Assembly (NCBI GenBank): GCA_903889245.1
Contig: CAISWQ010000067.1
Span: 1 to 64,000, forward strand
Source: an uncultured Lentisphaerota bacterium
GTDB lineage: Bacteria; Verrucomicrobiota; Kiritimatiellia; CAIQIC01
DNA length: 64,000 nt
Direction of reading: 5' to 3'
In this document: positions 1-64,000 of the stretch, in pieces
How the letters are laid out: the number at the start of each line of letters is the position of its first letter
Numbering within the stretch: the first letter of the stretch is position 1
Notes under the pieces: generated by a model
Told to the model about the DNA's origin: nothing
The model's database searches: none
What the model saw: the letters and a program-made list of their open reading frames with translations, nothing else
Made by a program: the position numbers and the translations under genes

Positions 1-328
1 ATGGCGTACCTTGGCAGCGCGCGGCGCGCCGCCGCCAAGTTTTGTCACAACTTGGCAGAGGAATGGCGTGCCTTGGCAGCGCGCGGCGTGCCGCCGCCAA
101 GTTTTGGCGCAGCTTGGCAGCGGAATGGCGTGCCTTGGCTTAAAACCGTATTTCTTGGCGGCGGAATGGCGTGCCTTGGCAGCGCGCGGCGTGCCGCCGC
201 CAAGTTTTGTCACAACTTGGCAGAGGAACGCCGCCGGCTGCCAAGAAATCGTATTTCTTGGCGGCGGTACGCGGCAACTTGGCGGCGGTTCGTCCGCCGC
301 TGCCAAGCTGGGGGAAAGACAAGCCAAG
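1..328. repeat. Helically phased CTTGG/CCAAG repeat array at the left edge
   Basis: The stretch holds no convincing gene. CTTGG starts at 10, 51, 72, 113, 134, 154, 175, 216, 257 and 278, and CCAAG at 35, 97, 200, 241, 303 and 324. Distances between successive like-oriented half-sites are 20-21 or 41 bp, and the pattern recurs every 62 bp (for example 10, 72, 134 and 154, 216, 278). Facing half-sites form hairpin-capable inverted repeats: GCCAAGTT with AACTTGGC around 45 and 210, and GCCAAGAAAT with ATTTCTTGGC around 251. Small open frames across it are by-products of its composition. The array may continue left of the window. It looks related to the 31-bp-phased palindromes elsewhere, since the last step (324 to 355) is 31 bp. 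Confidence 0.85.
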
Positions 329-368
329 GGGCGCGCTTTTTGGGCGGGGGTTTTCCAAGGCTGGGACG
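320..368. repeat. Phased palindrome cluster, two degenerate copies
   Basis: Two weak copies of the TTTTCCAAGGCTTGGAAAA family have centres at 329 and 360, 31 bp apart. They join the left-edge array to the 3' end of the cupin gene. Only the left arm (TTTTCCAAGG) is well kept in the second copy. Confidence 0.6.
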
Positions 369-376
369 AGGGGCGG

Positions 377-856
377 TCAGGTGCTGAAAAGTGCTTTCAG
401 CTTGGCGAGGTAGGCGGGGGCGGCGGGCGTGCCCTCGGCGGGGGCCCAGGCGCCTTTCTCGTGCGGCTGGAGCGGAGCATAGGGGCCGGCCTTGGCCTCG
501 AAAATCATCGAGCCGGGCGCGAGCATGAGGGACGTGTGGAACTGCCCGGCGGGGATGGTGACGGCGACGTTCGCGCCACCGGCCTCGAGCAGCACGGTCT
601 GCGTGACGTTCCCCTGCGCGTCAAAGAACACGACGCCCATCTGGCCGCGGATCATCACCATCGTTTCATCCTTCGCCGGGTCGGCGTGGCAGTGCGGCTG
701 GATGTAGGTGTCCGGCTCGCCGGCGTTATAGAGGCGGTTGCACGGCGACTGCTCGCTGTAGTGCACGTTGAGGTTCTTGCGGCGGCGCGGCGCGGCCGCG
801 GCGGCGGCGTTGAGTTCGTCGAGCATCTGCTGGGTGGTGATTTTGATCTGGTGCAT
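377..856 (-). CDS. WbuC-type cupin-fold metalloprotein
   Basis: This 159-residue cupin has a first metal motif H55-x-H57 with E64 and a later H107 in PAGQFHT, the usual 3-His/1-Glu metal site. The pattern with an N-terminal helix and CNR segment resembles the WbuC family of small cupins found beside surface-sugar genes; the family's chemistry is not settled. The start is the ATG ending at 856; the frame stays open further upstream into the neighbouring gene, but homology-like sequence begins at MHQIK. It lies 59 bp downstream of the ThuA gene on the same strand, so the two are probably cotranscribed. The substrate cannot be read from the sequence. A generic cupin of unrelated function is the alternative. 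Confidence 0.8.
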   Translation of the reverse strand: MHQIKITTQQMLDELNAAAAAAPRRRKNLNVHYSEQSPCNRLYNAGEPDTYIQPHCHADPAKDETMVMIRGQMGVVFFDAQGNVTQTVLLEAGGANVAVTIPAGQFHTSLMLAPGSMIFEAKAGPYAPLQPHEKGAWAPAEGTPAAPAYLAKLKALFST

Positions 857-915
857 AGCAGCATGGGAGGGTTGGAGAACAGGCTGACGTCTGAAAGCTG
901 ACCTCTGACCTCTGT

Positions 916-1710
916 TTATTTCGCCGCCCACTGCACGCCGTTGGCGATGATGGTGCGGACGTTCTTGTCGAAGAAGACCGGGTTGGTCTCGTGGCCGATC
1001 TGGAAGTAGAACATCTTGCCCTTGCCGATATGCCACACGAAGCCCTGCTGCGAGGGCATCTTCTCGCCATCCTTCCTGGTATAGACGCCGTCGAAAATGA
1101 CCTGCTCCGGCGTCGGCACGGCGTAGGGATTGTTGTAGCGCTCGGTGTGGATGAGCTCGAATTCCGCCGGCACGCCCTTCGCAATCGGATGAGCCTTGGC
1201 GAGCGTCGTCACCTTGAGGCTGGTGCAGTCGTTGGCGTAGGCGCCCCACGCGGCGACGCGGCCCTTCGGCTTGACGGTGTCGAGCAGGTGCTGCTGGGTC
1301 GGCGCCTGGCTCATCAGCGCGATGTTCGGCTTGGCGAAGTGCGCCGAGTGCAAGGCGACGAAACCCATGCCGTCCTCCTTCACGCGCTTGACGATCTTCT
1401 GGACGAGCGCGTCTTTCACGTCGCCGTGTTTCTTATGGCCCCACCAGACGAGCACGTCGGCACGGTTGAGGAGGCTATCCGGCAACCCCTGTTCGGGATC
1501 GCTCAAGTTGGCAGTGACCACTGCCCAGCCGTTGAGGCCCTTGAGGCCCTCGGCCACGGCACCGTTGATGTCGCGTGGATATTGATCCTTGGGCGCGGTG
1601 CCTTCCGACCAGACCACGACACACTTCTTGCCGTCGGCAGCCATGAGATTACCCGCCAGCAGCACACCCGCCGCCAGCCTTCCAAACTGCTTCCACGTTG
1701 CACTGCGCAT
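916..1710 (-). CDS. Exported ThuA-domain protein
   Basis: The 264-residue product starts with a Sec-type signal peptide (basic MRSATWKQFGR, then a hydrophobic stretch ending at MAAD near residue 22). The rest matches the ThuA fold, a class I glutamine amidotransferase-like domain: a WWGHKKH segment, an ALHSAHFAK segment after the central strand, and the HIGKGKMFYFQIGHE motif near the C-terminus that is typical of this family in PVC bacteria. ThuA proteins are associated with sugar utilisation, but their reaction is not established. The chosen ATG ends at 1710 because GGAGGAGAAC lies just before it; a GTG four codons upstream is less likely. It is followed on the same strand by the cupin gene. 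Confidence 0.85.
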   Translation of the reverse strand: MRSATWKQFGRLAAGVLLAGNLMAADGKKCVVVWSEGTAPKDQYPRDINGAVAEGLKGLNGWAVVTANLSDPEQGLPDSLLNRADVLVWWGHKKHGDVKDALVQKIVKRVKEDGMGFVALHSAHFAKPNIALMSQAPTQQHLLDTVKPKGRVAAWGAYANDCTSLKVTTLAKAHPIAKGVPAEFELIHTERYNNPYAVPTPEQVIFDGVYTRKDGEKMPSQQGFVWHIGKGKMFYFQIGHETNPVFFDKNVRTIIANGVQWAAK

Positions 1711-1810
1711 GTTCTCCTCCACTTGCTTGGGTTATTCATCGGACCCGCCCAGCGCGGGCGCGCGGATGATAGCCAAGCGGGCGCGCGCGCCGCAAGCGCG
1801 GTTTTCCGCG

Positions 1811-1922
1811 GATTCCGAACCTTGGAAAAATCCGCGCGCCTTTTTCCAAGGCCTGGAAAAACACGCCGCCCTGCCTTCCAGGGTTTGGAAAAAATGCGGG
1901 CGCCTTTTCCCATCCCTGGACC
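1811..1922. repeat. Phased palindrome cluster, four copies
   Basis: Four degenerate copies of the TTCCAAGG family have centres at 1820, 1851, 1883 and 1914, so the steps are 31, 32 and 31 bp. They lie in the gap between the divergent ThuA and CsgG-like genes. The second copy (TTTTTCCAAGGCCTGG) is closest to consensus. Confidence 0.85.
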
Positions 1923-1958
1923 GCGCCCCGCTTGACCCACACGGGGCGGCCCTCTACC

Positions 1959-2930
1959 ATGCCACGCATGTTGCGCACCGTTCATGGTCTCGCCCTGCTG
2001 CTGGCGTTCGCGACCGCGTTGACCGGCTGCCAGACGCCGCGCCGCGCCGCCGATGGCTCCATGCTCTATCCCTACCGCCGTGGACAGGAAGTGCCGCCGG
2101 TGGTCGCGGTCATGGACTTCGAGAACCGCGCGAGCTGGGCCGGGCAGTGGAACTTGAGCGGCGGCATGGCCGACCTGCTGGTGGCACGGCTGATGGAAAC
2201 GCACAAGGTGACGGTGCTGGAACGGCAGCACTTGCGCGATGTGCTGGAGGAACTGGCGCGGCAGGAGAGCGAATTCTTCCGGCCCGAAGGCCGCGCACAG
2301 CGCGGGCGGCTGAAGAACGCGCAGTACCTGATGCGCGGGACGATCAACGACTTCACCGTGATCGAGGAAGGCTCCGGCGGCTTCTGGACTTCGTTCCTGC
2401 GCATCTTCGGCCGTGGCAGCCGCGCGCGCGTGGCGCTGACCGTCAAGGTCTATGATATCGAGAACGGCGAGGTGCTGGCCGCGCTCAAGTCCGATGGCAC
2501 CGTCTCCTCCGGCGGGGGCGGCGCGGAGATCACCTACAAACGCGTCACCTTCGGCGGCGACAGTTTCTTCCGCACCCCGCTGGGCAAGGCGACCGAGCGC
2601 GCACTGGACCGGGCGGTGGACAAGATTCTCGATACGCTGCCGATTGATTATTGGGCGCCACGCGTGGCCGAGGTCCTCGACTTGCGCGAGGGCACAAAGG
2701 TCATCCTGAACGGCGGCGCCAACGCCAGCTTGAAGGAGGGCGACGAGTTTTTTGTGCGCGATTTGCCGCGGATCGTCACCGACCCGGTCACCGGCAACGT
2801 CATCGAGCGACCCGCCGGCGACATCGTCGGCCGTATCCGCGTGACCACCGTGCTGACGCAGTCGGCGCACGCCAAGTTGCTGCAAGGTCTGGCCTCGCGG
2901 GGCCATGTTCTGGAGCCCATCAAGCCATGA
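1959..2930 (+). CDS. CsgG/HfaB-like outer-membrane lipoprotein
   Basis: The 323-residue product has a lipoprotein signal with lipobox LTGC (lipidated Cys24). After it come the features of the CsgG family: a VAVMDFENR strand near residue 50, a region equivalent to nucleotide-like binding folds (SGGMADLLVARL, then VTVLERQHL), and an amphipathic segment where CsgG forms its transmembrane barrel. CsgG forms the curli secretion pore, while many relatives in bacteria without curli are of unknown role. No curli subunit genes are visible nearby. The ATG at 1959 is used because the upstream extension (ATG-less frame from 1932) precedes the signal peptide; 1968 is also possible. The stop overlaps the ruvA start (ATGA), suggesting translational coupling. 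Confidence 0.8.
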   Translation: MPRMLRTVHGLALLLAFATALTGCQTPRRAADGSMLYPYRRGQEVPPVVAVMDFENRASWAGQWNLSGGMADLLVARLMETHKVTVLERQHLRDVLEELARQESEFFRPEGRAQRGRLKNAQYLMRGTINDFTVIEEGSGGFWTSFLRIFGRGSRARVALTVKVYDIENGEVLAALKSDGTVSSGGGGAEITYKRVTFGGDSFFRTPLGKATERALDRAVDKILDTLPIDYWAPRVAEVLDLREGTKVILNGGANASLKEGDEFFVRDLPRIVTDPVTGNVIERPAGDIVGRIRVTTVLTQSAHAKLLQGLASRGHVLEPIKP

Positions 2931-3517
2931 TTACTTTTCTCTCCGGCACCTTGATCGAGAAGCAGCCAACGCGCATCGTGCTCGAAGTCCATGGCGTGGG
3001 CTACGAAGTCTTCATCCCCTTGAGCAGCTTCGACCGGTTACCGGTGGAGAATGCGCCGTGCCGGGTCCTGACGCACGACCATCTGCGCGAGGACGCCCAC
3101 CAGCTCTATGGCTTCATCACTGTGGCCGAGCGCGACCTCTTCGAGATGCTACTTGGCATCAGCGGCATCGGGCCGAAGACGGCCTTGAGTGCGTTGAGCG
3201 GTTTGAGCGTGCGCGACCTGAAGCAGGCGGTGGTCGAGGGCGACCTGAAACGGTTGAGTTCGATCAGCGGCATCGGCAAGAAGACCGCCGAACGCATCGT
3301 GGTGGAACTACGCCACAAGTTGAGCGCAGGCGAGGCGCTGGAGGTGGTCGCCGGCGCTCCGGAGACCACCGACCTGCGCACGCGCGACGCGATGCTCGCG
3401 CTGATTTCGCTGGGCTATAAGCAGGCCGACGCCCAGCAGCGCGTGCGCGCCGTGCTGCCCAAGCTCAAGCCGACCGCCACGGTCGAGGATGTGGTGCGCG
3501 CCGCGCTGGCCGGATGA
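2927..3517 (+). CDS. ruvA: Holliday junction branch-migration protein RuvA
   Basis: At 196 residues this is the normal length for RuvA, which binds four-way junctions as a tetramer and loads the RuvB motor. The N-terminal OB fold (about 1-62) starts MITFLSGTL and includes VEVHGVGYEV-like sequence. Two helix-hairpin-helix motifs follow, GISGIGPKTAL (near 78) and ISGIGKKTAE (near 113), and a C-terminal domain III after an acidic linker (about 150-196) that contacts RuvB. The start overlaps the stop of the upstream lipoprotein gene by four bases. ruvB and ruvC are not in the window. Confidence 0.97.
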   Translation: MITFLSGTLIEKQPTRIVLEVHGVGYEVFIPLSSFDRLPVENAPCRVLTHDHLREDAHQLYGFITVAERDLFEMLLGISGIGPKTALSALSGLSVRDLKQAVVEGDLKRLSSISGIGKKTAERIVVELRHKLSAGEALEVVAGAPETTDLRTRDAMLALISLGYKQADAQQRVRAVLPKLKPTATVEDVVRAALAG

Positions 3518-3556
3518 TCAACTGAATACCGCGAGGAAGGGCTGTGTTCCTTTGGC

Positions 3557-3641
3557 TGGTGCACCCGGAGGGACTCGAACCCACACGGTGTTACCCACTA
3601 GACCCTGAATCTAGCGCGTCTGCCAGTTCCGCCACGGGTGC
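3557..3641 (-). tRNA. tRNA-Leu(CAG)
   Basis: Read on the minus strand the sequence folds as a class II tRNA with a 7-bp acceptor (GCACCCG with CGGGTGC), an anticodon stem CTAGA/TCTAG around loop TTCAGGG (anticodon CAG), a long variable arm, the T-arm sequence GGTTCGAGTCC, and an encoded CCA at 3557-3559. Its length of 85 nt suits leucine tRNA. Confidence 0.95.
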
Positions 3642-3722
3642 ATAAAAGCGCGCGGAACATAGCAGCCGGCCCGCGGCGCGTCAATGGCGCGCGCGGAAAA
3701 AGAGCGGCCGTGACGTGGCGAT

Positions 3723-5072
3723 TCACGCCGCCAGCCCGGCGCGCCGTAACAGCTTGGCGCGCTCCTCACGGGCGAGTGCGAGCACCTGCGGCAGATCGAA
3801 ATGCTGGAACTGGCCGTCGCGATAAACGATTTCGCCGTTGACCATCGTCAGCTCAACATCGCCGGGCTCGTGCGCGAAGACGAGGTTGGCGGCGGGCTGC
3901 GTCGAGGGCGCCACATGCAGGCGGTCGGGGCTGACGATGATCAGGTTGGCGCGCTTGCCCTCCTCGAGTGTCCCCATTTCCGCCTCCCAGCCGAGGGCGC
4001 GCGCACCGCCCTCGGTCGCCAGCCGCACGACCGTGGCCGCGGGCATCGCCTCCGGGCCGCGCACCGGTTTTTGCAGCAGCGCGGCAAGGCGCATCTCCTG
4101 AAAGAGGTCGAGGCGGTTGTTGCACGCCGCGCCATCGGAGCCGAGCGCGATGTTGATGCCGCGCGCAAGCAGCTCGGGGATGGGCGCGAGCCCGGAGCCG
4201 AGCTTGAGGTTCGTCGTCGGGCAATGCAGGACGCTGGTCTGCGTGGCGGCGAGGAGTTCCCATTCCGCGCGCGTGGCGTGGACGCAATGGGCGAGCGCGA
4301 CATCGGGGCCGGTGAGCCCGATCTCGTGCAAAAATTCGATATTGCCGCGGCCGGTCAGCTTCTTGACGAGCCGGACTTCCTGTTCCTGTTCGGAGGCGTG
4401 CGTATGCAGGCGCAGCTTGTGCTCGCGCGCGAAGGCGGCGGCCTCGCGCAGCAGGTCGGGCGCGCAACTCAAGGCGAAGCGCGGCGCGATAGCCAGGCGC
4501 AGACGGTCGTGGCCGCGCAGCTTGTCGAGCAGCAAGTCGCAGTCGGCGAGCGCATCATCGAGTGGCACGGCCAGCGGCGGGTAGTTGCCGGTCTCGTCCA
4601 TCAGGCAGTGCCCGATACTGCCCATGAGGCCGCTCTGCTCGGCGGCGGCGAAGACCGCGCCGGTGTGGCGCGTGGTCTCCATCGAAAGGAACGCGGTGAC
4701 GCCGCCGCGCAGCAGCTCGGCGCAGCCGAGCAGCGCGGAGGCATAGAGCGAGTCGCTATCGTGCGCGGCCTCGAGCGGCCAGATGTAGCGGCGCAGCCAC
4801 GTCAGCAGCGGCAGGTCCTCGGCGAGGCCGCGGAACAGCGTCTGCGCCAGATGGACGTGGCCCTGGATCAAACCGGGCATGACCAGACCACCGCCGGCAT
4901 CAAGTTCATACGCCGCCAGCGACTGGAATTTACCGACACGGACGATGCGGCCATCACGGATCAACACGCGGCCGTTGGGAATCGGCTCGGCGGTCGCCAC
5001 CGGCCAGACGGTGGCGTTGGTGATCAGCAGCTCGGCCGGGGTGCGCGGCGCATGTTTTGCTTGAGAGAACAT
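3723..5072 (-). CDS. Metal-dependent amidohydrolase, SAH/MTA deaminase-like
   Basis: The 449-residue enzyme belongs to the TRZ/ATZ-chlorohydrolase branch of the amidohydrolase superfamily. The metal site is visible: GHVHL with H72 and H74, a His in LRLHTHASE, a His in ALAHCVH, and Asp in GSDGAACNN. The best-known relatives deaminate S-adenosylhomocysteine, methylthioadenosine or guanine. The LHTHASEQEQEV segment and the overall order fit the SAH/MTA deaminase group, but residue-level specificity cannot be assigned by eye. It is probably cytoplasmic, as no signal peptide is seen. The start ATG ends at 5072; the frame remains open upstream but lacks family sequence. It is divergent from the LysM gene, with 24 bp between them. 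Confidence 0.85.
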   Translation of the reverse strand: MFSQAKHAPRTPAELLITNATVWPVATAEPIPNGRVLIRDGRIVRVGKFQSLAAYELDAGGGLVMPGLIQGHVHLAQTLFRGLAEDLPLLTWLRRYIWPLEAAHDSDSLYASALLGCAELLRGGVTAFLSMETTRHTGAVFAAAEQSGLMGSIGHCLMDETGNYPPLAVPLDDALADCDLLLDKLRGHDRLRLAIAPRFALSCAPDLLREAAAFAREHKLRLHTHASEQEQEVRLVKKLTGRGNIEFLHEIGLTGPDVALAHCVHATRAEWELLAATQTSVLHCPTTNLKLGSGLAPIPELLARGINIALGSDGAACNNRLDLFQEMRLAALLQKPVRGPEAMPAATVVRLATEGGARALGWEAEMGTLEEGKRANLIIVSPDRLHVAPSTQPAANLVFAHEPGDVELTMVNGEIVYRDGQFQHFDLPQVLALAREERAKLLRRAGLAA

Positions 5073-5096
5073 GCCGGATAGGATAACAAGTGCCGC

Positions 5097-5687
5097 ATGT
5101 TTTTCCATCTTTGTAAAAAAGCGCTGTGGCTCGCGCCCGCCCTGGCCGCCGGCTGCGTGACGACGCAGGATTACCAGGCGCGCATGGACGCCCGGGCGCA
5201 GGAGAACCAGCGCGTGCTGCAGGAGCAGGCGAGCCGTCTGGCCGGCCGGCTCGAAACGCTGGAACTGGACAACCAGAAGCTGCGCGCCGACCTGGACACC
5301 GTACGCGCAGCGCAGACACGCTCCGCCTCCGGCAACGCGGAGGTCCAGACCCTGCGCACCGCGCTCGGCAACCTGGAGTCGCGTCTCCATGCGCTGGAAG
5401 CCGGGCGCGAGAAGGACAAGCAGGAACTGGTGGACGTCTTGAGCAGGAAAATTTCCCAGATCATGGGCGGCGCGCCGGTGGATACCGGCAGCCGGAAAAG
5501 AAACGGCAACAGCAAAACGTCTTCGGCCTCCGGCGCGAGCGGCGGCAGCTATGTGGTCAAAAGCGGCGACACCCTCTCCGGGATCGCCTCCGCCCATGGC
5601 GTCACCGTCAGCGCGTTGATGGAAGCGAACGGCATCAAGAAGGCCAACGCAGTACAGGCGGGACAAAAGTTGGCGATACCGAAGTGA
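5097..5687 (+). CDS. LysM-domain lipoprotein with coiled coil
   Basis: The 196-residue protein begins with a short lipoprotein signal ending in LAAGC (Cys20). Residues about 28-125 are heptad-rich (Gln, Leu, Glu, Arg) and should form a coiled coil. A Ser/Gly linker then leads to a single C-terminal LysM domain (about 150-195; YVVKSGDTLSGIA, then the closing AVQAGQKLAIP), which binds peptidoglycan glycans. It likely tethers the outer membrane to the cell wall. It is the first gene of a co-directional run with the GYF_2 protein (28 bp apart) and the phosphoesterase. Confidence 0.85.
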   Translation: MFFHLCKKALWLAPALAAGCVTTQDYQARMDARAQENQRVLQEQASRLAGRLETLELDNQKLRADLDTVRAAQTRSASGNAEVQTLRTALGNLESRLHALEAGREKDKQELVDVLSRKISQIMGGAPVDTGSRKRNGNSKTSSASGASGGSYVVKSGDTLSGIASAHGVTVSALMEANGIKKANAVQAGQKLAIPK

Positions 5688-5715
5688 GGAGCCGGCCCGG
5701 CCGGACAGTGTGAGC

Positions 5716-6981
5716 ATGGATTGGTATCTGAAAAAAGCCAGCGGTGAGGTCTTTGGCCCCGTGACCACGGCCGCATTGCGGCAATGGGCGGCGGGCGGTC
5801 GTATTGCGCCCGATGATGAAATCTCCAGCGACCAGGAAGCCTGGCTGCCCGCCGTGGACCAGCCGGATCTCGGCCTTGACTGGCTGGTGGAACTGGCGCC
5901 CGACAAGGTCTATGGCCCATTCCACCTGCTCGCGCTCGGCGACCTGATCCGTGAAGGCAGCGTGCCGGCGACTGCGCCCATCGTTCATCGCGGCACCGGC
6001 GAGCGGCATGTGTTGCACGACGCGCTGATGCTGGTTGTACTGGAACAGAACACGCGGCTGGCGGCGACGGCGCAGGAATTGCGGCAACAACTGGAACTGG
6101 CCCAGGCGGAAATCGAAAGCCTCAAGGCGATGCCCGTGATGGAGCCGCCGCCCCCCACCCCGCCGGCCCCGGAACCAACCCCGGCGACCACCGCGCCGGT
6201 GCCCGTTCCTGCAGAGCCGCCGCCCGCAGCCGCAGCGGCACCCGTCGCGCCCGCAGCCACCGAAGCACCGCTGCCCCCACCACCCACGCCCCCTGTCGCC
6301 GCCGCACCCATAGTCATGGCGGAGCCCCCGCCACCACCGCTGAAGAACGCCGAGTGGAAGGAAATGGCGGCCAAGCGCGATCACTTCGAGAAGGAAACGC
6401 ACCGCTGGAAACGCCTCTACTCGGATGCGCAGGCCGCTTCGCAGAAGCGCGAGAGCGAACTCAACGAGCGCATCGAACACCTGCGCCGCGAGGAGCTCGC
6501 CGCGCGCACACAGTTGGAACAGACGCAGATCAGCCTCACGAAACTGCAGCGGACGGTCAAGCAGATCAGCGATGCCACGGTCTTCCCCACCGCCGGCGAA
6601 TCCGCCGCCGCCCAGCGCACCGCGCTGCTCGACGCCTATAATGAACTCTCGCGCCGCTGCGATGCGCTGGTGGACCAGATTAACGCCAAGTCCTCCGAAC
6701 TTGAGGAGCTGATGCAAAACCAACTCCGCATCAAGGAGGAGGCCGACCAGCGCGTGCAGACGGTCGAGACCAACCTGCGCAAGGAGCGCGAGGAGGCCGA
6801 CCGCGCCCGCAAGCGCGCGCTGACGCTGGAAGAGGATCATCTCCAGTTGCTGCGCTCCTTCCGTGATTTGAACGACCGTTACATCCGCCTGCGACAGGGC
6901 GCCGGCCACGTCTCCTCGACCGAGCATCCCTGGCCGCCGCCTAGCGAGCTGGCCCCGAAAAAAGAACCGCCGGAGTTGTAA
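5716..6981 (+). CDS. Double GYF_2 (DUF4339) domain protein with proline-rich linker and coiled coil
   Basis: The 421-residue protein opens with two short GYF_2 repeats, about residues 1-48 (WYLKKASGEVFGPVT) and 58-103 (ELAPDKVYGPFHL). In other proteins this domain usually mediates protein contacts. Next come a short helical segment, an Ala/Pro-rich low-complexity stretch (about 135-210), and a long charged coiled coil to near residue 395. No catalytic motif or membrane segment is visible. A GTG two codons earlier at 5710 is an alternative start. The stop TAA shares its last base with the ATG of the next gene, so coupling with the phosphoesterase is likely. The function is unknown. Confidence 0.8.
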   Translation: MDWYLKKASGEVFGPVTTAALRQWAAGGRIAPDDEISSDQEAWLPAVDQPDLGLDWLVELAPDKVYGPFHLLALGDLIREGSVPATAPIVHRGTGERHVLHDALMLVVLEQNTRLAATAQELRQQLELAQAEIESLKAMPVMEPPPPTPPAPEPTPATTAPVPVPAEPPPAAAAAPVAPAATEAPLPPPPTPPVAAAPIVMAEPPPPPLKNAEWKEMAAKRDHFEKETHRWKRLYSDAQAASQKRESELNERIEHLRREELAARTQLEQTQISLTKLQRTVKQISDATVFPTAGESAAAQRTALLDAYNELSRRCDALVDQINAKSSELEELMQNQLRIKEEADQRVQTVETNLRKEREEADRARKRALTLEEDHLQLLRSFRDLNDRYIRLRQGAGHVSSTEHPWPPPSELAPKKEPPEL

Positions 6982-8099
6982 TGTTCCCCCTGCTGCTGCT
7001 CCTGCTGGCGGCCTATGCCGCCCTGCACGTCCTTTTTTATTACGCCGTGCGCGACGCCTTCGCGCCGCCAGGCTGGCTGCGTCACGTCCTGCGACTGTTG
7101 CTGGGCGTCCTGTTCCTGACACCGTTCTTCACACGCGCGCTCGACCGCAGCGAGCATGAAGATCTCGCACTGCTGCTCGGCGTGCCCGGTTACTTCTGGA
7201 TGTGCGGCCTACTCTGGTTCACGCTGCTCTGGCTCCTGCTCTGGCCGTTGCGCGCGTTCGCCGGCCGGTATCCCGCGCTAGTCACCTATGTCAGCGCGCG
7301 CCGGATTTTTTTGACCTGCCTGCTGGCCGTGTCGGCGCTGGGTGTGATGGGCTGGCGCGAAGCGCATCAGCTACGCATCGAGGAAGTCCGCGTCGCCTGT
7401 CCACGCCTGCCGCCGGGACGCGCGGCGTTGCGCATCGCGGTGGTCAGCGATCTGCACCTCGACCTGCATCGCAACCATCGCCTGCTGGCACAGCTCACCG
7501 CCGAGATCCGCCGGTTGCAGCCGGACCTGATCGTGAGTGCAGGCGATTTGATTGACTCGCCCCACTGCCTGGCCGATGCCGCGCAGTTCGCCGGTTGTCG
7601 CGCCCCGCTCGGCCAGTTTGCCGTGCTCGGCAATCACGAGTATTACGTCGGCCTGCGCACCGCGCTCCGCTTCCACGAGGCCGCCGGTCTGACGCTCCTG
7701 CGCCAGCGTGCCGTGGAACTCGCGCCGGGCCTGTGGCTCGCCGGCGTGGATCATCGCAGCGGCCATCACTTCGGCGCGCCGTGCTTCGATGACGATCACG
7801 CCGCGCTCGCCTTGGCGCCCACCAACGCTTGCGTCCTCCTGCTCAAGCACGAACCACGCTTCACCGGCCCGCTGACGGCGGATCTGGTGGTGAGCGGCCA
7901 CACCCATGCCGGACAAATCTTCCCGTTCCACCTCGTCGTGCGCGCCACCTACCGCCACCTCGCCGGTCTGCACCGGCTTGATGACCGGACCCAGCTTTAT
8001 ATCACCCGTGGTGTGGGTACGTGGGGGCCACCTTTCCGCCTCGGCGCGCCGCCGGAGCTGACGCTGCTGGTTCTCGCACGCGGCCAACCGGAGCGCTAG
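6981..8099 (+). CDS. Membrane-anchored metallophosphoesterase, YaeI/YkuE type
   Basis: The first 125 residues contain four hydrophobic segments (about 2-22, 36-52, 66-92 and 108-124), followed by a calcineurin-like phosphoesterase domain with all its signatures: SDLHLD (D157, H159), SAGDLID, LGNHEYY, a later His in LKHEP, and SGHTHAGQ. Relatives hydrolyse phosphodiesters or phospholipid head groups at the membrane, but the substrate is not readable here. The 372-residue length is normal. It follows the GYF_2 gene with a one-base overlap, and a palindrome pair lies just after its stop. Confidence 0.88.
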   Translation: MFPLLLLLLAAYAALHVLFYYAVRDAFAPPGWLRHVLRLLLGVLFLTPFFTRALDRSEHEDLALLLGVPGYFWMCGLLWFTLLWLLLWPLRAFAGRYPALVTYVSARRIFLTCLLAVSALGVMGWREAHQLRIEEVRVACPRLPPGRAALRIAVVSDLHLDLHRNHRLLAQLTAEIRRLQPDLIVSAGDLIDSPHCLADAAQFAGCRAPLGQFAVLGNHEYYVGLRTALRFHEAAGLTLLRQRAVELAPGLWLAGVDHRSGHHFGAPCFDDDHAALALAPTNACVLLLKHEPRFTGPLTADLVVSGHTHAGQIFPFHLVVRATYRHLAGLHRLDDRTQLYITRGVGTWGPPFRLGAPPELTLLVLARGQPER

Positions 8100-8108
8100 C
8101 AGGATGGA

Positions 8109-8160
8109 ATTTTCCAAGGGTTGGATGGGCCCGGCACTGTTTTTCCAAGGCTGGGAAACA
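8109..8160. repeat. Phased palindrome pair
   Basis: Two copies of the TTTTCCAAGGCTTGGAAAA family are centred at 8119 and 8150, exactly 31 bp apart. They lie between the convergent phosphoesterase gene and the small membrane-protein gene. Confidence 0.85.
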
Positions 8161-8164
8161 GCGC

Positions 8165-8422
8165 CTAGCGGTGCAGCCACCAGTGCGAGGAGGCACAGAT
8201 GACCGTGATCCCGACCGCCAGACAGGTGATGAACAGGCTCAAGCAGAAATGCGACCACCAGTTCATGTCATATTCCCGATAGAGATAGATGACGCCCGTC
8301 ACCATACCGCCAATCAGCAGCAGAAAAAACGCGGCCAGCCAAAGGCCGCCCCGTGGTGGATTGCCTGGTGTCATGTGCGCGGGAAAATAATCGTTCTCCC
8401 CTGACTTGTAAAGAGGGGACAT
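8165..8422 (-). CDS. Small two-segment membrane protein
   Basis: The 85-residue product has two strongly hydrophobic stretches (about 29-48, FFLLLIGGMVTGVIYL, and 57-77, LSLFITCLAVGITVICA) separated by a short polar loop, so a helical hairpin in the inner membrane is expected. I do not recognise a family. A second ATG ending at 8374 would give 69 residues and keep both membrane segments; neither start has a clear ribosome site. It is divergent from the small gene at 8476. Confidence 0.55.
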   Translation of the reverse strand: MSPLYKSGENDYFPAHMTPGNPPRGGLWLAAFFLLLIGGMVTGVIYLYREYDMNWWSHFCLSLFITCLAVGITVICASSHWWLHR

Positions 8423-8475
8423 ACGCGCAAGCGCGCGCTTGCCTCGGCCACCGCGCTGCTCTAGCCTAGCCGCCG

Positions 8476-8763
8476 ATGCAAGGACTGTTCCAACGCTGGC
8501 GCCAACCGGGACCGCCAGCCCTGGGCGAGCCGCCGACCTACTGGCAGCTACGGCGTTATTGCCGTTGGCAGGCGCGCACATTGCGCGGTCTCGCCCGCCG
8601 GACGCGCGGCGACGCGGCGCAGCAGACGCAGGCGCGCGAGCAAGCCGCGTGGGCCGAGGATGTGCTGCGCCATCATCCCCTGCGCGATGATCTCTTGCGG
8701 ACGATGCGGCAGTCGGCTGACTTACTGACAGCACTGGAACACAAGGAAACCCGCCCTGTATGA
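8476..8763 (+). CDS. Small basic hypothetical protein ahead of glgX
   Basis: The 95-residue protein is rich in Arg and Gln and appears helical, without membrane segments or recognised motifs. Its stop overlaps the glgX start (ATGA), which together with codon bias supports it being real and translated with glgX. The function is unknown. An open frame on the other strand is a shadow. Confidence 0.55.
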   Translation: MQGLFQRWRQPGPPALGEPPTYWQLRRYCRWQARTLRGLARRTRGDAAQQTQAREQAAWAEDVLRHHPLRDDLLRTMRQSADLLTALEHKETRPV

Positions 8764-10847
8764 GCGCACGCGGCCACAGTCATCCGACCGTGCCCTTCCC
8801 CGTGCCGCTTGGCGCGCAGGTGGTGCGCGATGGCGTGCAGTTCACCATCTTCTCCCGCCACGCCCAGCGCGTCTGGTTGCTGCTGTTCAACGAGGCCGAG
8901 GCCGACGCGCCGACGCGCGAGGTAGAACTGACGCCCGACCAGCACCGCATCGGCGACCTCTGGCACATCCATGTGCGCGACGCGAAACCCGGTCAGTTTT
9001 ATCTCTACCGCATGGAAGGGCTGGCGGGCCAGGCTGGCCGCCATTTCGACGCGAAGCAGTGGCTGCTCGACCCCTACGCGCTCGCGGTCGCCGGCGCGCC
9101 GCGCTGGGGTGACGAGGAGTGGACGCAGCCTGGTGTGCTGCCCAAGAACGGCGCGCGCTTTCCCAAGGGCGTGATCGTGCGCGACGAGTTCGACTGGAGC
9201 GGCGACCGTACGCCGCGCACGCCGTTGGGCCAGACGGTGATCTATGAGGCGCATCTGCGCGGCTACACGGCGCGCGACAACGCCGGCGTGCGCTGGCCAG
9301 GCACCTACGCCGGCTTCGCCGAGAAGATCCCGTACCTGCTCGACCTCGGCGTGACCGCTGTCGAATTCCTGCCGCTGCAGGAGTTCAACGAAATGGAATT
9401 GCGGCAGGAGGGCCAGCACCGCCGCGATCTGCGCAATCTCTGGGGCTACAGCACGGTGGCGTTCTTCGCCCCCCATGGCCGTTACGCGCGCCGCGGCGTC
9501 ACCGGCCAGCAGGTCCACGAATTCAAGGAACTGGTCAAGGCGTTGCACGCCGCCGGCATCGAGATCATCCTCGACATTGTCTTCAACCATACCGCCGAAC
9601 AGAGCGAGGGCGGACCAACCTACTCGTTCCGCGGGATTGACAACGACATTTATTACCTGATGGATCCGCGCACCGGTGGCTACAGCAATTTCAGCGGCTG
9701 CGGAAACACGCTCAACAGCAACCACCCGATCGTCCGCAACTTCATCATGGACTGCCTGCGTTACTGGGTGTTGCACATGCACGTGGACGGCTTCCGCTTC
9801 GACCTCGCCAGCGTGCTCACACGCGGACCCGATGGCAAGATTCTGCCGAATCCGCCGATCGTCGAACAGATCGCCGAAGACCCCGCGCTGCGTGACTGCA
9901 AGATTTTCGCCGAGGCCTGGGATGCTGCTGGTGCCTACCAGGTGGGCAGCTTTCCCAGCGAGCGCTGGTGCGAATGGAACGGCAAGTTTCGCGATGATGT
10001 GCGCCGCTTCTGGCGCGGCGACAGCGGCCAACTTGGGGCCTTCGCCACACGTCTCGCCGGCAGTGCCGATCTCTATCACCAGAACGGCCATTCGCCGCTC
10101 AAGAGCATCAACTTCGTCACCTGCCACGACGGCTTCACGCTCACCGATCTGGTCAGCTACGAGCACAAGCACAATGAGCCCAATGGCGAGGGCAACCGCG
10201 ACGGCGAGAACCACAATCTCACCTGCAACCACGGACTCGAGGGTCCGACCGACAACGCCGGCATCCTCGCCCTGCGCCGCCGCCAGCAGAAAAATTTCCT
10301 GCTCACCCTGCTGTGCTCACTCGGCGTGCCGATGTTGCTCGCCGGCGATGAGTTCGCCCGGACGCAACGCGGCAACAACAATGCCTACGCGCAGGACAAC
10401 GAAATTTCATGGCTCGACTGGGCGTTGCTCGAAGCCCACGCCGAATTGCGCGACTTCGTCAAGCGGTTGATCCAATTCCGGCAGACGCATCCCTCGCTGC
10501 GGCGTCCGTCCTTCCTGCACGGCCCGCAGGCCGACCGTAATGCGCCCGCCGACGTGCGCTGGCTCGGTCCGCATGGGCAGGAGCCCGACTGGCAGAGCGG
10601 CAGCGCCATCGGCTGCCTCCTGCATGGCGATGGCAAACTCACCGGCGCGCCGTTTGACGACGATCACGTGCTCCTGCTCTTCAACGCCAGCCGTCATGCG
10701 GTAGAGTTTCACCTGCCTCCGCCGCCCAGTCAGCCGTGGCAGTTGGAGTTCGCCACCGAGACACCCCCCCCCCTCTTCCACAGCGGCGAGGGACGCCTGC
10801 GCCTGACCGACCGTGCCGCCGCGGTCCTCGTTTCCGCCCGAGCGTGA
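8760..10847 (+). CDS. glgX: Glycogen debranching enzyme GlgX (GH13_11 isoamylase type)
   Basis: The 695-residue enzyme hydrolyses alpha-1,6 branches of glycogen or limit dextrins in the cytoplasm. An N-terminal CBM48-like beta domain (about 10-150) precedes the TIM barrel. The four GH13 regions are present: DIVFNHTAE (near 275), GFRFDLAS with the nucleophile Asp (near 345), FAEAWD with the acid Glu (near 384), and TCHDGF with the transition-state Asp (near 457). IYEAHLRGYT is the usual GlgX/TreX signature. The C-terminal beta domain ends near 695. No other glycogen genes are nearby; the only apparent partner is the small gene overlapping its start. Confidence 0.95.
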   Translation: MSARGHSHPTVPFPVPLGAQVVRDGVQFTIFSRHAQRVWLLLFNEAEADAPTREVELTPDQHRIGDLWHIHVRDAKPGQFYLYRMEGLAGQAGRHFDAKQWLLDPYALAVAGAPRWGDEEWTQPGVLPKNGARFPKGVIVRDEFDWSGDRTPRTPLGQTVIYEAHLRGYTARDNAGVRWPGTYAGFAEKIPYLLDLGVTAVEFLPLQEFNEMELRQEGQHRRDLRNLWGYSTVAFFAPHGRYARRGVTGQQVHEFKELVKALHAAGIEIILDIVFNHTAEQSEGGPTYSFRGIDNDIYYLMDPRTGGYSNFSGCGNTLNSNHPIVRNFIMDCLRYWVLHMHVDGFRFDLASVLTRGPDGKILPNPPIVEQIAEDPALRDCKIFAEAWDAAGAYQVGSFPSERWCEWNGKFRDDVRRFWRGDSGQLGAFATRLAGSADLYHQNGHSPLKSINFVTCHDGFTLTDLVSYEHKHNEPNGEGNRDGENHNLTCNHGLEGPTDNAGILALRRRQQKNFLLTLLCSLGVPMLLAGDEFARTQRGNNNAYAQDNEISWLDWALLEAHAELRDFVKRLIQFRQTHPSLRRPSFLHGPQADRNAPADVRWLGPHGQEPDWQSGSAIGCLLHGDGKLTGAPFDDDHVLLLFNASRHAVEFHLPPPPSQPWQLEFATETPPPLFHSGEGRLRLTDRAAAVLVSARA

Positions 10848-10897
10848 GGGTTTTCGCGGGGAGCGCAGCAACCGGTTTGTGGCACAAGGCGGGAGTG

Positions 10898-11527
10898 CTA
10901 GTTCAGCAGCAAAAGACGCGGCGTGGTGCGCCAGTTGCGCTGTTTCTGATGACGGGCGAGCGCGGCGCGGCAGCAGGCTTCGGCCTCGTCGCGCGTCAGC
11001 GTCGGCGGCGTGGCCGCCCGGCGGCGCGGCGCGGTCCAACCCTTGAGCGCGAGCGCGCCGTGGCCCGAGTGTGCGTCCCACAGCGTGGCCGTCGCCTCCA
11101 GGACAAGCTGCAGGGTTTTGTGACTCGGCAGCGCGAGCTCGCCGAACTCATCGCGACGCAGTTTGCCGAAATCCAGAATCCACGTCACCGCCGCGGGCGC
11201 ATGCTGCCAGCGTTGCGGGCGCAGGACGCCGAGGTGCAGGAGCCACGCGAGGGCGGGCGGATAGCCGGCGCGCTGGAGCGCGGCGAGCGCGTCGGCGGCT
11301 TCCGGCAGAAGCGCGCGCGCCATGTCATCGGCCGTGGCGCCCGCGCCCACGCTCCAGAAGGCGCGGACGCCGAGCCACGCGGTGGGAATCGGCGTGGGCA
11401 CGACCGCGGCGAAGGCGGAGACGGCATTCACAACGGCGGCGACAGTCGCGGGCGGCAGGCCGAGCAGGACGCTCAAGTCCGCCACCTGCACGGCACTCCC
11501 GTCGCTGTGCTGGTCGGAGACGATCAT
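10898..11527 (-). CDS. Hypothetical protein coupled to nrdR
   Basis: I do not recognise this 209-residue protein. It is Ala/Leu-rich and mostly helical, contains many Trp residues, and ends in a basic tail (RHQKQRNWR). No signal peptide or clear membrane span is seen. Its ATG overlaps the nrdR stop by four bases (ATGA), so it is probably translated with the ribonucleotide-reductase repressor. It converges on glgX. Confidence 0.6.
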   Translation of the reverse strand: MIVSDQHSDGSAVQVADLSVLLGLPPATVAAVVNAVSAFAAVVPTPIPTAWLGVRAFWSVGAGATADDMARALLPEAADALAALQRAGYPPALAWLLHLGVLRPQRWQHAPAAVTWILDFGKLRRDEFGELALPSHKTLQLVLEATATLWDAHSGHGALALKGWTAPRRRAATPPTLTRDEAEACCRAALARHQKQRNWRTTPRLLLLN

Positions 11528-11979
11528 TGCCGGCCGATGAGGCCTTCGACCTCGGAGAGGAACTGGCTGACATCGCGGAAGCGGCGGTAAACGGAGGCGA
11601 AGCGGACGTAAGCGACTTCGTCGAGCTTTTCGAGCCGGTCCATAACCTTGCGGCCGATGACGGTGGAGGGCACCTCGCGATCGTACTCGCTTTCGAGCTC
11701 GGTAATGACCGCATCCACAAGCCCTTCGATCTGCTGCGTGCTGATGTTGCGCTTGCCACAGGCGATCTCGACCGCGCGCAATAGTTTCTTGCGGTCGAAC
11801 TCCTCATGACGGCCGTCACGTTTGATGATACGGAGCGTGGCCTTGACGACTTCCTCGTAGGTGGTAAAGCGATAGGAGCAGTTGAGGCAGACACGGCGGC
11901 GGCGGATCACATCGCCATTCCGCACCGAGCGGCTGTCAATGACCTTGTCATCCACATGCTCGCATTTTGGGCAGCGCAT
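11524..11979 (-). CDS. nrdR: Transcriptional repressor NrdR
   Basis: At 151 residues this is the standard length. The N-terminal zinc ribbon has Cys3, Cys6, Cys31 and Cys34 (MRCPKC and CLNC) and the basic RRRR segment that binds NrdR boxes. An ATP-cone domain follows (about 48-138), sensing dATP/ATP to repress ribonucleotide reductase genes. The ATG ending at 11979 gives the conserved MRCPKC start; the frame extends seven codons further to 12000 but without family support. No nrdA or nrdB is in the window. Confidence 0.96.
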   Translation of the reverse strand: MRCPKCEHVDDKVIDSRSVRNGDVIRRRRVCLNCSYRFTTYEEVVKATLRIIKRDGRHEEFDRKKLLRAVEIACGKRNISTQQIEGLVDAVITELESEYDREVPSTVIGRKVMDRLEKLDEVAYVRFASVYRRFRDVSQFLSEVEGLIGRQ

Positions 11980-12127
11980 GGTCTGGCTCCTTCCAACCAC
12001 CAGTTATGGTGGCGCGCGGAGTATGCGACGCACCCCGTTGCGGAGTCAAGCGCGGCGGAGGAAAGGGGCGAGGGCGGATAGTCGTGACGGAGGTGACGGG
12101 CAGAGTGACACGAGACGCAAAACCGCC

Positions 12128-13486
12128 TTACGGTTTCTTCTCGGCAATCGGGCCAATGGATTTAATCTGTCCGGCCTCGAAGGTCTTGAAGATGCCCGGC
12201 TTGACTTCCAGTTCCACCGATCCGCTGGGATATTTGCGGATCAGCACACCGGTGTAGCTGTCTTCGGGATTGGGGCCGGTGCGGATGATGGTGTCGGGGA
12301 TGAACAGGCGCTTCATGCGTTCGGTGCGCGTAATAAGATTGTCGGAATCAATGGTGATCTTGACCGGCGTGTGGGCGAAACCGGGCTTGACCAGTTTGAG
12401 CCAGTGCTCGCCCTTGCCGATGAAACTGACGCGCAGCGGCTCGGACACCTGCGGGTTGGCGACGGAGGCTTCGGTCGTCCCGGCGTCTTCATCATCCACA
12501 AACACCTTGACGCCTGCCGGTTCGGTGACAATGACCAGGCCGCCGCTGTTGCGTGTGAGGCGGAATTCCTCGGTGAGTTGGTCTTCCGGCTTGAGCGTCA
12601 CGTTGCGCGCGTCAGCTTCATAACCGCGCTTCTCGGCACGCAGGCGGTATTCGCCGGGCGGCAGGTTGGTCAGGACGAGCGGGGCCTCGCCCTTGTACTG
12701 GTTGTTGACGTAGATACGCGCCTGGTCGGGGATCGAATGCACGGTGAGAGCGGCGGGGATCGCCTTGAGCTGGGCGGGGACATCCACCACGTCGCCGGCC
12801 TTGAGCACGATCTGGCTGCGATGCGCGGCATAGCCCTTGAGATTGAACTCGATATCCACCGTGCCGCTGGGGATGCGGTCAATCTTGCAGGGCGTCGTGC
12901 CGCGCGTCGCGCCGTTGAGCAGGACGGCGGCGCCCGCCGGTTCGGAGGAGAGATTGAGCGCGGCCGAATCGGAGGCGAGGTCGGTGACCAGCTTGATGGG
13001 GACGCGATCCTTGATCGGCAGGGCGAGCTTGCGCGGCTGGTAGCCTTCGGTCCGGAGCACCACCGCATGGTCGCCCAACCCCAAGTCGGTCAGCAACAAG
13101 GGCGTCTTGCCGCGGAAGGCGCCATCCACATCCACCTCCGCGCCCTCCGGCGAAGTCTGGATGATGACCAGGCCTTTGAGCGGCTCCAGCTTGAATTCCT
13201 CGGTCTTCTTTTCACCTTTGAACAAGGACACAGTCCGGCGTTGTGCAAAAAAACCATCCTTGTGCACTTCCACCAGGTGCTGACCGGGCTCGATCTTTTG
13301 CAGACTCAAGGTGGTCAGGCCCTGTTCCTGCCCGTCGAGCAACACTTTGGCGCCGTCCGGCTGGCTGGTAACGCGCAACACCGCCCCGCCGCCGAAATCG
13401 AAGGCACACACACCCATGCTGGCCGCCGCCCAGAGGGCCGCCAGCCACATCAGCGCTTCCCGCTTACCATGTTTGCGCATGCTCAT
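12128..13486 (-). CDS. Exported multi-PEGA-domain protein
   Basis: The 452-residue product starts with a signal peptide (basic MRKHGKREA, then a hydrophobic core to about residue 28). It carries at least five tandem PEGA units (about 37-105, 106-170, 176-245, 248-317 and 318-395), each with a pattern like PxGAxVxVDG, a G-x-T-P-L/C turn and a closing PGEY/GY. PEGA domains are surface-layer-like beta domains of unclear ligand. Its start overlaps the stop of the FHA gene by four bases. A cell-envelope structural or binding role is inferred. Confidence 0.88.
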   Translation of the reverse strand: MSMRKHGKREALMWLAALWAAASMGVCAFDFGGGAVLRVTSQPDGAKVLLDGQEQGLTTLSLQKIEPGQHLVEVHKDGFFAQRRTVSLFKGEKKTEEFKLEPLKGLVIIQTSPEGAEVDVDGAFRGKTPLLLTDLGLGDHAVVLRTEGYQPRKLALPIKDRVPIKLVTDLASDSAALNLSSEPAGAAVLLNGATRGTTPCKIDRIPSGTVDIEFNLKGYAAHRSQIVLKAGDVVDVPAQLKAIPAALTVHSIPDQARIYVNNQYKGEAPLVLTNLPPGEYRLRAEKRGYEADARNVTLKPEDQLTEEFRLTRNSGGLVIVTEPAGVKVFVDDEDAGTTEASVANPQVSEPLRVSFIGKGEHWLKLVKPGFAHTPVKITIDSDNLITRTERMKRLFIPDTIIRTGPNPEDSYTGVLIRKYPSGSVELEVKPGIFKTFEAGQIKSIGPIAEKKP

Positions 13487-14913
13487 CGGCGTTTCTTCAG
13501 ATGGCGCTCGACATCGAGCAGTTTGACCTGCGCCTGTTTATAGCGGTCGTCCTCGCGATCGGGGATGGTTTCGAGGATGATACGCAGGTGCTTGCTGGCG
13601 TCCTGCCAGTCCTGAATCTTGATCGCCTTCTCGGCGCGGAAGGAACGGTCCTCGTAGCGCGTCTGCAATTCCTTCTTCGTGTCCGAGCGCCCCCCGACAA
13701 CGTCCTGATAGAAGTCCGGCTTCGGGTCAATCGTCTCCAGATAGACGTCCGCGGCCTCATACGCCTTGAGGGCCTTGAAGAGATTGCCAAAGCTGACTTC
13801 CTTCTCGTCTTGCAGTTTCTTGCCTTGCAGCATGGAATCGCGGGCCAACTCCAGGAGTTTCTCCGGCGGCAGCGAAAGGGCTGCCAGCCCCAGTTCATTC
13901 TGGCCAAAGGCCTCGATGATGGCACAGGCCTTGGTGAAGCCCTCCGGGGCGACCCGGTTGACGATACGCACCCGCTTGGTCCGCTGGCCCATGGTGATCG
14001 TCAAGTCGCGCGAGTCCAGGAGTTCCTTGGCCAGTCCCACATACTCGCCTTCCAACCCGAAGAAACCCGTGCTGTCCAGCCGGCCGATCAACGGCTCCAG
14101 CGCCTTGGCGTCCATCTTCTTGTCCTTCGTGGAATGGCGCGAGTTGTCGAGGTTGTCAATACGCGCGCTCAAGTTGCCGCCCAGCAGTTGCAACTCATAA
14201 CGGAAAATATTGGAGCTGGTGGCCTCCACTTTCTCGTACTGGATCTCCAGCGCGGCCAACGCCGCGCCCTTCTTCACATCGCTCCGGGTGAAATCGAAGA
14301 GCCCCAGCTTCCACAAGGCCAGCACCATGACGACGAGGAAGAGAAGCGCGATGAACAGCCAGATGGACTTGGAGATACGCTTGCGCGCGGCGGCATCGGC
14401 CGCGGGATTGTGCCTGTTGAACAGGTCCGGCACCTCGCTACCGGTGGCGGCCGCAACCGGCGCAACATCCGGCTCAACTTCTACACCCGTCGCCAGCGGG
14501 GTGCCAGCCAGCGGCGGCGGCCCCCCCGCCGTCCCAGGCGACTCGGCGCTGATGATCGCCGCGGGCGCCGGCGCGGCGCCGAGTACGCGCAGCACGGAGT
14601 CACCAATGATGATGCGGTCGCCGGGCATCAGGGCCACGTCGGAAATCGGCGCGCCATTGACCTCGGTGGTGTTCGTGCTGCCGAGATCGGCGACGCGTGC
14701 CTGGCCGTCGCCGGCGAAATAGATGCGGCAGTGGAAGCGGGAAAGCGAGGGGTCGTTGAGCACGAGATCATTGCTGGGGTCACGTCCGATGCGCGCGCCG
14801 GAAGGCTCAACCGTATGCCGCCGGCCGCGTTCCGGCCCGGCTTCGATTTCCAACTCTATTTTGTTCGGATGAATGCTCAACACATGCTCCGCAAACGCGC
14901 GGAATAAAACCAC
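13483..14913 (-). CDS. FHA-domain transmembrane protein
   Basis: Residues about 18-112 form a forkhead-associated domain, which binds phosphothreonine peptides: GARIGRDPSNDLVL, the SRFHCRIY segment and GSTNTTEVNG are clear. A Pro/Ala-rich linker leads to one membrane helix (about 184-206). The 270-residue remainder is predicted outside the cytoplasm and ends in helical, TPR-like sequence. The topology links a cytoplasmic phospho-sensor to the envelope, and the overlapping PEGA gene is the probable partner. The listed start is a GTG; an internal GTG ten codons later (giving MLSIHPNK), preceded by GGAG, is about equally plausible. No Ser/Thr kinase gene is in the window. Confidence 0.85.
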   Translation of the reverse strand: MVLFRAFAEHVLSIHPNKIELEIEAGPERGRRHTVEPSGARIGRDPSNDLVLNDPSLSRFHCRIYFAGDGQARVADLGSTNTTEVNGAPISDVALMPGDRIIIGDSVLRVLGAAPAPAAIISAESPGTAGGPPPLAGTPLATGVEVEPDVAPVAAATGSEVPDLFNRHNPAADAAARKRISKSIWLFIALLFLVVMVLALWKLGLFDFTRSDVKKGAALAALEIQYEKVEATSSNIFRYELQLLGGNLSARIDNLDNSRHSTKDKKMDAKALEPLIGRLDSTGFFGLEGEYVGLAKELLDSRDLTITMGQRTKRVRIVNRVAPEGFTKACAIIEAFGQNELGLAALSLPPEKLLELARDSMLQGKKLQDEKEVSFGNLFKALKAYEAADVYLETIDPKPDFYQDVVGGRSDTKKELQTRYEDRSFRAEKAIKIQDWQDASKHLRIILETIPDREDDRYKQAQVKLLDVERHLKKRR

Positions 14914-14951
14914 GCGCTGCCCCGCTTGTCAACGGCGCAGGCAACCGCCGC

Positions 14952-15554
14952 CTAGGGTTTGTTCAGCAGGAACAGGTAGAAATTGTTCTGGTGGGCCTCC
15001 ACCGTGGACACCCAGCGGCCGTGCCCATCGAGGAACGCCGCCATCGCGCCTTCATTATGGTGCGGATAAAACCAGCCGGGATCGGACCAGGGTCCATTCT
15101 GCGGCTCGGCGACCCAGTCGCCATCGTTATTCTCGCTGACCGCAAAGGTCTGCGCCGGATGGCGGGCCTGGGAGAGATAAATCTGTTGCGGACTCTCGCC
15201 AATATAGGCGTTGATGCCATAGTTGGCGAAGGAGTTCCCGCGCAGCAGCTTTTTCTTCATGACGGGACAGAGCAGAACTTTTTTCTCGTTGCCGATATGG
15301 GGCAGAATGTTTTCGCGCCACGTATCGTTGGTCCACCCCTTGCCGGTATAGCCCTTGGGCGTGCGGTTGTCGTTCTCGCGCGCATACAGAACCAGCCCCG
15401 CCGCCACCTGTTGCATCTGGCTCAAGCATACCACCCGCAACCCCCTGTCACGGGCTTTGCCAACCGCAGGCGTCAATAGCGCCAGCAGCAGCGCGATGAT
15501 CCCGATGACCACCAGCAACTCGATCAGAGTAAAGGCATTGGGTTGGCGCGCCAT
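14952..15554 (-). CDS. Prepilin-like protein with H-X9-DG signature
   Basis: The 200-residue protein begins with a type IV prepilin leader (MARQPNA, cleavage before Phe, then the FTLIELLVVIGIIALLLALL helix). The body has the FANYGINAYIG segment and, near the C-terminus, HNEGAMAAFLDG, an exact H-X9-DG motif. This architecture is massively expanded in Planctomycetes, Verrucomicrobia and Lentisphaerae, usually as type II secretion-like pseudopilins of unknown individual role. It sits 38 bp upstream of the FHA gene on the same strand. Confidence 0.9.
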   Translation of the reverse strand: MARQPNAFTLIELLVVIGIIALLLALLTPAVGKARDRGLRVVCLSQMQQVAAGLVLYARENDNRTPKGYTGKGWTNDTWRENILPHIGNEKKVLLCPVMKKKLLRGNSFANYGINAYIGESPQQIYLSQARHPAQTFAVSENNDGDWVAEPQNGPWSDPGWFYPHHNEGAMAAFLDGHGRWVSTVEAHQNNFYLFLLNKP

Positions 15555-15624
15555 GTTCCGTTCTTCCTAGGTGCGGGGTTTGTAGGCTTTCCCCTGCGAC
15601 GCGTCAATGCTGCACTTGTGCGCG

Positions 15625-15706
15625 AAGCCCAAGGCTTGGAAAATAAAGCGGCGGTTTTTCCGAGGTTGGGAAAATTTCGCCGCACCTTTTCCAAGCCTTG
15701 GAAAAG
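15625..15706. repeat. Phased palindrome cluster, three copies
   Basis: Copies are centred at 15634, 15665 and 15696, both steps 31 bp. The third copy, TTTTCCAAGCCTTGGAAAA, is a perfect palindrome. The cluster fills the space between smpB and the prepilin-like gene. Confidence 0.9.
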
Positions 15707-15707
15707 T

Positions 15708-16193
15708 TCAGCGGCGGGTACGGTCGGCGATGGCGCGGGACGCCTCGCGCTCGGCGGTCTTGCGGCGCAGCGTCTCGCGCTTGTCGCCGGCATGCTTGCC
15801 GGCGCACAGCGCCAGTTCCACCTTGACCAGGCCGCGCTTGAGGTAGAGCCGCAGCGGCACCAGCGTGCGGCCCTGCTGCGCAATCTGCTCGGCGAGCCGC
15901 TGGATCTCGCGGCGGTGCAGCAGTGCCACCTTGGGGCGGACGGGATCGCAGACCTCGAGCCGCGCGCAGGGATAGGGATTGATATGGAGGTCGCGCAGGA
16001 TCACCGAGCCCTTCTCGACGACGGCATAGCTTTCGCCGAGGGAAACCTCGCCGGCGCGGATGCTCTTGACCTCCGGTCCTCGCAAAGCCAGACCGGCCTC
16101 GCACTTCTCGAGGATGTGGTAGTCGTGGTGCGCCTTGCGGTTCTGGGCGATGACCTTGATGCCCGCCGGGGTGGCTGACGCAGTGGAGGTCAT
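15708..16193 (-). CDS. smpB: SsrA-binding protein SmpB
   Basis: The 161-residue protein binds tmRNA for rescue of stalled ribosomes. It has the expected beta-barrel core: NRKAHHDY at the start, LRGPEVKSIRAG, the HINPY segment, and the LYLKRGLVKVELALC motif. A basic C-terminal tail (KRETLRRKTAEREASR) inserts in the decoding site. It lies 17 bp after the rpoZ-like gene. No ssrA gene was recognised in the window. Confidence 0.96.
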   Translation of the reverse strand: MTSTASATPAGIKVIAQNRKAHHDYHILEKCEAGLALRGPEVKSIRAGEVSLGESYAVVEKGSVILRDLHINPYPCARLEVCDPVRPKVALLHRREIQRLAEQIAQQGRTLVPLRLYLKRGLVKVELALCAGKHAGDKRETLRRKTAEREASRAIADRTRR

Positions 16194-16210
16194 GGCCGCG
16201 GGACGGCGGC

Positions 16211-16453
16211 TTACAGCGCCAGCAGGCTCTCGGCGGCCGACGGCTGCTGGGTGGGCGCGACGGCCGTCTCGGCCGCGAGCTTGCCTTCGGCGACTTCGCG
16301 CAGGGCCAGTTCAAAGTTGGAGGTGAACTGGTTGTCCGGCTTGACCATCGGGCGCTGGCCGGAGTTCATCTGGCGTACCCGGCGGGCGATGACGTTCACC
16401 AGCAAGGGCACGTTCGGCATCCGTTCCTGCGTCTTGTCCATCAGATTCATCAT
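16211..16453 (-). CDS. rpoZ: Probable RNA polymerase omega subunit
   Basis: The 80-residue product has the short omega pattern: a Pro-Leu-Leu-Val-Asn-Val-Ile-Ala-Arg-Arg-Val-Arg-Gln helix where other omegas have VxxRAxQL, followed by a segment with PMV and a conserved AL-EVAEGKL-type helix (LREVAEGKL). It supports assembly of core RNA polymerase. AGGAG occurs about 11 nt before the ATG that ends at 16453; a second ATG three codons later is possible. It immediately precedes smpB. The family is short and divergent, so the identification is moderate. Confidence 0.7.
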   Translation of the reverse strand: MMNLMDKTQERMPNVPLLVNVIARRVRQMNSGQRPMVKPDNQFTSNFELALREVAEGKLAAETAVAPTQQPSAAESLLAL

Positions 16454-16533
16454 GGGCTGCTTGACTCCTGCGTGAAAAAGCCGGCGCACTATAGCGTGGT
16501 TCTTTGGCCTGTCAACCCCGGATTTCAGCCCGT

Positions 16534-17547
16534 TCAGGGCTGGTGCTTTTGGGCGTAGGTCCGCAACGCCAGCAGGTTCGCCGGCGGCGTGCCGCGCGGG
16601 ATTTCGCAACCGGCGCCGACGATATAGCGCGCGCCGGCGGCGCGGTGGCAGTCGGCCAGCAGCGCAAGGATGCCCTCCGGCGTGCCGTTGCGGATATCGC
16701 GCACGGGATCGAGGTTGCCCAGCAGCACCAGTTCCGGCCCGGCCTCGCGGCGCGCGTGGTCCATCGGCACCAGAAAATCCACATCGAAAATATGACAGCC
16801 CAGGCGGCCGACATCCGCCATGTTCGCGCGCATGTTACCGCAGATGTGCAGCCGCGAGCGCGCGCCCAGCGCGTGGACGCGGTTGAGCAACTCCTGCTCG
16901 AACGGCCGGACGAACTCGTGGTAAATCTCCGGCCCGACGAGCGAGGCGGCGGCGTCGCCGATGCCCATCAGCTCGGCGCCCGCCTCCACCTGGACCTTGG
17001 CGAAGCGGACCTCCATCTCCACCACGAACCGGAACAGCTCGCGGACAAAATCGGGATCGTCATAGAAATCCAGCATCAGGTTGTTGATGCCGCGCAGGTC
17101 GGCGGCCATCGCGCACGGCCCCTCGATCCAGCCCTCGACAACGAGCTGACCGGCGACCTTCTGCTTGAACAGCGCCGCGGCGCGGACGCGGTCGGTCATG
17201 CGCCCGCCGCCGAGCGGATCGGGGCACTGCAAACCGGCCAGCTTGCCCTTGTCGGTCAGCAGCGCCTGTTCCTCGATGATCGCCGGCGGCTGGTCGGGGA
17301 AGAACTGGACGTTCGCGCCGCAGTCGGTCGCCTCGCGCGCGGGATCGGAGATGCACGAGACGTAGTCGAAGCCGAACTCCTCCGCGACGCGGAGCTGCGC
17401 CTCGACGAGCACGCGGTGGTCCGTCGCGTAGTCGCCGTAGGCGCGGCCGAGGCGGTCGGCGGCGAACATCATCGTGATCGGCATCAGCGGCAGATGATCC
17501 ACCGGCTGGCCGTCGAGCAGTTTCCAAACGCGTTCGTGTGAGTTCAT
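16534..17547 (-). CDS. UroD-family protein, probably zinc-dependent methyltransferase
   Basis: The 337-residue TIM-barrel protein belongs to the uroporphyrinogen decarboxylase superfamily. It contains HICGN, giving a His-x-Cys pair (near residue 235), and later GAGCEIPRGTPPANL, giving the third Cys. This is the zinc-ligand arrangement of MtaA/CmuA-type corrinoid or thiol methyltransferases rather than of haem-pathway HemE. It therefore probably moves a methyl group, but no corrinoid protein gene is nearby. The ATG overlaps the stop of the Tat oxidoreductase gene (ATGA), so the two are cotranscribed. Confidence 0.82.
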   Translation of the reverse strand: MNSHERVWKLLDGQPVDHLPLMPITMMFAADRLGRAYGDYATDHRVLVEAQLRVAEEFGFDYVSCISDPAREATDCGANVQFFPDQPPAIIEEQALLTDKGKLAGLQCPDPLGGGRMTDRVRAAALFKQKVAGQLVVEGWIEGPCAMAADLRGINNLMLDFYDDPDFVRELFRFVVEMEVRFAKVQVEAGAELMGIGDAAASLVGPEIYHEFVRPFEQELLNRVHALGARSRLHICGNMRANMADVGRLGCHIFDVDFLVPMDHARREAGPELVLLGNLDPVRDIRNGTPEGILALLADCHRAAGARYIVGAGCEIPRGTPPANLLALRTYAQKHQP

Positions 17548-18944
17548 ATTCCGAGACTCCAGCCCGGCCGGTACGCCGCGCGGACGAGGCGGTTGGCGTC
17601 GGGCAGATTGGTCACCTGCATGTTCGCCGCGTCCCACTCGATGCGCGCATCCATGCGCTTGGCGATGTTGCCGAGCAGGCAGATTTCCGTCAGCGGCGCC
17701 GCGTACTCGAACGGCGCGCTGACCGGTTCGAGGCCCTTGCACGCGCGCACCCAGTTCTGGACGTGGCCGCCCTTGATGCGCGGCAGCGTCTTCGGCGGGC
17801 GCGGAAAGGTTTCCATCAGGCTCTCCGGCAGCAGGCGCGGGCTGTTCCCATAGACGCCGCACATCAGCTTGCCCTTGGTCCCCTTGAACAGCGCGCCGCC
17901 CTCGGGATCGCAGAACTGCTTGCCGCCGGCGAGTTCCTCCGGGCACGGCGGGCGTGTCCCCTCATACCACGTCAGCTTCACCGGTGGCAGCCCCTCGCGC
18001 GCCGGGAACTGGAACGTGACGATCGCGGAGAGCGGGTGCACTTCCTTCGACATCCCGCACGAGGTGGCCTCGATACTCGTCGGCATGCCGAGCTTGAGCG
18101 CCCACACCACCGGGTCGAGCGTATGCGCGCCGCGGTCGCCCATCATGCCGTTGCCAAAATCCCACCACGCGCGCCACTTGCCTGGATGATAGGTCGGATG
18201 ATAGGGCCGCTCCCGCGCCGGGCCGAGCCAGAGGTCCCAGTTCAACTTCGGCGGTGCCGCCTGCGTCTCCTTCGGCCGGTCGGAGAGCGTGGAGCTCCAG
18301 TAGGCGTGGCCCCACGGATAATAGGAAAGGCTGCACCAGGCCTCCACCTCGCGCACCTCGCCAATGGCGCCGGCCTGAAGCCATTCGACCACGGTCCGCG
18401 CCGCCTCGGTCGAGTGGCCCTGAATGCCCATCTGCGTCACGAGCTTGGATGCGCGCGCGGCCTGCGCGAGTGCGCGCGCCTCGAACACGTCATGGCAGAG
18501 CGGCTTCTGGCAGAACACATGTTTGCCCGCCTGCAGCGCCGCCAGCGCGATGAGCGCATGCGTGTGGTCGGGCGTCGCGATCATCACGGCGTCGAGGTCC
18601 TTTTGCTTGTCGAGCAGTTCGCGGTAGTCCTGATAAATCTTCGCCTGCGGATAACGCTGGATGACCTTCGCCGCGTGCTCGAGATCCACATCGCACAACG
18701 CGACGATGTTTTCCGCGGCCTCTGGATCGCGCGCCACCTTGTGCGCGCCGGTACAGGCGTCATTCAAATCGCTCGCGCCCTTGCCGGCGATGCCGATGCC
18801 CGCAATATTCAGCTTGTCACTCGGTGCGATGTGACGCGGCCCGCCCAGTACATGCCGCGGTGCGATACTAAACGCCGCCGCCGCGGCCGCTGTCCCCAAA
18901 AAGTTGCGCCGCGACATTTTCCGGTCCGCCGTCTGGCTGTTCAT
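17544..18944 (-). CDS. Tat-exported Gfo/Idh/MocA family oxidoreductase
   Basis: The 466-residue protein starts with a twin-arginine signal (SRRNFLG followed by an Ala-rich hydrophobic run). The Rossmann fold follows: GIGIAGKG, then LCDVDLEHA, ATPDHTHA and the catalytic-region motif QKPLCHD in place of the usual EKP. A C-terminal alpha/beta domain of the family that acts on secreted sugars extends to the end. It probably carries tightly bound NAD(P) folded before export. AGGAG lies nine bases before the ATG ending at 18944. It is divergent from the DUF6807-like gene and overlaps the UroD-family gene. Confidence 0.9.
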   Translation of the reverse strand: MNSQTADRKMSRRNFLGTAAAAAAFSIAPRHVLGGPRHIAPSDKLNIAGIGIAGKGASDLNDACTGAHKVARDPEAAENIVALCDVDLEHAAKVIQRYPQAKIYQDYRELLDKQKDLDAVMIATPDHTHALIALAALQAGKHVFCQKPLCHDVFEARALAQAARASKLVTQMGIQGHSTEAARTVVEWLQAGAIGEVREVEAWCSLSYYPWGHAYWSSTLSDRPKETQAAPPKLNWDLWLGPARERPYHPTYHPGKWRAWWDFGNGMMGDRGAHTLDPVVWALKLGMPTSIEATSCGMSKEVHPLSAIVTFQFPAREGLPPVKLTWYEGTRPPCPEELAGGKQFCDPEGGALFKGTKGKLMCGVYGNSPRLLPESLMETFPRPPKTLPRIKGGHVQNWVRACKGLEPVSAPFEYAAPLTEICLLGNIAKRMDARIEWDAANMQVTNLPDANRLVRAAYRPGWSLGI

Positions 18945-19065
18945 AGTGTGACTCCTGATGGGAAGCGTGCGCACCATAGACAGCGGCCCCGGCAGTGTCA
19001 ATCGCGGAGCACCCGCGTACCGGGAAAGGACTTGACGGAATGAGCAGCCGCACAAGAATGCGCGC

Positions 19066-20034
19066 ATGAAAACAACTCCTTATCTGGCGGTGATGGCGGC
19101 GGCCCTGCTGGGCAGCGGCCGGGCGGAGGACGCGGCGCCGTTCAGCTTCAGCGATGTGCCGGGCAAATATCTGGACGTACTGCGCGCCGGCAAGGTGGTG
19201 GCGCGCTACATGGACGCGTGGGACGTCTCGACGCCGGAGCGGAAGCTCGAAACCTACAAACCCTATCTCCACCTCTTCGACGCCGAGGGCAAGGCACCGA
19301 TCACCAAAGGACCGGGCGGCAGTTACACACACCACCGCGGCATCTTCATCGGTTGGAACAAGATCAGTTGCAACGGCAAGACCTATGACCGCTGGCACAT
19401 GAAGGGCGGCGAGCAGGTCCATCGCAAATTCCTCGCGCAGGAGGCCGCCGCCGATCACGCGTCGTTCACCTCGTGTGTGGATTGGAACGACGAGGCCGGG
19501 CATCCACTGATCGCCGAGGAGCGCACGATGACGCTGCGTCCCGCGCCGGCCCCGGCGCGCCTGATCGTGGAGTTCACGAGCAAGCTCAAGGCCGTCGCCG
19601 GCGACCTCGTCCTCGATGGCGATCCCGAGCACGCCGGCTGCCAGTACCGGCCCGCCGCCGAGGTTGATGCCAAGCAGACGCTCTACGTTTTCCCCGGGGC
19701 GAAAGTTGACCTGAAGAAGGACTTCGATCTGCCGTGGGTGGGCGAGACCTACTCGCTCGCCGGACAGCAGCACAGCGTGGTGATCATGAATCACCCGGAT
19801 AATCCCAAGGGCACGCGCTGGTCAGCCTACCGCGACTACGGCCGCTTCGGCGCGTTCGCCAAGGCTCCGATCAAAAAAGGCGAAACCTTGACGCTCCGCT
19901 ACCAGTTCCTCATCGCCGCCGGTTCGCTGCCACCCGCCGAGATGATCCAGAAAACGTTCAACGCCTACGCCGGCGTCTCCGCGCCGACGCCGCCGGTCAC
20001 CGTGCGCAAGTCCGAGACGAAGGCGAAGAAATAA
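19066..20034 (+). CDS. Exported DUF6807 (PmoA-like) family protein
   Basis: The 322-residue product has an N-terminal signal peptide ending near GRAEDA. The body resembles the DUF6807/PmoA family common beside Gfo/Idh enzymes in PVC genomes: the RPYLH-type segment YKPYLHLF, the HHRGIFIGWN motif, a CVDWND strand, and a late DYGRFGAF segment. Its function is undetermined; two His in HHRG and the following GW are candidate active-site features. A TTGACG hexamer sits at 19032, so the mRNA may start very close to the ATG. It is followed by the esterase gene. Confidence 0.8.
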   Translation: MKTTPYLAVMAAALLGSGRAEDAAPFSFSDVPGKYLDVLRAGKVVARYMDAWDVSTPERKLETYKPYLHLFDAEGKAPITKGPGGSYTHHRGIFIGWNKISCNGKTYDRWHMKGGEQVHRKFLAQEAAADHASFTSCVDWNDEAGHPLIAEERTMTLRPAPAPARLIVEFTSKLKAVAGDLVLDGDPEHAGCQYRPAAEVDAKQTLYVFPGAKVDLKKDFDLPWVGETYSLAGQQHSVVIMNHPDNPKGTRWSAYRDYGRFGAFAKAPIKKGETLTLRYQFLIAAGSLPPAEMIQKTFNAYAGVSAPTPPVTVRKSETKAKK

Positions 20035-20051
20035 CCATGGCGGGAGCACCC

Positions 20052-21230
20052 ATGATGCGCATCCTCTTCTGTCTGGCCCTGCTGTGGGCGACGCGCGTTT
20101 CCGCCGCCGACGAAATCCCCTGGAACCTCTCTCAACTCGCGCAGCCGCCGCGCGCGGAGCCGGCGGAAGGGTTCGCGACGAACAAGCTGCGCGCGGTCTT
20201 CTTTGACGGCCTGCCGTGGCATGGGCAGCCGACGCGCGTCTTCGCCTATCTCGGCTTGCCGGAGCACAAGCCCGGCGAGCAAGTGCCCGCGATGGTGCTC
20301 GTCCACGGCGGCGGCGGCACGGCGTTCGTCAAATGGGTCGAACTGTGGAACAGCCGCGGCTACGCGGCCATCGCGATGGACACGTGCGGCAGCGTGCCGC
20401 GCGGCTCCTACGGCAAGTGGGAACGCCACGCGCACGGCGGGCCGGCCGGCTGGGGCGGCTTCGAGCAACTGGCGGACGCCGCGCACGATCAGTGGAGTTT
20501 CCACGCTGTCGCCGATGTCATCCTCGCGCACTCGCTGCTGCGCGCGCAACCCGAGGTGGACGCGACGCGCATCGGCCTCACCGGCATCTCGTGGGGCGGC
20601 TACCTCACGTGCCTCACCGCCGGCGTTGACGACCGGTTCCGCCTCGCCGTGCCGGTCTATGGCTGTGGCTTCCTCGGCAATAACTCCACGTGGCTGCCCA
20701 AGTTCAAGCAGATGGGGGCGGAGCAGGCCGCCACATGGCTGCGGCGCTGGGATCCCTCGCGCTATCTGCCGCGCGCGCGGATGCCGTTCCTGTGGGTGGA
20801 CGGCAGCAACGACTTCGCGTATCCGATGGACTCGCTCCAGAAATCCTACCGCCTGCCGCCCGGCCCGCGCACGCTCTGCACGCGCATCCGCATGCCGCAC
20901 GGCCACGGTGGCGCCGGCGAAAACCCGGCAGAGATCCGCGCCTTCGCCGATCACATCCTCAAAGGCGGACCTCCGCTCGCGCGCATCACCGCGCAGGGCC
21001 GCGACTGGGCCACGTTTGAATCCGCGGCGAAGATCGTCAAAGCCGAACTGAACTTCACCCAAGCCACCGGTACGTGGAAAGAGCGCAAGTGGGAGACCGT
21101 GCCCGCCACGCTCGACACCGCGCAAAGGAAAGTGTCAGCGACGATTCCCGCCGGCACAACCGTCCACTATTTCAACCTCGTGGATGAGCACGGGCTCGTC
21201 GTCAGCACCGAGCACAGCGAGACGCCGTAA
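20052..21230 (+). CDS. Secreted alpha/beta-hydrolase, acetyl xylan esterase-like
   Basis: The 392-residue product has a signal peptide (MMRILFCLALLWATRVSA). The alpha/beta-hydrolase core shows an oxyanion segment LVHGGGGTAF, a nucleophile elbow GISWGG with catalytic Ser, VDGSNDF with the likely acid Asp, and HGHGG with the catalytic His. The family (DUF-type/AXE1-like) removes acetyl or other acyl groups from plant glycans. A C-terminal beta domain follows. The ATG at 20052 is preferred because GGGAG precedes it and the signal peptide then starts correctly; an ATG at 20037 is upstream. It probably forms a unit with the DUF6807-like gene 17 bp upstream. Confidence 0.82.
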   Translation: MMRILFCLALLWATRVSAADEIPWNLSQLAQPPRAEPAEGFATNKLRAVFFDGLPWHGQPTRVFAYLGLPEHKPGEQVPAMVLVHGGGGTAFVKWVELWNSRGYAAIAMDTCGSVPRGSYGKWERHAHGGPAGWGGFEQLADAAHDQWSFHAVADVILAHSLLRAQPEVDATRIGLTGISWGGYLTCLTAGVDDRFRLAVPVYGCGFLGNNSTWLPKFKQMGAEQAATWLRRWDPSRYLPRARMPFLWVDGSNDFAYPMDSLQKSYRLPPGPRTLCTRIRMPHGHGGAGENPAEIRAFADHILKGGPPLARITAQGRDWATFESAAKIVKAELNFTQATGTWKERKWETVPATLDTAQRKVSATIPAGTTVHYFNLVDEHGLVVSTEHSETP

Positions 21231-21272
21231 GCGTTCTGGCAAATCACAGATCAGGGCGAGGATGGGGGAAAC

Positions 21273-21349
21273 TGGCACCCCGGGCGGGAGTTGAACCCGC
21301 GACCTCCGGATTAGGAATCCAGCACTCTGTCCAACTGAGCTACCGGGGC
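21273..21349 (-). tRNA. tRNA-Arg(CCT)
   Basis: On the minus strand this folds as a 77-nt class I tRNA including encoded CCA. The acceptor is GCCCCGG pairing with CCGGGGT (one G-U at the first pair), the anticodon stem CTGGA/TCCGG surrounds loop TTCCTAA (anticodon CCT), and the T arm contains GGTTCAACTCC. Confidence 0.94.
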
Positions 21350-21411
21350 GTCACGGGCGCGCATCCTACGCACGCCGCCACAGTCTGGCAAGCGGGGAAG
21401 GAGGCAAGCCG

Positions 21412-21493
21412 CTTCTCCAAGGATTGGCAAAGGCGCTCATCACTTTTCCAAACCTTGGACCTTTTCAGCCCCAGCCCATCCAAACCCTGGGCC
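21412..21493. repeat. Phased palindrome cluster, three degenerate copies
   Basis: Copies are centred at 21422, 21453 and 21485 (steps 31 and 32 bp), between tRNA-Arg and the giant-protein gene. The third (CCAAACCCTGG) is weakest. Apart from this and the promoter below, nothing else is seen in the 250-bp gap. Confidence 0.75.
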
Positions 21494-21516
21494 GGATGGA
21501 GTTGGTGGAAAAATCA

Positions 21517-21547
21517 TTGAAGACTTTGGCGGCGGCAGGCGTATTAT
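21517..21547 (+). promoter_or_regulatory. Candidate sigma-70-type promoter for the giant exported protein
   Basis: TTGAAG at 21517 and TATTAT at 21542 are spaced by 19 bp in otherwise GC-rich sequence, about 55 bp before the start codon. The spacing is longer than ideal, so this is tentative. Confidence 0.35.
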
Positions 21548-21599
21548 ACGCGGCATTGTTCCGGCCGGGCGTGGCCGGACCTGACTTGAGGAGACTAAC

Positions 21600-24500
21600 A
21601 TGAACATGAAGCTAGGATTGCTGATCGCGGGGTTGGCCGGCGCGGGGGCGCTGGCGCAGGAGATCGGCTACATCGAAACGTTCAGCCTCGCCACGAATCG
21701 CGAGGCGGCGCTGAAGGAACTCGTGCCGGGCACTGACGAGTATTTCTATTTCCACGCGCTGCACGCGCAGAACTCCGGCCAGGCCCAGAAGTTCCTCGAC
21801 GTGATCGAGCGCTGGAAGCGCGAGCGGCGCGGCACGATCACCGGCCAGATGCGCGAGTTGCTCAACCGGCAGGCGCTGCTCGACTACGGGAAGGAGCCGC
21901 AGAAGTCGCTCGACTACCTCAAGAAGGAGTTGAACCTGCGCTTCAACCACGCGCGCCAGACGGGCGAGCGGCGCAGCGACGCGCCGACGAAGCTCGACGA
22001 GGCGCGCATCAGCGTGGCGACACTGCTCCAGCGCGCGCTGCAAAACGAGCCGCAGAGCCTGGAGCGGATCGAGAACGTCGGACTCGAACTGGCCGCCGGG
22101 CAGCAGCTCACACCCGACCAGCGCCGCAACCTGCTCGCGCGCCTCGCGCGGCCGGATTATCCGGGCCTCGTGGATTTGATCGGCGCCGACCTGAACCACC
22201 AGGACAGCCGCGGCTTCGGCTCGCTCGGCATCCACCGCCGCCTGACGCTGGCGCAGATGGACGAACTACTCCAGAAGCGGCCGACGTTGCGCAACGAGGC
22301 GCAGTTCGTCAACGCCTACCTCGCCCGGCTCGCGCCGGAGAACGAGGCCGACCTCGAAACCGATGCCGCCGCGCGCGCGGCCTATCTCGACCGCGTCTGG
22401 GCATTCGTGCAGACGCTCGACCCGGTCCACAATTCGCTCAAGGCCTGCGCGCTGTTCAACCGCCTGCGCCACGACCAGAAGGCCGGCGTCTGGGACCACG
22501 ACCGCTTCCTCGCCTACGTGAAGCTGCCGCGCAACGTCTGGTATCTGCGTGACGAAATCCGCCAGCGGCTGACGCGCGGCGACTACATGGCCGACCTCAA
22601 TCGCGGCTACGGCCTCATCGCGCTGCCGCCGGTCGGCAACGAGGAGCCGCTCGTCCGCGAGTTCCTGCTGCACTTCTTCCGCGACGCCGCCGACTACAAG
22701 GCCTATCTGCCGCTGATCCGCGACGACTTCCTCAAGCGCACATTCGCCGAGGCGAAGATCGTCAACGGCGTCGGCGAGCCGCAGCAGTGGTCGGCGCTGC
22801 TCGCGCCGGAGGAGTTCAAGCAGCTCAAGGAGCGCGTGGATATTGATTTCGCGCCCGACAACCGCGAGGTGTTCGGCGGCGGCGACGCGGTCAAACTGAC
22901 GGCCTTCGTCAAGAACGTGCCGGCGCTGCTGGTGAAGGTCTATGAAATCAACACGCTGAACTACTACCGCGAGACCGGCCAGCCGCTGAACCTGGCGATC
23001 AACCTCGATGGCCTCGTGGCGTCGTCGGAGCAGCGCGCCGACTACAAGGAGCCCTCGGAGCGGCGCGTGGCGCGCACGTTCGAGTTCCCGCAGCTCAAGC
23101 AGAACGGCGTCTATGTGGTCGAGCTGATCGGCAACGGCAAGAGCAGCCGCGCGCTGGTGCAGAAGGGCCGCCTCGGCGTCTTGCAGGAGGTCACCGCCGG
23201 CGGGCACGCGTTCACCGTGCTCGACGAGGCCAACCGCAAGCTGGCCGACGCGCGCGCCTGGCTCGGCGGCCGTGAGTTCGCGCCGGAGAAGGATGGCCGC
23301 ATCGTCGTGCCGTTTTCCACCGCGCCGAAGAGCGAGACGATCATCGTGCAACACGGCGGCTTCGCCTCGCTCGTCCGCTTCGCGCATCTGGCGGAAACCT
23401 ATGACCTGCGCGCCGGCCTCTATGTGGACCGCGAGTCGCTCATCCGGCGCGAGAAGGCGCAGGTGGTGCTGCGGCCGGTGCTGCGGATCAGCGGCCAGCC
23501 GACCAGCCTGAAGTTGCTCGAGGAAGTCCGCCTCGTCATCCGCTCGGAGGATTTGCAGGGCACCGCGAGCGAGAAGGAAATCCCGCTGGCCGCGCTGCGC
23601 GAGGACGCCGAGACCGTGCAGGATATTGCCGTGCCGGAGAACATGGTCAGCCTGAACGTGACGCTGAAGGCGAAAATCCAGAACGTCAGCCTGAACAAGA
23701 AGCAGGACCTCGCCGATTCCGCGAGCTTCACGCTCAACGGCATTGACCGCTCGGCCTCGGTGCAGGACCTGCACGCGAGCCGCACGGCCGCCGGTTACAT
23801 CGTCGAGCTGCGCGGCAAGAACGGCGAGCCGCGCGCGGGCGAGCCGCTGTTCTGCGTCTTCAAGCACCGCTGCTTCCACGACGAGGTGCAGGTGGAACTC
23901 AAGACCGATGAGCAGGGCCGCATCTGGCTGGGCCAGCTCGAGGGCCTCGACTGGTTCCGCGTCAAGGAGCCCGCCGGCGTGGAGCATCAGTGGCCGGTCG
24001 CGCGCGGCGCCTGCACCTATGCCGATACGCTGCACGGCCAGGCGGGCGACGTGCTGCGCGTCGCGCTGGTCAACGCCGCCGCCGCGACGGACGCCTCGTT
24101 GCTCGAAGTCCGGCGCGGCCAGTTCGTCAAGGACTGGAACAGCGCGCTGGCGGTCGCCGGCGGCTTCCTGGAACTGCGCGCGCTGCCGGCGGGCGACTAC
24201 TCGCTCTACCTCAAGCAGGAGCAGCGCGAAATTTCCGTCCGCATCACACTGGGTGAGACGCGCGATGGCTACGTCTTCTCGGCGCGCCGCGCCTTGGAGA
24301 CACCGCGGCTCGCGCCGTTACAGGTCGCCGCGGTCAATGCCGGGGCCGACGCCGTGGAAATCCATCTTGCCAACGCCTCGCCGTTCGCGCGCGTCCATGT
24401 GCTCGCGACGCGCTACCTGCCCGCCTATGACGCGTTCGCGCGGCTCGGCTTCACGGGCACGCCGGGGCTACGGCAGCAGGCATGGAAGCCGGTGCTGACG

Positions 24501-27500
24501 TTCTATGAATCCGGCCGCGACATTGGCGATGAATACCGCTACATCCTCGACCGGCGCACGGCGAAAAAACTGCCCGGCAACATGCTTGAGCGGCCCGGCC
24601 TGCTGCTGAATCCGTGGGCGCTGCGCGATACCTCGGCGGAGTTGGAGCAACTCCAGGCGGGCGGGGCCTATGCCGGCAAGGCGGCCGGCTTGGCCGAGGC
24701 CGAGGGGCGCGGCGGGATGGCGAAGAAGGAAGCGGCTGCGGCCGAACCTCCGGAAGGTTTCGCCGCGCTCGACTTCCTCAAGCAGCCCGCCGTCGTGCTG
24801 CTCAACCTCAAGGCCGACAAGGACGGCCGCATCCGCATTCCGCGCGCCGCGCTCCAGGGCAAGCCGCACCTGCGCATCCTAGCGGCGGACCCGACGACGA
24901 CCGTGCTGCAAAACGTTGCGCTCGACGACACGCCCGTCGCGACGCGCGAGCTGCGCCTCGCCGCCGGGCTCGATCCGGCGAAGACCTACGCCGAGCAGAA
25001 GATTGTCACGCCCGTCCAGCCGAAGGCCGCGCTGGAGATCGCCGACGCGACGACCGCGCAGTTCGAGACCTATGACACGGTGGCGAAGGCCTACCGCCTG
25101 CTCGCGACGCTCGCCGGCAACGCGACGTTCACCGAGTTCGAGTTCGTCGCGCGCTGGAGCGACCTCGACGCAAAGGAAAAGCAGCGGCTCTACTCCAAGT
25201 ATGCCTGCCACGAGTTGAGCTTCTTCCTCGCGCAGAAGGACCCGGACTTTTTCCGCACAGTGATCGCGCCCTACCTGAAGAACAAGAAGGACAAGACCTT
25301 CCTCGACCACTGGCTGCTGGGCGCCGACCTCAAGGGCTACCTCGAACCGTGGCGCTTCGGCCGCCTGAACATGGTCGAGCGCATCCTGCTCGGCAAACGG
25401 CTCAAGGAGCAGGAGGCTTCCATGGCGCGCGACGCGAAGGATCGGAACGACCTGATCCCCCCGAACATGGAGGACTTCAACCGCCGCTTCGACACGGCGG
25501 TGCAGACGAGCGCGCTGGAGGCCGACGCGGCGGGCGAGGCCGGCGGCGGCGTACGCGACCAGCTCAAGCGCCTGTCGCAAAAGACAGCGGAGATGAAGGA
25601 GAAGCAGCTCGCCGACCTGCGCGCCAACACGCGCTTTGCCGCGACCGCGGCGCCCCCCGCGCCCATGGCGCCGCCGGCGGCCGAGCCCATGCCAGTTGCG
25701 GCGCACGCCTTCGGACTGCAAGCGGCCAATGGCGCCGTGGCGATGGATGCCGCGGCCAAGGCCCAGCCGGAAATGTTGCGGAAGGCGATGACCTCCGTCC
25801 GCGCGCGCCGCGCCGGGGCGGACCGCCAGCTCGCGCGGGAAGGCAGCGATAAGGACGTCGCGGTGCTCACAGAGGAAACGGCTTTCTTCGAGGTCGCCAA
25901 GGCCAAGCGCGACGAGGCGCGCCGGTTCTTCCAGAAGCTCGACCAGACCAAGGAATGGGCCGAGAACAACTACTACAACCTGCCCATTGAGCAGCAGCTC
26001 GCCGCGCTGGTCGGCATCAACGCCTTCTGGAGCGACTACGCCGCGCACGACGGCGCGACGCCGTTCCTCTCCAGACACTTCCCGCAGGCGACGCGCAACT
26101 TCACCGAGCTGATGCTCGCGCTCGCCGTGCTCGACCTGCCGTTCAAGTCCGGCGCCCACGCCGAGAAAGTGGACGGACTCCGCTACACGGTGCAGGCTGC
26201 GACGCCGCTGGTCCTGTTCCATCGCGAAATCCGCGAGGCGGCGCGCGCGCCCGCCGGCGGGGCGGTGCTGGTGGCGCAGAATTTCTTCCGCGCCGACGAC
26301 CGCTACCGCGACGAGAACAACGAGCGCTTCGACAAGTTCGTCAGCGACGAGTTCCTGCCGCATGTCGTCTATGGCGCGCAGATCATCCTGACGAACCCGA
26401 CCGGCAACCGGCAGCGCCTGCAGGTGCTCCTGCAGATTCCGCTCGGCGCGCTCCCGGTGAACAGCGGGTTCCAGACACGCGGCACGCACGTCGCGCTGGA
26501 GCCGCACAGCACGCAGACGATCGAGTATTACTTCTACTTCCCGCAGACCGGCAAGTATCCGCACTATCCCGTCACCATCGCGCGCAACGACCAGGTCGTC
26601 GCCGGCGTCACGCCGTTCACGTTCAACGTCGTCGCCAGCTTGAGCAAGGTGGACAAGACCTCGTGGGCGTGGCTCTCGCAGAACGGCACGCCGGAGGAGG
26701 TCAGCGCGTTTCTCAAGAACGCCAACCTGCACCGCGTGGAGCTCAAGCAGATCGCGTGGCGCATGAAGGACGCTGCCTACTTCCGGCAGGCGACCGCGCT
26801 GCTCGAGGCGCGCCACGTCTATGACCACACGCTCTGGAGCTACGGCTTCCAGCACAACGACGCCCAGGCCATCCGCGCCTACCTCGAACACTCGCCGTTC
26901 GCCCAACGCTGCGGGCTGTGGCTCGTCTCGCCGCTGCTGACGCTCGACCCGGTGGACCGCCACGCCTACCAGCACCTGGAGTACGCGCCGCTGGTCAACC
27001 CGCGCGCGCACCAGGTGGGCGCGAAGCCGAAGATCCTGAACAACCGCTTCCGCGAGCAGTACCAGCGGCTGATGCGGGTCTTGAGCTACAAGCCCGCGCT
27101 CGGCGCGGTGGACCAGCTCGCGGTCGCCTACTACCTGACGTTGCAGGACCGCGTCAGCGAGGCGCTCGACTGGTTCGCGCGCGTGGACCGCAAGGCCGTG
27201 CCGGAGCAAATCCAGTGCGACTATCTTGAGGCCTATCTGGCGTTCTACCGCGGCGACCTCGAGGGTGCGCGCAAGCTCGCCAAGCGCTACGCCGACCTCG
27301 GTGTGGACCGCTGGCGCAACCGCTTTGCGCTCGTGCTCGCACAGCTCGACGAGGCCGCCGGCGCCGCCGCGGCCGTCGCCGACAAGGAGAGCCGCGACCA
27401 GGCGCAGGCCGCGCTCGCCGCCACCGAGCCCGCGCTCGAATTGCAGGTCGAGGCCGGCCGCATCCGCCTCGACTACCGCAACCTCAAGGGCTGCACGCTG

Positions 27501-28001
27501 AACTTCTACCCGATGGACATCGAACTGCTCTTCTCGCGCAGCCCGTTCCTGCAGGAAGGCTCTGCGCAGTTCTCCTACATCCGGCCGGTGATGAGCAAGC
27601 TCGTCGAGCTGCCCGCCGGCAAGGACACGACGACCATCGAGGTGCCCGCCGAGTTCCGCGCCAAGAACGTCATGGTCGAGGCGCTCGGCGCGGGCCTCCG
27701 CAAGACGCAGGCCTACTACGCCAACACGCTCAAGGTGCAGGTCATCGAAACCTACGGCCAGATTGCCGTCACCCACGCCGAGACGCACAAGCCCGTGCCC
27801 GCCGCCTACGTGAAGGTTTATGCGCGCACCAAGGGCGGCGAGGTCAAGTTCTTCAAGGACGGCTACACGGACCTGCGCGGCCGCTTTGACTACGCCAGCC
27901 TGAACACCAACGAGTTGGAGGATGCCGCGAAGCTCGCGATCCTCATCATGAGCGAGAACCTCGGCGCCGTCGTCCGCGAGACCCCGCCGCCGAAACGCTG
28001 A
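21600..28001 (+). CDS. Giant exported protein with macroglobulin-like features
   Basis: The 2133-residue product has a signal peptide (MNMKLGLLIAGLAGAGALAQ) and GAGGAG before its ATG. I do not recognise a named family with certainty. The first 400 residues are helical and charged. Residues about 420-1150 look like tandem beta-sandwich domains (for example NREVFGGGDAVKLTAFV, then RRALVQKGRLG and AGLYVDRESLIR), the arrangement of alpha-2-macroglobulin MG domains, but no thioester motif CGEQ is present. An Ala/Pro-rich, Met-containing segment lies near 1347-1375. Later parts have FPQTGKYPHYPV, a helical TPR-like stretch (about 1700-1930), and a C-terminal regulatory-type beta domain (HKPVPAAYVKVYARTKGG). 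A periplasmic or outer-membrane-associated role is inferred. Long frames on the other strand are shadows. Confidence 0.75.
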   Translation: MNMKLGLLIAGLAGAGALAQEIGYIETFSLATNREAALKELVPGTDEYFYFHALHAQNSGQAQKFLDVIERWKRERRGTITGQMRELLNRQALLDYGKEPQKSLDYLKKELNLRFNHARQTGERRSDAPTKLDEARISVATLLQRALQNEPQSLERIENVGLELAAGQQLTPDQRRNLLARLARPDYPGLVDLIGADLNHQDSRGFGSLGIHRRLTLAQMDELLQKRPTLRNEAQFVNAYLARLAPENEADLETDAAARAAYLDRVWAFVQTLDPVHNSLKACALFNRLRHDQKAGVWDHDRFLAYVKLPRNVWYLRDEIRQRLTRGDYMADLNRGYGLIALPPVGNEEPLVREFLLHFFRDAADYKAYLPLIRDDFLKRTFAEAKIVNGVGEPQQWSALLAPEEFKQLKERVDIDFAPDNREVFGGGDAVKLTAFVKNVPALLVKVYEINTLNYYRETGQPLNLAINLDGLVASSEQRADYKEPSERRVARTFEFPQLKQNGVYVVELIGNGKSSRALVQKGRLGVLQEVTAGGHAFTVLDEANRKLADARAWLGGREFAPEKDGRIVVPFSTAPKSETIIVQHGGFASLVRFAHLAETYDLRAGLYVDRESLIRREKAQVVLRPVLRISGQPTSLKLLEEVRLVIRSEDLQGTASEKEIPLAALREDAETVQDIAVPENMVSLNVTLKAKIQNVSLNKKQDLADSASFTLNGIDRSASVQDLHASRTAAGYIVELRGKNGEPRAGEPLFCVFKHRCFHDEVQVELKTDEQGRIWLGQLEGLDWFRVKEPAGVEHQWPVARGACTYADTLHGQAGDVLRVALVNAAAATDASLLEVRRGQFVKDWNSALAVAGGFLELRALPAGDYSLYLKQEQREISVRITLGETRDGYVFSARRALETPRLAPLQVAAVNAGADAVEIHLANASPFARVHVLATRYLPAYDAFARLGFTGTPGLRQQAWKPVLTFYESGRDIGDEYRYILDRRTAKKLPGNMLERPGLLLNPWALRDTSAELEQLQAGGAYAGKAAGLAEAEGRGGMAKKEAAAAEPPEGFAALDFLKQPAVVLLNLKADKDGRIRIPRAALQGKPHLRILAADPTTTVLQNVALDDTPVATRELRLAAGLDPAKTYAEQKIVTPVQPKAALEIADATTAQFETYDTVAKAYRLLATLAGNATFTEFEFVARWSDLDAKEKQRLYSKYACHELSFFLAQKDPDFFRTVIAPYLKNKKDKTFLDHWLLGADLKGYLEPWRFGRLNMVERILLGKRLKEQEASMARDAKDRNDLIPPNMEDFNRRFDTAVQTSALEADAAGEAGGGVRDQLKRLSQKTAEMKEKQLADLRANTRFAATAAPPAPMAPPAAEPMPVAAHAFGLQAANGAVAMDAAAKAQPEMLRKAMTSVRARRAGADRQLAREGSDKDVAVLTEETAFFEVAKAKRDEARRFFQKLDQTKEWAENNYYNLPIEQQLAALVGINAFWSDYAAHDGATPFLSRHFPQATRNFTELMLALAVLDLPFKSGAHAEKVDGLRYTVQAATPLVLFHREIREAARAPAGGAVLVAQNFFRADDRYRDENNERFDKFVSDEFLPHVVYGAQIILTNPTGNRQRLQVLLQIPLGALPVNSGFQTRGTHVALEPHSTQTIEYYFYFPQTGKYPHYPVTIARNDQVVAGVTPFTFNVVASLSKVDKTSWAWLSQNGTPEEVSAFLKNANLHRVELKQIAWRMKDAAYFRQATALLEARHVYDHTLWSYGFQHNDAQAIRAYLEHSPFAQRCGLWLVSPLLTLDPVDRHAYQHLEYAPLVNPRAHQVGAKPKILNNRFREQYQRLMRVLSYKPALGAVDQLAVAYYLTLQDRVSEALDWFARVDRKAVPEQIQCDYLEAYLAFYRGDLEGARKLAKRYADLGVDRWRNRFALVLAQLDEAAGAAAAVADKESRDQAQAALAATEPALELQVEAGRIRLDYRNLKGCTLNFYPMDIELLFSRSPFLQEGSAQFSYIRPVMSKLVELPAGKDTTTIEVPAEFRAKNVMVEALGAGLRKTQAYYANTLKVQVIETYGQIAVTHAETHKPVPAAYVKVYARTKGGEVKFFKDGYTDLRGRFDYASLNTNELEDAAKLAILIMSENLGAVVRETPPPKR

Positions 28002-28053
28002 CCCGTTCGACAGTTTGCGGGAGGGCGAGCGAGCCGCCCGCCACCGGCGGGCA

Positions 28054-28107
28054 GGTTTTCCAAGGCTTGGAAAAAAGCTGCTGAAAATTTCCAAGCCTTG
28101 GAAAAAT
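28054..28107. repeat. Phased palindrome pair, near-perfect
   Basis: TTTTCCAAGGCTTGGAAAA is centred at 28065 and its complementary-centre form TTTCCAAGCCTTGGAAA at 28096, 31 bp apart. They lie 3' of the giant gene, between it and the convergent small membrane-protein gene. Confidence 0.93.
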
Positions 28108-28185
28108 CGCGAGGGTAGTGCCGGGGGGCGGGAAATATGACCACGGAAATTTCCCGGCCGTGGACCACCGGAGCGGACGCGCCTA

Positions 28186-28500
28186 CTACTCGGTGATGCT
28201 CTGCCAAAAACGGCTGTTGGGGGTAGAGTCCTTGGTGTGGATGGTGCCTCGATTCCATTTGCTCCACGCCCAGACCATCATCCAGAGCAACCCCCCGGCT
28301 ACCACGACAAAAACCAACCACGTCAACAGCTCACGGTTGCGCCGTTGACGGCGCACATTGACGAACCGCCGTTTATGACGCTGACGCCCTTCATCGGTCG
28401 GCCCTGGCAGGACGACCGGTTCTGCTCCGCTTTGGGGCTTCGCAACCTGCGTTTCCCGCGGCTTGAACTCCCGCGTCACTGGATCATAAAGCATGGACAT
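28186..28500 (-). CDS. Small single-pass membrane protein
   Basis: The 104-residue protein has a polar N-terminus (YDPVTREFKPRE), a strongly basic stretch (RHKRRFVNVRRQRRNR, about 41-56), one membrane helix (about 59-80, TWLVFVVVAGGLLWMMVW), and a short tail. The basic block before the helix predicts an N-in topology. I do not recognise a family. A second ATG two codons on is possible. It is divergent from the RluA gene, 108 bp away. Confidence 0.6.
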   Translation of the reverse strand: MSMLYDPVTREFKPRETQVAKPQSGAEPVVLPGPTDEGRQRHKRRFVNVRRQRRNRELLTWLVFVVVAGGLLWMMVWAWSKWNRGTIHTKDSTPNSRFWQSITE

Positions 28501-28608
28501 GATGGCGGCGGTTTTGTACCGCTTCACCTCATCCAAATCAAAGCAATTCCCCGTGCGCGCATCTTTGCGCTTGCGTCGCGCGAGCATTCGGTGGAAACAA
28601 CGTGCGCC

Positions 28609-29700
28609 ATGCAACGCCGTATTCAGTTCCAAATCCCGCGTGTCTTCGCCGGCGCGACCCTGCTCGATTTCCTCGTGCGCCGCTTCCCCTACCACGATGC
28701 AGCCGGCTGGGGCGAACGCATCGCGCAGTGCCGTGTCCACGTCGCCGGCCGTGCCGCCGCGGCGGGGCAGGTGCTGGAAGTTGGGAATCTCGTCGAGTAT
28801 CTCGCCAGCGACATCCCCGAGCCGCGTGTCAACCTCGACGTGGCCGTGATCCATGAGGATGCCGACCTGCTCGTGGTCAACAAACCCGCGAACCTGCCGA
28901 GCCATCCGGGCGGCCGCTACTTCCAGCACACGCTCTGGGCCGTGCTCAAGCACCGCTACGGGCTGGAGCAGCCGATCCTCATCAACCGCCTCGACCGCGA
29001 GACCTCCGGCCTGACGCTCGTCGCGAAGCACGAGAAGGCCGCCAAGTTTCTGCGCGCCGAGTTCAGCACGCGGCGTGTGGAGAAGAAATACCTCGCGCTT
29101 GTGGAGGGCGTCTTCCCGGCGCGGCTCGAGGCGCGTGGTCTGCTCGCACCCGACCCCGCCTCGCCGGTGAAGAAGAAAATGAAATTCACGGCTGCCGAAG
29201 CCGCCACTCCCGAGCAGGCCAGTCAGTGGTGCGAGACGATTTTCCAAGGCTTGGAAACGGTGGGTGCTGGTTTTTCCAAGGCTTGGAAAAATTCAACTCC
29301 GGAAGTTCCAAGCCTTGGAAAAAACGACGCGGAAATTTCCAAGCCTTGGAAAACCCTTGGTCCCGTCAGCCTCGTGGAGGCGCTGCCGCTGACCGGGCGC
29401 CTGCACCAGTTGCGCGCGACGCTGCACGCGCTCGGCTTCCCGGTCGTCGGCGACAAGCTCTATGGCCACGATCCGGAATTCTTCACGCGCTTCTGCCAGG
29501 ACCAGTTGACCGAGGATGACCGCGCGCGGTTGCGCCTCGACCGGCAGGCACTCCACGCCGCCAGCCTGCGCATCCAGCATCCGCGTACCAAACGCACGCT
29601 CGAACTGGAGGTGCCCCTGCCCGACGATATGGCCGCGTTGTTCGCCCAACTGCGCGCCGTCAGCGTTCCACCAACTGCTCATCCAGCGCCGCCGGCGTGA
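28609..29700 (+). CDS. RluA-family pseudouridine synthase carrying an in-frame repeat insertion
   Basis: The 363-residue enzyme isomerises uridine to pseudouridine in RNA. The catalytic motif NRLDRETSG is present with Asp129, preceded by LLVVNKPANLPSHPGG and followed by KKYLALVEG and LTGRLHQLRATLHALG. An N-terminal segment (about 1-60) could be S4-like. Residues about 211-249 are not family sequence: they are the translation of four palindromic repeats with their spacers, inserted in frame just before the final core strands (VSLVEAL). The reading frame survives, and both flanks are conserved. Substrate RNA and position cannot be named. The 3' end overlaps the convergent HAD gene by 41 bp. An upstream GTG is an alternative start. 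Confidence 0.9.
   Translation: MQRRIQFQIPRVFAGATLLDFLVRRFPYHDAAGWGERIAQCRVHVAGRAAAAGQVLEVGNLVEYLASDIPEPRVNLDVAVIHEDADLLVVNKPANLPSHPGGRYFQHTLWAVLKHRYGLEQPILINRLDRETSGLTLVAKHEKAAKFLRAEFSTRRVEKKYLALVEGVFPARLEARGLLAPDPASPVKKKMKFTAAEAATPEQASQWCETIFQGLETVGAGFSKAWKNSTPEVPSLGKNDAEISKPWKTLGPVSLVEALPLTGRLHQLRATLHALGFPVVGDKLYGHDPEFFTRFCQDQLTEDDRARLRLDRQALHAASLRIQHPRTKRTLELEVPLPDDMAALFAQLRAVSVPPTAHPAPPA
29239..29354. repeat. Four phased palindromes inside the RluA-family coding sequence
   Basis: Copies are centred at 29249, 29281, 29313 and 29344 (steps 32, 32 and 31 bp). Two have a G centre and two a C centre. As the steps are not multiples of three, successive copies are read in different frames, giving FQGLE, FSKAWK, PSLGK and ISKPWK peptides. 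None creates a stop codon. Confidence 0.95.
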
Positions 29701-30358
29701 CGCCGGCGAGCGTGGGCAACGTGAAGTCGGCCTTGTGCAGACGCGGGGCGGTGTAGCTGCTTTCGAGGCCGGCAACCTTCAGGCCGGCGCCCTTCGCGGC
29801 CTCGATGCCCCACGGCGAATCCTCGATGGCGAGCGCGTGCTGCGGCCGGATGTTGCGCTGCGGGTGCGCCTGCCAGAGTTTCTCCAGCGCGAGCCGGTAG
29901 CAGGTGGGATCGGGCTTGCTCGCGGCGACCTCGTCGGTGGTGACGACGGCGTCAAATTGGTTCAGGGCGCGCACCTTGTTCAGGATCACCGTGACATCGC
30001 GATGCGTCGCGCCCGTGCAGAGCGCGAGCGGGATCTTCGCCGCCTTCAAGGCGGTCATTAGTTCCACCGCGCCGGGAAACGGCTGGATGCCGCGCTCCTC
30101 GATCAGCTTGGCGAACGCCACCGCCTTGCCTTCGATAAGCGCCCGCAATCCGGCCTGATCAAGCGGCCGGTGCGCCACGTGATAGCGGTGCTGGAAGACG
30201 CCGCGGTCATCGAAGCCCAGATAGTGCTCCTCGTATTCCTCCTGAGAAAGCTCCAGCCCCAAGGGTGTCAGGACCGCGTTTATCGCCGCCTGATGATAGG
30301 GTTCGGAATCCACCAGCACGCCGTCGAAATCGAAAATCACCGCGTCGAGATTTTTCAT
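29660..30358 (-). CDS. HAD-superfamily phosphatase, beta-phosphoglucomutase-like
   Basis: The 232-residue protein has motif I FDFDGVLVDSE (nucleophile Asp10, acid Asp12), a helical cap, motif II LCTGAT, motif III Lys in ASKPDPTCY, and motif IV AIEDSPWGIEAA. This is the subfamily I cap type of sugar-phosphate phosphatases and beta-phosphoglucomutases, and the exact substrate is not readable. The ATG ending at 30358 gives the usual start; an earlier ATG run (MMMPPP) is possible. Its end overlaps the RluA gene tail to tail. Confidence 0.88.
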   Translation of the reverse strand: MKNLDAVIFDFDGVLVDSEPYHQAAINAVLTPLGLELSQEEYEEHYLGFDDRGVFQHRYHVAHRPLDQAGLRALIEGKAVAFAKLIEERGIQPFPGAVELMTALKAAKIPLALCTGATHRDVTVILNKVRALNQFDAVVTTDEVAASKPDPTCYRLALEKLWQAHPQRNIRPQHALAIEDSPWGIEAAKGAGLKVAGLESSYTAPRLHKADFTLPTLAGVTPAALDEQLVER

Positions 30359-30404
30359 AGGTGGCGGCATCATCATTTTCAAAGCGCGGTGAGTCAAGAA
30401 AAGA

Positions 30405-30471
30405 CGCCGGCCCGGAAAGCCGGCCTACATATTTTCCAGATGGTGTAGGCCGTGTCTCTGACACGGCGCAA
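30405..30471. repeat. Pair of GTAGGCCG-type intergenic hairpins
   Basis: GCCGGCCCGGAAAGCCGGC near 30406-30424 and the GCCGTGTCTCTGACACGGC stem near 30448-30466 are two GC-rich stem-loops joined by CCTACATATT...GTAGG. Similar hairpins occur at 50331 and 58940. They lie between the HAD and phosphoribosyltransferase genes and could act as a transcript-end structure. Confidence 0.65.
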
Positions 30472-30476
30472 AAAGT

Positions 30477-31103
30477 TCAAGCGCTTCCACCCAGCAGCGC
30501 CACGACCTCGTTGTCCTCGACCTGCGCGAAGTCGCTATAGAACTGACCGACCGCCATGAACCATTCCGGCGCGGCGAGGCAGACCGTTTCGTCGGCCAGC
30601 GCGCGGACTTTCTCCAGTGTATCCGGCGGCGCGACCGGCACGGCGATGATCAGCTTTGCCGGCTGGCGCGGACGCAACACCTGCAACGCCGCGAGCATCG
30701 TCGCGCCCGTGGCGAGGCCATCATCGGTAACAATGACGAGGCGGCCGGCGGGATCGAACGCAGCGCGGCCGGCGGAAAACACTTTGCGGCGGCGCTGTAG
30801 TTCCGCCAGTTGCCCGGCTGCCTCGCGCTGGAGGTAGGCGGGCAGGTCGCGCCGCCAGCTTTCGTCGTTGAGGAACAGTTGGCCGCTCTCGTCAATCGCG
30901 CCGATGGCGACCTCCGGATTGCCCGGTGCGCCGAGCTTGTGCGTGAGGATCACGTCCACGTCGCCCGCCAGCAACTCCGCGAGACGCGCCGCCAGCACCA
31001 CCCCACCCCGCGGAATCCCTAGCACCAGTGGGTGCTGGCCGCGATAGAGTGCCAGCTTCCCCGCCAGTTTTTCCGCCGCCTCGCTGCGATCCGCGAAGTG
31101 CAT
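30477..31103 (-). CDS. Phosphoribosyltransferase-fold protein downstream of rtcB
   Basis: The 208-residue protein has a type I PRTase fold. An N-terminal LGIPRGGVVLAARLAE segment is followed by the PRPP-binding loop VIVTDDGLATGATM and a C-terminal segment with WFMAVGQFYSDF. This subgroup is widespread, often encoded with hydrolases or stress genes, and its substrate is not established. It starts four bases after the rtcB stop on the same strand, which suggests a link with RNA repair or RNA-end metabolism. Confidence 0.85.
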   Translation of the reverse strand: MHFADRSEAAEKLAGKLALYRGQHPLVLGIPRGGVVLAARLAELLAGDVDVILTHKLGAPGNPEVAIGAIDESGQLFLNDESWRRDLPAYLQREAAGQLAELQRRRKVFSAGRAAFDPAGRLVIVTDDGLATGATMLAALQVLRPRQPAKLIIAVPVAPPDTLEKVRALADETVCLAAPEWFMAVGQFYSDFAQVEDNEVVALLGGSA

Positions 31104-31107
31104 GACT

Positions 31108-32538
31108 TCATCCTTTTACGCACGCCAGCGGCACGAGCCTGGCCACCTTGCGCGCGAGGCCGGCGGCGTGCGTCACCTCGACGACGCGATCCACGTCCTT
31201 GTACGCCCCCGGCGCCTCCTCCGCGATGCCACGGTAGGAGCGCGTGCGGATCAACACCCCGCGCCGCGCGAGGTCGTCCATCACCTGCCGCCCCTGCCAT
31301 TTTTTCGTCGCCTGCGTCCGGCTCATGGTACGGCCCGCGCCGTGGCACGCCGAGGCCAACGCGCGTGTCGCGCTCTCCGCCGTGCCGGCGAGGATGTAGC
31401 TGGCCGTGCCCATCGTGCCGCCGATCAGCACGGGCTGGCCAACCGCGCGCAGGTCCGGCGGAAGTTCGGGATGACCGGGCCCAAACGCGCGCGTCGCGCC
31501 CTTGCGATGAACCCACAGCTTTTGCGGCTGCCCATCCACGAGCGTGTCCTCCAGCCGGCAGGTGTTGTGCGAAACATCATAGAGCAGGTCCAGCTCCGCG
31601 CCGCGGAAGATTTCCTGCCACGCCCGCCGCACCAGCTCCAGCAGCATCTGCCGGTTCGCCAGCGCGCAGTTGATCGCCGCGCTCATCGCGCCCAGATAGG
31701 CGCGCCCCTCGTCGGAGCGGAGCGGCGCGCACGCCAGCTCGCGATCGGCCAACGCGATGCCGTGACGCGCCGCCGCGGCGACCATGCGCTTGGAATATTC
31801 CGTCGCCACCTGGTGCCCCAGCCCGCGCGAGCCGCAGTGGATGCTGACCGCGACCTCGCCGACACGCAGGCCGTAGGCGGCCGCGATTCTTTCGTCGTGG
31901 ATTTCCACGATCTCCTGCAGCTCCAGATAATGATTGCCGGAGCCGAGCGTGCCCATCTCGTCATATTGCCGGCCCTTCGCGTTCTGCGAGACCTGCGCCG
32001 GGTCGGCCTCCAGCACGCAGCCGTGGCTCTCGATGCGTTCCAGCTCGCGCGCCGTTCCGTAGCCGCGCTGCACCGCCCACACCGCGCCACCGGCGAGCAT
32101 GTCGTCGAGTTCCGTGGTGGAGAGTTTGATCGTGCCGGTGCTGCCGACACCCGCCGGTATCCGCGCGAGCAGCAGGTTCGCCAGCTTCTCCAGCTTTGGC
32201 CTGATCTCATCCACGTGCAGCTTCGTCAGCGCCGTACGCACGCCGCACGAGATGTCGAAGCCGACGCCGCCGGCGGAGACAACGCCGCCCTGGTCCGCGT
32301 CGAACGCCGCGACACCGCCGATGGGGAAGCCGTAACCCCAATGCGCGTCCGGCATCGCGTAGGCCGCGCCGACGATGCCCGGCAGGCTCGCGACGCCGGC
32401 GAGCTGGTGGAGTACCTGCTCATCCATGTCCTCAATCAACGCCTCGTCGGCGAAGAGCACGCCCGGCGCGCGCATCGCACCATGCGGCTCCAGCATCCAT
32501 TCAGTCTCGTTTTTCCGCGTCAATTGCGCTCGGTTCAT
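31108..32538 (-). CDS. rtcB: RNA-splicing ligase RtcB
   Basis: The 476-residue enzyme joins 2',3'-cyclic phosphate or 3'-phosphate RNA ends to 5'-OH ends using GTP and Mn(II). It shows VGFDISCGVR with the metal Cys, LGSGNHYLELQ, HCGSRGLGHQ, and the guanylylation motif CHGAGR with the acceptor His near residue 399. The start ATG ends at 32538 and is preceded by GGGAG. The frame remains open upstream only because the adjoining palindromes contain no stops. The archease cofactor is encoded separately at 46.3 kb. The phosphoribosyltransferase gene follows. Confidence 0.96.
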   Translation of the reverse strand: MNRAQLTRKNETEWMLEPHGAMRAPGVLFADEALIEDMDEQVLHQLAGVASLPGIVGAAYAMPDAHWGYGFPIGGVAAFDADQGGVVSAGGVGFDISCGVRTALTKLHVDEIRPKLEKLANLLLARIPAGVGSTGTIKLSTTELDDMLAGGAVWAVQRGYGTARELERIESHGCVLEADPAQVSQNAKGRQYDEMGTLGSGNHYLELQEIVEIHDERIAAAYGLRVGEVAVSIHCGSRGLGHQVATEYSKRMVAAAARHGIALADRELACAPLRSDEGRAYLGAMSAAINCALANRQMLLELVRRAWQEIFRGAELDLLYDVSHNTCRLEDTLVDGQPQKLWVHRKGATRAFGPGHPELPPDLRAVGQPVLIGGTMGTASYILAGTAESATRALASACHGAGRTMSRTQATKKWQGRQVMDDLARRGVLIRTRSYRGIAEEAPGAYKDVDRVVEVTHAAGLARKVARLVPLACVKG

Positions 32539-32553
32539 GTTGTCGCTCCCGCC

Positions 32554-32667
32554 CTTTTCCAAGGATTGGAAAGCCACGGGCCGTTTTTTCCAAGGCTTGG
32601 AAAAATCCCGCCCGCATTTTCCAAGCCCTGGAAAATTCCGGCCCTATTTTTCCAAGCCGCGGAAACC
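32554..32667. repeat. Phased palindrome cluster, four copies at exactly 31-bp steps
   Basis: Centres are at 32564, 32595, 32626 and 32657, each step exactly 31 bp. The spacers are GC-rich and different. The cluster sits in the divergent region between rtcB and the catabolic cluster, just upstream of the predicted promoter at 32727. Confidence 0.93.
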
Positions 32668-32726
32668 GGTGCAATCTACACGCTCACGGCGGGGGTCGGC
32701 AAACCGCGATTTGCCCCATTTCGCCA

Positions 32727-32755
32727 TTGACGGGCCGGGGCGCCTGATATATTTT
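32727..32755 (+). promoter_or_regulatory. Predicted promoter of the catabolic cluster
   Basis: TTGACG at 32727 and TATTTT at 32750 are separated by 17 bp, in a locally AT-rich patch 30 bp before the first gene. Overlapping ATATAT-like alternatives exist. No obvious operator palindrome other than AAATTAAA-type sequence is seen; the ROK repressor encoded two genes on is the likely regulator. Confidence 0.5.
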
Positions 32756-32783
32756 GATTTCAAATTAAACCCAACAGGTGGCT

Positions 32784-33821
32784 ATGAAGGCAACTCCGGC
32801 GGCGGTGCGGTATGGCTTGATCGGTTGCGGGGCGTGGGGCAGCCACCACGCGCGTGTCATCGCGGCGACGGCCGGCGCGCAACTCGCGGCCATCGCGGAG
32901 CGCTCGGACGAGAACCGCGCGGCGGCGCAGCAGCAGCACCCGGCGGCGGCGTGCTACAGCGACTACCGCGAGATGTTCCAGCGGGAGCAACTCGACGCGG
33001 TGGATATCGTGCTGCCGACGCATCTGCACTTTGACGCCGCCAAGGCGGCGCTGGAGGCCGGCTGCCACGTGCTGCTGGAGAAGCCGATGTGCCCGCAACT
33101 CGCGCAGTGCGATGAACTGATCGCGTTGGCTCAAGCGAAAGGGCTGCACCTGGCCATCGGCCACGAGTTCCGGCTCTCGTCGCTGTGGGGCCGCGTGAAG
33201 CAGATGGTGGAGGAGGGCGCGATCGGCGAGCCGCGCTACTGCCTGATCGAGCTGTGGCGGAATCCCTACCGGCAAGGGACCGGCGGCTGGCGCTATGACA
33301 TCAAGCGGGTCGGCAACTGGATTCTGGAGGAGCCGATCCATTTCTTCGACCTCGCGCGCTGGTATTTCGCGCGGGCCGGCGAGCCGGTCGCCGTGTTCGC
33401 GCGCGCGAGCCACAAACGCGATGAGCACCCGGAGCTGCAGGACAACTTCAGCGCGATGATCAACTTCCCGAACGGCGGCTACGCGGTCATCTCCCAGACG
33501 CTGGCGGGCTATGAGCACCACCAGGTGGTGAAGCTGACCGGCACGCGCGGCGCGCTCTGGGCGAGCTGGAGCGGCGCGCTGGACCGGACGTTCCATCCGA
33601 CCTATGCGCTGAAACATTTCGATGGCGAGAAGCTGCAGGAGATCGCGCTGACCAAGACGACCGGCGAGGTCTATGAGCTGGAGGAGGAAGTGGCCAGCAT
33701 GACCGCGGCCATCCGCGGCGGCGCGTTGCGCTGCGCGACGGGCGCGGACGGGCGCTGGTCGGTGGCGCTGTGCCTGAAGGCGCAGGAGTCGGTGGATACG
33801 GGCAAGGTCGTGAACTTTTGA
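32784..33821 (+). CDS. Gfo/Idh/MocA family sugar dehydrogenase (cytoplasmic)
   Basis: The 345-residue protein lacks an export signal. It has the NAD(P) fold GLIGCGAWGSHH, a LPTHLHFDAAKAA segment, and the EKPMC motif with the conserved Lys, followed by the C-terminal beta-sheet domain with HEFRLSSLWG and a LEEPIHFFDLARW helix containing the conserved His. It probably oxidises a polyol or sugar, or reduces a ketose. ATG at 32784 is used, with AGGTGG immediately upstream; a GTG two codons earlier is an alternative. It heads the thirteen-gene cluster. Confidence 0.88.
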   Translation: MKATPAAVRYGLIGCGAWGSHHARVIAATAGAQLAAIAERSDENRAAAQQQHPAAACYSDYREMFQREQLDAVDIVLPTHLHFDAAKAALEAGCHVLLEKPMCPQLAQCDELIALAQAKGLHLAIGHEFRLSSLWGRVKQMVEEGAIGEPRYCLIELWRNPYRQGTGGWRYDIKRVGNWILEEPIHFFDLARWYFARAGEPVAVFARASHKRDEHPELQDNFSAMINFPNGGYAVISQTLAGYEHHQVVKLTGTRGALWASWSGALDRTFHPTYALKHFDGEKLQEIALTKTTGEVYELEEEVASMTAAIRGGALRCATGADGRWSVALCLKAQESVDTGKVVNF

Positions 33822-33833
33822 ACCCATGACCTC

Positions 33834-34979
33834 ATGACGCGCATCAAGAAAAAGCATCACCTGGTGGCCGCCGTGGAGGCGGAGCTGCTCAAGCAGGTCC
33901 GCGTTCACGGCCGGATTTCGCGCGTCGAACTTTCGCGCAAGCTGCAGATCGTGCCCTCCACGGCGGGCATCTATGTGGACCGCCTGCTGCGCGACGGCTT
34001 CCTGGCGGAGTCGCGCCGGATGGAGCGGGGCGCCGGGCGGCCGCCGAAGCTGCTCGAACTGAATGCTGGCGGCGGCCGGTTCGTCGGGGTTGATTTCGAG
34101 GCGCGCAACCTGATGGCGACCGCGGTGGATTTTTCCGAAAAACCCCTGCGGCAGGTGCATGAAGTCATCCGGGCCGCGGATTCCGTCGAACAAATTTTGG
34201 GGAAGATCGAGCGCGCCATCGCCGGGGTGATGGCTGGCGACCCGCGGCCGGTGCTGGGCATCGGCGTCGGCGTGCCCGGCTTGGTCGATCCGCAGCACGG
34301 CGTCGCCGTGCACTATGAATTCATCAAGGGCTGGCGCGACGTCCCCTTGGGCGCGCGGCTGAACAAAATATTCCACGTGCCCGTGTTCCTCGAAAACAAC
34401 ATCCGGTGCATGACGCTGGCGGAACTGTGGCTCGGCGCCGGGCGCGGGCTGCGCGATTTCGTCTGCCTCGGCGTCCGCTCCGGCATCGCCGCCGGCGTGA
34501 TGGCCAATGGCCACCTGCTGCGCGGCTGCCACAACCGGGCGGGCGAGATCGGGCACTGGCGCTGTCCATCGCCGGGCGATGCGCGCCTCGAACAGACCGC
34601 TTCTGCCCTCGCGATTCTGGCGGCGGCGCAACGCGCTATCGGGAGCGGGCGGAAAACGTCACTACCCAAATCGAAGGGCGAGCTGACGTTCGACGATATC
34701 GTCCAGGCCGTGCAGGCAGGCGATGCGCTGGCGCGGTCGCTGATCGAAGACGCGGCGCGCGTTCATGGCTGGGCGGTTGGCGAGTTGGTCGCCCTGTTCG
34801 ATCCGCAGAAAATTATTTTTGCCGGGCCGCTCGCGGAACTGGGCGAAGCGTTTCTGGCGCCGGTCCGCAAGGCGGCGGCTGTCGATGGCGTGGAGATTAC
34901 CGCCTCCACGCTTGGCCGCTACAACGGCGCGCTGGGCGCGGCGGCGCTGGCGCTGCATCAATGGAGGCCGCAACGATGA
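33834..34979 (+). CDS. ROK-family transcriptional regulator
   Basis: The 381-residue protein has an N-terminal winged helix (about 15-65; RISRVELSRKLQIVPSTAG) and a ROK sugar-kinase-like domain (GIGVGVPGLVDP, FLENNIRCMTLAE). The usual C-x-C-G-x-x-G-C zinc motif is not intact: after GEIGHW only CPSPG remains with a single Cys. It is thus likely a sugar-responsive repressor rather than a kinase, and the natural candidate to control this cluster. Its stop overlaps the alcohol dehydrogenase start (ATGA). Confidence 0.87.
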   Translation: MTRIKKKHHLVAAVEAELLKQVRVHGRISRVELSRKLQIVPSTAGIYVDRLLRDGFLAESRRMERGAGRPPKLLELNAGGGRFVGVDFEARNLMATAVDFSEKPLRQVHEVIRAADSVEQILGKIERAIAGVMAGDPRPVLGIGVGVPGLVDPQHGVAVHYEFIKGWRDVPLGARLNKIFHVPVFLENNIRCMTLAELWLGAGRGLRDFVCLGVRSGIAAGVMANGHLLRGCHNRAGEIGHWRCPSPGDARLEQTASALAILAAAQRAIGSGRKTSLPKSKGELTFDDIVQAVQAGDALARSLIEDAARVHGWAVGELVALFDPQKIIFAGPLAELGEAFLAPVRKAAAVDGVEITASTLGRYNGALGAAALALHQWRPQR

Positions 34980-36088
34980 CGTGGATCTATCATCAGCCGA
35001 CGCGGATTCACTTCGGCCTGGGCTGCCGGGCGAAGATCGCGGAGTTGGCCGGCGCGCTGGGCAAGCGCCCGATGCTGGTGACCGACCGCGCCCTGCGGCA
35101 GTTGGATGGCGTGAGCGCGCTCGGCCGGGCGCTGGGGCCGGCGGCGAAAATATTCTCCGAGGTCGAGCCGAACCCGACCGTCGCGGCGGTGGATGCGCTG
35201 GTGAAGTTGATTGGCGACGAACAGGCCGATGTGCTTGTGGCTGTGGGCGGCGGCAGCGCGCTGGACTGCGCCAAGGCCGCCGGCGCGATCGCACTGCAAG
35301 GCGGTGCGGCAAGGCACTATCACTCGGAAGGCCGGGCGCTCGACGCGCGCCGCCTGCCGTTGATCGCCGTACCAACGACGGCGGGCACGGGCAGCGAGGT
35401 GACGCCCATCGCCGTGCTTGATGACGTGGAGAAAAAAATCAAGGCGCCCCTCGCGCATCCCAGCCTGTTCCCGACGTCGGCGGTGATCGATCCGGAGCTG
35501 ACCGTGAGCATGCCCGGGCACGTGACGGCTGCCACCGGTTTGGACGCGCTGGCGCACGCGCTCGAGGGCTACTGGTCGAAGAACCACCAGCCGATCTGTG
35601 ACCTGCTGGCGTGCGAGGCGGCGCGGCTCGTCTTCCAACATCTGCCGACGGCTTTCAACGAGCCGCAGAACCTGGCAGCGCGCGAGGGCATGTGTCGCGC
35701 CGCGCTGCTGGGCGGCATGGCGTTCCAGTTGCCGAAGAACGCGGCCGTACACGCGTGCTCGTTCCCGCTCTCGAGCCGCTATCACCTGCCGCACGGCGCG
35801 GCGTGCGCGCTGACGCTCGACGCGTTCATCCGCTTCAACGCGCCAGCACTCGGCGAACGCGGCGCGCAACTGGCGCGCGCGGCAGGCTTCGCGGATTTGG
35901 GCGCGCTGGCGGAGGCCGTCGCGGAGTTGAAGAAAAACACCGGGCTGCCCGCGCGCCTGCGCGATATCGGCGTGACGGCGGCGGATCTCGGCTGGCTGGT
36001 GGAGTCCAGCTTCCATCCGCTAATGAACAACAATCCGCGGCCGGTCAGCCCGGCCGAGCTGCGGGCGCTGTACGCATCCATTTTATAG
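34976..36088 (+). CDS. Iron-containing (group III) alcohol dehydrogenase
   Basis: The 370-residue enzyme has the Fe-ADH pattern: a VGGGSALDCAKA nucleotide loop, PTTAGTGSEVT, ATGLDALAHALEGYWSK with metal Asp and His, and a further His in SSRYHLPHGAACAL. It interconverts an alcohol and an aldehyde or ketone with NAD(P). In this cluster it probably works on a sugar alcohol or short-chain aldehyde intermediate. It is preceded by the overlapping ROK gene and followed after nine bases by transketolase. Confidence 0.92.
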   Translation: MTWIYHQPTRIHFGLGCRAKIAELAGALGKRPMLVTDRALRQLDGVSALGRALGPAAKIFSEVEPNPTVAAVDALVKLIGDEQADVLVAVGGGSALDCAKAAGAIALQGGAARHYHSEGRALDARRLPLIAVPTTAGTGSEVTPIAVLDDVEKKIKAPLAHPSLFPTSAVIDPELTVSMPGHVTAATGLDALAHALEGYWSKNHQPICDLLACEAARLVFQHLPTAFNEPQNLAAREGMCRAALLGGMAFQLPKNAAVHACSFPLSSRYHLPHGAACALTLDAFIRFNAPALGERGAQLARAAGFADLGALAEAVAELKKNTGLPARLRDIGVTAADLGWLVESSFHPLMNNNPRPVSPAELRALYASIL

Positions 36089-36097
36089 GAGAACAGA

Positions 36098-36943
36098 ATG
36101 CAAGAGACCTTTGTTCGCGCGGAGTTCGACCGGATGGCGGCCGAGTGGCGCTACATCATGACCGACATGATCTGCCGCGCCGGCTCGGGCCACCTCGGCG
36201 GGGCGTTGAGCCTCGTGGAGATCGTCATGACGCTCTACTACCGCGTCATGCGCACCGACCCGGCGCAGCCGCGCGCGGCGGAGCGCGACCGGCTCGTCCT
36301 CTCGAAGGGACACGCTGCGCCCGTGCTCTACCTCGCGCTGGCCTATAAGGGCTTCTTCCCGATGGACTGGCTGAAGACGCTCAACGCCGACGGCACGCGC
36401 CTGCCGAGCCATGCCGACGCGCGCTATGTGCCGGGCATTGACATGACCACCGGCTCGCTCGGGCAGGGGCTGGCGTGCGCGTGCGGCGCGGCCTATGCGG
36501 CGCGGCTCGATGGCCAGCAGCATCGCGTCTATTGCATCATCGGCGACGGCGAGTCGAACGAGGGCCAGATCTGGGAGTCGGCCCTGTTCGCCGGCCATCA
36601 CAAACTCGACAACCTGATCGCCATCACCGACTACAACAAGCTGCAGATTGATGACTTCACCGACAAGCTGCTCACGCTGGAGCCGCTCCGCGACAAGTGG
36701 CGCGCCTTCGGCTGGGAGGTCTTCGAGATGGATGGCCACGACTGGGACTCGATCTACTCCACGCTGCAGGCCGCCCGCGCCGTGCGCGGCAAGCCGGTGA
36801 TGGTCATCGCGCACACGATCAAGGCCAAGGGCTGCTGCGTGGTCGAGAACAAACCCGAGAGCCACAACATCAAGGTCCCCGACCAAGCCGCCTATGACAA
36901 ATTCATGAACGCCATGACCACCAAGACCGCCTTGCCCTATTGA
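36098..36943 (+). CDS. Transketolase, N-terminal (TPP-binding) subunit
   Basis: The 281-residue protein has the thiamin diphosphate half of transketolase: SGHLGGALS, LSKGHAAPVLY, GSLGQGLACACG, and the TPP/metal motif GDGESNEGQIWE followed by ITDYNKLQID. AGGAGAACAG precedes the ATG. Two-subunit transketolases are typical of bacteria and often serve dedicated pathways (for example apulose-4-phosphate in apiose catabolism). It must assemble with the next gene product. Confidence 0.95.
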   Translation: MQETFVRAEFDRMAAEWRYIMTDMICRAGSGHLGGALSLVEIVMTLYYRVMRTDPAQPRAAERDRLVLSKGHAAPVLYLALAYKGFFPMDWLKTLNADGTRLPSHADARYVPGIDMTTGSLGQGLACACGAAYAARLDGQQHRVYCIIGDGESNEGQIWESALFAGHHKLDNLIAITDYNKLQIDDFTDKLLTLEPLRDKWRAFGWEVFEMDGHDWDSIYSTLQAARAVRGKPVMVIAHTIKAKGCCVVENKPESHNIKVPDQAAYDKFMNAMTTKTALPY

Positions 36944-36952
36944 GGAACGACC

Positions 36953-37909
36953 ATGGGAACCGACCTGCACAAAAAAGAAATGCGCTTCGTCTACGGCGAG
37001 ACGCTCAACGAGCTGATCGCACAGAACCCGAACGTCATGTGCCTCGAGGCCGACTTGAGCAAGGCCTCCGGCACGAACCCGACCGTGCTGAACAAGTACC
37101 CGGCGAACTTCCTGAACGTCGGCGTCGCAGAGGCAAACATGATCAGCCTCGGCGCGGGCCTGGCCTCGGAGGGCAAGGTGCCGTTTTGCGCGAGCTTCAC
37201 CTGCTTCGCCTCGCGCCGCGTCTATGACCAGATCACCATCAGCGTGGCCTACGCCAACATGAACGTGAAGATCGTCGGCACCGCGCCCGGCATCACCGCC
37301 GGCCCGAACGGCGGCACGCACATGTGCTTCCAGGACCTCGCCATCATGCGCGCGATGCCGAACATGACCGTGCTCTCGCCGTGCGATGCCTATGAGCTGC
37401 GCGCGTGCCTGCGCTGGATGGCCGCGCACCGCGGCCCGGTCTATATGCAGCTCATCCGGATGTTGCAGCCGCAGGTCTTCGACGATGGCTGCCAGTTCGC
37501 CATCGGCAAGGCGGTGCGTCTGCGCGCGGGCGGCAGCATTACGCTGGTGAGCACCGGCTACATGACGCCGTTCGCGTTGCAGGCGGCCGACGAGCTGGCC
37601 AAGGAAGGTGTTGCTGTTGACCTGCTGCACTGCCCCTCCGTGAAACCGTTTGACGCGGAGGCGCTGGTCGCCTCGGCGCGGCGCACCGGCGGCGTGGTGA
37701 CGGTCGAGAACCAGAGCATCCTCGGCGGGCTCGGTGGCGCGGTCTGCGAAATCCTGGGCGAGTACCATCCCGTGCCGGTGAAGCGGCTCGGCGTGCCCGA
37801 TCAATTTGGCGAAGTGGCGTCCGAGGCCTATCTGTTCGAGAAGCACGGCTTTGGCGTCAAGCACATCAAGCAAGCCTGCCGCGACATCACGGCAAGGAGT
37901 CGGAAATGA
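36953..37909 (+). CDS. Transketolase, C-terminal (pyrimidine-binding) subunit
   Basis: The 318-residue partner has the pyrimidine-binding domain with the key Glu in NVGVAEANMIS, the FASRRVYDQI helix, GPNGGTHMCFQD, and a C-terminal transketolase domain (VENQSILGGLGGAV). It lies nine bases after the N-terminal subunit. Its stop overlaps the start of the RpiB-type gene. Confidence 0.95.
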   Translation: MGTDLHKKEMRFVYGETLNELIAQNPNVMCLEADLSKASGTNPTVLNKYPANFLNVGVAEANMISLGAGLASEGKVPFCASFTCFASRRVYDQITISVAYANMNVKIVGTAPGITAGPNGGTHMCFQDLAIMRAMPNMTVLSPCDAYELRACLRWMAAHRGPVYMQLIRMLQPQVFDDGCQFAIGKAVRLRAGGSITLVSTGYMTPFALQAADELAKEGVAVDLLHCPSVKPFDAEALVASARRTGGVVTVENQSILGGLGGAVCEILGEYHPVPVKRLGVPDQFGEVASEAYLFEKHGFGVKHIKQACRDITARSRK

Positions 37910-38406
37910 AAATCGTCATCGGTTCCGTCGTCAAAGGTTTCGCGCTCAAGAGCGCCGTGAAGCAGTGGTTGGAGAAGGCCGGGCATACCGTCATGGATGT
38001 CGGCTGTCCCGATACGACGGTGTTCGTGAAGTTCCCCTCGATTGCGGAGCGCGCCGCGCGCGTCTTGCAGCAGGGCGGGGCCGACCTCGGCGTGCTCTGC
38101 TGCGGCAGCGGCACCGGTATGGCGCTGGCCGCCGGCAAGTTCGCCGGCATCTGCGCCGTCTCCGCCGAGACGCCGCTCGCCGCGGAGTTCGGCCGGCGCG
38201 TCAACGACGCCAACATCGTGTGCATGGGCGAGAGCCTCGTGGCGCCCGACGTCGGTTGCCGGATCGTGCAGACCTTTCTGGAAACCAAATTCCAGGACGC
38301 GCCCGCGATCCCGGAAAAAATCCGGAACTTCTGGAAGGAAGCCCGCGACGAAATTTCCGCCAAGGGCGTTGCCGCGACCGACCGCGCGATGGAAACGCTG
38401 CCATGA
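37906..38406 (+). CDS. RpiB/LacAB-family sugar-phosphate isomerase
   Basis: The 166-residue protein has the RpiB fold: MKIVIGSVVKGFALK (the usual Asp-His is replaced by Val-Lys-Gly), the phosphate-binding segment CCGSGTGMALAAGKFAGICA with the catalytic-position Cys-Gly-Ser, and a NDANIVCMG motif. Family members convert ribose-5-P/ribulose-5-P, allose-6-P or erythrulose/erythrose phosphates. The variant N-terminus (no D-H pair) suggests a different substrate. The start and stop overlap both neighbours by four bases. Confidence 0.88.
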   Translation: MKIVIGSVVKGFALKSAVKQWLEKAGHTVMDVGCPDTTVFVKFPSIAERAARVLQQGGADLGVLCCGSGTGMALAAGKFAGICAVSAETPLAAEFGRRVNDANIVCMGESLVAPDVGCRIVQTFLETKFQDAPAIPEKIRNFWKEARDEISAKGVAATDRAMETLP

Positions 38407-39155
38407 ATCCGGTCCTCCAGATGTCACTGGTCGCGCTGGTGGTCTTCCTGACGCACTTCCAGCAGGGCATCACCGGCTTTGGCTGCACCATGCTTTCGCT
38501 GCCGTTCATCACGCTGCTGATCGGCCTCCCGACGGCCGTGCCGATGCTCGTCATCATCGGCTGGCTCGTGGCGCTGCTGATCGTAATCGAGTCGCGCCGC
38601 CACATCGTCTGGCGCGAATTCCTGTGGATCGCGATCCCGGTCGCCGTGACGATGCCGCTCGGCATCTGGCTCGCAAACGTACTGCCGGTGAACGCGCTGA
38701 AGCTCGTGCTTGCCGCGTTCGCGCTCACCGTGGGCCTCGAGGGCCTGCTCCAGCAGTTCCGCCGGACGCCGCCGGCGGCCGTCTCGCCGCGCACGCGCCA
38801 GCTCGCCAGCCTGTTCCTGCCGGTCGGCGGCATCCTGCACGGCGCGTTCGGCTCCGGCGGCCCGCTCGTCATCATCTACGCGACGCGCGTGATCGCCGAC
38901 AAGACGCTGTTCCGCGTCACGCTCTGCCTGCTCTGGACGGCGCTCAACACGATCCTCATCGGACAATGGATGGTCCGCGGCACGCTGACGCCGCACATCT
39001 GGAAACTGGCCGCGTTCTGCGTCCCGTTCGCCGTCGTCGGCGTCTGGCTGGGCAACCGCGCCCATTACAAAACCGACGTCGTCCTGTTCCGCAAAATCGT
39101 GTACGCGGTGCTGATCGCCTCCGGCGCGGTGCTCGGCTGGTCGGCGCTACCTTGA
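38403..39155 (+). CDS. TauE/SafE family membrane transporter
   Basis: The 250-residue protein has about eight hydrophobic segments and the duplicated motif of the family, QQGITGFGCTMLSLPF near the start and GGILHGAFGSGGPLVII midway. TauE/SafE proteins export or import sulfite, sulfoacetate and other small organic anions. Its place in a sugar cluster suggests an acidic product or a sulfonated substrate. It overlaps the RpiB-type gene and is followed by the TIM-barrel gene seven bases later. Confidence 0.9.
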   Translation: MNPVLQMSLVALVVFLTHFQQGITGFGCTMLSLPFITLLIGLPTAVPMLVIIGWLVALLIVIESRRHIVWREFLWIAIPVAVTMPLGIWLANVLPVNALKLVLAAFALTVGLEGLLQQFRRTPPAAVSPRTRQLASLFLPVGGILHGAFGSGGPLVIIYATRVIADKTLFRVTLCLLWTALNTILIGQWMVRGTLTPHIWKLAAFCVPFAVVGVWLGNRAHYKTDVVLFRKIVYAVLIASGAVLGWSALP

Positions 39156-39162
39156 GGAAAAA

Positions 39163-40113
39163 ATGCAAACATCTTCCGCAACCCAATTCCATGGCCCAAT
39201 GGACCGGCGGCATTTCCTGCGTACCGGCGGATGTTTGCTCGCCGGCTTCGCGGTGGGCGCGCGCGGCGCGGGCAAGCCATCCGCTCCGCCTGCCGCCGCC
39301 AAAGCAACCATCCCCCTCAAGCTCGGCATCCGCGCCGCGAGCATGAAGATGGCTGGCAATCTGGACGTCATCAGAGCGGCCGCCGGATTGCCGGGCATCA
39401 TGGGCGTCGAGCTGCAGGTCACGTCCGGCCGGCCGAACCTGCACGACGCCGAGACCCTGCGCCGCTACAAAAAGGAAGCGGACCGCTGGGCGCTGCGTAT
39501 CCCGACGCTGGCGGGCCTGCTGGACCGCGGCGTCGAGATCAGCAGTCCCGCGGCCGCCGACAACATCCGCCTCGCCGTGCACGCGGCGGAATTCCTCGGC
39601 AGCAGCGCGCTCCTGCTGGCCTTCTTCGGGAAAAACGCGCCGGACATGACCAAGGAGAGTTCCTACGGCCCGCTCGTGACCATGCTGCGCGGCGTCGCCC
39701 CGTGCGCCGCCGATGCCGGCGTGACGGTGGGCCTCGAAAATTCCCTGAACCCCGCCGACAACGCCAGGCTCGTGGACCTCGTCGCTCATCCGGCGGTGCG
39801 GGTCTATTACGATCCGCACAACATGGCCACCTACGGCTACGCGGAACAGGCGGTCCCCGGCGTCAAGCTGCTCGGCAAGGAACGGATCTGCGCGGTCCAC
39901 GTCAAGAACGGGAACAAGCTGATCGGCGAGGCTGGCCCGATTGACTGGGCGGCGGCCTTCCGCGCGTTCAACGAGATCGGCTACGAGGGCTGGTACATCT
40001 ACGAGACCAGCCACGACGACCTCGCGGACTGCATCGCGGATACCCGGCAGAACAACAGCTTCCTGCGCGAGCATGTGCGGATGCCCGTCGCGTCGGCCCA
40101 GGAGGCGGGATGA
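39163..40113 (+). CDS. Tat-exported xylose isomerase-like TIM-barrel protein
   Basis: The 316-residue product has a Tat signal (DRRHFLRTGGCLLAGFAVGA) and a sugar phosphate isomerase/epimerase (AP endonuclease 2-type) barrel: VGLENS with metal Glu, YYDPHNMATYG with Asp-His, AVHVKNG, and a final YIYETSHDD with Glu. These are the usual metal ligands. It probably epimerises or isomerises a sugar outside the cytoplasm. Three palindromes separate it from the MFS gene. Confidence 0.83.
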   Translation: MQTSSATQFHGPMDRRHFLRTGGCLLAGFAVGARGAGKPSAPPAAAKATIPLKLGIRAASMKMAGNLDVIRAAAGLPGIMGVELQVTSGRPNLHDAETLRRYKKEADRWALRIPTLAGLLDRGVEISSPAAADNIRLAVHAAEFLGSSALLLAFFGKNAPDMTKESSYGPLVTMLRGVAPCAADAGVTVGLENSLNPADNARLVDLVAHPAVRVYYDPHNMATYGYAEQAVPGVKLLGKERICAVHVKNGNKLIGEAGPIDWAAAFRAFNEIGYEGWYIYETSHDDLADCIADTRQNNSFLREHVRMPVASAQEAG

Positions 40114-40114
40114 A

Positions 40115-40202
40115 GATTTTTTCCAAGCCCTGGAAAAATCTGGCCGGCGTTTTCCAAGGCTTGGAAAAACACGGGGTCGCACTTTCCAATCCTTGGAAAA
40201 CG
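40115..40202. repeat. Phased palindrome cluster, three copies
   Basis: Centres are at 40128, 40159 and 40191 (steps 31 and 32 bp). The cluster is inside the catabolic operon, between the TIM-barrel and MFS genes, where it would be transcribed as tandem 19-nt hairpins. Confidence 0.9.
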
Positions 40203-40228
40203 CGCGGCTATCCGGGGGAGGCGTTGGC

Positions 40229-41530
40229 ATGAATGAGCATTCCACAGGCGCGCCGCCGGCGCGCTGGTTCCAGGGCGTGACGGGCTATCAGTGGCTCGTG
40301 CTGGTGATCGCCTCGGCGGGCTGGGTCTTCGACGCGTTCGAGGGACAGATTTTCAACATCACGCGCAACGATCTGCTCACCGATATCCTGCGGGCGGCGC
40401 CCCATTCGCCGGAGGTGCGCCAGTGGGGCGACATCTTCCTCGGCATTTTCCTCGCGGGCGGTGCGCTGGGCGGCATCCTGTTCGGCTCGCTGGCCGACCG
40501 CTTCGGCCGCCGGCCGATCATGATCACGACCATCCTGTTCTATTCCGTCTTCGCCGGCCTGACCTATTTCGCGACCGCGCTCTGGCAGGTGGGCGCGTTG
40601 CGGTTCCTGGTGGCGATGGGTGTCGGCGGCGAGTGGGCGGTGGCGGCGACGCTGGTGGCGGAAGTTTTCCCGAAGCACGCGCGCGCGCACGCCTCCGGGA
40701 TTTTCCACGCCACGAGCACCATCGGCACGTGGCTTGCGGCGGGCGTCGGGCTGGCGGTCGGCGCGCAGTGGCGCTTCGCCTACCTGATCAGCGTCCTGCC
40801 GGCGCTGCTGGTGCTGTGGGTGTGGTCGCGCGTGCAGGAGCCGGAGAGCTGGCAGCAGGCGCGCGACAAGGCCGCCACCGGCGCGGGCGGCAAGCTCGGC
40901 AGTTTCCGGGAACTTTTTTTCAACCGCGTCTGGGGCCCGCGCGCGCTGCTGGGCATGGTGCTGGCCGCGGTCGGCCTCGGCACGTTCTGGAGCGTGACCG
41001 TGGCGGGGCAGGACCTGATGCTGGACCTGCTGCGGCGCGGCGGCATGGACTCGGCTGCGGCCGCCGCCCAGGCGAAGTTCGCCTACGGCGTGATCGAGAC
41101 CATCGGCATGGCCGCCGGCCTGCTCTCCTTCGGCCCGCTATGCGTGCGGTTCGGCCGGCGGCGGACGTTCATCCTGCTGCAGGTGCTCGCGCTCGTCGTG
41201 GTGCCGGTGACCTGCTACCTGCCGACCACCTACACGCAGTTGCTCCTGCTGCTGCCGCTGCTGGGCTTCTCGACGTTGAGCATCCATGCCGGCTTCGCGA
41301 TTTATTTCCCGGAGCTGTTCCCGAATCATCTGCGCTCGACGGGCGCGGGCTTCTGCTTTAACGCGGGTCGTCTCCTCGCCTCGCCTGTGCTGATTTTTTC
41401 CGGCTGGCTGAAGGCGCTGCCCGGGATGACGCTCCAGTTCGCGGTGACGCTGATGGGGCTGCTGTTCGTCCTGGGCATCATCACGGTGCTGCTCCTGCCG
41501 GAAACGAAGGACAAGCCTCTACCGGAGTGA
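40229..41530 (+). CDS. MFS sugar or organic-acid transporter
   Basis: The 433-residue protein has twelve predicted membrane helices, the motif A loop GSLADRFGRRPIM between helices 2 and 3, and a second-half copy GPLCVRFGRRRTF. A long first external segment after FNITRNDLL and the central loop (about 195-235) resemble the sialate/aromatic-acid-type branch. A strong GGGGGAGG lies eight bases before the ATG at 40229, which fixes the start although the frame is open further upstream through the palindromes. The likely role is uptake of the cluster's substrate. Confidence 0.9.
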   Translation: MNEHSTGAPPARWFQGVTGYQWLVLVIASAGWVFDAFEGQIFNITRNDLLTDILRAAPHSPEVRQWGDIFLGIFLAGGALGGILFGSLADRFGRRPIMITTILFYSVFAGLTYFATALWQVGALRFLVAMGVGGEWAVAATLVAEVFPKHARAHASGIFHATSTIGTWLAAGVGLAVGAQWRFAYLISVLPALLVLWVWSRVQEPESWQQARDKAATGAGGKLGSFRELFFNRVWGPRALLGMVLAAVGLGTFWSVTVAGQDLMLDLLRRGGMDSAAAAAQAKFAYGVIETIGMAAGLLSFGPLCVRFGRRRTFILLQVLALVVVPVTCYLPTTYTQLLLLLPLLGFSTLSIHAGFAIYFPELFPNHLRSTGAGFCFNAGRLLASPVLIFSGWLKALPGMTLQFAVTLMGLLFVLGIITVLLLPETKDKPLPE

Positions 41531-41532
41531 CT

Positions 41533-42372
41533 ATGCTACCCGACTACCTGAACATCCCGGCCGCCGACCTCGGCAAGGGAACGCCGGTCAAGGTGCGCGT
41601 GCTCGGCGATATGGCCGCGCTCGGGCACGACCTGGCCGAGGCGATGTGCCGCGAAATCCTCGACGCGCGCGCCGCGGGGCGCGGCGCGACGCTGATCGTG
41701 CCGGTGGGACCAGTGGAGCAGTTCCCGCTGCTGGCGCAGCGGATCAACAGCGAGCGCCTCGATTGCCGCGACCTCGTCCTCATCAACATGGATGAGTATC
41801 TGACCGATGACGACCGCTGGCTGCCCGCCGACCATCCCTTGAGTTTCCGCGGCTTCATGGACAGGCTGTTCTATAGCCAGCTCGATCCCGCGCTGGCGCC
41901 GCGGCCGGAGCATCGCGTGTTCCCCGATCCGCTGGATGTGGGTTTCATACCGCGCCTCATCGCGCAGCGCGGCGGCGTGGATGCCTGCTTCGGCGGCATC
42001 GGCATCAACGGCCATATTGCCTTCAACGAGCCGCCCGAGCTGGGCGTGACCGTGAGCGTGGAGGACTTCGCCGCGCTGCCGACGCGCGTGCTCTCGCTGA
42101 CACGCGAGACGCGCACGATCAACTCCGTCACCGTCGGTGGCGAGCTCGCGGTCATCCCGCGCCGCGCCGTCACCGTGGGCATGCGGGAGTGTCTCGGCGC
42201 GCGCCGGCTGCGGCTCTACTGCAACCGTCCGTGGCAAAGCGCGGTGGCCCGGCGCGCGCTGCACGGGCCGGTCACGGCGGCGTGTCCGGCTTCGCTGATG
42301 CGGCTGCACCCGGACGCGGTGCTGACCGTGGCCGACTACGTGGCTCAACCTCCCAACCTAAGGCTACGCTGA
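41533..42372 (+). CDS. Glucosamine-6-phosphate deaminase-like (NagB family) protein
   Basis: The 279-residue protein has NagB signatures: LINMDEYL (catalytic-region Asp-Glu), CFGGIGINGHIAFNEPP with the ring-opening His, and the SLTRETRTINS allosteric-like segment. NagB converts glucosamine-6-P to fructose-6-P and ammonia, and relatives act on other amino-sugar phosphates or as 6-phosphogluconolactonases. GGAG five bases before the ATG at 41533 supports that start; the GTG at 41527 is inside the MFS stop. No GlcNAc kinase is visible in the cluster. The stop shares one base with the PIG-L start. Confidence 0.87.
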   Translation: MLPDYLNIPAADLGKGTPVKVRVLGDMAALGHDLAEAMCREILDARAAGRGATLIVPVGPVEQFPLLAQRINSERLDCRDLVLINMDEYLTDDDRWLPADHPLSFRGFMDRLFYSQLDPALAPRPEHRVFPDPLDVGFIPRLIAQRGGVDACFGGIGINGHIAFNEPPELGVTVSVEDFAALPTRVLSLTRETRTINSVTVGGELAVIPRRAVTVGMRECLGARRLRLYCNRPWQSAVARRALHGPVTAACPASLMRLHPDAVLTVADYVAQPPNLRLR

Positions 42373-43082
42373 TGAAACTGAACTTTGCAAATGAACGTGT
42401 GCTTGCTGTGCTGGCGCACCCGGACGATGCCGAACTGCTCTGCGCCGGGGCGCTGGCCCGCGCGCGCGCCGATGGCGCGGCCATCGGGCTGGCGGTGCTC
42501 TGTAACGGCGCGGGCGGCCAGCCGCACAAGCCGATCCGCAACCTCGTGGCCGTGCGCCGCCGCGAGGTGGCCGCCGCCGCGCGACTGCTGGCGGCGGACC
42601 TGTTCTGCCTCAACATCCCCGACGGCACGCTGGCCGATGATCATCCAACGCGCCTGCGGCTGACGGAAGTCCTGCGCCGCTTCCGCCCCTCGCTGGTGCT
42701 GGCACACGCGCCGGCGGATTATCATCCCGACCATCGCGCAGCCGGCGCACTGGCCGAGGCGGCCTCGTGGTTCTGCGCCTCGCGCGGGCAGCGGACGAAA
42801 ACGACACCGCTGGCGGCGGCACCTGCGCTGTGGTGGATGGACACGGTGAACATGAGCGGCTTCGCGCCGGAGTTCTACGTGGACATTTCCAAGTTCCTGG
42901 CGCTAAAGGAGCGGATGCTGGCGTGTCATCGCAGCCAGGTGGCGCGCGGGCAGGACAGCAGCTTCGCGCCGCTGGCCGAGCTGATGCGCCTGCAGGCCCG
43001 CGCCCGCGGCGCGCAGGCGGGCGTGGCGGCGGCCGAGGCGTTCGGCGCGCACCATGCCTTCAAGCGGGAGCGGGCCTGGTAG
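42372..43082 (+). CDS. PIG-L/LmbE-family N-acyl sugar deacetylase
   Basis: The 236-residue enzyme has the zinc motif AHPDDAELL (H-P-D-D-x-E) near residue 15 and the second motif YHPDHRAAG. Family members remove acyl groups from N-acetylglucosaminyl compounds (MshB, BshB, PIG-L). Its direct coupling to the NagB-type deaminase makes a deacetylation-deamination sequence on an N-acetylated amino sugar the simplest reading. It is cytoplasmic. Confidence 0.9.
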   Translation: MKLNFANERVLAVLAHPDDAELLCAGALARARADGAAIGLAVLCNGAGGQPHKPIRNLVAVRRREVAAAARLLAADLFCLNIPDGTLADDHPTRLRLTEVLRRFRPSLVLAHAPADYHPDHRAAGALAEAASWFCASRGQRTKTTPLAAAPALWWMDTVNMSGFAPEFYVDISKFLALKERMLACHRSQVARGQDSSFAPLAELMRLQARARGAQAGVAAAEAFGAHHAFKRERAW

Positions 43083-43106
43083 AGAAAACAATCACGAGAG
43101 GAAACC

Positions 43107-43868
43107 ATGAATCCCATCAAACCTGCCACTCTGGTCCCGGCCGATGCCGGCGCGTTCCGTTACATCGAGAAATCGAATCCCCAGACTTCCGGTCTCCAGT
43201 TCCTGACCTACGGCTGGTATGAGCTGACCGGCTCGATCTGTTCCGGCCAGCTCGCGCATCCCGGCGAGGAGGCGCTGCTGTTCTGCTGGCAGGGCGCGGT
43301 CAGTGTGCGGCTCAACAACGCGGATTACGTGCTGGAGCATTATGACGTGCTCTATATCCCGCGCGGCGCCGCCTATCAGATCGAACAGCCCGCGGGCGCG
43401 AGCCGCGTCGTCCTCTGCCGCGCGCCGGCCGAGAATGTCCACCCGGTGTTCCATGCACCGTGGAAAAAATTCTCGCGCGACGAGCAGCGCATCCGCCACC
43501 TCAAGGGCAAGGATGTGTTTCTGATGTTCGATGTCAGCGAGGGCGCCGATAAGCTCATCGCCGGCTTCACGCTCTTCCAGCCGTTCCAGCGCTCGTGGCC
43601 GCCGCACAACCACACCGACCAGGAGGAGATTTATATTTTCGTCCGCGGCCGTGGCGCGATGGAGGTCTATGCCGACGAGGAGACAAAGAGCTTCGTGCGC
43701 ACCGTCAACGAGGGCGACGCCGTGACGATCCCGATTTTGAATTATCACCCCGTCTTCAGCCAGGAGCAGGAACTCGACTTCATCTGGTGTATCGCCGGCA
43801 ACCGCTACTGGGTCGGCGACAAGAACAAGGATTTCATGAAAGGCAACGTGGACAAGCTGACAACCTGA
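43107..43868 (+). CDS. Bicupin, IolB/KduI-like isomerase
   Basis: The 253-residue protein has two cupin halves. The second contains PPHNHTDQEEIYIF (His, His and Glu ligands) and a later His in LNYHPVF, the zinc site of 5-deoxyglucuronate isomerase (IolB). The family also includes KduI, acting on 5-keto-uronates. It probably isomerises a uronate-like or keto-sugar intermediate. AGGAAACC precedes the ATG. It lies 24 bp after the PIG-L gene. Confidence 0.82.
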   Translation: MNPIKPATLVPADAGAFRYIEKSNPQTSGLQFLTYGWYELTGSICSGQLAHPGEEALLFCWQGAVSVRLNNADYVLEHYDVLYIPRGAAYQIEQPAGASRVVLCRAPAENVHPVFHAPWKKFSRDEQRIRHLKGKDVFLMFDVSEGADKLIAGFTLFQPFQRSWPPHNHTDQEEIYIFVRGRGAMEVYADEETKSFVRTVNEGDAVTIPILNYHPVFSQEQELDFIWCIAGNRYWVGDKNKDFMKGNVDKLTT

Positions 43869-43883
43869 AAGGGAGGAGTGACG

Positions 43884-45242
43884 ATGAACAACCTGACGCG
43901 TCGAAGTTTCCTGCGCACGAGTGCGGCGGCCGCCGCCGCGCCGCTGATCCTGCGCGCGCCGCTCTGCGGCCAGCATGCGCCCAGTAACCGGCTCAACATC
44001 GCCGTCATCGGCCTCGGCAATCAGAGCCGGATTCACCTGAAAAACCTGCAGGGGCCCGGCGAGAACATCATCGCCCTGTGCGATGTGGATGAGCGCCAGA
44101 TCGCCACCGCCAAGAAGGAAAACAAGGCGCTGGCCGGGGCGAAGACCTATACGAATTACCGGCAGATGCTCGACCGCGAGAAGACGCTGGATGCCGTCGT
44201 GGTCGCGACGCCGGACCACTGGCACACGCCGCTGTGCAAGGCGTTGATGCGCGCGGGCAAGCACGTCTATTGCGAGAAACCGCTGACGCATTCCGTCGGC
44301 GAGGCGCGCGAGCTGCGGCAACTGCTCAAGACCTGCAAGGTCGTCACGCAGATGGGCAACCAGGGCAGTGCCTCCGCCTCGCTGCGCCGCAGCCTCGAAC
44401 TGATCCAGGCGGGCGTGCTCGGCCAGATCCGCGAGGTCCACGCCAGCGTGCGCGACGGCCGGAACCTGCGGCGCGGCACGGTGCGCCCGGCGGGTGCCGA
44501 CCCCGTGCCGGCCGGCTTCAACTGGGATTTCTGGTGCGGTCCCGCGCCGCTGCGGCCCTACAAGGAGGAAACCTATCATCCGAAGATCTGGCGCGGCTGG
44601 TACGACTTCGGGTGCGGGCATCTCGGCGACTTCGGTTGCCACGCCTTCAACCTGCCAGTGCGCGCGTTGAAGCTGGGCTATCCCGAAAAAATCACCGTCA
44701 GCGCGCAGGGGCTCGGCACCGAGAGCTACATCACCAGCGGCACGATCGAGCTGCACTTCGCCGCCCGTCCGAACCTCGCGCCGGTCAAGCTGGTCTGGTA
44801 CGACGGCGAAGTGCCGGTGGCCCCGGCGCTGTTCCAGGAAGTGATCGCGCTGCGCCAGGGCAACTTCCCCGGCGGCGTGGTCCTGATTGGCGAGAAGGGC
44901 AAGCTGTTCACCAACTCGTGGAACGGTGAGGCCATGCTCATGCTCAACGGCGAGGTGCGGCCCAAGGACGTGCTGTTCCACGAGCCCACCAAGGGTATCG
45001 CCGCCAGCGTGCCGCGCACGCCCAGTCATCACGAGGAATGGATCGCCGCGTGCAAGGGCGGGCCGGCCACCTACTCCGACTTTGAAGTCGGCGGCCAGCT
45101 CACCGAGATCGTGCTCGCCGGCCTCGTCGCGCTGCGCGTCGGTCATAGCATCGACTGGGACGGCGAGAAGATGGAAGTCCGCGGTGAACCCGACGCGAAA
45201 AAATTCATCCATCCCGCGCCGCGCCCGACCTGGCTCCTGTGA
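43884..45242 (+). CDS. Tat-exported Gfo/Idh/MocA oxidoreductase
   Basis: The 452-residue product has a Tat signal (TRRSFLRTSAAAAAAP), the dinucleotide fold NIAVIGLGNQSR, a LCDVDERQ strand, ATPDHWHT and the EKPLTHS motif with the conserved Lys. The C-terminal domain includes YDFGCGHLGDFGCHAFN. It closes the catabolic cluster. GGAGG lies six bases before the ATG at 43884. It resembles the enzyme at 17.5 kb in architecture, but that one has QKPLCHD where this one has EKPLTHS. Confidence 0.9.
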   Translation: MNNLTRRSFLRTSAAAAAAPLILRAPLCGQHAPSNRLNIAVIGLGNQSRIHLKNLQGPGENIIALCDVDERQIATAKKENKALAGAKTYTNYRQMLDREKTLDAVVVATPDHWHTPLCKALMRAGKHVYCEKPLTHSVGEARELRQLLKTCKVVTQMGNQGSASASLRRSLELIQAGVLGQIREVHASVRDGRNLRRGTVRPAGADPVPAGFNWDFWCGPAPLRPYKEETYHPKIWRGWYDFGCGHLGDFGCHAFNLPVRALKLGYPEKITVSAQGLGTESYITSGTIELHFAARPNLAPVKLVWYDGEVPVAPALFQEVIALRQGNFPGGVVLIGEKGKLFTNSWNGEAMLMLNGEVRPKDVLFHEPTKGIAASVPRTPSHHEEWIAACKGGPATYSDFEVGGQLTEIVLAGLVALRVGHSIDWDGEKMEVRGEPDAKKFIHPAPRPTWLL

Positions 45243-45275
45243 TCTTGCCCCCCCCCGCCGCCCCAGGCGCGCGTC

Positions 45276-45300
45276 GCATACCTCGGATACCGAGGTATGC
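45276..45300. terminator. Perfect 11-bp stem-loop after the catabolic cluster
   Basis: GCATACCTCGG, loop ATA, CCGAGGTATGC lies 33 bp after the last stop codon. No T-run follows, so it may protect or end the transcript only with Rho or act as an operator. The rest of the 310-bp gap holds the palindrome pair below. Confidence 0.5.
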
Positions 45301-45370
45301 GGGCCGGTAGATGGGATTGGGCCTGGGAGTGGTGGCGTGTGAGGGATGGCCGGTCTCTTCCCTGTGGATG

Positions 45371-45425
45371 GATTTTCCAAGGCTTGGAAAACCACGGGCA
45401 GATTTTTCCAAGGCTTGGAAAATAT
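45371..45425. repeat. Phased palindrome pair, near-perfect
   Basis: Copies centred at 45382 and 45413 (31 bp apart) both read TTTTCCAAGGCTTGGAAAA with a G centre. They lie between the catabolic cluster and the SGNH esterase gene. Confidence 0.93.
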
Positions 45426-45553
45426 CGCCAGGCCCCCACACCTGCTGACTACCAAGTTGCGAGCGTCATCCGGCTGACCACTTCTGTTTTCAGGCGCCAT
45501 GGACGACGCGCCGCCGGCGGTTTTTGCGCTCGGAAAGTCGCGGGCGCTATGCG

Positions 45554-46255
45554 ATGAAAACGGCCATGAATATCTTTCTGGGCGTGCTGGCGGTCATGGG
45601 CGCGGCGGCTGCGGCGGAGGGCGAGGTGCGCCTCGCGATCATCGGCGATTCCACCGTGTGCAACTATCCGGGCAACTCGGTGACGCGTGGCTGGGGCGAG
45701 TTTATCCAGCCGGCTTTCAAGGAACAGGTGCGCGTCATCAACCTCGCCAGGAGCGGACGCAGCACGAAGACGTTCATCAAGGAAGGACTCTGGAAGAAGA
45801 CGCTCGCCGAAAAGCCGCAGTTCATCCTGATTCAGTTTGGCCACAACGATTCACACGCCAGGGAAAAACCAGAGGCGACTGCGGCCGAGGGTGATTACAA
45901 GGACAACCTGCGTCGTTACATCGCCGAGGCGCGTGCGGCCGGGGCCCAGCCGGTCTTCGTCACGCCGATGCACCGGCGCACGTTCAAGCCCGACGGCACG
46001 TTGACCACCGAGTTGCAGCCCTATGCCGAGGCGATGAAGCAGGTCGCCGCCGAACTGAAGGTGCCGCTGGTGGACCTCTTTGCGATGAGTGGCGAGTTGT
46101 TCCTGAAGGCCGGCGACGCGGGTGGTGTGGACCTGAACTGTAAGCCTGCCGACCGCACGCATTTTTCCGCGAAGGGCGCGCAGGCGATGGCCGCGCTGGT
46201 ACTGAAGGAACTCATCCCTGCCGTACCGGAGTTGAAGCCGCTGCTACAAAAGTAA
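45554..46255 (+). CDS. Secreted SGNH hydrolase, rhamnogalacturonan acetylesterase-like (CE12)
   Basis: The 233-residue product has a signal peptide (MKTAMNIFLGVLAVMGAAAAAEG). The SGNH blocks are visible: AIIGDSTVCNY with nucleophile Ser, LARSGRSTKTF with Gly, FGHNDSH with Asn, and DRTHFSAKG with Asp-x-x-His. CE12 members remove acetyl groups from pectin backbones. The chosen ATG at 45554 places the signal peptide at the start; the upstream frame to 45524 is discarded. It is a single gene, facing archease. Confidence 0.87.
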   Translation: MKTAMNIFLGVLAVMGAAAAAEGEVRLAIIGDSTVCNYPGNSVTRGWGEFIQPAFKEQVRVINLARSGRSTKTFIKEGLWKKTLAEKPQFILIQFGHNDSHAREKPEATAAEGDYKDNLRRYIAEARAAGAQPVFVTPMHRRTFKPDGTLTTELQPYAEAMKQVAAELKVPLVDLFAMSGELFLKAGDAGGVDLNCKPADRTHFSAKGAQAMAALVLKELIPAVPELKPLLQK

Positions 46256-46307
46256 GCCGCTGGATCAGTCCGGTTTCAGTCAAGTTATTCGTCAAGCGCG
46301 CCACAGC

Positions 46308-46724
46308 TCACACATCCACCACGCACTGCGCGAGCCACGTGCCGTCAGGTTGCTGGTGGACGGCGAGCGCGTGGTAGGTGGCGGCCTTGACCTCGACCGC
46401 GGGCTGGTGGCGCGCGACATCCACCGGTTCGCCCCAGGCGGTCGCGGTCAAACTTCCACCTTCAATCCGCACCTCAAACCGGCTGAAGAGCATCTTACGC
46501 AGGCCCATCTCCAGCAGCAGCGCGTCGAGGAAGTTGAGCAACTGGGTCTCCAACTCCGGCGCGGTACAGGCGATGGTGATGGCCGCGCGCGGCGCGACGG
46601 CGGCCACATCGGTGATGACGGCGGTCAGCGCGAGCGCGCATTGCCCGAACGCCTCCGCCGGCGTTGCGCCGTAGCCGCGAAGGCCGATATCGGCCTTGTG
46701 CTCGAAATGTTCCCAGTGAGGCAT
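46308..46724 (-). CDS. Archease family protein
   Basis: The 138-residue protein matches archease: HFEHKADIGLRGYG at the start with the conserved Asp of the metal site, a central LLNFLDALLLEM helix, and a C-terminal VKAATYHAL segment with conserved His. Archease speeds guanylylation and multiple turnover of RtcB, whose gene is 14 kb away. Here it is the last gene after lptG with a seven-base gap. Confidence 0.9.
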   Translation of the reverse strand: MPHWEHFEHKADIGLRGYGATPAEAFGQCALALTAVITDVAAVAPRAAITIACTAPELETQLLNFLDALLLEMGLRKMLFSRFEVRIEGGSLTATAWGEPVDVARHQPAVEVKAATYHALAVHQQPDGTWLAQCVVDV

Positions 46725-46731
46725 GACACTG

Positions 46732-47826
46732 CTACCGCATACGTGCGGTCAGGGTAATCCCCAAACCAAGGAAAAGGGCGTTCGGCAGCCAGCCGGCGAT
46801 CCACGCAGGTATCTGCCCCTGCTTGCCCAGCGCGACACCAACCTGGGTGACCACATAGAAACTGAAGACCAGTCCCAAGGCGGCGATGATCGCAACCAGT
46901 GCGCCGCCGCGCCGGTTGCCCATCTTGATGCCGAACGGAATGCCGATCAGGGCGACAATCAGGCAAATCCACGGCATGGCCAGCCGGCTGTGAAAATTGG
47001 TCCAGAACTTGGCCAGAGCATCGCCCGAGAGCTGGTGGTGCGAGGCGATGTACCTGATGATTTCGAGGCTGGAGAGGAATTCCGGCGGCTTGATCTCATT
47101 GAGGAACTGCTCCGGTTTTTCGTTGACCTCGCTCATCTCGCGTTGCAGCGTGAAGCTGGCGGGACCGCGCGGCTGGCTCTGCTCATCATAGAGCTGCATC
47201 GCAACCTCGGAAAACCACCAGCGGCCGTCAAGCCAGGCGCCGCGCACGGCCTGATACTTGATGTCATCGGAGCCGTCGGGCCGTTGCTGGACCAGCGTCA
47301 CATCGCGCATTTCGCAGGTCCGCTTGTCGAACTCGCGAATGTACCAGAGGCGGCGGCCGCTCTCGTTTTTGAAGGCCAGCGGGCTGACGAGATAGACGGA
47401 AGGCGCACCCTTTTTCTGCTGGAGCTTGATAAATTGCTCCGTCCAGTAGCCGGCCCACGGGGCCACGGTCTCGTTGATGGCACCCACCACCACCGCGGCG
47501 CCCAGGCCCACGAGCATGATCGGGCGCATAATGCGCGGGGAACTCAAGCCGCTGGCGCGCATGGCGGTGATTTCGTTGGCGCGCGAGAGTTGCCAGAGCG
47601 CGTACAGGATCGCCAGCAACAGCGAGATGGGCGTGATGATCCAGACCACGTTGGGGAGGAGGATCACATAGAACAGCATCACATCCGGCAGCGGCGTTTG
47701 GCCCTCGATGAAATCCGGCAGGTTGGCGAAAAGGTCGAAGACGACGTAGAGCATGATGAAACCCGCCAGGCAATAGCCGAAGGGCACCAGCAGCGTCCGC
47801 AGCATGTGGCGGTCGAGAATCTTCAT
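46732..47826 (-). CDS. lptG: LPS export ABC transporter permease LptG/LptF (YjgP/YjgQ family)
   Basis: The 364-residue inner-membrane protein has the family layout: MKILDRHMLRTLL with the first helix, helices near 45-75 and 97-117, a large periplasmic beta-jellyroll (about 125-270), then three C-terminal helices. The cytoplasmic coupling motif SRANEITAMRASGLS is clear, as is the helix before the final part (MPWICLIVALIGIPFG). It belongs to the Lpt machine that extracts LPS. Whether it is G or F is uncertain. Its start overlaps the upstream secreted-protein gene. Confidence 0.92.
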   Translation of the reverse strand: MKILDRHMLRTLLVPFGYCLAGFIMLYVVFDLFANLPDFIEGQTPLPDVMLFYVILLPNVVWIITPISLLLAILYALWQLSRANEITAMRASGLSSPRIMRPIMLVGLGAAVVVGAINETVAPWAGYWTEQFIKLQQKKGAPSVYLVSPLAFKNESGRRLWYIREFDKRTCEMRDVTLVQQRPDGSDDIKYQAVRGAWLDGRWWFSEVAMQLYDEQSQPRGPASFTLQREMSEVNEKPEQFLNEIKPPEFLSSLEIIRYIASHHQLSGDALAKFWTNFHSRLAMPWICLIVALIGIPFGIKMGNRRGGALVAIIAALGLVFSFYVVTQVGVALGKQGQIPAWIAGWLPNALFLGLGITLTARMR

Positions 47827-48731
47827 TTGCCGGCCGAAAAACTACCCGCATACGTGCCTGCATTGGTGGGCGACTGCGCCGAACCGGACACCGTTCCGAC
47901 AATCCGGTTATCCACCACCGAACCGTTGAAGGTGTAATGACTGACCAGATTGCTGGCACTGGAACTGCCGCTCAAGGAGAAGTTGCCACCGCTCATGGCG
48001 CCGCTGATCACATGTCCATCCAGCAGCGAGTCGGAATACACATTGCCGCTCTGGTCAATGATGATCGTCACGGGTGTGGTGGCACTGGAAGCCGGCTGGC
48101 CGGGCATGGTCAGCGTGATGGTTTTGCTGCCCGTATAGGTGCCCTGCACATTCGTCACCGCACCACCGCCCTCGGAGCCGCCGCCGCGACTGGCGAAGTA
48201 GAGGCCCGCGCCGACCACGGCTGCGGCGCCGCCGGCAATCAGGGCCGTCGTGCCCCAGGCGCCGCCCTTGCTTTCGCTCGCCGCCGCCCCCAGCGCGGGT
48301 GCCGGCGTGGTGATGGCCAAGGGCGCCGGGGGAGCATCGGCAGCCCCTTTGATTTGGACCGTGTACCACGGCGTCTCGGTGACCACCTCACGCGTATCCG
48401 CGGCGGCAATGTAGTAGGCCACCTGCGCGGCACTGCCGAGTAACGCCGCGGGAATGGTGCCGGTGAAAAGCGCCGGGCCCGCGGGCTGCATGGCCAGCTT
48501 GAACGGCGAGGCGTCCTTCGAGAGCGTGTAGTGCAAGGTGACCGCTTTGACCGGCGCGGCCGCGCTGATCTGCGCCAATACGGTGATCGGCTGACCACGC
48601 AAGGCGACACCGATGGGGTCGTGGGTGACCTGCGGGGCCTCGACCGGCTTGGCCCCCTGCCCCGCCAGCCACGCCAACCCCAGCAAGGCCCAGAGCCCGC
48701 CAGCCATCCGCCCTGAAAAAGATTTGCTCAT
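47823..48731 (-). CDS. Exported hypothetical protein with membrane helix
   Basis: The 302-residue product has a signal peptide (MSKSFSGRMAGGLWALLGLAWLAG). A beta-rich domain of about 100 residues (VTHDPIGVALRGQPITVLAQ, resembling domains that sum fluctuations in loads or bind glycans) precedes a Gly/Ala-rich membrane-like segment (about 165-187) and a second beta domain rich in Ser/Gly/Thr (about 195-302). I do not recognise it. The stop overlaps lptG (ATGA), so it is translated with the LPS exporter. The ATG ending at 48731 is preferred over the longer frame. Confidence 0.65.
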   Translation of the reverse strand: MSKSFSGRMAGGLWALLGLAWLAGQGAKPVEAPQVTHDPIGVALRGQPITVLAQISAAAPVKAVTLHYTLSKDASPFKLAMQPAGPALFTGTIPAALLGSAAQVAYYIAAADTREVVTETPWYTVQIKGAADAPPAPLAITTPAPALGAAASESKGGAWGTTALIAGGAAAVVGAGLYFASRGGGSEGGGAVTNVQGTYTGSKTITLTMPGQPASSATTPVTIIIDQSGNVYSDSLLDGHVISGAMSGGNFSLSGSSSASNLVSHYTFNGSVVDNRIVGTVSGSAQSPTNAGTYAGSFSAGK

Positions 48732-48813
48732 CTCGTCATCCCCATCCCAAAGGTTCGCGGCGAACATGGCAAAAACACGGCGGGAAAGCAATCACAGGGC
48801 GGTTGAAAGCCTG

Positions 48814-48962
48814 TTCCTAATCTTAATCCTAAATCCTAATCTTAATCGTGATCCTGATCGTTCTACACTCACACCAGCATACACCGCCCGATTACGAGTA
48901 CGATTAAGAGCAAGAGTAGGATTAAGAGTACGATTAGGAGCAAGAGCAGGATTAAGAGTAGG
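48814..48962. repeat. Inverted degenerate short-unit array (CTTAATCCTAAT / GATTAAGAGTAG)
   Basis: The left arm 48814-48860 is built from units like CCTAATCTTAAT, and the right arm 48889-48962 from GATTAAGAGTAG, GATTAGGAGCAAG and similar. The two arms are complementary over much of their length around a 28-bp loop, so the region can form a long imperfect hairpin. It separates the lptG unit from the ABC permease gene. It is AT-richer than everything around it. Confidence 0.85.
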
Positions 48963-48982
48963 AACGCAAGGTCCAGACAGCG

Positions 48983-50173
48983 TCACTCCGCCCGCAGGGC
49001 GTCGGCCGGCGCTATGCGCGCGGCGAGGCGCGCCGGGACATAGGAGGCCAGCAGGCCCACGACCAGCGCCACGCCGAGCGGCGCAAACCACAGGCGGCCA
49101 TCCAGCGCCAGCGGAATTTCCGGCGCCGCCGCCAGCAGCCGCAAGACCCACCGCGCCGCGCCCGCCCCCGCCAGCGCCGCCAGCCCCGTCAGCAGGCAGC
49201 CCTCGATGATGAACAGCGCGGCCACGTCGCGCCGCGTCGCGCCCAACGCGCGGCGCAGCCCGATCTCCGTCACCCGCTCACGAACATTGCCCACGAGCAA
49301 ACTCATCAGCGTAATGCCGCCCAGCGCGAGGCTCAAGAGCGTGATGCTGCCGATGCCGAGATCGAGCGCGCGCTGTATCCGGCGCACACCGCGCAGGATC
49401 GTCTCCGGCGTGATCCACGCCAGCGGCGCGCGCGCCAGCGCCGGATCGCCGAGCAGCCGCGCGAGCTGCGCGCGCCCCGCGCCCAGCGTCATCGTCTCCG
49501 GCAGGCGCACGAAGATGGCATCCACCTCCGCGCCCGGCTCGACGCGCTGCGCGAGCCACGTCGGCGACACGGTCAACGGCACAAACACCACGCGCTCGCC
49601 GCCGGCGACCACGGGATTATCCGTGGCCCCCGCCAGCGCCGCCGCGCCGGACTCCACGATGCCGACCACGCGGAATGGCGCGCCGCCGAGCGTCACCAGC
49701 GCGCCGACGTGCGCCTGCCACGCCTGCGCCAGCGCCACGGAGAGCACCGCGCTCCGCTCGCACTGCCGGAGATCGCGCTCATCGAGGAAGCGGCCCGCGC
49801 GCAGCCGCCAGTCGCGGACACGCGCAAGGTGCGCATCGGTTGCGAGGATGGCGACCGGCGCCCCGCCGCCCTGCGCCGGCGCCTCGAAGCGACGCGCCGC
49901 CGATACCACGGCCCCGGGAAAATTCTGCGCCAGCAGCGTGGCGGTGGACTCGGTCAGTGCGGCGGGACCGGCGGCGGAACTTTCCGCCGGCGTCAGCACG
50001 ATCACCTGCCCGCCGAACTCGCGCAGCATCTGCGCCGACTTCGCCGCGAGCCCGCCGAGCACCGCCGTCATCACCGCCAGCGCGAGGCTGCCGAGCGCGA
50101 TGGCCAGAAACGCCAGCGCCGTCCGCCCCGGTTGCGACCGCACCCCCAGCCAGATGTCCCGCCACAGTTCCAT
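48983..50173 (-). CDS. MacB/FtsX-type ABC transporter permease
   Basis: The 396-residue protein begins with a membrane helix after MELWRDIWLGVRSQPGR, has a long periplasmic core domain (about 45-265), and ends with three helices including the FtsX signature (LGGITLMSLLVGNVRERVTEIGLRRALG is spread over about 280-307) and PARLAARIAPADALR at the C-terminus. This is the MacB/LolC-type mechanotransmission permease architecture. The ATPase partner is not in the window. The frame is open to 50485, but the ATG ending at 50173 gives the family start. Confidence 0.88.
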   Translation of the reverse strand: MELWRDIWLGVRSQPGRTALAFLAIALGSLALAVMTAVLGGLAAKSAQMLREFGGQVIVLTPAESSAAGPAALTESTATLLAQNFPGAVVSAARRFEAPAQGGGAPVAILATDAHLARVRDWRLRAGRFLDERDLRQCERSAVLSVALAQAWQAHVGALVTLGGAPFRVVGIVESGAAALAGATDNPVVAGGERVVFVPLTVSPTWLAQRVEPGAEVDAIFVRLPETMTLGAGRAQLARLLGDPALARAPLAWITPETILRGVRRIQRALDLGIGSITLLSLALGGITLMSLLVGNVRERVTEIGLRRALGATRRDVAALFIIEGCLLTGLAALAGAGAARWVLRLLAAAPEIPLALDGRLWFAPLGVALVVGLLASYVPARLAARIAPADALRAE

Positions 50174-50330
50174 GAGAAAATCCGGCGCGATGATACCGCC
50201 CCGACGCTTGATGCCAAGCTTGGGGATTGAACACGCTTGGCCACTTTCCGGCTTCGCCCGACCTCGCCGGGCCGCCAGCGGCAGCCAGAGGCCGCCGGTT
50301 TTTTCCTCGCGCCTCCTGAAAATCAAAAAG

Positions 50331-50447
50331 GGTAGCGCGGGCTTCCAGCCCGCCCTACGCGGCCTCTGGCCGCGTTGTCCGCCGCACAAAAGAAGCCCGG
50401 CACCCAGCGGCCGGCAAGATGCCGGCCGCCGCAGGCCGGAGGCCTGC
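50331..50447. repeat. Intergenic GC-rich hairpins (GTAGCGCGGGC / CGGCCGGC types)
   Basis: GGTAGCGCGGGCTTCCAGCC with GCCCTAC (50331-50358), a CGGCCGGC...GCCGGCCG stem near 50408-50428, and GCAGGCC...GGCCTGC (50431-50447) follow one another in the 440-bp gap between the ABC permease and pheA. The first resembles GTAG-bounded hairpins at 30405 and 58940. No gene is convincing here. Confidence 0.7.
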
Positions 50448-50476
50448 GCTCCCCAGAAGAGAAAAGCGCACGCGCA

Positions 50477-50529
50477 GTTTTCCAAGCCTTGGAAAAACGG
50501 GCGGGCGGTTTTCCAAGGTCAGGAAAAAG
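50477..50529. repeat. Phased palindrome pair
   Basis: Copies are centred at 50487 (C centre, near perfect) and 50518 (CCAAGGTCAGG, degenerate), 31 bp apart, between the hairpins above and the pheA 3' end. Confidence 0.88.
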
Positions 50530-50611
50530 TCCGCGGCGGGGTCTGGCTGTTGTTACCCACAAAGGCGGTCAGGCGCAGGTCCCTCGTCCCTCACCACTCG
50601 TCCCCCGCCCA

Positions 50612-51685
50612 TCAGCCTTCGCGGCCCTTGGCCTTGGGATAGGCACCGAGGATGGTCATCAGCGTGCAGTGCTCCGCCATCTGGGTCAGCGCCTTCTGCA
50701 AGTTGGAGTCGCCGGCGTGGCCTTCGAGGTCCACGAAGAAATAATATTCCCACGCCTTCGCGCGGCTGGGCCGCGACTCGATTTTCGTCATGTTGACGTT
50801 GTTCTGCTTCAGCGTCGTCAGCGCGTCGTGCAGCGCGCCAACCTTGTGGCGGACGGCGAAATAGACCGAGGTCTTGTCGTCGCCGGTGGGCTTGCCATAG
50901 TTCTTGCCGATGACGAGGAAGCGGGTGACGTTGCCGCCGAGGTCCTGCACGTCGCGGGCGAGCAGCTTGAGGTTATAGAGGTCCACGGCGAGCGCGCCCG
51001 CAATCGCGGCACTATCGGGCTCGCGCGCGGCCATCTCCGCGGCGCGCGCGGTGCTGCTGACGGCGATGGTGTCCACGCCGGGCATGTGCGTGTGCAGCCA
51101 GCGGCGGCACTGCCCGAAGACCTCCGCCTTGCTGTAGATGCGCTTGATCTGCTTGCGCTCGCCCTTGCTCATCAGGTGCAGCGCGATCGGCAGGTAGATT
51201 TCCGCGCAGATTTTCAGCGGCGTCTCGACGAACTGGTCGAGCGTGTGCGTGACCGCGCCCTCGGTCGAGTTCTCGATCGGCACGACGCCGTAGAGCGCGC
51301 CGCGCTTCTGGACCAGCGCGAAGACATCGGTGATGGTCTCGCAGGAGACGTAGTTGACGCTCGTGCCGAAGCGCGAGCGGGCGGCCTCGTGCGTGAACGT
51401 GGCCTGCGGGCCGAGGTAGGCGACCTTGAAGTGGTGTTCGAGCGTCAGGCTGGCCGACATGATTTCGCGGTAGATCGCCTGCAGCGCCTCGGCCGGCAGC
51501 GGCCCGGCGTTGAGCTTGGCGACGGTATCGAGCACGACCTTCTCGCGCGCCGGCGCGTAGATTTCCTGGCCCTTCTTGCGTTTGATCTTGCCGATGGCCA
51601 CCGCCACCTTCGTGCGGTCGTTCAGCAGGCGGACGATCTGCTTATCGAGCACGTCCACCTTCTTGCGCAGAATATCCAGGTTCAT
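50612..51685 (-). CDS. pheA: Bifunctional chorismate mutase/prephenate dehydratase
   Basis: The 357-residue P-protein makes phenylpyruvate for phenylalanine synthesis. The chorismate mutase domain (about 1-85) has the LRKKVDVLDKQIVRLLNDR helix. The prephenate dehydratase domain (about 88-270) has AYLGPQATFTHEAA, PIENSTEGAV and the catalytic NVTRFLVIG. The ACT domain (about 280-357) has ESRPSRAKAWEYYFFVD for phenylalanine feedback. It overlaps the scpB stop by four bases, ending the trpS-scpA-scpB-pheA unit. Confidence 0.96.
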   Translation of the reverse strand: MNLDILRKKVDVLDKQIVRLLNDRTKVAVAIGKIKRKKGQEIYAPAREKVVLDTVAKLNAGPLPAEALQAIYREIMSASLTLEHHFKVAYLGPQATFTHEAARSRFGTSVNYVSCETITDVFALVQKRGALYGVVPIENSTEGAVTHTLDQFVETPLKICAEIYLPIALHLMSKGERKQIKRIYSKAEVFGQCRRWLHTHMPGVDTIAVSSTARAAEMAAREPDSAAIAGALAVDLYNLKLLARDVQDLGGNVTRFLVIGKNYGKPTGDDKTSVYFAVRHKVGALHDALTTLKQNNVNMTKIESRPSRAKAWEYYFFVDLEGHAGDSNLQKALTQMAEHCTLMTILGAYPKAKGREG

Positions 51686-52458
51686 GATTGGCCTCGCTTC
51701 TTCACATCTGCCGCGTCGTCTTCCTCGTCCACCTCGCCGGCCGTCAGGCCGCTATCGAGCGGGATCGGTTCCGACTCCGGTTCCGGCGCGCCCTTCCCTT
51801 CCGTCTCGATTTGCGCGGGCTCGTCCTCGGCCAGCGTGGCCTCGGCCTGCGCCGCCTCGCGCCGCTTGATCTGCTCGGCCTCCATGCGGCGCAGTTCCTC
51901 GACGCCCGGCAGGTCGTCAATCGCGCGCAGGCCAAAGTGTTCGAGGAACGCCTGCGTCGTCCCATATTGCCACGGCTTGCCCGGCAGCTCGCTGCGACCG
52001 ACGACCTTGATGAGCTGCAGTTCGAGCAGGTTGTGGATCAGCGCATCCACCGCGACGCCGCGGACGGCCTCGATCTCCGAGCGCGTGGCGGGCTGGCGGT
52101 AGGCGATGATCGCGAGCGTCTCCAGCGCCGGCCGCGAGAGGTGCGCCGTGCGCCCCTTCTCCAGCAACTGCCGCAGCCACGGCCCGCAATTCACATCGTT
52201 CTCCAGCTTGAAGCCGTGCGCGACCTCGGTGACGTGGAAGCCGGGCTTGCGCGTATCCAGCTCGACCTTGAGTTCCTCCAGCGCGGCGGCGAGCAGCGGC
52301 TCGGTCGCCTTGCCGAAGTCGCGGTAGATGCCGCCCTCCTTCTCGGCCACCTGCGCCAGCGTCCGGCGCATCGCCGCCAGCGTCAGCGGTTGCTTCGAGA
52401 CGAAGAGCATCGCGCCGATGATCTGCTTCAGTTCCGGCAAAACGTTCACATCACTCAT
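51682..52458 (-). CDS. scpB: Condensin accessory protein ScpB
   Basis: The 258-residue protein has the two winged-helix domains of ScpB: LKQIIGAMLFVSKQPL at the start, LSRPALETLAIIAYRQPATRSE in the middle (written here across about 108-129), and the GRSELPGKPWQYGTT segment. An acidic, low-complexity tail follows (about 200-258). It joins ScpA and SMC in chromosome compaction. It lies between scpA and pheA, overlapping the latter. Confidence 0.95.
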   Translation of the reverse strand: MSDVNVLPELKQIIGAMLFVSKQPLTLAAMRRTLAQVAEKEGGIYRDFGKATEPLLAAALEELKVELDTRKPGFHVTEVAHGFKLENDVNCGPWLRQLLEKGRTAHLSRPALETLAIIAYRQPATRSEIEAVRGVAVDALIHNLLELQLIKVVGRSELPGKPWQYGTTQAFLEHFGLRAIDDLPGVEELRRMEAEQIKRREAAQAEATLAEDEPAQIETEGKGAPEPESEPIPLDSGLTAGEVDEEDDAADVKKRGQS

Positions 52459-52493
52459 AGCTACCCTGCCTCATTTCAAAACCAAACCCTGAC

Positions 52494-52562
52494 TGCTGGA
52501 GTATTGGAGTGCTGGAGTGATGGAAATGGACACCAGCACTCCATGACTCCAGTACTCCATGC
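52494..52562. repeat. Inverted TGGAGT short-unit array between scpA and scpB
   Basis: The left arm (about 52495-52523) is four TGGAGT-type units and the right arm (52533-52562) the complementary ACTCCA units. They can pair in an imperfect 29-bp stem. A similar array occurs at 61368. Confidence 0.8.
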
Positions 52563-52567
52563 TTCCC

Positions 52568-53296
52568 TCATTCCGCGTCGCCGCGCGTCACCTGGATTTC
52601 GCCAAACGCGTGATCCTGCACCGCGCGGATCTGCCGCAGCCGGATCAATTCCAGCACGGCCAGGAACGTGCAGACGATCTCGTGCCGCGACGACAGCTCG
52701 GTGAACAGGCTGGCGAAGGACAACCGGTCCTCGCGCTGCAGCCGCTGCGTGATCGCCTCGATCTTGTCGGCCACCGTGAAGCGCTCGGCAAAAATCTCCT
52801 TCAGGTCTTCCTGGCTGATCTTCTTGAGCGCGTCGTTGAAGACGGAGAGCAGGTCGAAGAGGCTGACGTCGCGCAGCGCCATGTCTGGCCGCGCCTCCAG
52901 CGCCACGTTCGCGCCCTCGCGCCCGAAGATGCCATCGCGCTCGTCCTCCAGGCCCTCGAGGAAGATCGCCGCGTCCTTGAACTTCTTGTACTCGACGAGC
53001 TGCCGCACCAAATCCCAGCGCGGATCGTCCTCTTCCTCCGGCTCCAGTTCCGGCCGCTCCTCCGGCGGGAGCAGCATCCGGCTCTTGATCATCATCAGCG
53101 TCGCCGCCATGACGAGGAAGTCGCCCGCGAGGTTCAGGTCGAGCATCTTCATCAGCTCGATGTATTGGACATACTGCGTCGTGACCCGCTCGATCGGGAT
53201 GTTGTAGATGTCCACCTCCTCCTTCTTGATGAGGTAGAGCAGCAGATCGAGTGGACCCTCGAACACTTCGAGTTGAACTTTATATTCTTCGACCAT
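52568..53296 (-). CDS. scpA: Condensin kleisin ScpA
   Basis: The 242-residue kleisin shows VFEGPLDLLLYLIKKEEVDI at its N-terminus (SMC neck binding), the AGDFLVMAATLMMIKSRMLL helix, an acidic PEEERPEL-type linker, and a C-terminal winged helix that caps SMC. It starts 12 bases after the trpS stop on the same strand and precedes scpB. Confidence 0.96.
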   Translation of the reverse strand: MVEEYKVQLEVFEGPLDLLLYLIKKEEVDIYNIPIERVTTQYVQYIELMKMLDLNLAGDFLVMAATLMMIKSRMLLPPEERPELEPEEEDDPRWDLVRQLVEYKKFKDAAIFLEGLEDERDGIFGREGANVALEARPDMALRDVSLFDLLSVFNDALKKISQEDLKEIFAERFTVADKIEAITQRLQREDRLSFASLFTELSSRHEIVCTFLAVLELIRLRQIRAVQDHAFGEIQVTRGDAE

Positions 53297-53308
53297 CGGT
53301 AAAGCCTG

Positions 53309-54271
53309 CTATTCCAAGCCCACGGCCTGCCGGGCTTTCTTGAGCGTTTGGGTGGCCTCGGCGCGCGCGCGCTCCGCGCCGCTGCGCAGGACGCCCTCGA
53401 CGTAATCGAGGTTCCGCGCCAGTTCCTCGCGCTTGGCGCGCAGCGGGCCGAAGTGCGCCTCGAACTTCTCCAGCAGCGCCTTCTTCGCGTCGCCATAGCC
53501 CAGGCCGCCTGCGCGGTAGCGCGCCGCCAGCGCCTCGCGCTCGGCCTCGTTCGCAAAGAGCTTGAACAGTGCGAACACGTTGCACGTGTCCGGGTCCTTC
53601 GGCTCGGCCAGTCCCTTGGAGTCGGTGACGACCCGCATGATCTTGGTCTTGACCTCTTTCGCCGCGCCGAAAATTTCCACGGTATTGCCGTAGCTCTTGG
53701 ACATCTTCTGCCCGTCGAGCCCCGGCACCACGGCGACGCTGTCGCGGATGCTCGGCTCCGGGATCGTGAAGACCTCGCCGAACTGGTTGTTGAACTTGAT
53801 CGCGATGTCGCGCGTGACCTCGACGTGCTGCTTCTGGTCGCGGCCCACCGGCACCACGTTGCTCTGCACGATCAGGATGTCCGCCGCCATCAGCACCGGA
53901 TAGGCGAACAACCCGTGCGAGGGCGCGAGGCCCTTGGCGATCTTGTCCTTGTAGGAGTGGCACTTCTCCAGCAGGCTCATCGGCGTCACGGTCGAGAGCA
54001 GCCAGGCCAGTTCGTTGACTTCCGGCACATCGCTCTGCCGGTAGAAGACCGTCCGCGCCGGGTCGAGCCCGCACGCGAGGAAATCCAGCGCCACGTCCAG
54101 CGTGCCCTGCCGCAGCGCGGCCGGGTCGCTGACGCTCGTCAGCGCGTGGTAGTTCGCGATGAAAAGGAACGCCTCGCCGCGCTGCTGGAGTTCCAGCGCC
54201 GGCTGCATCATCCCGAAGTAATTTCCGAGATGCAATTTGCCCGAAGGCTGTATGCCCGAAAGAATGCGCAT
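53309..54271 (-). CDS. trpS: Tryptophanyl-tRNA synthetase
   Basis: The 320-residue class I enzyme has the HIGH motif as HLGN (14-17 in PSGKLHLGNYFG) and the KMSKS loop at 189-193 (GQKMSKSYGN). The DQKQHVEVTRDIA and IPEPSIRDS segments are standard. The length is normal. It leads the scpA-scpB-pheA unit, a grouping seen in several phyla. Confidence 0.97.
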   Translation of the reverse strand: MRILSGIQPSGKLHLGNYFGMMQPALELQQRGEAFLFIANYHALTSVSDPAALRQGTLDVALDFLACGLDPARTVFYRQSDVPEVNELAWLLSTVTPMSLLEKCHSYKDKIAKGLAPSHGLFAYPVLMAADILIVQSNVVPVGRDQKQHVEVTRDIAIKFNNQFGEVFTIPEPSIRDSVAVVPGLDGQKMSKSYGNTVEIFGAAKEVKTKIMRVVTDSKGLAEPKDPDTCNVFALFKLFANEAEREALAARYRAGGLGYGDAKKALLEKFEAHFGPLRAKREELARNLDYVEGVLRSGAERARAEATQTLKKARQAVGLE

Positions 54272-54383
54272 GAGCGTGCTTCCTGTCCCGTCAAACGGGG
54301 CGGAAACCTAGCGCAAGCGTCCCCCGCATAAAAGCAAAAAACCACCACGCGCCGCGCTGCGGGCTACGGACTGCGGGCGGCGG

Positions 54384-54439
54384 GTGGAGCGCGACCTCCG
54401 GGCGCGCTGGACCGAACGCGCCCGGAGGTCACGTTCCAC
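54384..54439. repeat. 23-bp-arm intergenic hairpin
   Basis: The left arm 54384-54406 and the right arm 54417-54439 are complementary at 21 of 23 positions around a 10-bp loop, centred on GACCTCCGGGCGCG and its complement. It lies upstream of trpS and directly before a palindrome cluster. It looks like a REP-type element rather than a terminator because no T-run follows. Confidence 0.8.
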
Positions 54440-54440
54440 C

Positions 54441-54523
54441 TTTTCCAGGCATTGGAAACGGCGACCCCGCTTCTTCCAAGCCTTGGAAAATTTCGCCGTT
54501 TTTTTTCCAAGGCCCGGAAAAAC
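54441..54523. repeat. Phased palindrome cluster, three copies
   Basis: Centres are at 54450, 54481 and 54512 (31-bp steps). The first copy is CCAGGCATTGG, the second perfect in the core, the third asymmetric. The cluster sits between trpS and the response regulator gene 3' end. Confidence 0.9.
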
Positions 54524-54530
54524 ACGGCTG

Positions 54531-55187
54531 TCAGATGAGGCGTTCCTTCAGGGCCTTGGCGACGGCCGCGCCGCGCGTGCCCACGTGGAGCTTGGTGTAG
54601 ATGTTCCGCAGGTGCGTGTTGACGGTGTGAAAGCTCAAGCCGAGCCGATCGGCGATCTCCTTCTTGATCAGGCCCTGCGTCATCAGCTCCAGCACCTCGC
54701 GTTCGCGGTCGCTCAAGTCGTAGTCGCCGCCCTGACCCGGTGCGGCGAGCTGCACAAAACGGCCGAGCACGGCCTTGGCGACGCCGGGGCTCATCGGTGC
54801 GCCGCCGGCCGCCGCTTCGCGCACGGCCTCGACAATGCGCTCGGCGGGCAGCGTCTTGAGCAGGTAACCAGAGGCGCCGGCGCACAGCGCGCGGAAAACT
54901 TTTTCCGAATCCTCGAACACGGTCAACATCACGATGCAGACTTCTGGCGCGAGTTCCTTGAAGCGGCTGATCGCGCTGATGCCGTCCATGCCGGGCAATT
55001 GGACGTCGAGCAGGACCGCGTCGGGCGGCGCGGCGCCGCGCAACGCGGCGAGCGCGTCCTCGGCGTTCGAGAACGTCTGCAAGTTCAAGTCGCCAGCCTT
55101 CTTGAAAACGAACGCGAGCGCGCTGCGGTAGGCGGCGTTATCCTCAACCGCCCAGATTTTCAGCGCGGTGGAATCATTCGTTTTCAC
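54531..55187 (-). CDS. NarL/FixJ-type response regulator
   Basis: The 218-residue protein has a receiver domain (about 10-128) with acidic pocket VEDN, the phospho-acceptor Asp61 in VLLDVQLPG, and Lys in GYLLKT. A LuxR-type helix-turn-helix follows (about 150-215; LSDREREVLELMTQG, then SFHTVNTHLRNIYTKL). Its start overlaps the kinase stop (ATGA), making an obvious two-component pair. Target genes are unknown. Confidence 0.94.
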   Translation of the reverse strand: MKTNDSTALKIWAVEDNAAYRSALAFVFKKAGDLNLQTFSNAEDALAALRGAAPPDAVLLDVQLPGMDGISAISRFKELAPEVCIVMLTVFEDSEKVFRALCAGASGYLLKTLPAERIVEAVREAAAGGAPMSPGVAKAVLGRFVQLAAPGQGGDYDLSDREREVLELMTQGLIKKEIADRLGLSFHTVNTHLRNIYTKLHVGTRGAAVAKALKERLI

Positions 55188-57853
55188 GCAAGCGGAACCT
55201 CCAAACGGATGCTCGTGCCGGCGCCGGGCTGGCTCTCGATGGTCAGGCTGCCGCCGATTTCCCCGGCGCGGCGCTGCATATTCTGCAGGCCATGGCCGCC
55301 CGGCGCGGTGGCGGGCTCCATCCCGATGCCGTCATCGCGGATGGATAGCGTCAGGGTTTTTTCGGCCACACCGACCTCGATGGTCACCTGTCTGGCCTGG
55401 GCGTGCTTGATGATGTTGTGCAGCGCCTCCTTGAAGATCGGCAGGACGTTACGCCGCACTTCGAGCGACGCGCGGCGGCCGGTCGCGTCGCCGGTCACGG
55501 TGAACTCGCGCAGCAGGCCCGGCGGCAGATTACCGGCGAGGTCGCGCATCCGCTGGAGCATGTCCGGCAGCGCGTCGTGGCCGGGGTCAATCATCCAGAC
55601 GAGGTCCTTGAGCGCCTCGATACTTTGCAACGTGATGCTGCGGATGCGCTGGAAGGCCTCGCGGTCGTGTTCCTGTTCGGCCACGCCGAGCAATAGCGCG
55701 ATGCCGCCGAGGTTCGAGCCGATCTCGTCGTGCAGGTCGCGCGCGATGCGCAGGCGCAGGCGGTCGAGCTGTTGCTGCCGGCGCACGCGCCAGCGGTAGA
55801 GGCCCAGCGCCACCAGCACCGCCACCGCCGCCCCCGCGACATAAACGAGCGCCCGCCACCACCACGTCTGCCAGAACAGCGGCGCGACGGTGATAGCGGT
55901 CTCCGCCGGCTGGCTCCACGCGCCATGGAACGTGGCGCGGACGTGGAAGCGATAGCTGCCCGGTGGCAGATTGGGGTAGAGCGCGCGCCGTTCCGTGCCC
56001 GGCTCGTTCCAACCTCGCTCGAACCCCTCCAACCGCCAGGCGAAGCGCAGCGCCTCCGGTTCAGAGAAACACGGCGTGGTGAAGCCAAATTCAACTGCAT
56101 TGCCACGCTGGTGGGTGGCTGCGATGAAAACGCGCAGACCTTCCGCTGGCGGCTCCGCGACACGCCAGGGGTCCACCGCGGCGACACCCTCGCGCGTGGC
56201 GAACCACAACTGGCCGTCGGCGGTCTTCACCGCGAGATGGCCCGCGCCACTCGCACAGGCCGCGGCGGGAAAGCCCTCGCTAACACCGAAGAAGCGCAGG
56301 TTCGGCCGCGCCTGCGCTGCGGCCAGTTCCGCTTTGCTGACACGCGCGAGGCCGCGCCGCAGGCCAAGCCAGAGGTTGCCGCGATTGTCATCGAGCATCT
56401 GCGCCACGAACTCATCCCCCAGTCGCGCAGCCAGCTTGCCTCCCTGCCAGCGCTCCAAGCCGGAGGGCGTGCCGGCCCACACAACGCCTTCGCCATCCTC
56501 GTAGAGCGTGAGGACGGTCGTCGCCGATGCACAACGTTTCAACGTATCGTTGGTGGCGAGGCAGTGCAGCCCGTCGAGCTGCGTGCCGATCCAAAGTTGG
56601 CCGCTGCGGTCTTCGAGCAGCGCGGTGACGCGGCTGGTGAGGTTACTGAACGGGACGAGTTCATCGCGGCGCGTGTCGAATATCTTCAGGCCGTCGTCCG
56701 CGCCCGCCCAGACGCGGCCGTCGCGCGACACGAGCAGCGCGTTGATGTTCGGGCCGTAGAACGCCTCGGCGACCTCGTCGTGCCAGCGCCAGAGATAATC
56801 GCCACGCGTGCCGATCCAGAGCGAGCCATCGCGCGCGGCGGCGAGCGCGGCAATCGGCAGGCGCTCCGGCAGGCCGGTCAGCGCGACAGGCGCGAGCCCG
56901 CCGGCAGGCTGCGGCTGCATCAAGCCAACGTTCTCGATGGCCGCAAGGAGCCGCCCCTGCGCATCCACGGCGAGTGCATTGACAACCGTTTTGCTGATGG
57001 TTCCCCCGGCGCGGAGAACTTGAATATTGCGCCGCCGCAGTTGCCGCAATCCATCGCGACCAGCGAGCCACAGGGAACCATCGGGGCCGGAGCCAATCCA
57101 TTGCACGCCGCGGATGGGCAGTTGCTCGTGCAGCAGCGCCTCCGGCCAGAGGCCGTAGCGGACTTGGTAGAGCGTGCTCTCCGTGCCGACCCACAGCGCG
57201 CCATCGGGCGCGGCATAGAGCGAGAGGATGCCGAGCCGCCGCCCCCGCGCGACTTCCGGCACCGGCACGGCTTCCCAGCGGCCCTGCCGTCGGCAGAACA
57301 GTGACTCGCCCGACGCCGCCCACAGCGTGCCATCGCGCGCCACCGCGAGTTGCTGGAAGTCCACGGTGAAATCCGGCGGCAGTTTTTCCTCAATGAACTT
57401 TTCCTTTTCAAAGCGCAGGATGCGCTGGCCCACGGCCAGCCAGATACCGCCAGCATCGGCGACCGCGGCGGACAGCTTCTCCGCGCGATGCGTGGCAAGC
57501 GGCAGCGGAAATTCCTGCAAGCCGGTCGCGGTTTTTCTCGCCAGCGCATTGGTCGTGGCCAGCCACTCACGTGTGCCGGAGATGGGCGCATACATCAGAT
57601 CTGACCCATCTGACCGATGAAACTGCCAGCCATCGAAGCGACTGACGCTGCGACTGCCGAGACACCAGAGGAAACCATCGGCATCGAAGGCGAGAGAGCG
57701 CAGATCGTTTTCCGGCAGGCCATCCTCCATCGTCCAGTGGCCGCAGGTGTACTGCTCGGCGCGGCCGCTGGCGATGGTCAGCGGCGCGAACTCCTTCGCC
57801 GCCACCGTGCAGGTGACGAGCAACACCGCCAGGATGGAAAAGCGCAAATTCAT
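55184..57853 (-). CDS. Propeller-sensor histidine kinase (reg_prop, Y_Y_Y, HisKA_3)
   Basis: The 889-residue protein has a signal peptide, then some ten propeller repeats with D/S-G-x-L-W-x-G signatures (for example DGALWVGT, DGSLWIGT, DGRVWAG, SGQLWIGT), about residues 40-600. A Y_Y_Y beta domain follows (YPNLPPGSYRFHVRA), one membrane helix (about 687-707), and a HisKA_3 kinase with IARDLHDEIGSNL (phospho-acceptor His), the N box KEALHNIIKHA, DDGIGME and GGHGLQNM. Such kinases sense periplasmic glycans or fragments in Bacteroidetes; here there is no neighbouring SusCD. The ATG ending at 57853 matches the signal peptide. Confidence 0.93.
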   Translation of the reverse strand: MNLRFSILAVLLVTCTVAAKEFAPLTIASGRAEQYTCGHWTMEDGLPENDLRSLAFDADGFLWCLGSRSVSRFDGWQFHRSDGSDLMYAPISGTREWLATTNALARKTATGLQEFPLPLATHRAEKLSAAVADAGGIWLAVGQRILRFEKEKFIEEKLPPDFTVDFQQLAVARDGTLWAASGESLFCRRQGRWEAVPVPEVARGRRLGILSLYAAPDGALWVGTESTLYQVRYGLWPEALLHEQLPIRGVQWIGSGPDGSLWLAGRDGLRQLRRRNIQVLRAGGTISKTVVNALAVDAQGRLLAAIENVGLMQPQPAGGLAPVALTGLPERLPIAALAAARDGSLWIGTRGDYLWRWHDEVAEAFYGPNINALLVSRDGRVWAGADDGLKIFDTRRDELVPFSNLTSRVTALLEDRSGQLWIGTQLDGLHCLATNDTLKRCASATTVLTLYEDGEGVVWAGTPSGLERWQGGKLAARLGDEFVAQMLDDNRGNLWLGLRRGLARVSKAELAAAQARPNLRFFGVSEGFPAAACASGAGHLAVKTADGQLWFATREGVAAVDPWRVAEPPAEGLRVFIAATHQRGNAVEFGFTTPCFSEPEALRFAWRLEGFERGWNEPGTERRALYPNLPPGSYRFHVRATFHGAWSQPAETAITVAPLFWQTWWWRALVYVAGAAVAVLVALGLYRWRVRRQQQLDRLRLRIARDLHDEIGSNLGGIALLLGVAEQEHDREAFQRIRSITLQSIEALKDLVWMIDPGHDALPDMLQRMRDLAGNLPPGLLREFTVTGDATGRRASLEVRRNVLPIFKEALHNIIKHAQARQVTIEVGVAEKTLTLSIRDDGIGMEPATAPGGHGLQNMQRRAGEIGGSLTIESQPGAGTSIRLEVPLA

Positions 57854-57902
57854 GGGCCGCCGGCCGCGCCATTGTGACGGAATCGCCGTACCGCGCAACA
57901 AA

Positions 57903-57985
57903 CTTTTCCAGGGATTGGAAACGGGAACCAGCGGTTTTTCCAAGCCTTGGAAAAATTCGCCGCCGGTTTTCCAAGGCTTGGAATT
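57903..57985. repeat. Phased palindrome cluster, three copies
   Basis: Centres are at 57913, 57945 and 57976 (32 and 31 bp). They occupy the divergent gap between the kinase and the retropepsin-like gene, ending only 23 bp before the latter's start, so they could influence its expression. Confidence 0.92.
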
Positions 57986-58007
57986 CTGCTACAAACGCCG
58001 GCGGGAC

Positions 58008-58898
58008 ATGAAATCTTGGTGCGTCATGCTGCTGATGAGCGCGCTGCTGGCGGGCGGGCAGGAGCCGCGGCACGGGCGGCTTTCATTCTCCGACTACCGC
58101 CCGACCGTGACGAACCTGACGCGCAAGCCCGTCAGCGTCCCGCTGGAGGTGCATCCCGACGCGAAGATTTTCCTGGTGCGCGCCAGGGTGGGGAAAAACC
58201 TGGAGGGCCGTTTCATCGTGGACACCGGCTCGGCGGCGACCATGGTGACGCCGGCGTTCGCGCAGAAAATTCGCGCGGAATTTTCGGCGCCCGGCGCCGG
58301 CCAGGGACCGGGTGCGGCGCAGGCCGTCCGTCTCCCGCTGCTGGCGCTGGGCGCGATGCAGTTTGAAAACCTCGTGGCCGGCACGATGTCGCTCGATCAC
58401 CTGAACAAGCCGCTGAAGACGCAGCTCGATGGCATTCTTGGCGGCGACGTGCTGTTCGCGCGGCGGCTGGCGTTCAGCATCGCCAGCCGGCGGCTGATCC
58501 TCGACGCGCCCGAACCGGCCGGCGTCAAGCCGCTCATCGGCGCGGGCGGCTGGCTGGTGGGCGTGCCGCTGACGCTGGAGGGCCAAACGAAGATGTTTCT
58601 GCTCGATAGCGGCGCGTCGCGCAGCGTACTGCCGGAGCGCGAATGGCAGGGCGCGGTGCTCGATGGCGGCCGGGTCAATCGCGGTGATTATGCGGAAACG
58701 CTGGTCGGGCTGAAGACCTGCACGGCGGTTATCAAGGATTTGCGCGTGGGCGAGATGCCGCTGCCGTGGCTCAAGCTGACGCTGACGGAAACCAACCAGC
58801 GCCTGCTCGGCGCGGATTTCATCAGCCGCTTCCTGCTGACGATTGACGCCGAGTACGGCAAGGTCTGGCTGCAGCCGCCGTCGCCCTACGTGCAGTGA
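58008..58898 (+). CDS. Exported tandem retropepsin-like aspartic protease
   Basis: The 296-residue product has a short signal-like start (MKSWCVMLLMSALLAGG, possibly lipidated or not). It carries two pepsin-type halves in one chain: RFIVDTGSAATMV (Asp in DTGS, near residue 70) and KMFLLDSGASRSVL (Asp in DSGA, near 201). Each is followed by the hydrophobic-Gly pattern (LDGILGGD, RLLGADF). This single-chain two-domain arrangement resembles pepsin rather than the homodimeric retroviral enzyme. A periplasmic protease is inferred; the natural target is unknown. Confidence 0.82.
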   Translation: MKSWCVMLLMSALLAGGQEPRHGRLSFSDYRPTVTNLTRKPVSVPLEVHPDAKIFLVRARVGKNLEGRFIVDTGSAATMVTPAFAQKIRAEFSAPGAGQGPGAAQAVRLPLLALGAMQFENLVAGTMSLDHLNKPLKTQLDGILGGDVLFARRLAFSIASRRLILDAPEPAGVKPLIGAGGWLVGVPLTLEGQTKMFLLDSGASRSVLPEREWQGAVLDGGRVNRGDYAETLVGLKTCTAVIKDLRVGEMPLPWLKLTLTETNQRLLGADFISRFLLTIDAEYGKVWLQPPSPYVQ

Positions 58899-58939
58899 CG
58901 TCGCTTTCACACACTTTGCATGGAAGTGGGCTTGCGTAG

Positions 58940-59040
58940 CTGTAGCGGCGGCCTAGGGCCGCCGACGGCGACCGCAGGTCGCCGCTACAGAAGATGAACT
59001 GCGCCCGGCTTTTTTAGGGGCGCAGGCTTGCTGCGCCCCT
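58940..59040. repeat. Two intergenic stem-loops
   Basis: CTGTAGCGGCG (58940) pairs with CGCCGCTACAG (58980) around inner GC-rich palindromes, and AGGGGCGCAG (59016) pairs with CTGCGCCCCT (59031) around a 5-nt loop. They lie between the convergent retropepsin-like and glycoside hydrolase genes. The second may end transcripts from either side, although the T-run (59010-59015) is on its left. Confidence 0.75.
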
Positions 59041-59044
59041 GCCA

Positions 59045-61105
59045 TCACTTCCCGGAGCGGAGGGTGTAAAGCTTGGCGCCGATCTCGCGCGCGGCGGCGA
59101 CGGTTTCGGGATAGGGATTGTCGCAGACATCCACAAAACCGATCTGGTAGTTCTCGCCATCGAAGCGGCCGGACACCAACTGGTCGCGATACTCGAACCA
59201 GTGCGCGCCGACGAAGTTCGGGTGGCGCAGCGCGCCTTCGAGGTAGGCGCGGTATTTGGCGGCGCGGTCGTCCTGGCTCTTCGTCGCCTTGAGCCCGGTG
59301 TGGAACAGGCCGCGGTCGAGCGCGCCGAAGTGGAACTCGCCGATGATCATCGGCAGGTCCACGCCCGCCGGCAGCTTGTCGTGGGCGACGCTGTAGTCGT
59401 AGCGGTTGAAGCTGATGACGTCGCAGAACTGCGCGGCGGCGCGGATGGCGCGCTCGTTCTTCCACGCAAAGCGGCAGCCGAGATAGAGCTGGCGCGGCGC
59501 GACGCGTTTGACCTCGGCGCGGCAGACCTCGAAATATTTCCCGGCGATGCGCGTGTAGAACGCGGTGAGGTCATCCTGCGCGCGCTTGGCGTCGGGCGCG
59601 GCCTGCGCGGCGCGCAGCGCGTCCCACGAGGCGTGCTTCGCGCCCCACGCCGCGTTGAGCTTTTGGATGTCGCCGTATTTCTTTTCGAGGTCGGCGATGA
59701 ACTCGCGCTTAGCGGGCTGGTCGGCGGGAGACTGGAGCGCGGCCTCGGCGAGCGAGGTATCCGTGCCCCAGCCGAGTTCGTTGTGGATGAAGACGCCGAG
59801 GCACCACTTATCGCCGACGGCTTTGTCCTTGGCCAGCGCCTTGCGCAGCGCCTGGACGAATTCGGGATGGAACGGATCGGGGAACTGGCCCCAGTAGCCC
59901 TTGGAACCGGCGATCGGCGGCGACCACGCGCTGATCGTGCTGACGTACGGCGTGCGGCGCTTCGAGACCACGCCCCAGTCCGACCAGTTGCCGACCGTGT
60001 TATAGCCCCAGCTCGCCAGCCGCCGGTGCGCGCGGTCCACGTCCAGCTCGCGCCAGTCGGCGCCATATTTCCGCAGCAGGTTCGCGCCGACGAAGTTGAA
60101 CATCTCGACGTGGGCGCTCTCCTTGTAGTAGCCGACCGGGGCGCGGCCGCGCTTGGAATAGAACTGGCCGAAGTCGCCGCTGCGCGGCGGCAGCCACGCG
60201 AAGTAGTTGGTGCGGTCGGTCAACGGCGTTTCCATGCTGGACCGGACGCAGTCCATGCCCTGCGACCAGAACAGGCGGCCGTCCGGGTCCACCAGCCACC
60301 AGCGGCCCGCGTGCCTCGCCGTGCGGAAGAAGCCGGTCGCCTCCAGTTGCGGGCCCGCGGCCCAGCCGCCGTAGGCATCGCGGTCGGCGGGCGCGGGGTG
60401 CGCGGCAAGGTCGGCGTCCTCCGCTTTCAGGCGCGCGGCGAAATCCTCCGCGCCGCGCAGCTTGCCCGGCCACTCGCCGTGCTTGAACTGGCCGAACTCA
60501 TCCACAAACGGCAGGAACTTGCCGGCGTCCAGCGTCGAAATCGTACCGAGGCCGACCGCCTCGATGCGCAGCAGTTCAAAGGCCTGCGACTTGGGCGACT
60601 TGGCGGGGAACACAATCAGCCGCTTGATGTGGGCGGCATCCATCTCCTCGCCGGTGCTGGGCCCGCCCCGCAACCCGATCAGTTTCAGCGGGTGCGACAG
60701 CCGGAAGGGCAACGGGTTCAGCCGCACCTCCACAACGTCGGTGCCGTGCGGCGCGAGGTTGCTGCTGCCATGCGCCACCTGATCGCGTTTGGCATCATCC
60801 ACCCGCACATGCATCTCGAGCGGCGCGTCGCCGGGATTACGGAGATGGACCAACAGCTTCCGCGCTTGGGAAAAATCCCACGTCTCGCGCTCCGGCCGGA
60901 AGGTGACGCCCGGCCACTTGGCATTCGCGTGCGTCGTCACACGCAACCCCGCGGCCGTGTCGGGCGCGAGCGTCGCGGCGTTGGCCGTAATCCGCGCGCG
61001 GGCCTCCGGCTGCGCGAAATCCGCCACGAGCGCAACGGATTCCGCCGCGCCCGCCGCCAGCGCGCCGCCGACCGCCAGACCGAGCATAACTTTTTGCAGG
61101 TTCAT
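59045..61105 (-). CDS. Secreted GH-A clan glycoside hydrolase, GH50-like (agarase/galactosidase type)
   Basis: The 686-residue enzyme has a signal peptide (MNLQKVMLGLAVGGALAAGAA). A beta-rich N-terminal module (about 25-190) is followed by a TIM barrel: WWLVDPDGRLFWSQGMDCV opens it (about 265-283), FIHNELGWG holds the Asn-Glu acid/base pair, and IIGEFHFGALDRG the nucleophile Glu. These features recall GH50 beta-agarases, but a GH5- or GH42-related galactosidase cannot be excluded. It would cleave a polysaccharide outside the cytoplasm. No transporter gene adjoins it. Confidence 0.72.
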   Translation of the reverse strand: MNLQKVMLGLAVGGALAAGAAESVALVADFAQPEARARITANAATLAPDTAAGLRVTTHANAKWPGVTFRPERETWDFSQARKLLVHLRNPGDAPLEMHVRVDDAKRDQVAHGSSNLAPHGTDVVEVRLNPLPFRLSHPLKLIGLRGGPSTGEEMDAAHIKRLIVFPAKSPKSQAFELLRIEAVGLGTISTLDAGKFLPFVDEFGQFKHGEWPGKLRGAEDFAARLKAEDADLAAHPAPADRDAYGGWAAGPQLEATGFFRTARHAGRWWLVDPDGRLFWSQGMDCVRSSMETPLTDRTNYFAWLPPRSGDFGQFYSKRGRAPVGYYKESAHVEMFNFVGANLLRKYGADWRELDVDRAHRRLASWGYNTVGNWSDWGVVSKRRTPYVSTISAWSPPIAGSKGYWGQFPDPFHPEFVQALRKALAKDKAVGDKWCLGVFIHNELGWGTDTSLAEAALQSPADQPAKREFIADLEKKYGDIQKLNAAWGAKHASWDALRAAQAAPDAKRAQDDLTAFYTRIAGKYFEVCRAEVKRVAPRQLYLGCRFAWKNERAIRAAAQFCDVISFNRYDYSVAHDKLPAGVDLPMIIGEFHFGALDRGLFHTGLKATKSQDDRAAKYRAYLEGALRHPNFVGAHWFEYRDQLVSGRFDGENYQIGFVDVCDNPYPETVAAAREIGAKLYTLRSGK

Positions 61106-61180
61106 AGAGGGCTGCCTTTCGCGCGCCTCCCTTCGCACAAACCCGCCGCGCCGTCAATGCGGCAGCGGGCTTCGGGCTAC

Positions 61181-61400
61181 TGGATACGGGATGGCGACAG
61201 GATGCGAGATGCAGGATACGAGATGCGGGATGGAAAACTACTTCGAGGTTGGATGTTCATTCCGCACGTGACGTCGGGATGCGTGTTGGCGGCCACGACA
61301 GAGCGTGGCCCTCCATGTTTCTGGCGGCGCGTTCACCCTGCGTCCTGATACGGCCGCTGCTTCCATCGCTCCAATACTCCACCACTCCAACTCTCCAACG
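61181..61400. repeat. Degenerate GATACGGGATG and CTCCAACACTCCA short-unit arrays
   Basis: 61181-61232 is a run of units such as GATACGGGATG, GATGCGAGATG and GATACGAGATG. 61368-61399 is a run of ACTCCA/CTCCAA units like those between scpA and scpB. Between them are about 130 bp with one GGCCACG/CGTGGCC stem (near 61291-61313). The 440-bp gap between the hydrolase and the C26 peptidase gene contains no convincing gene. Confidence 0.7.
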
Positions 61401-61438
61401 GGTGCTCACCGCTTCCGCTCCACACCGGTTTCTGACGC

Positions 61439-61491
61439 TCTTCCAATGCTTGGAAGAATCACCGGTTCCCCTTTCCAAGCATTGGAAAATC
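61439..61491. repeat. Phased palindrome pair
   Basis: CCAATGCTTGG centred at 61448 and CCAAGCATTGG centred at 61480 are 32 bp apart and exact reverse complements of each other in the core. They lie upstream of the C26 peptidase gene. Confidence 0.88.
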
Positions 61492-61544
61492 CGGCGCGGC
61501 AGGGTATCTTCGCGCGCTTTTTTGAGGGCGAACAAAGGAACACG

Positions 61545-62231
61545 ATGAAATGGTTGGCGACAAAAACCTTGGTGACCTATGACGTGCCGGAAACCTACGA
61601 CCGCTGGCTGCGCGCCAACGGCGTCGAGCCGGTCTTCCTCGGCCCGAACGACGAACTGCCGGAGAGCTTCACGGAGTTTCGCGCGCTGCTGCTGACCGGC
61701 GGCGGCGACGTGGACCCCGCCCGCTACGGCCAGAAGCCGCATCCGAAAACCGGCGACGTGATGCCCAACCGCGACGCACTCGAAGAAAAGCTCATCCGCA
61801 AATACCTCGACATGGGCCGCCCGATCTTCGGCATCTGCCGCGGCATCCAGATGCTCAACGTGGTCATGGGCGGCAAACTGATCCAGCACGTCCCCGACTG
61901 GATCAAGAAGCACGGCAAGGAAGAAATCCATTCGCCCGCGACCGGCGATGCGACTCATCCCGTGAAGTTTGCCCTGCGCACAAGCATCGGCAAAGCGCTG
62001 CGCGGTGTGAAGGAAATCAACAGCCACCACCATCAAGCCGCCGATCCCAAACACATCGCCAAAGGCCTGCGCCTCGCTGCGAAGTCGCCCGCGGGTATTC
62101 CCGAAGCGTTGGTCGAAGGCGATGGCACCGGCTCACCGATCGTCGCCGTCCAATGGCATCCCGAACGCATGGACGAAGGTCTCGCCCCCGCGTCGCAGGC
62201 GCTGATGCAGTTGATGCTAAACTTGGTGTGA
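61545..62231 (+). CDS. Gamma-glutamyl-GABA hydrolase family protein (peptidase C26, PuuD-like)
   Basis: The 228-residue class I glutamine amidotransferase-fold enzyme has LLLTGGGDVDPARYG, the nucleophile elbow FGICRGIQMLN with catalytic Cys, an NSHHHQA segment, and VQWHPERM with catalytic His-Glu pair. PuuD cleaves gamma-glutamyl-GABA in polyamine use; other members act on gamma-glutamyl peptides. AAAGGA precedes the ATG at 61545. It is a solo gene at the edge of the lower-GC block. Confidence 0.88.
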   Translation: MKWLATKTLVTYDVPETYDRWLRANGVEPVFLGPNDELPESFTEFRALLLTGGGDVDPARYGQKPHPKTGDVMPNRDALEEKLIRKYLDMGRPIFGICRGIQMLNVVMGGKLIQHVPDWIKKHGKEEIHSPATGDATHPVKFALRTSIGKALRGVKEINSHHHQAADPKHIAKGLRLAAKSPAGIPEALVEGDGTGSPIVAVQWHPERMDEGLAPASQALMQLMLNLV

Positions 62232-62278
62232 GCGGTCACCCCGGTGGCGCCTTTGTCTGCCGGAACGGGGATGCTGTA

Positions 62279-62353
62279 GGGCGTGAACGTCATGGCGCAC
62301 CGGCGCGAGGCCCGCCGCGGGCCTCGCGTACGTGTGACGCCGCTTGTTAGCCC
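62279..62353. other. 75-bp imperfect palindrome, attC-like candidate
   Basis: GGGCGTGAACGTCA (62279) and TGACGCCGCTTGTTAGCCC (62335) are partly complementary outer arms. Inside is a perfect 11-bp stem CGCGAGGCCCG (62304-62314), loop CCG, CGGGCCTCGCG. The right edge, read towards the nuclease gene, ends in GCTAACAAGCGG, the look of an integron attC R-box, and it starts four bases after the nuclease stop. However the opposite end does not fit GTTRRRY, and no integrase is visible. It could instead be a plain terminator hairpin. Confidence 0.4.
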
Positions 62354-62357
62354 CTCT

Positions 62358-63443
62358 TCATTTTCCGGACTTCCTTCGATTGTCGTCTTTGCAAAGCATC
62401 TGGCAGTTGGCTGCGTTGGTCTTTCCGCCCTCGTGCCATGGCTTGATGTGGTCTGCCTCCATCTCTCCGATGTCGAACTTCTTCCGGCACTTCACACACT
62501 TTCCCTTCTGGCGCTCGTATGCCTCGCGCTTCTCCTTGTCGGAGAACGACCGAAGGTTCAGATACCGCTCATCTTTCGTCAGCAGATACGGATAAATGCC
62601 GGACTTCTTCCCCACCTCGTCATCTTCCATGAGTCTGGCGACTTCCTTCGCCAGCTTCTTCGCATCCAGCTTTCTTTCCTTGAACTTGTTGTAGAGCGGT
62701 CCCCACGCGACGTGCTTCATCTCGCGGCGATAGTCGGGAAACGTCGCCTTCGCCCATTCAATCACCTTCTGAAAATACTCCCAAAGAGGCTTCGCGTCTG
62801 CGTCGTGCTGGTGATCCGACATGTACTTGTCAATCTTGCCATCGGACAGCCAGTCAATCGCCGTCTCCAAGACCTCCTGCCGGATCGGGCTACCGTCCAC
62901 AAAATCACTCCCGATCGCGTACGCCGGGCAACCGGTCTTGCTGAAATACCGCTTGGCATCCGCAGTCCACGACCCGTGATAGACCGCGTTGCGTAACTCC
63001 TGATCGGTGAGCTTCTCCCCGGCGATGTTGATTGTCTTGAACCATTCCAACTTCTCGCTATCGGTGCCCGAGCAAAAATAGATCATGCACCTGTAATTGA
63101 GAATCTGGGCCTGCTGATCGTCCTGCAGATTGTGAAAGTAGATGTCGCCGATGGAGAAATCGCCGTTTACGTACCGGCAGACCGCAATCGTCCGCTGCTG
63201 TCCGTCAATCACCTCGAATCCACCGTCATCCCTCACCGCCCAATACATGACATTTAGCGGGAAATCCTTGCGCACGGTATCGATAACTGCATCGCGCTGC
63301 TTATCTTTGTATATGAATTCGCGCTGATACGGCGGGCGAATGTCGAGCTTACGGCCGTAGCCAACGACACCGCCCTCGGCGGGTTTTTCCTCGAACCCGT
63401 CGAATAGTTCTCTGACAGTGATTTCCCGGAGGTCAATCTTCAT
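62358..63443 (-). CDS. DUF262-HNH nuclease
   Basis: The 361-residue protein has an N-terminal DUF262 (ParB/Srx-like) domain with PPYQREFIY and the family signature VIDGQQRTIAV (near 80-90), a helical middle region, and a C-terminal HNH nuclease: CVKCRKKF, then EADHIKPWHEGG and CQMLCKDDNRRK, giving two zinc Cys pairs and the catalytic His. GmrD-, SspE- and BrxU-type defence effectors pair DUF262 with DUF1524; here a classical HNH replaces it. Its ATG overlaps the methyltransferase stop (ATGA), so the pair is one operon. GC is visibly lower (near 50-55%) than in the rest, suggesting acquisition. Confidence 0.88.
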   Translation of the reverse strand: MKIDLREITVRELFDGFEEKPAEGGVVGYGRKLDIRPPYQREFIYKDKQRDAVIDTVRKDFPLNVMYWAVRDDGGFEVIDGQQRTIAVCRYVNGDFSIGDIYFHNLQDDQQAQILNYRCMIYFCSGTDSEKLEWFKTINIAGEKLTDQELRNAVYHGSWTADAKRYFSKTGCPAYAIGSDFVDGSPIRQEVLETAIDWLSDGKIDKYMSDHQHDADAKPLWEYFQKVIEWAKATFPDYRREMKHVAWGPLYNKFKERKLDAKKLAKEVARLMEDDEVGKKSGIYPYLLTKDERYLNLRSFSDKEKREAYERQKGKCVKCRKKFDIGEMEADHIKPWHEGGKTNAANCQMLCKDDNRRKSGK

Positions 63444-64000
63444 TTGTGCTCCTTGCGGCGAATCAGAATGCGCGGGTATGTCTGCGTGAAATACTCCCCG
63501 CCGACGATGTAGTAGGTCTTGCCGGTAGGTCGGGTTGGCGACCTGAGTACCGCACCGTCGTTCAACTTAGATACCTCGCGCTTGGTTCCATCAGCATCAA
63601 CCTGTATCTGTGTCGGGTACTTCTTCTTGGCCAAGCCGCACCACGTCTTCGTGATGCCAAGAATCTCAAACTGGTCGGGGTTGTGTTTGGTGAGGAAGCC
63701 AGCGGGCACACCCATGGCACCGCGGTAATCGAGCGGAATATCCTCGACCTTAGTGACTTCGATAGCGTCGAAGTTGTCATACGTTGGATACGCTCTCGCG
63801 TCGTACCGCTTGAACAGAATCAGGTCTTCGTGGCGCTTCGCAATGTCAAGATTGGTGAGCCAGCACATAGTACCGAAGCTTCGCCACTTGTTGCCTTGCT
63901 CATCAACCCAGAATCGCGTTTCTCTAGGCTCGTAGTGATCAGGGACTCTAAAAGCCATGTCCCCATTGTTGTAGCCAAGCCAGAGCTTGTCGTCGCGAAC
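63440..64000 (-). CDS. EcoRI-type adenine-specific DNA methyltransferase, C-terminal part (cut by the window edge)
   Basis: The frame runs to the window edge: 14 codons upstream of the ATG at 63958 stay in frame and read KLWLGYNNGDM, as in EcoRI-family methyltransferases, so the ATG is internal. The visible 186 residues contain RFWVDEQGNKWRSFG, CWLTNLD, YDNFDAIEVTKVEDIPLDY, GVPAGFLTKHNPDQFEILG and the terminal RILIRRKEHK, the end pattern of the family (here split by family-typical spacing). The catalytic NPPF/Y-type motif would lie beyond 64000. It is the upstream member of the operon with the DUF262-HNH gene. Confidence 0.78.
   Translation of the reverse strand, partial: VRDDKLWLGYNNGDMAFRVPDHYEPRETRFWVDEQGNKWRSFGTMCWLTNLDIAKRHEDLILFKRYDARAYPTYDNFDAIEVTKVEDIPLDYRGAMGVPAGFLTKHNPDQFEILGITKTWCGLAKKKYPTQIQVDADGTKREVSKLNDGAVLRSPTRPTGKTYYIVGGEYFTQTYPRILIRRKEHK

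Follow-up and report, generated by a model that had tools for sequence, protein, structure and literature searches.

A two-turn array of CTTGGC sites at two loci of an uncultured Lentisphaerota genome and its junction with a dispersed palindrome family

Introduction

Multi-site operators and centromere-like arrays of the ParR or ParB type consist of many short sites placed at integral helical turns, with free spacers between them, and are bound cooperatively. Plasmid iterons are 17–22 bp long and are also bound cooperatively, a half-turn displacement abolishing the cooperativity, and the iteron origins cited in that work contain two to seven direct repeats (PMC4980987). Among the proteins that bind BIMEs are IHF and gyrase, and in Stenotrophomonas the length of the inter-REP segment varies substantially (PMC2817692).

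Here we describe an array of short sites at the left edge of a window of 64,000 nucleotides (the whole stretch of DNA that was analyzed) from an uncultured Lentisphaerota bacterium of the class Kiritimatiellia. A first-pass annotation, made from the sequence alone, had noted CTTGG/CCAAG half-sites here, stepping by 20–21, 41, or 62 bp, and had proposed that they might be an ancestral or specialized form of a dispersed family with a 31-bp period.

Results

An array of 9-bp sites in a two-turn register

The first base of the window is also the first base of contig C67 of a draft genome of 5.26 Mb in 125 contigs. All ten CTTGG positions that had been annotated were recovered exactly (10, 51, 72, 113, 134, 154, 175, 216, 257, and 278), and CCAAG was found at 35, 97, 200, 241, 303, 324, and 355. 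Positions 1–328 hold 16 half-sites; when this segment was dinucleotide-shuffled 5000 times, the mean was 1.15 and the highest count 6, while other 328-bp stretches sampled in the window held at most nine. Tandem Repeats Finder likewise picked up the proposed 62-bp repeat of the motif group (period 62 at 1–139, 92% match), together with a period of 103 bp, i.e., 62 + 41, at 51–267 (85%).

The repeat unit is a 9-mer, CTTGGCRGC in one orientation and GCYGCCAAG in the other, with both orientations falling on the same nine positions of the register. These 9-bp sites, whose outer half is GC-rich, are centered every 20.67 bp, which corresponds to two turns at 10.33 bp per turn; the best-fitting period was 20.65–20.70 bp in C67 and in contig C124 (see below) alike. 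Spacings of two, four, and six helical turns, as first suggested, were thus borne out, with the unit refined to a 9-bp site every 20.67 bp. Between sites lie spacers of 11–12 bp of varied sequence, some units deviate from the 9-mer (the unit at 134 reads CTTGGCTTA), and forward and reverse units follow each other without strict alternation.

10–359, no strand assigned: array in the 20.67-bp register, from the 9-mer layout and period fit
10, 31, 51, 72, 93, 113, 134, 154, 175, 196, 216, 237, 257, 278, 299, 320, 340: starts of the array units, forward units starting CTTGGC(A/G)GC and reverse units GC(C/T)GCCAAG, the last two (320 and 340) degenerate
1–139, plus strand: 62-bp tandem unit in 2.2 copies, each of three 20.67-bp sub-units in the order forward, forward, reverse (Tandem Repeats Finder)

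Autocorrelation of the five-mers, the check put forward with the initial proposal, was weak at 10.33 bp in C67 (power 1.3) despite the regular geometry, because a 4-bp offset separates the two five-mers, CTTGG and CCAAG; it disappears when the 9-mer register is used. A coding origin was considered and rejected: since 62 and 41 are not multiples of three, the tandem is not coding, and no gene was called in 1–376 (gene calls were made with a simple codon-usage script on the draft genome).

The array breaks the assembly between recD2 and wbuC

In three congeneric genomes, recD2 (plus strand) and wbuC (minus strand) are adjacent, 14–97 bp apart. Here, the two genes are on separate contigs: recD2 is on C124, whose end is an array of this kind, while wbuC follows the array on C67, and the last 68 bp of C124 are identical to window positions 225–292. 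Based on this synteny and sequence identity, a single locus has very probably been split at the repeat, with its left part on C124 and its right part on C67. The leftward extension suggested at the outset, for which C67 offers no further sequence, is thereby supplied by C124. The 68 bp may be present either once, in variant strains, or twice, in a longer array. A 208-aa open reading frame without Pfam match lies between recD2 and a small RNA described below (piece L007 of C124, 2422–3048, plus strand).

225–292, plus strand: 68 bp identical to the end of C124, the assembly break inside the array (sequence comparison)
377–856, minus strand: WbuC-like cupin gene, convergent to the array, beside recD2 in three congeneric genomes; its only Pfam match is DUF6016

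A diverged second array on C28 lies in the same kind of module

Searching the rest of the genome, as had also been suggested, revealed a homologous array on contig C28 (51320–51720, minus strand) that has diverged but keeps the same register and shares the upstream flank. Hence the array is not simply three 62-bp copies unrelated to any other locus, the case named at the outset as counting against the proposal. The C28 array is about 80–82% identical to C124 where pieces of the two align, and 67% identical to C67 when compared as a whole. The register is retained over 17 units in C67, 14 in C124, and 11–12 in the C28 copy; differences in unit number between C124/C67 and C28 amount to whole registers (62 and 41 bp), and aligned units show only ±1 indels. 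Site and spacing are kept between array copies while the spacer sequences vary.

113–377, plus strand: gapped homology to C28:51564–51320, ending at 377

Both loci have the same order of parts, i.e., a 113-bp block, a nonaligning spacer, an AT-rich stretch, then the array, and finally a member of the dispersed TTTTCCAAGGCTTGGA palindrome family, where the right-hand part of this order at the recD2-wbuC locus was taken from C67. The 113-bp block is 85% identical between loci and contains a promoter-like sequence as well as a hairpin that ends with a T-run. The following spacer measures 327 bp in C124 and 173 bp in C28, with no alignment between the two. The AT-rich stretch beside the array is 82% identical, and homology between the loci stops after the terminal palindrome. 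The gene contexts are unrelated, since the C28 array precedes a gene for a DUF2959 lipoprotein and the C67 side has recD2 and wbuC.

Outside this genome the array was found neither by DNA similarity in 37 relatives nor by pattern in 55 relatives, and its absence from the congeners argues against long-term conservation. Triples of CTTGGC at 20–21 bp do match in relatives, and these matches were set aside since those outside this genome were coding-like when judged by eye (e.g., lysine/alanine-rich). A 52-base pattern of the AT-rich flank had no match in GTDB genomes. A plasmid, phage, or viral origin was likewise rejected, the array having no match in 72,556 plasmids, 50,697 phages, or viral contigs. 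Under a strict test, no other 20/21-bp run of the 9-mer was found outside C67 in 0.71 Mb of the genome. Rfam matches in the window were limited to two tRNAs, and C124 gave only sub-threshold matches, which we took as chance.

Cores diverge less than spacers between array copies

When C124/C67 were compared with C28, differences were fewest in a 9-bp window placed at the CTTGGC core (5–6/28) and most frequent at the opposite phase (20/28). Among selected unit pairs, in which one C28 unit was used twice, differences affected 15/90 core and 39/110 spacer positions (p = 0.004). Over all aligned columns of C124 and C28, the corresponding numbers were 11/90 (12%) and 24/106 (23%; p = 0.064), and the true register gave the lowest value. 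These results are suggestive, though not proof, of constraint on the core sites. The 62-bp copies of C67 show 92% identity with their spacers included in the comparison; recent tandem duplication alone can thus explain much of the regularity, and local tandem duplication does contribute to it.

A candidate small RNA lies beside both arrays

The 113-bp block upstream of both arrays holds a candidate small RNA conserved across Kiritimatiellia. By similarity search it was found in 21 of 56 genomes and in 16 genera, although a few of the weakest matches lie in query sequence flanking the RNA. A 29-base pattern of it matched 32 stretches of GTDB genomes, nearly all labeled Kiritimatiellia or by older names; public records list the relatives that carry it as Kiritimatiellae, Lentisphaerae, Verrucomicrobia, or PVC bacteria. 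The 41 distinct sequences have a common block, GGG.TTCC.CA.CCC.ACCTCCTTG, although the pattern used to gather them included this core, so that its conservation is in part built in. The inner stem covaries (GC 35, UA 3, CG 2, and AU 1), and the outer stem shows changes on both sides in eight pairs. Many copies have hexamers resembling TTGA...-N17-TA...T just upstream and a T-rich stretch downstream, and for the C28 copy a fold of −36 kcal/mol (z −4.8) is predicted. The segment ACCUCCUU resembles the 16S rRNA anti-Shine-Dalgarno sequence. Rfam gave no match above threshold, making the neighboring RNA a candidate for a Kiritimatiellia-wide family without Rfam match, about 65 nt long, with two nested covarying stems and a conserved ACCUCCUUG segment. 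The genome carries five strong copies, of which two accompany the arrays.

L007 (C124) 3172–3284, plus strand, and L008 (C28) 11850–11963, minus strand: small-RNA block beside the arrays

The array ends in register in a dispersed palindrome

The dispersed TTTTCCAAGNNTTGGAAAA family has the consensus TTTTCCAAG(g/c)CTTGGAAAA, a 19-bp abutting palindrome. At one mismatch, TTTTCCAAGNNNTGGAAAA gave 1321 forward matches in this genome and none in a reversed control; since a palindromic match counts once per strand, the number of places is below the strand sum. The palindrome was present in 27/27 relatives sampled from the order and was patchy elsewhere in the class. In the 0.71 Mb of the genome covered by our context statistics, 178 of 198 pairs closer than 150 bp were exactly 31 or 32 bp apart, and 60 of 356 units lay inside called genes. 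Information content is mostly 1–2 bits in palindrome columns and mostly 0–0.4 bit in spacer columns. A fixed spacing length combined with free spacer sequence fits protein sites on one face of the helix, as in a protein-bound lattice. The rarer spacings of 42, 52, 53, and 94 bp also fit helical phasing; they carry no weight, however, because four 42-bp steps come from one cluster and several 62/63-bp steps hold a degenerate middle unit.

1820–1920, no strand assigned: nearest dispersed-family cluster, with 31/32-bp spacing, for comparison
351–369, no strand assigned: degenerate dispersed-family palindrome TTTTCCAAGGCTGGGACGA (TTTTCCAAGGCTTGGACGA in the C28 copy), whose right half continues the array register

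Clusters of this order-wide palindrome occur in the window at, e.g., 1820–1920, 29273–29353, and 32586–32665. They are found in 29–47% of intergenic regions of at least 40 bp and are densest between convergent genes. The preferred spacing is 31 bp in this genome (120/178) and 32 bp in the congener G001 (42 of 47 spacings on its contigs C5, C18, and C66). One cluster, TTTTCCAAGCCTCGGAA at C28:14730–14870, is spaced at 42 bp (four turns) and not at 31/32 bp, and a long palindrome variant with a common insert of about CCAGCCGAGCTTGCGAGACGGGCAGCCTTGCTGCCAACC between its halves is present in three similar copies (C47:84028, C47:88509, and C67:68845). We found no literature match for the family.

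That the array runs into the dispersed family, as first noted, was confirmed at both loci, where a TTTTCCAAGG-CTTGGA palindrome has its right half at the last register position (361 in C67 and 445 in the C28 piece); array and family member are therefore physically and geometrically continuous. The 31-bp step from 324 to 355 on which that observation had been based does exist, but the CCAAG at 355 forms the left half of the palindrome at 351–369, and the register itself passes through 320, 340, and 361. Like the array, the family has a CTTGG/CCAAG core, whole-turn spacing, and free spacers, and it is fused to the array end; the 20.67-bp period, being two turns, agrees with this family trait. 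In contrast, the family consists of 19-bp palindromes every 31–32 bp with more than 1000 matches, whereas the array consists of single 9-bp sites every 20.67 bp at two loci. The array site and the dispersed half-site have only CTTGG in common (CTTGGCRGC versus CTTGGAAAA), and within the array only the terminal unit at 351–369 has TTTTCCAAG half-sites abutting as a 19-bp palindrome. A specialized form of the same element thus remains conceivable from the core, the helical spacing, and the fused end, although the outer half of the site differs. The array is unlikely to be ancestral: with the palindrome in every relative sampled from the order and the array in this genome only, it is most simply a younger, local form.

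Discussion

We tentatively interpret the array as a helically phased multi-site platform for a putative DNA-binding protein, a reading that we prefer while giving it somewhat less than an even chance. A 9-bp site, CTTGGCRGC in either orientation, would recur every 20.67 bp so that the two-turn register presents every site on the same side of the DNA, along which the protein may assemble cooperatively. The array would form part of a noncoding module of about 0.6–1 kb, made up of a small-RNA gene, an AT-rich stretch, the array, and a terminal palindrome, which appears to have been duplicated to two loci of this genome. Most likely, the protein that reads it would also read the dispersed TTTTCCAAGNNTTGGAAAA palindromes, which lie three turns apart, or would be a paralogue of their reader. 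Since the two loci have unrelated neighbors, local DNA organization or insulation between neighboring genes seems a better candidate role than regulation of a single gene. Directly observed are the phased sites, their occurrence at two loci, the order of parts within the module, and a junction with the palindrome that keeps the register. The nonalternating order of forward and reverse units is what one-sided sites, and not a string of hairpins, would give, and the reading is further supported by the register kept across the array copies, by the lower divergence of the cores, and by the dispersed family obeying the same rule of fixed spacing (31/32 bp) with free spacers. Against it, no binding protein for the array was identified, recent duplication can account for much of the regularity, the contrast between core and spacer is significant only for selected units, no array was found in the congeners, and the site has only CTTGG in common with the dispersed half-site.

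The main rival, which we regard as possible but on balance doubtful, is that this is nonfunctional intergenic repeat DNA, a REP-like inverted repeat that grew through slippage or unequal recombination in steps of 62 and 41 bp, in which case the register would simply follow from the duplication unit. The near-identity of the 62-bp copies through their spacers is what such amplification predicts, and many overlapping inverted repeats, the difference in copy number between loci, the assembly break, the restriction to one genome, and the convergent, gene-poor setting of the C67 locus all agree with it. It accounts less well for a register kept between two loci at roughly 80% identity, for spacers that diverge more than cores (weakly so over all aligned columns), and for a junction with the dispersed palindrome that is in register at both loci. 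Even if the array were mere expanded repeat DNA, this would still explain the contig break and caution against equating tandem regularity with regulation.

It is improbable, in our view, that the array acts as RNA, with transcribed inverted repeats forming a long hairpin that protects or terminates convergent transcripts. The predicted RNA of 1–330 folds at −191 kcal/mol, better than shuffles (z −5.8), which we counted against the platform reading; the inverted repeats reach 92 nt, and at the C67 locus the 3′ ends of the recD2-side and wbuC transcripts face each other. However, the C28 array lies upstream of the DUF2959 gene and not between convergent genes, the hairpins lack a following T-run, forward and reverse units do not alternate, and the pairing is redundant among repeats, as with any mixed-orientation repeat. 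Finally, a relic or cryptic replication or partition element, with the array as iterons beside an AT-rich unwinding region, is very improbable: although the 20–21-bp unit adjoins a T-rich stretch, neither locus yielded a rep or par gene, the loci are chromosomal and lie between ordinary genes, 11–17 or more units in both orientations contrast with two to seven direct repeats, and the plasmid and phage collections gave no match.

Returning to the phased protein platform, we consider unlikely, yet worth stating, its broadest extension, namely that this Kiritimatiellia order marks its intergenic DNA with hundreds to more than 1000 helically phased sites for a putative architectural protein, that this protein or a sibling of it assembles densely on the array, and that the module is coupled to a class-wide small RNA not in Rfam. 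If the lattice reading were true, the array would be a compact natural substrate for finding the reader of the dispersed palindromes, and a scarcely cultured class would possess a nucleoid-organizing or insulating system based on helical phasing and not on whole-repeat transposition.

Among known systems, REP/BIME elements, mobilized by RAYT transposases, resemble the dispersed family in being short intergenic palindromes of high copy number in regular clusters; the high copy number is seen in the family (1321 matches) and not in the array (two loci). The dispersed consensus, however, has no GTAG/CGTC head as in REPs with their imperfect stem, and while Stenotrophomonas BIMEs vary in segment length, here the length is fixed (31/32 bp, and 20.67 bp in the array) and the sequence varies. 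Y1 transposase matches, which through Y1_Tnp include non-RAYT members, number two weak ones in this genome (best E 1e-5) beside its 1321 palindrome matches, and 17 in genome G015 beside 25. Plasmid iteron origins have in common with the array 20–21-bp helix-phased repeats beside an AT-rich stretch, within the 17–22 bp of iterons. Unlike them, the array is of mixed orientation and not direct, has 11–17 or more units, is chromosomal, has no plasmid relative, and has no rep gene beside it, the neighbors being recD2, wbuC, the DUF2959 gene, a PEP-CTERM-type repeat protein, and the 208-aa open reading frame without Pfam match. ParR- and ParB-type arrays likewise combine numerous short sites, whole-turn spacing, and free spacers; they differ in that here no partition or regulator gene was identified beside the array, whose reader is putative.
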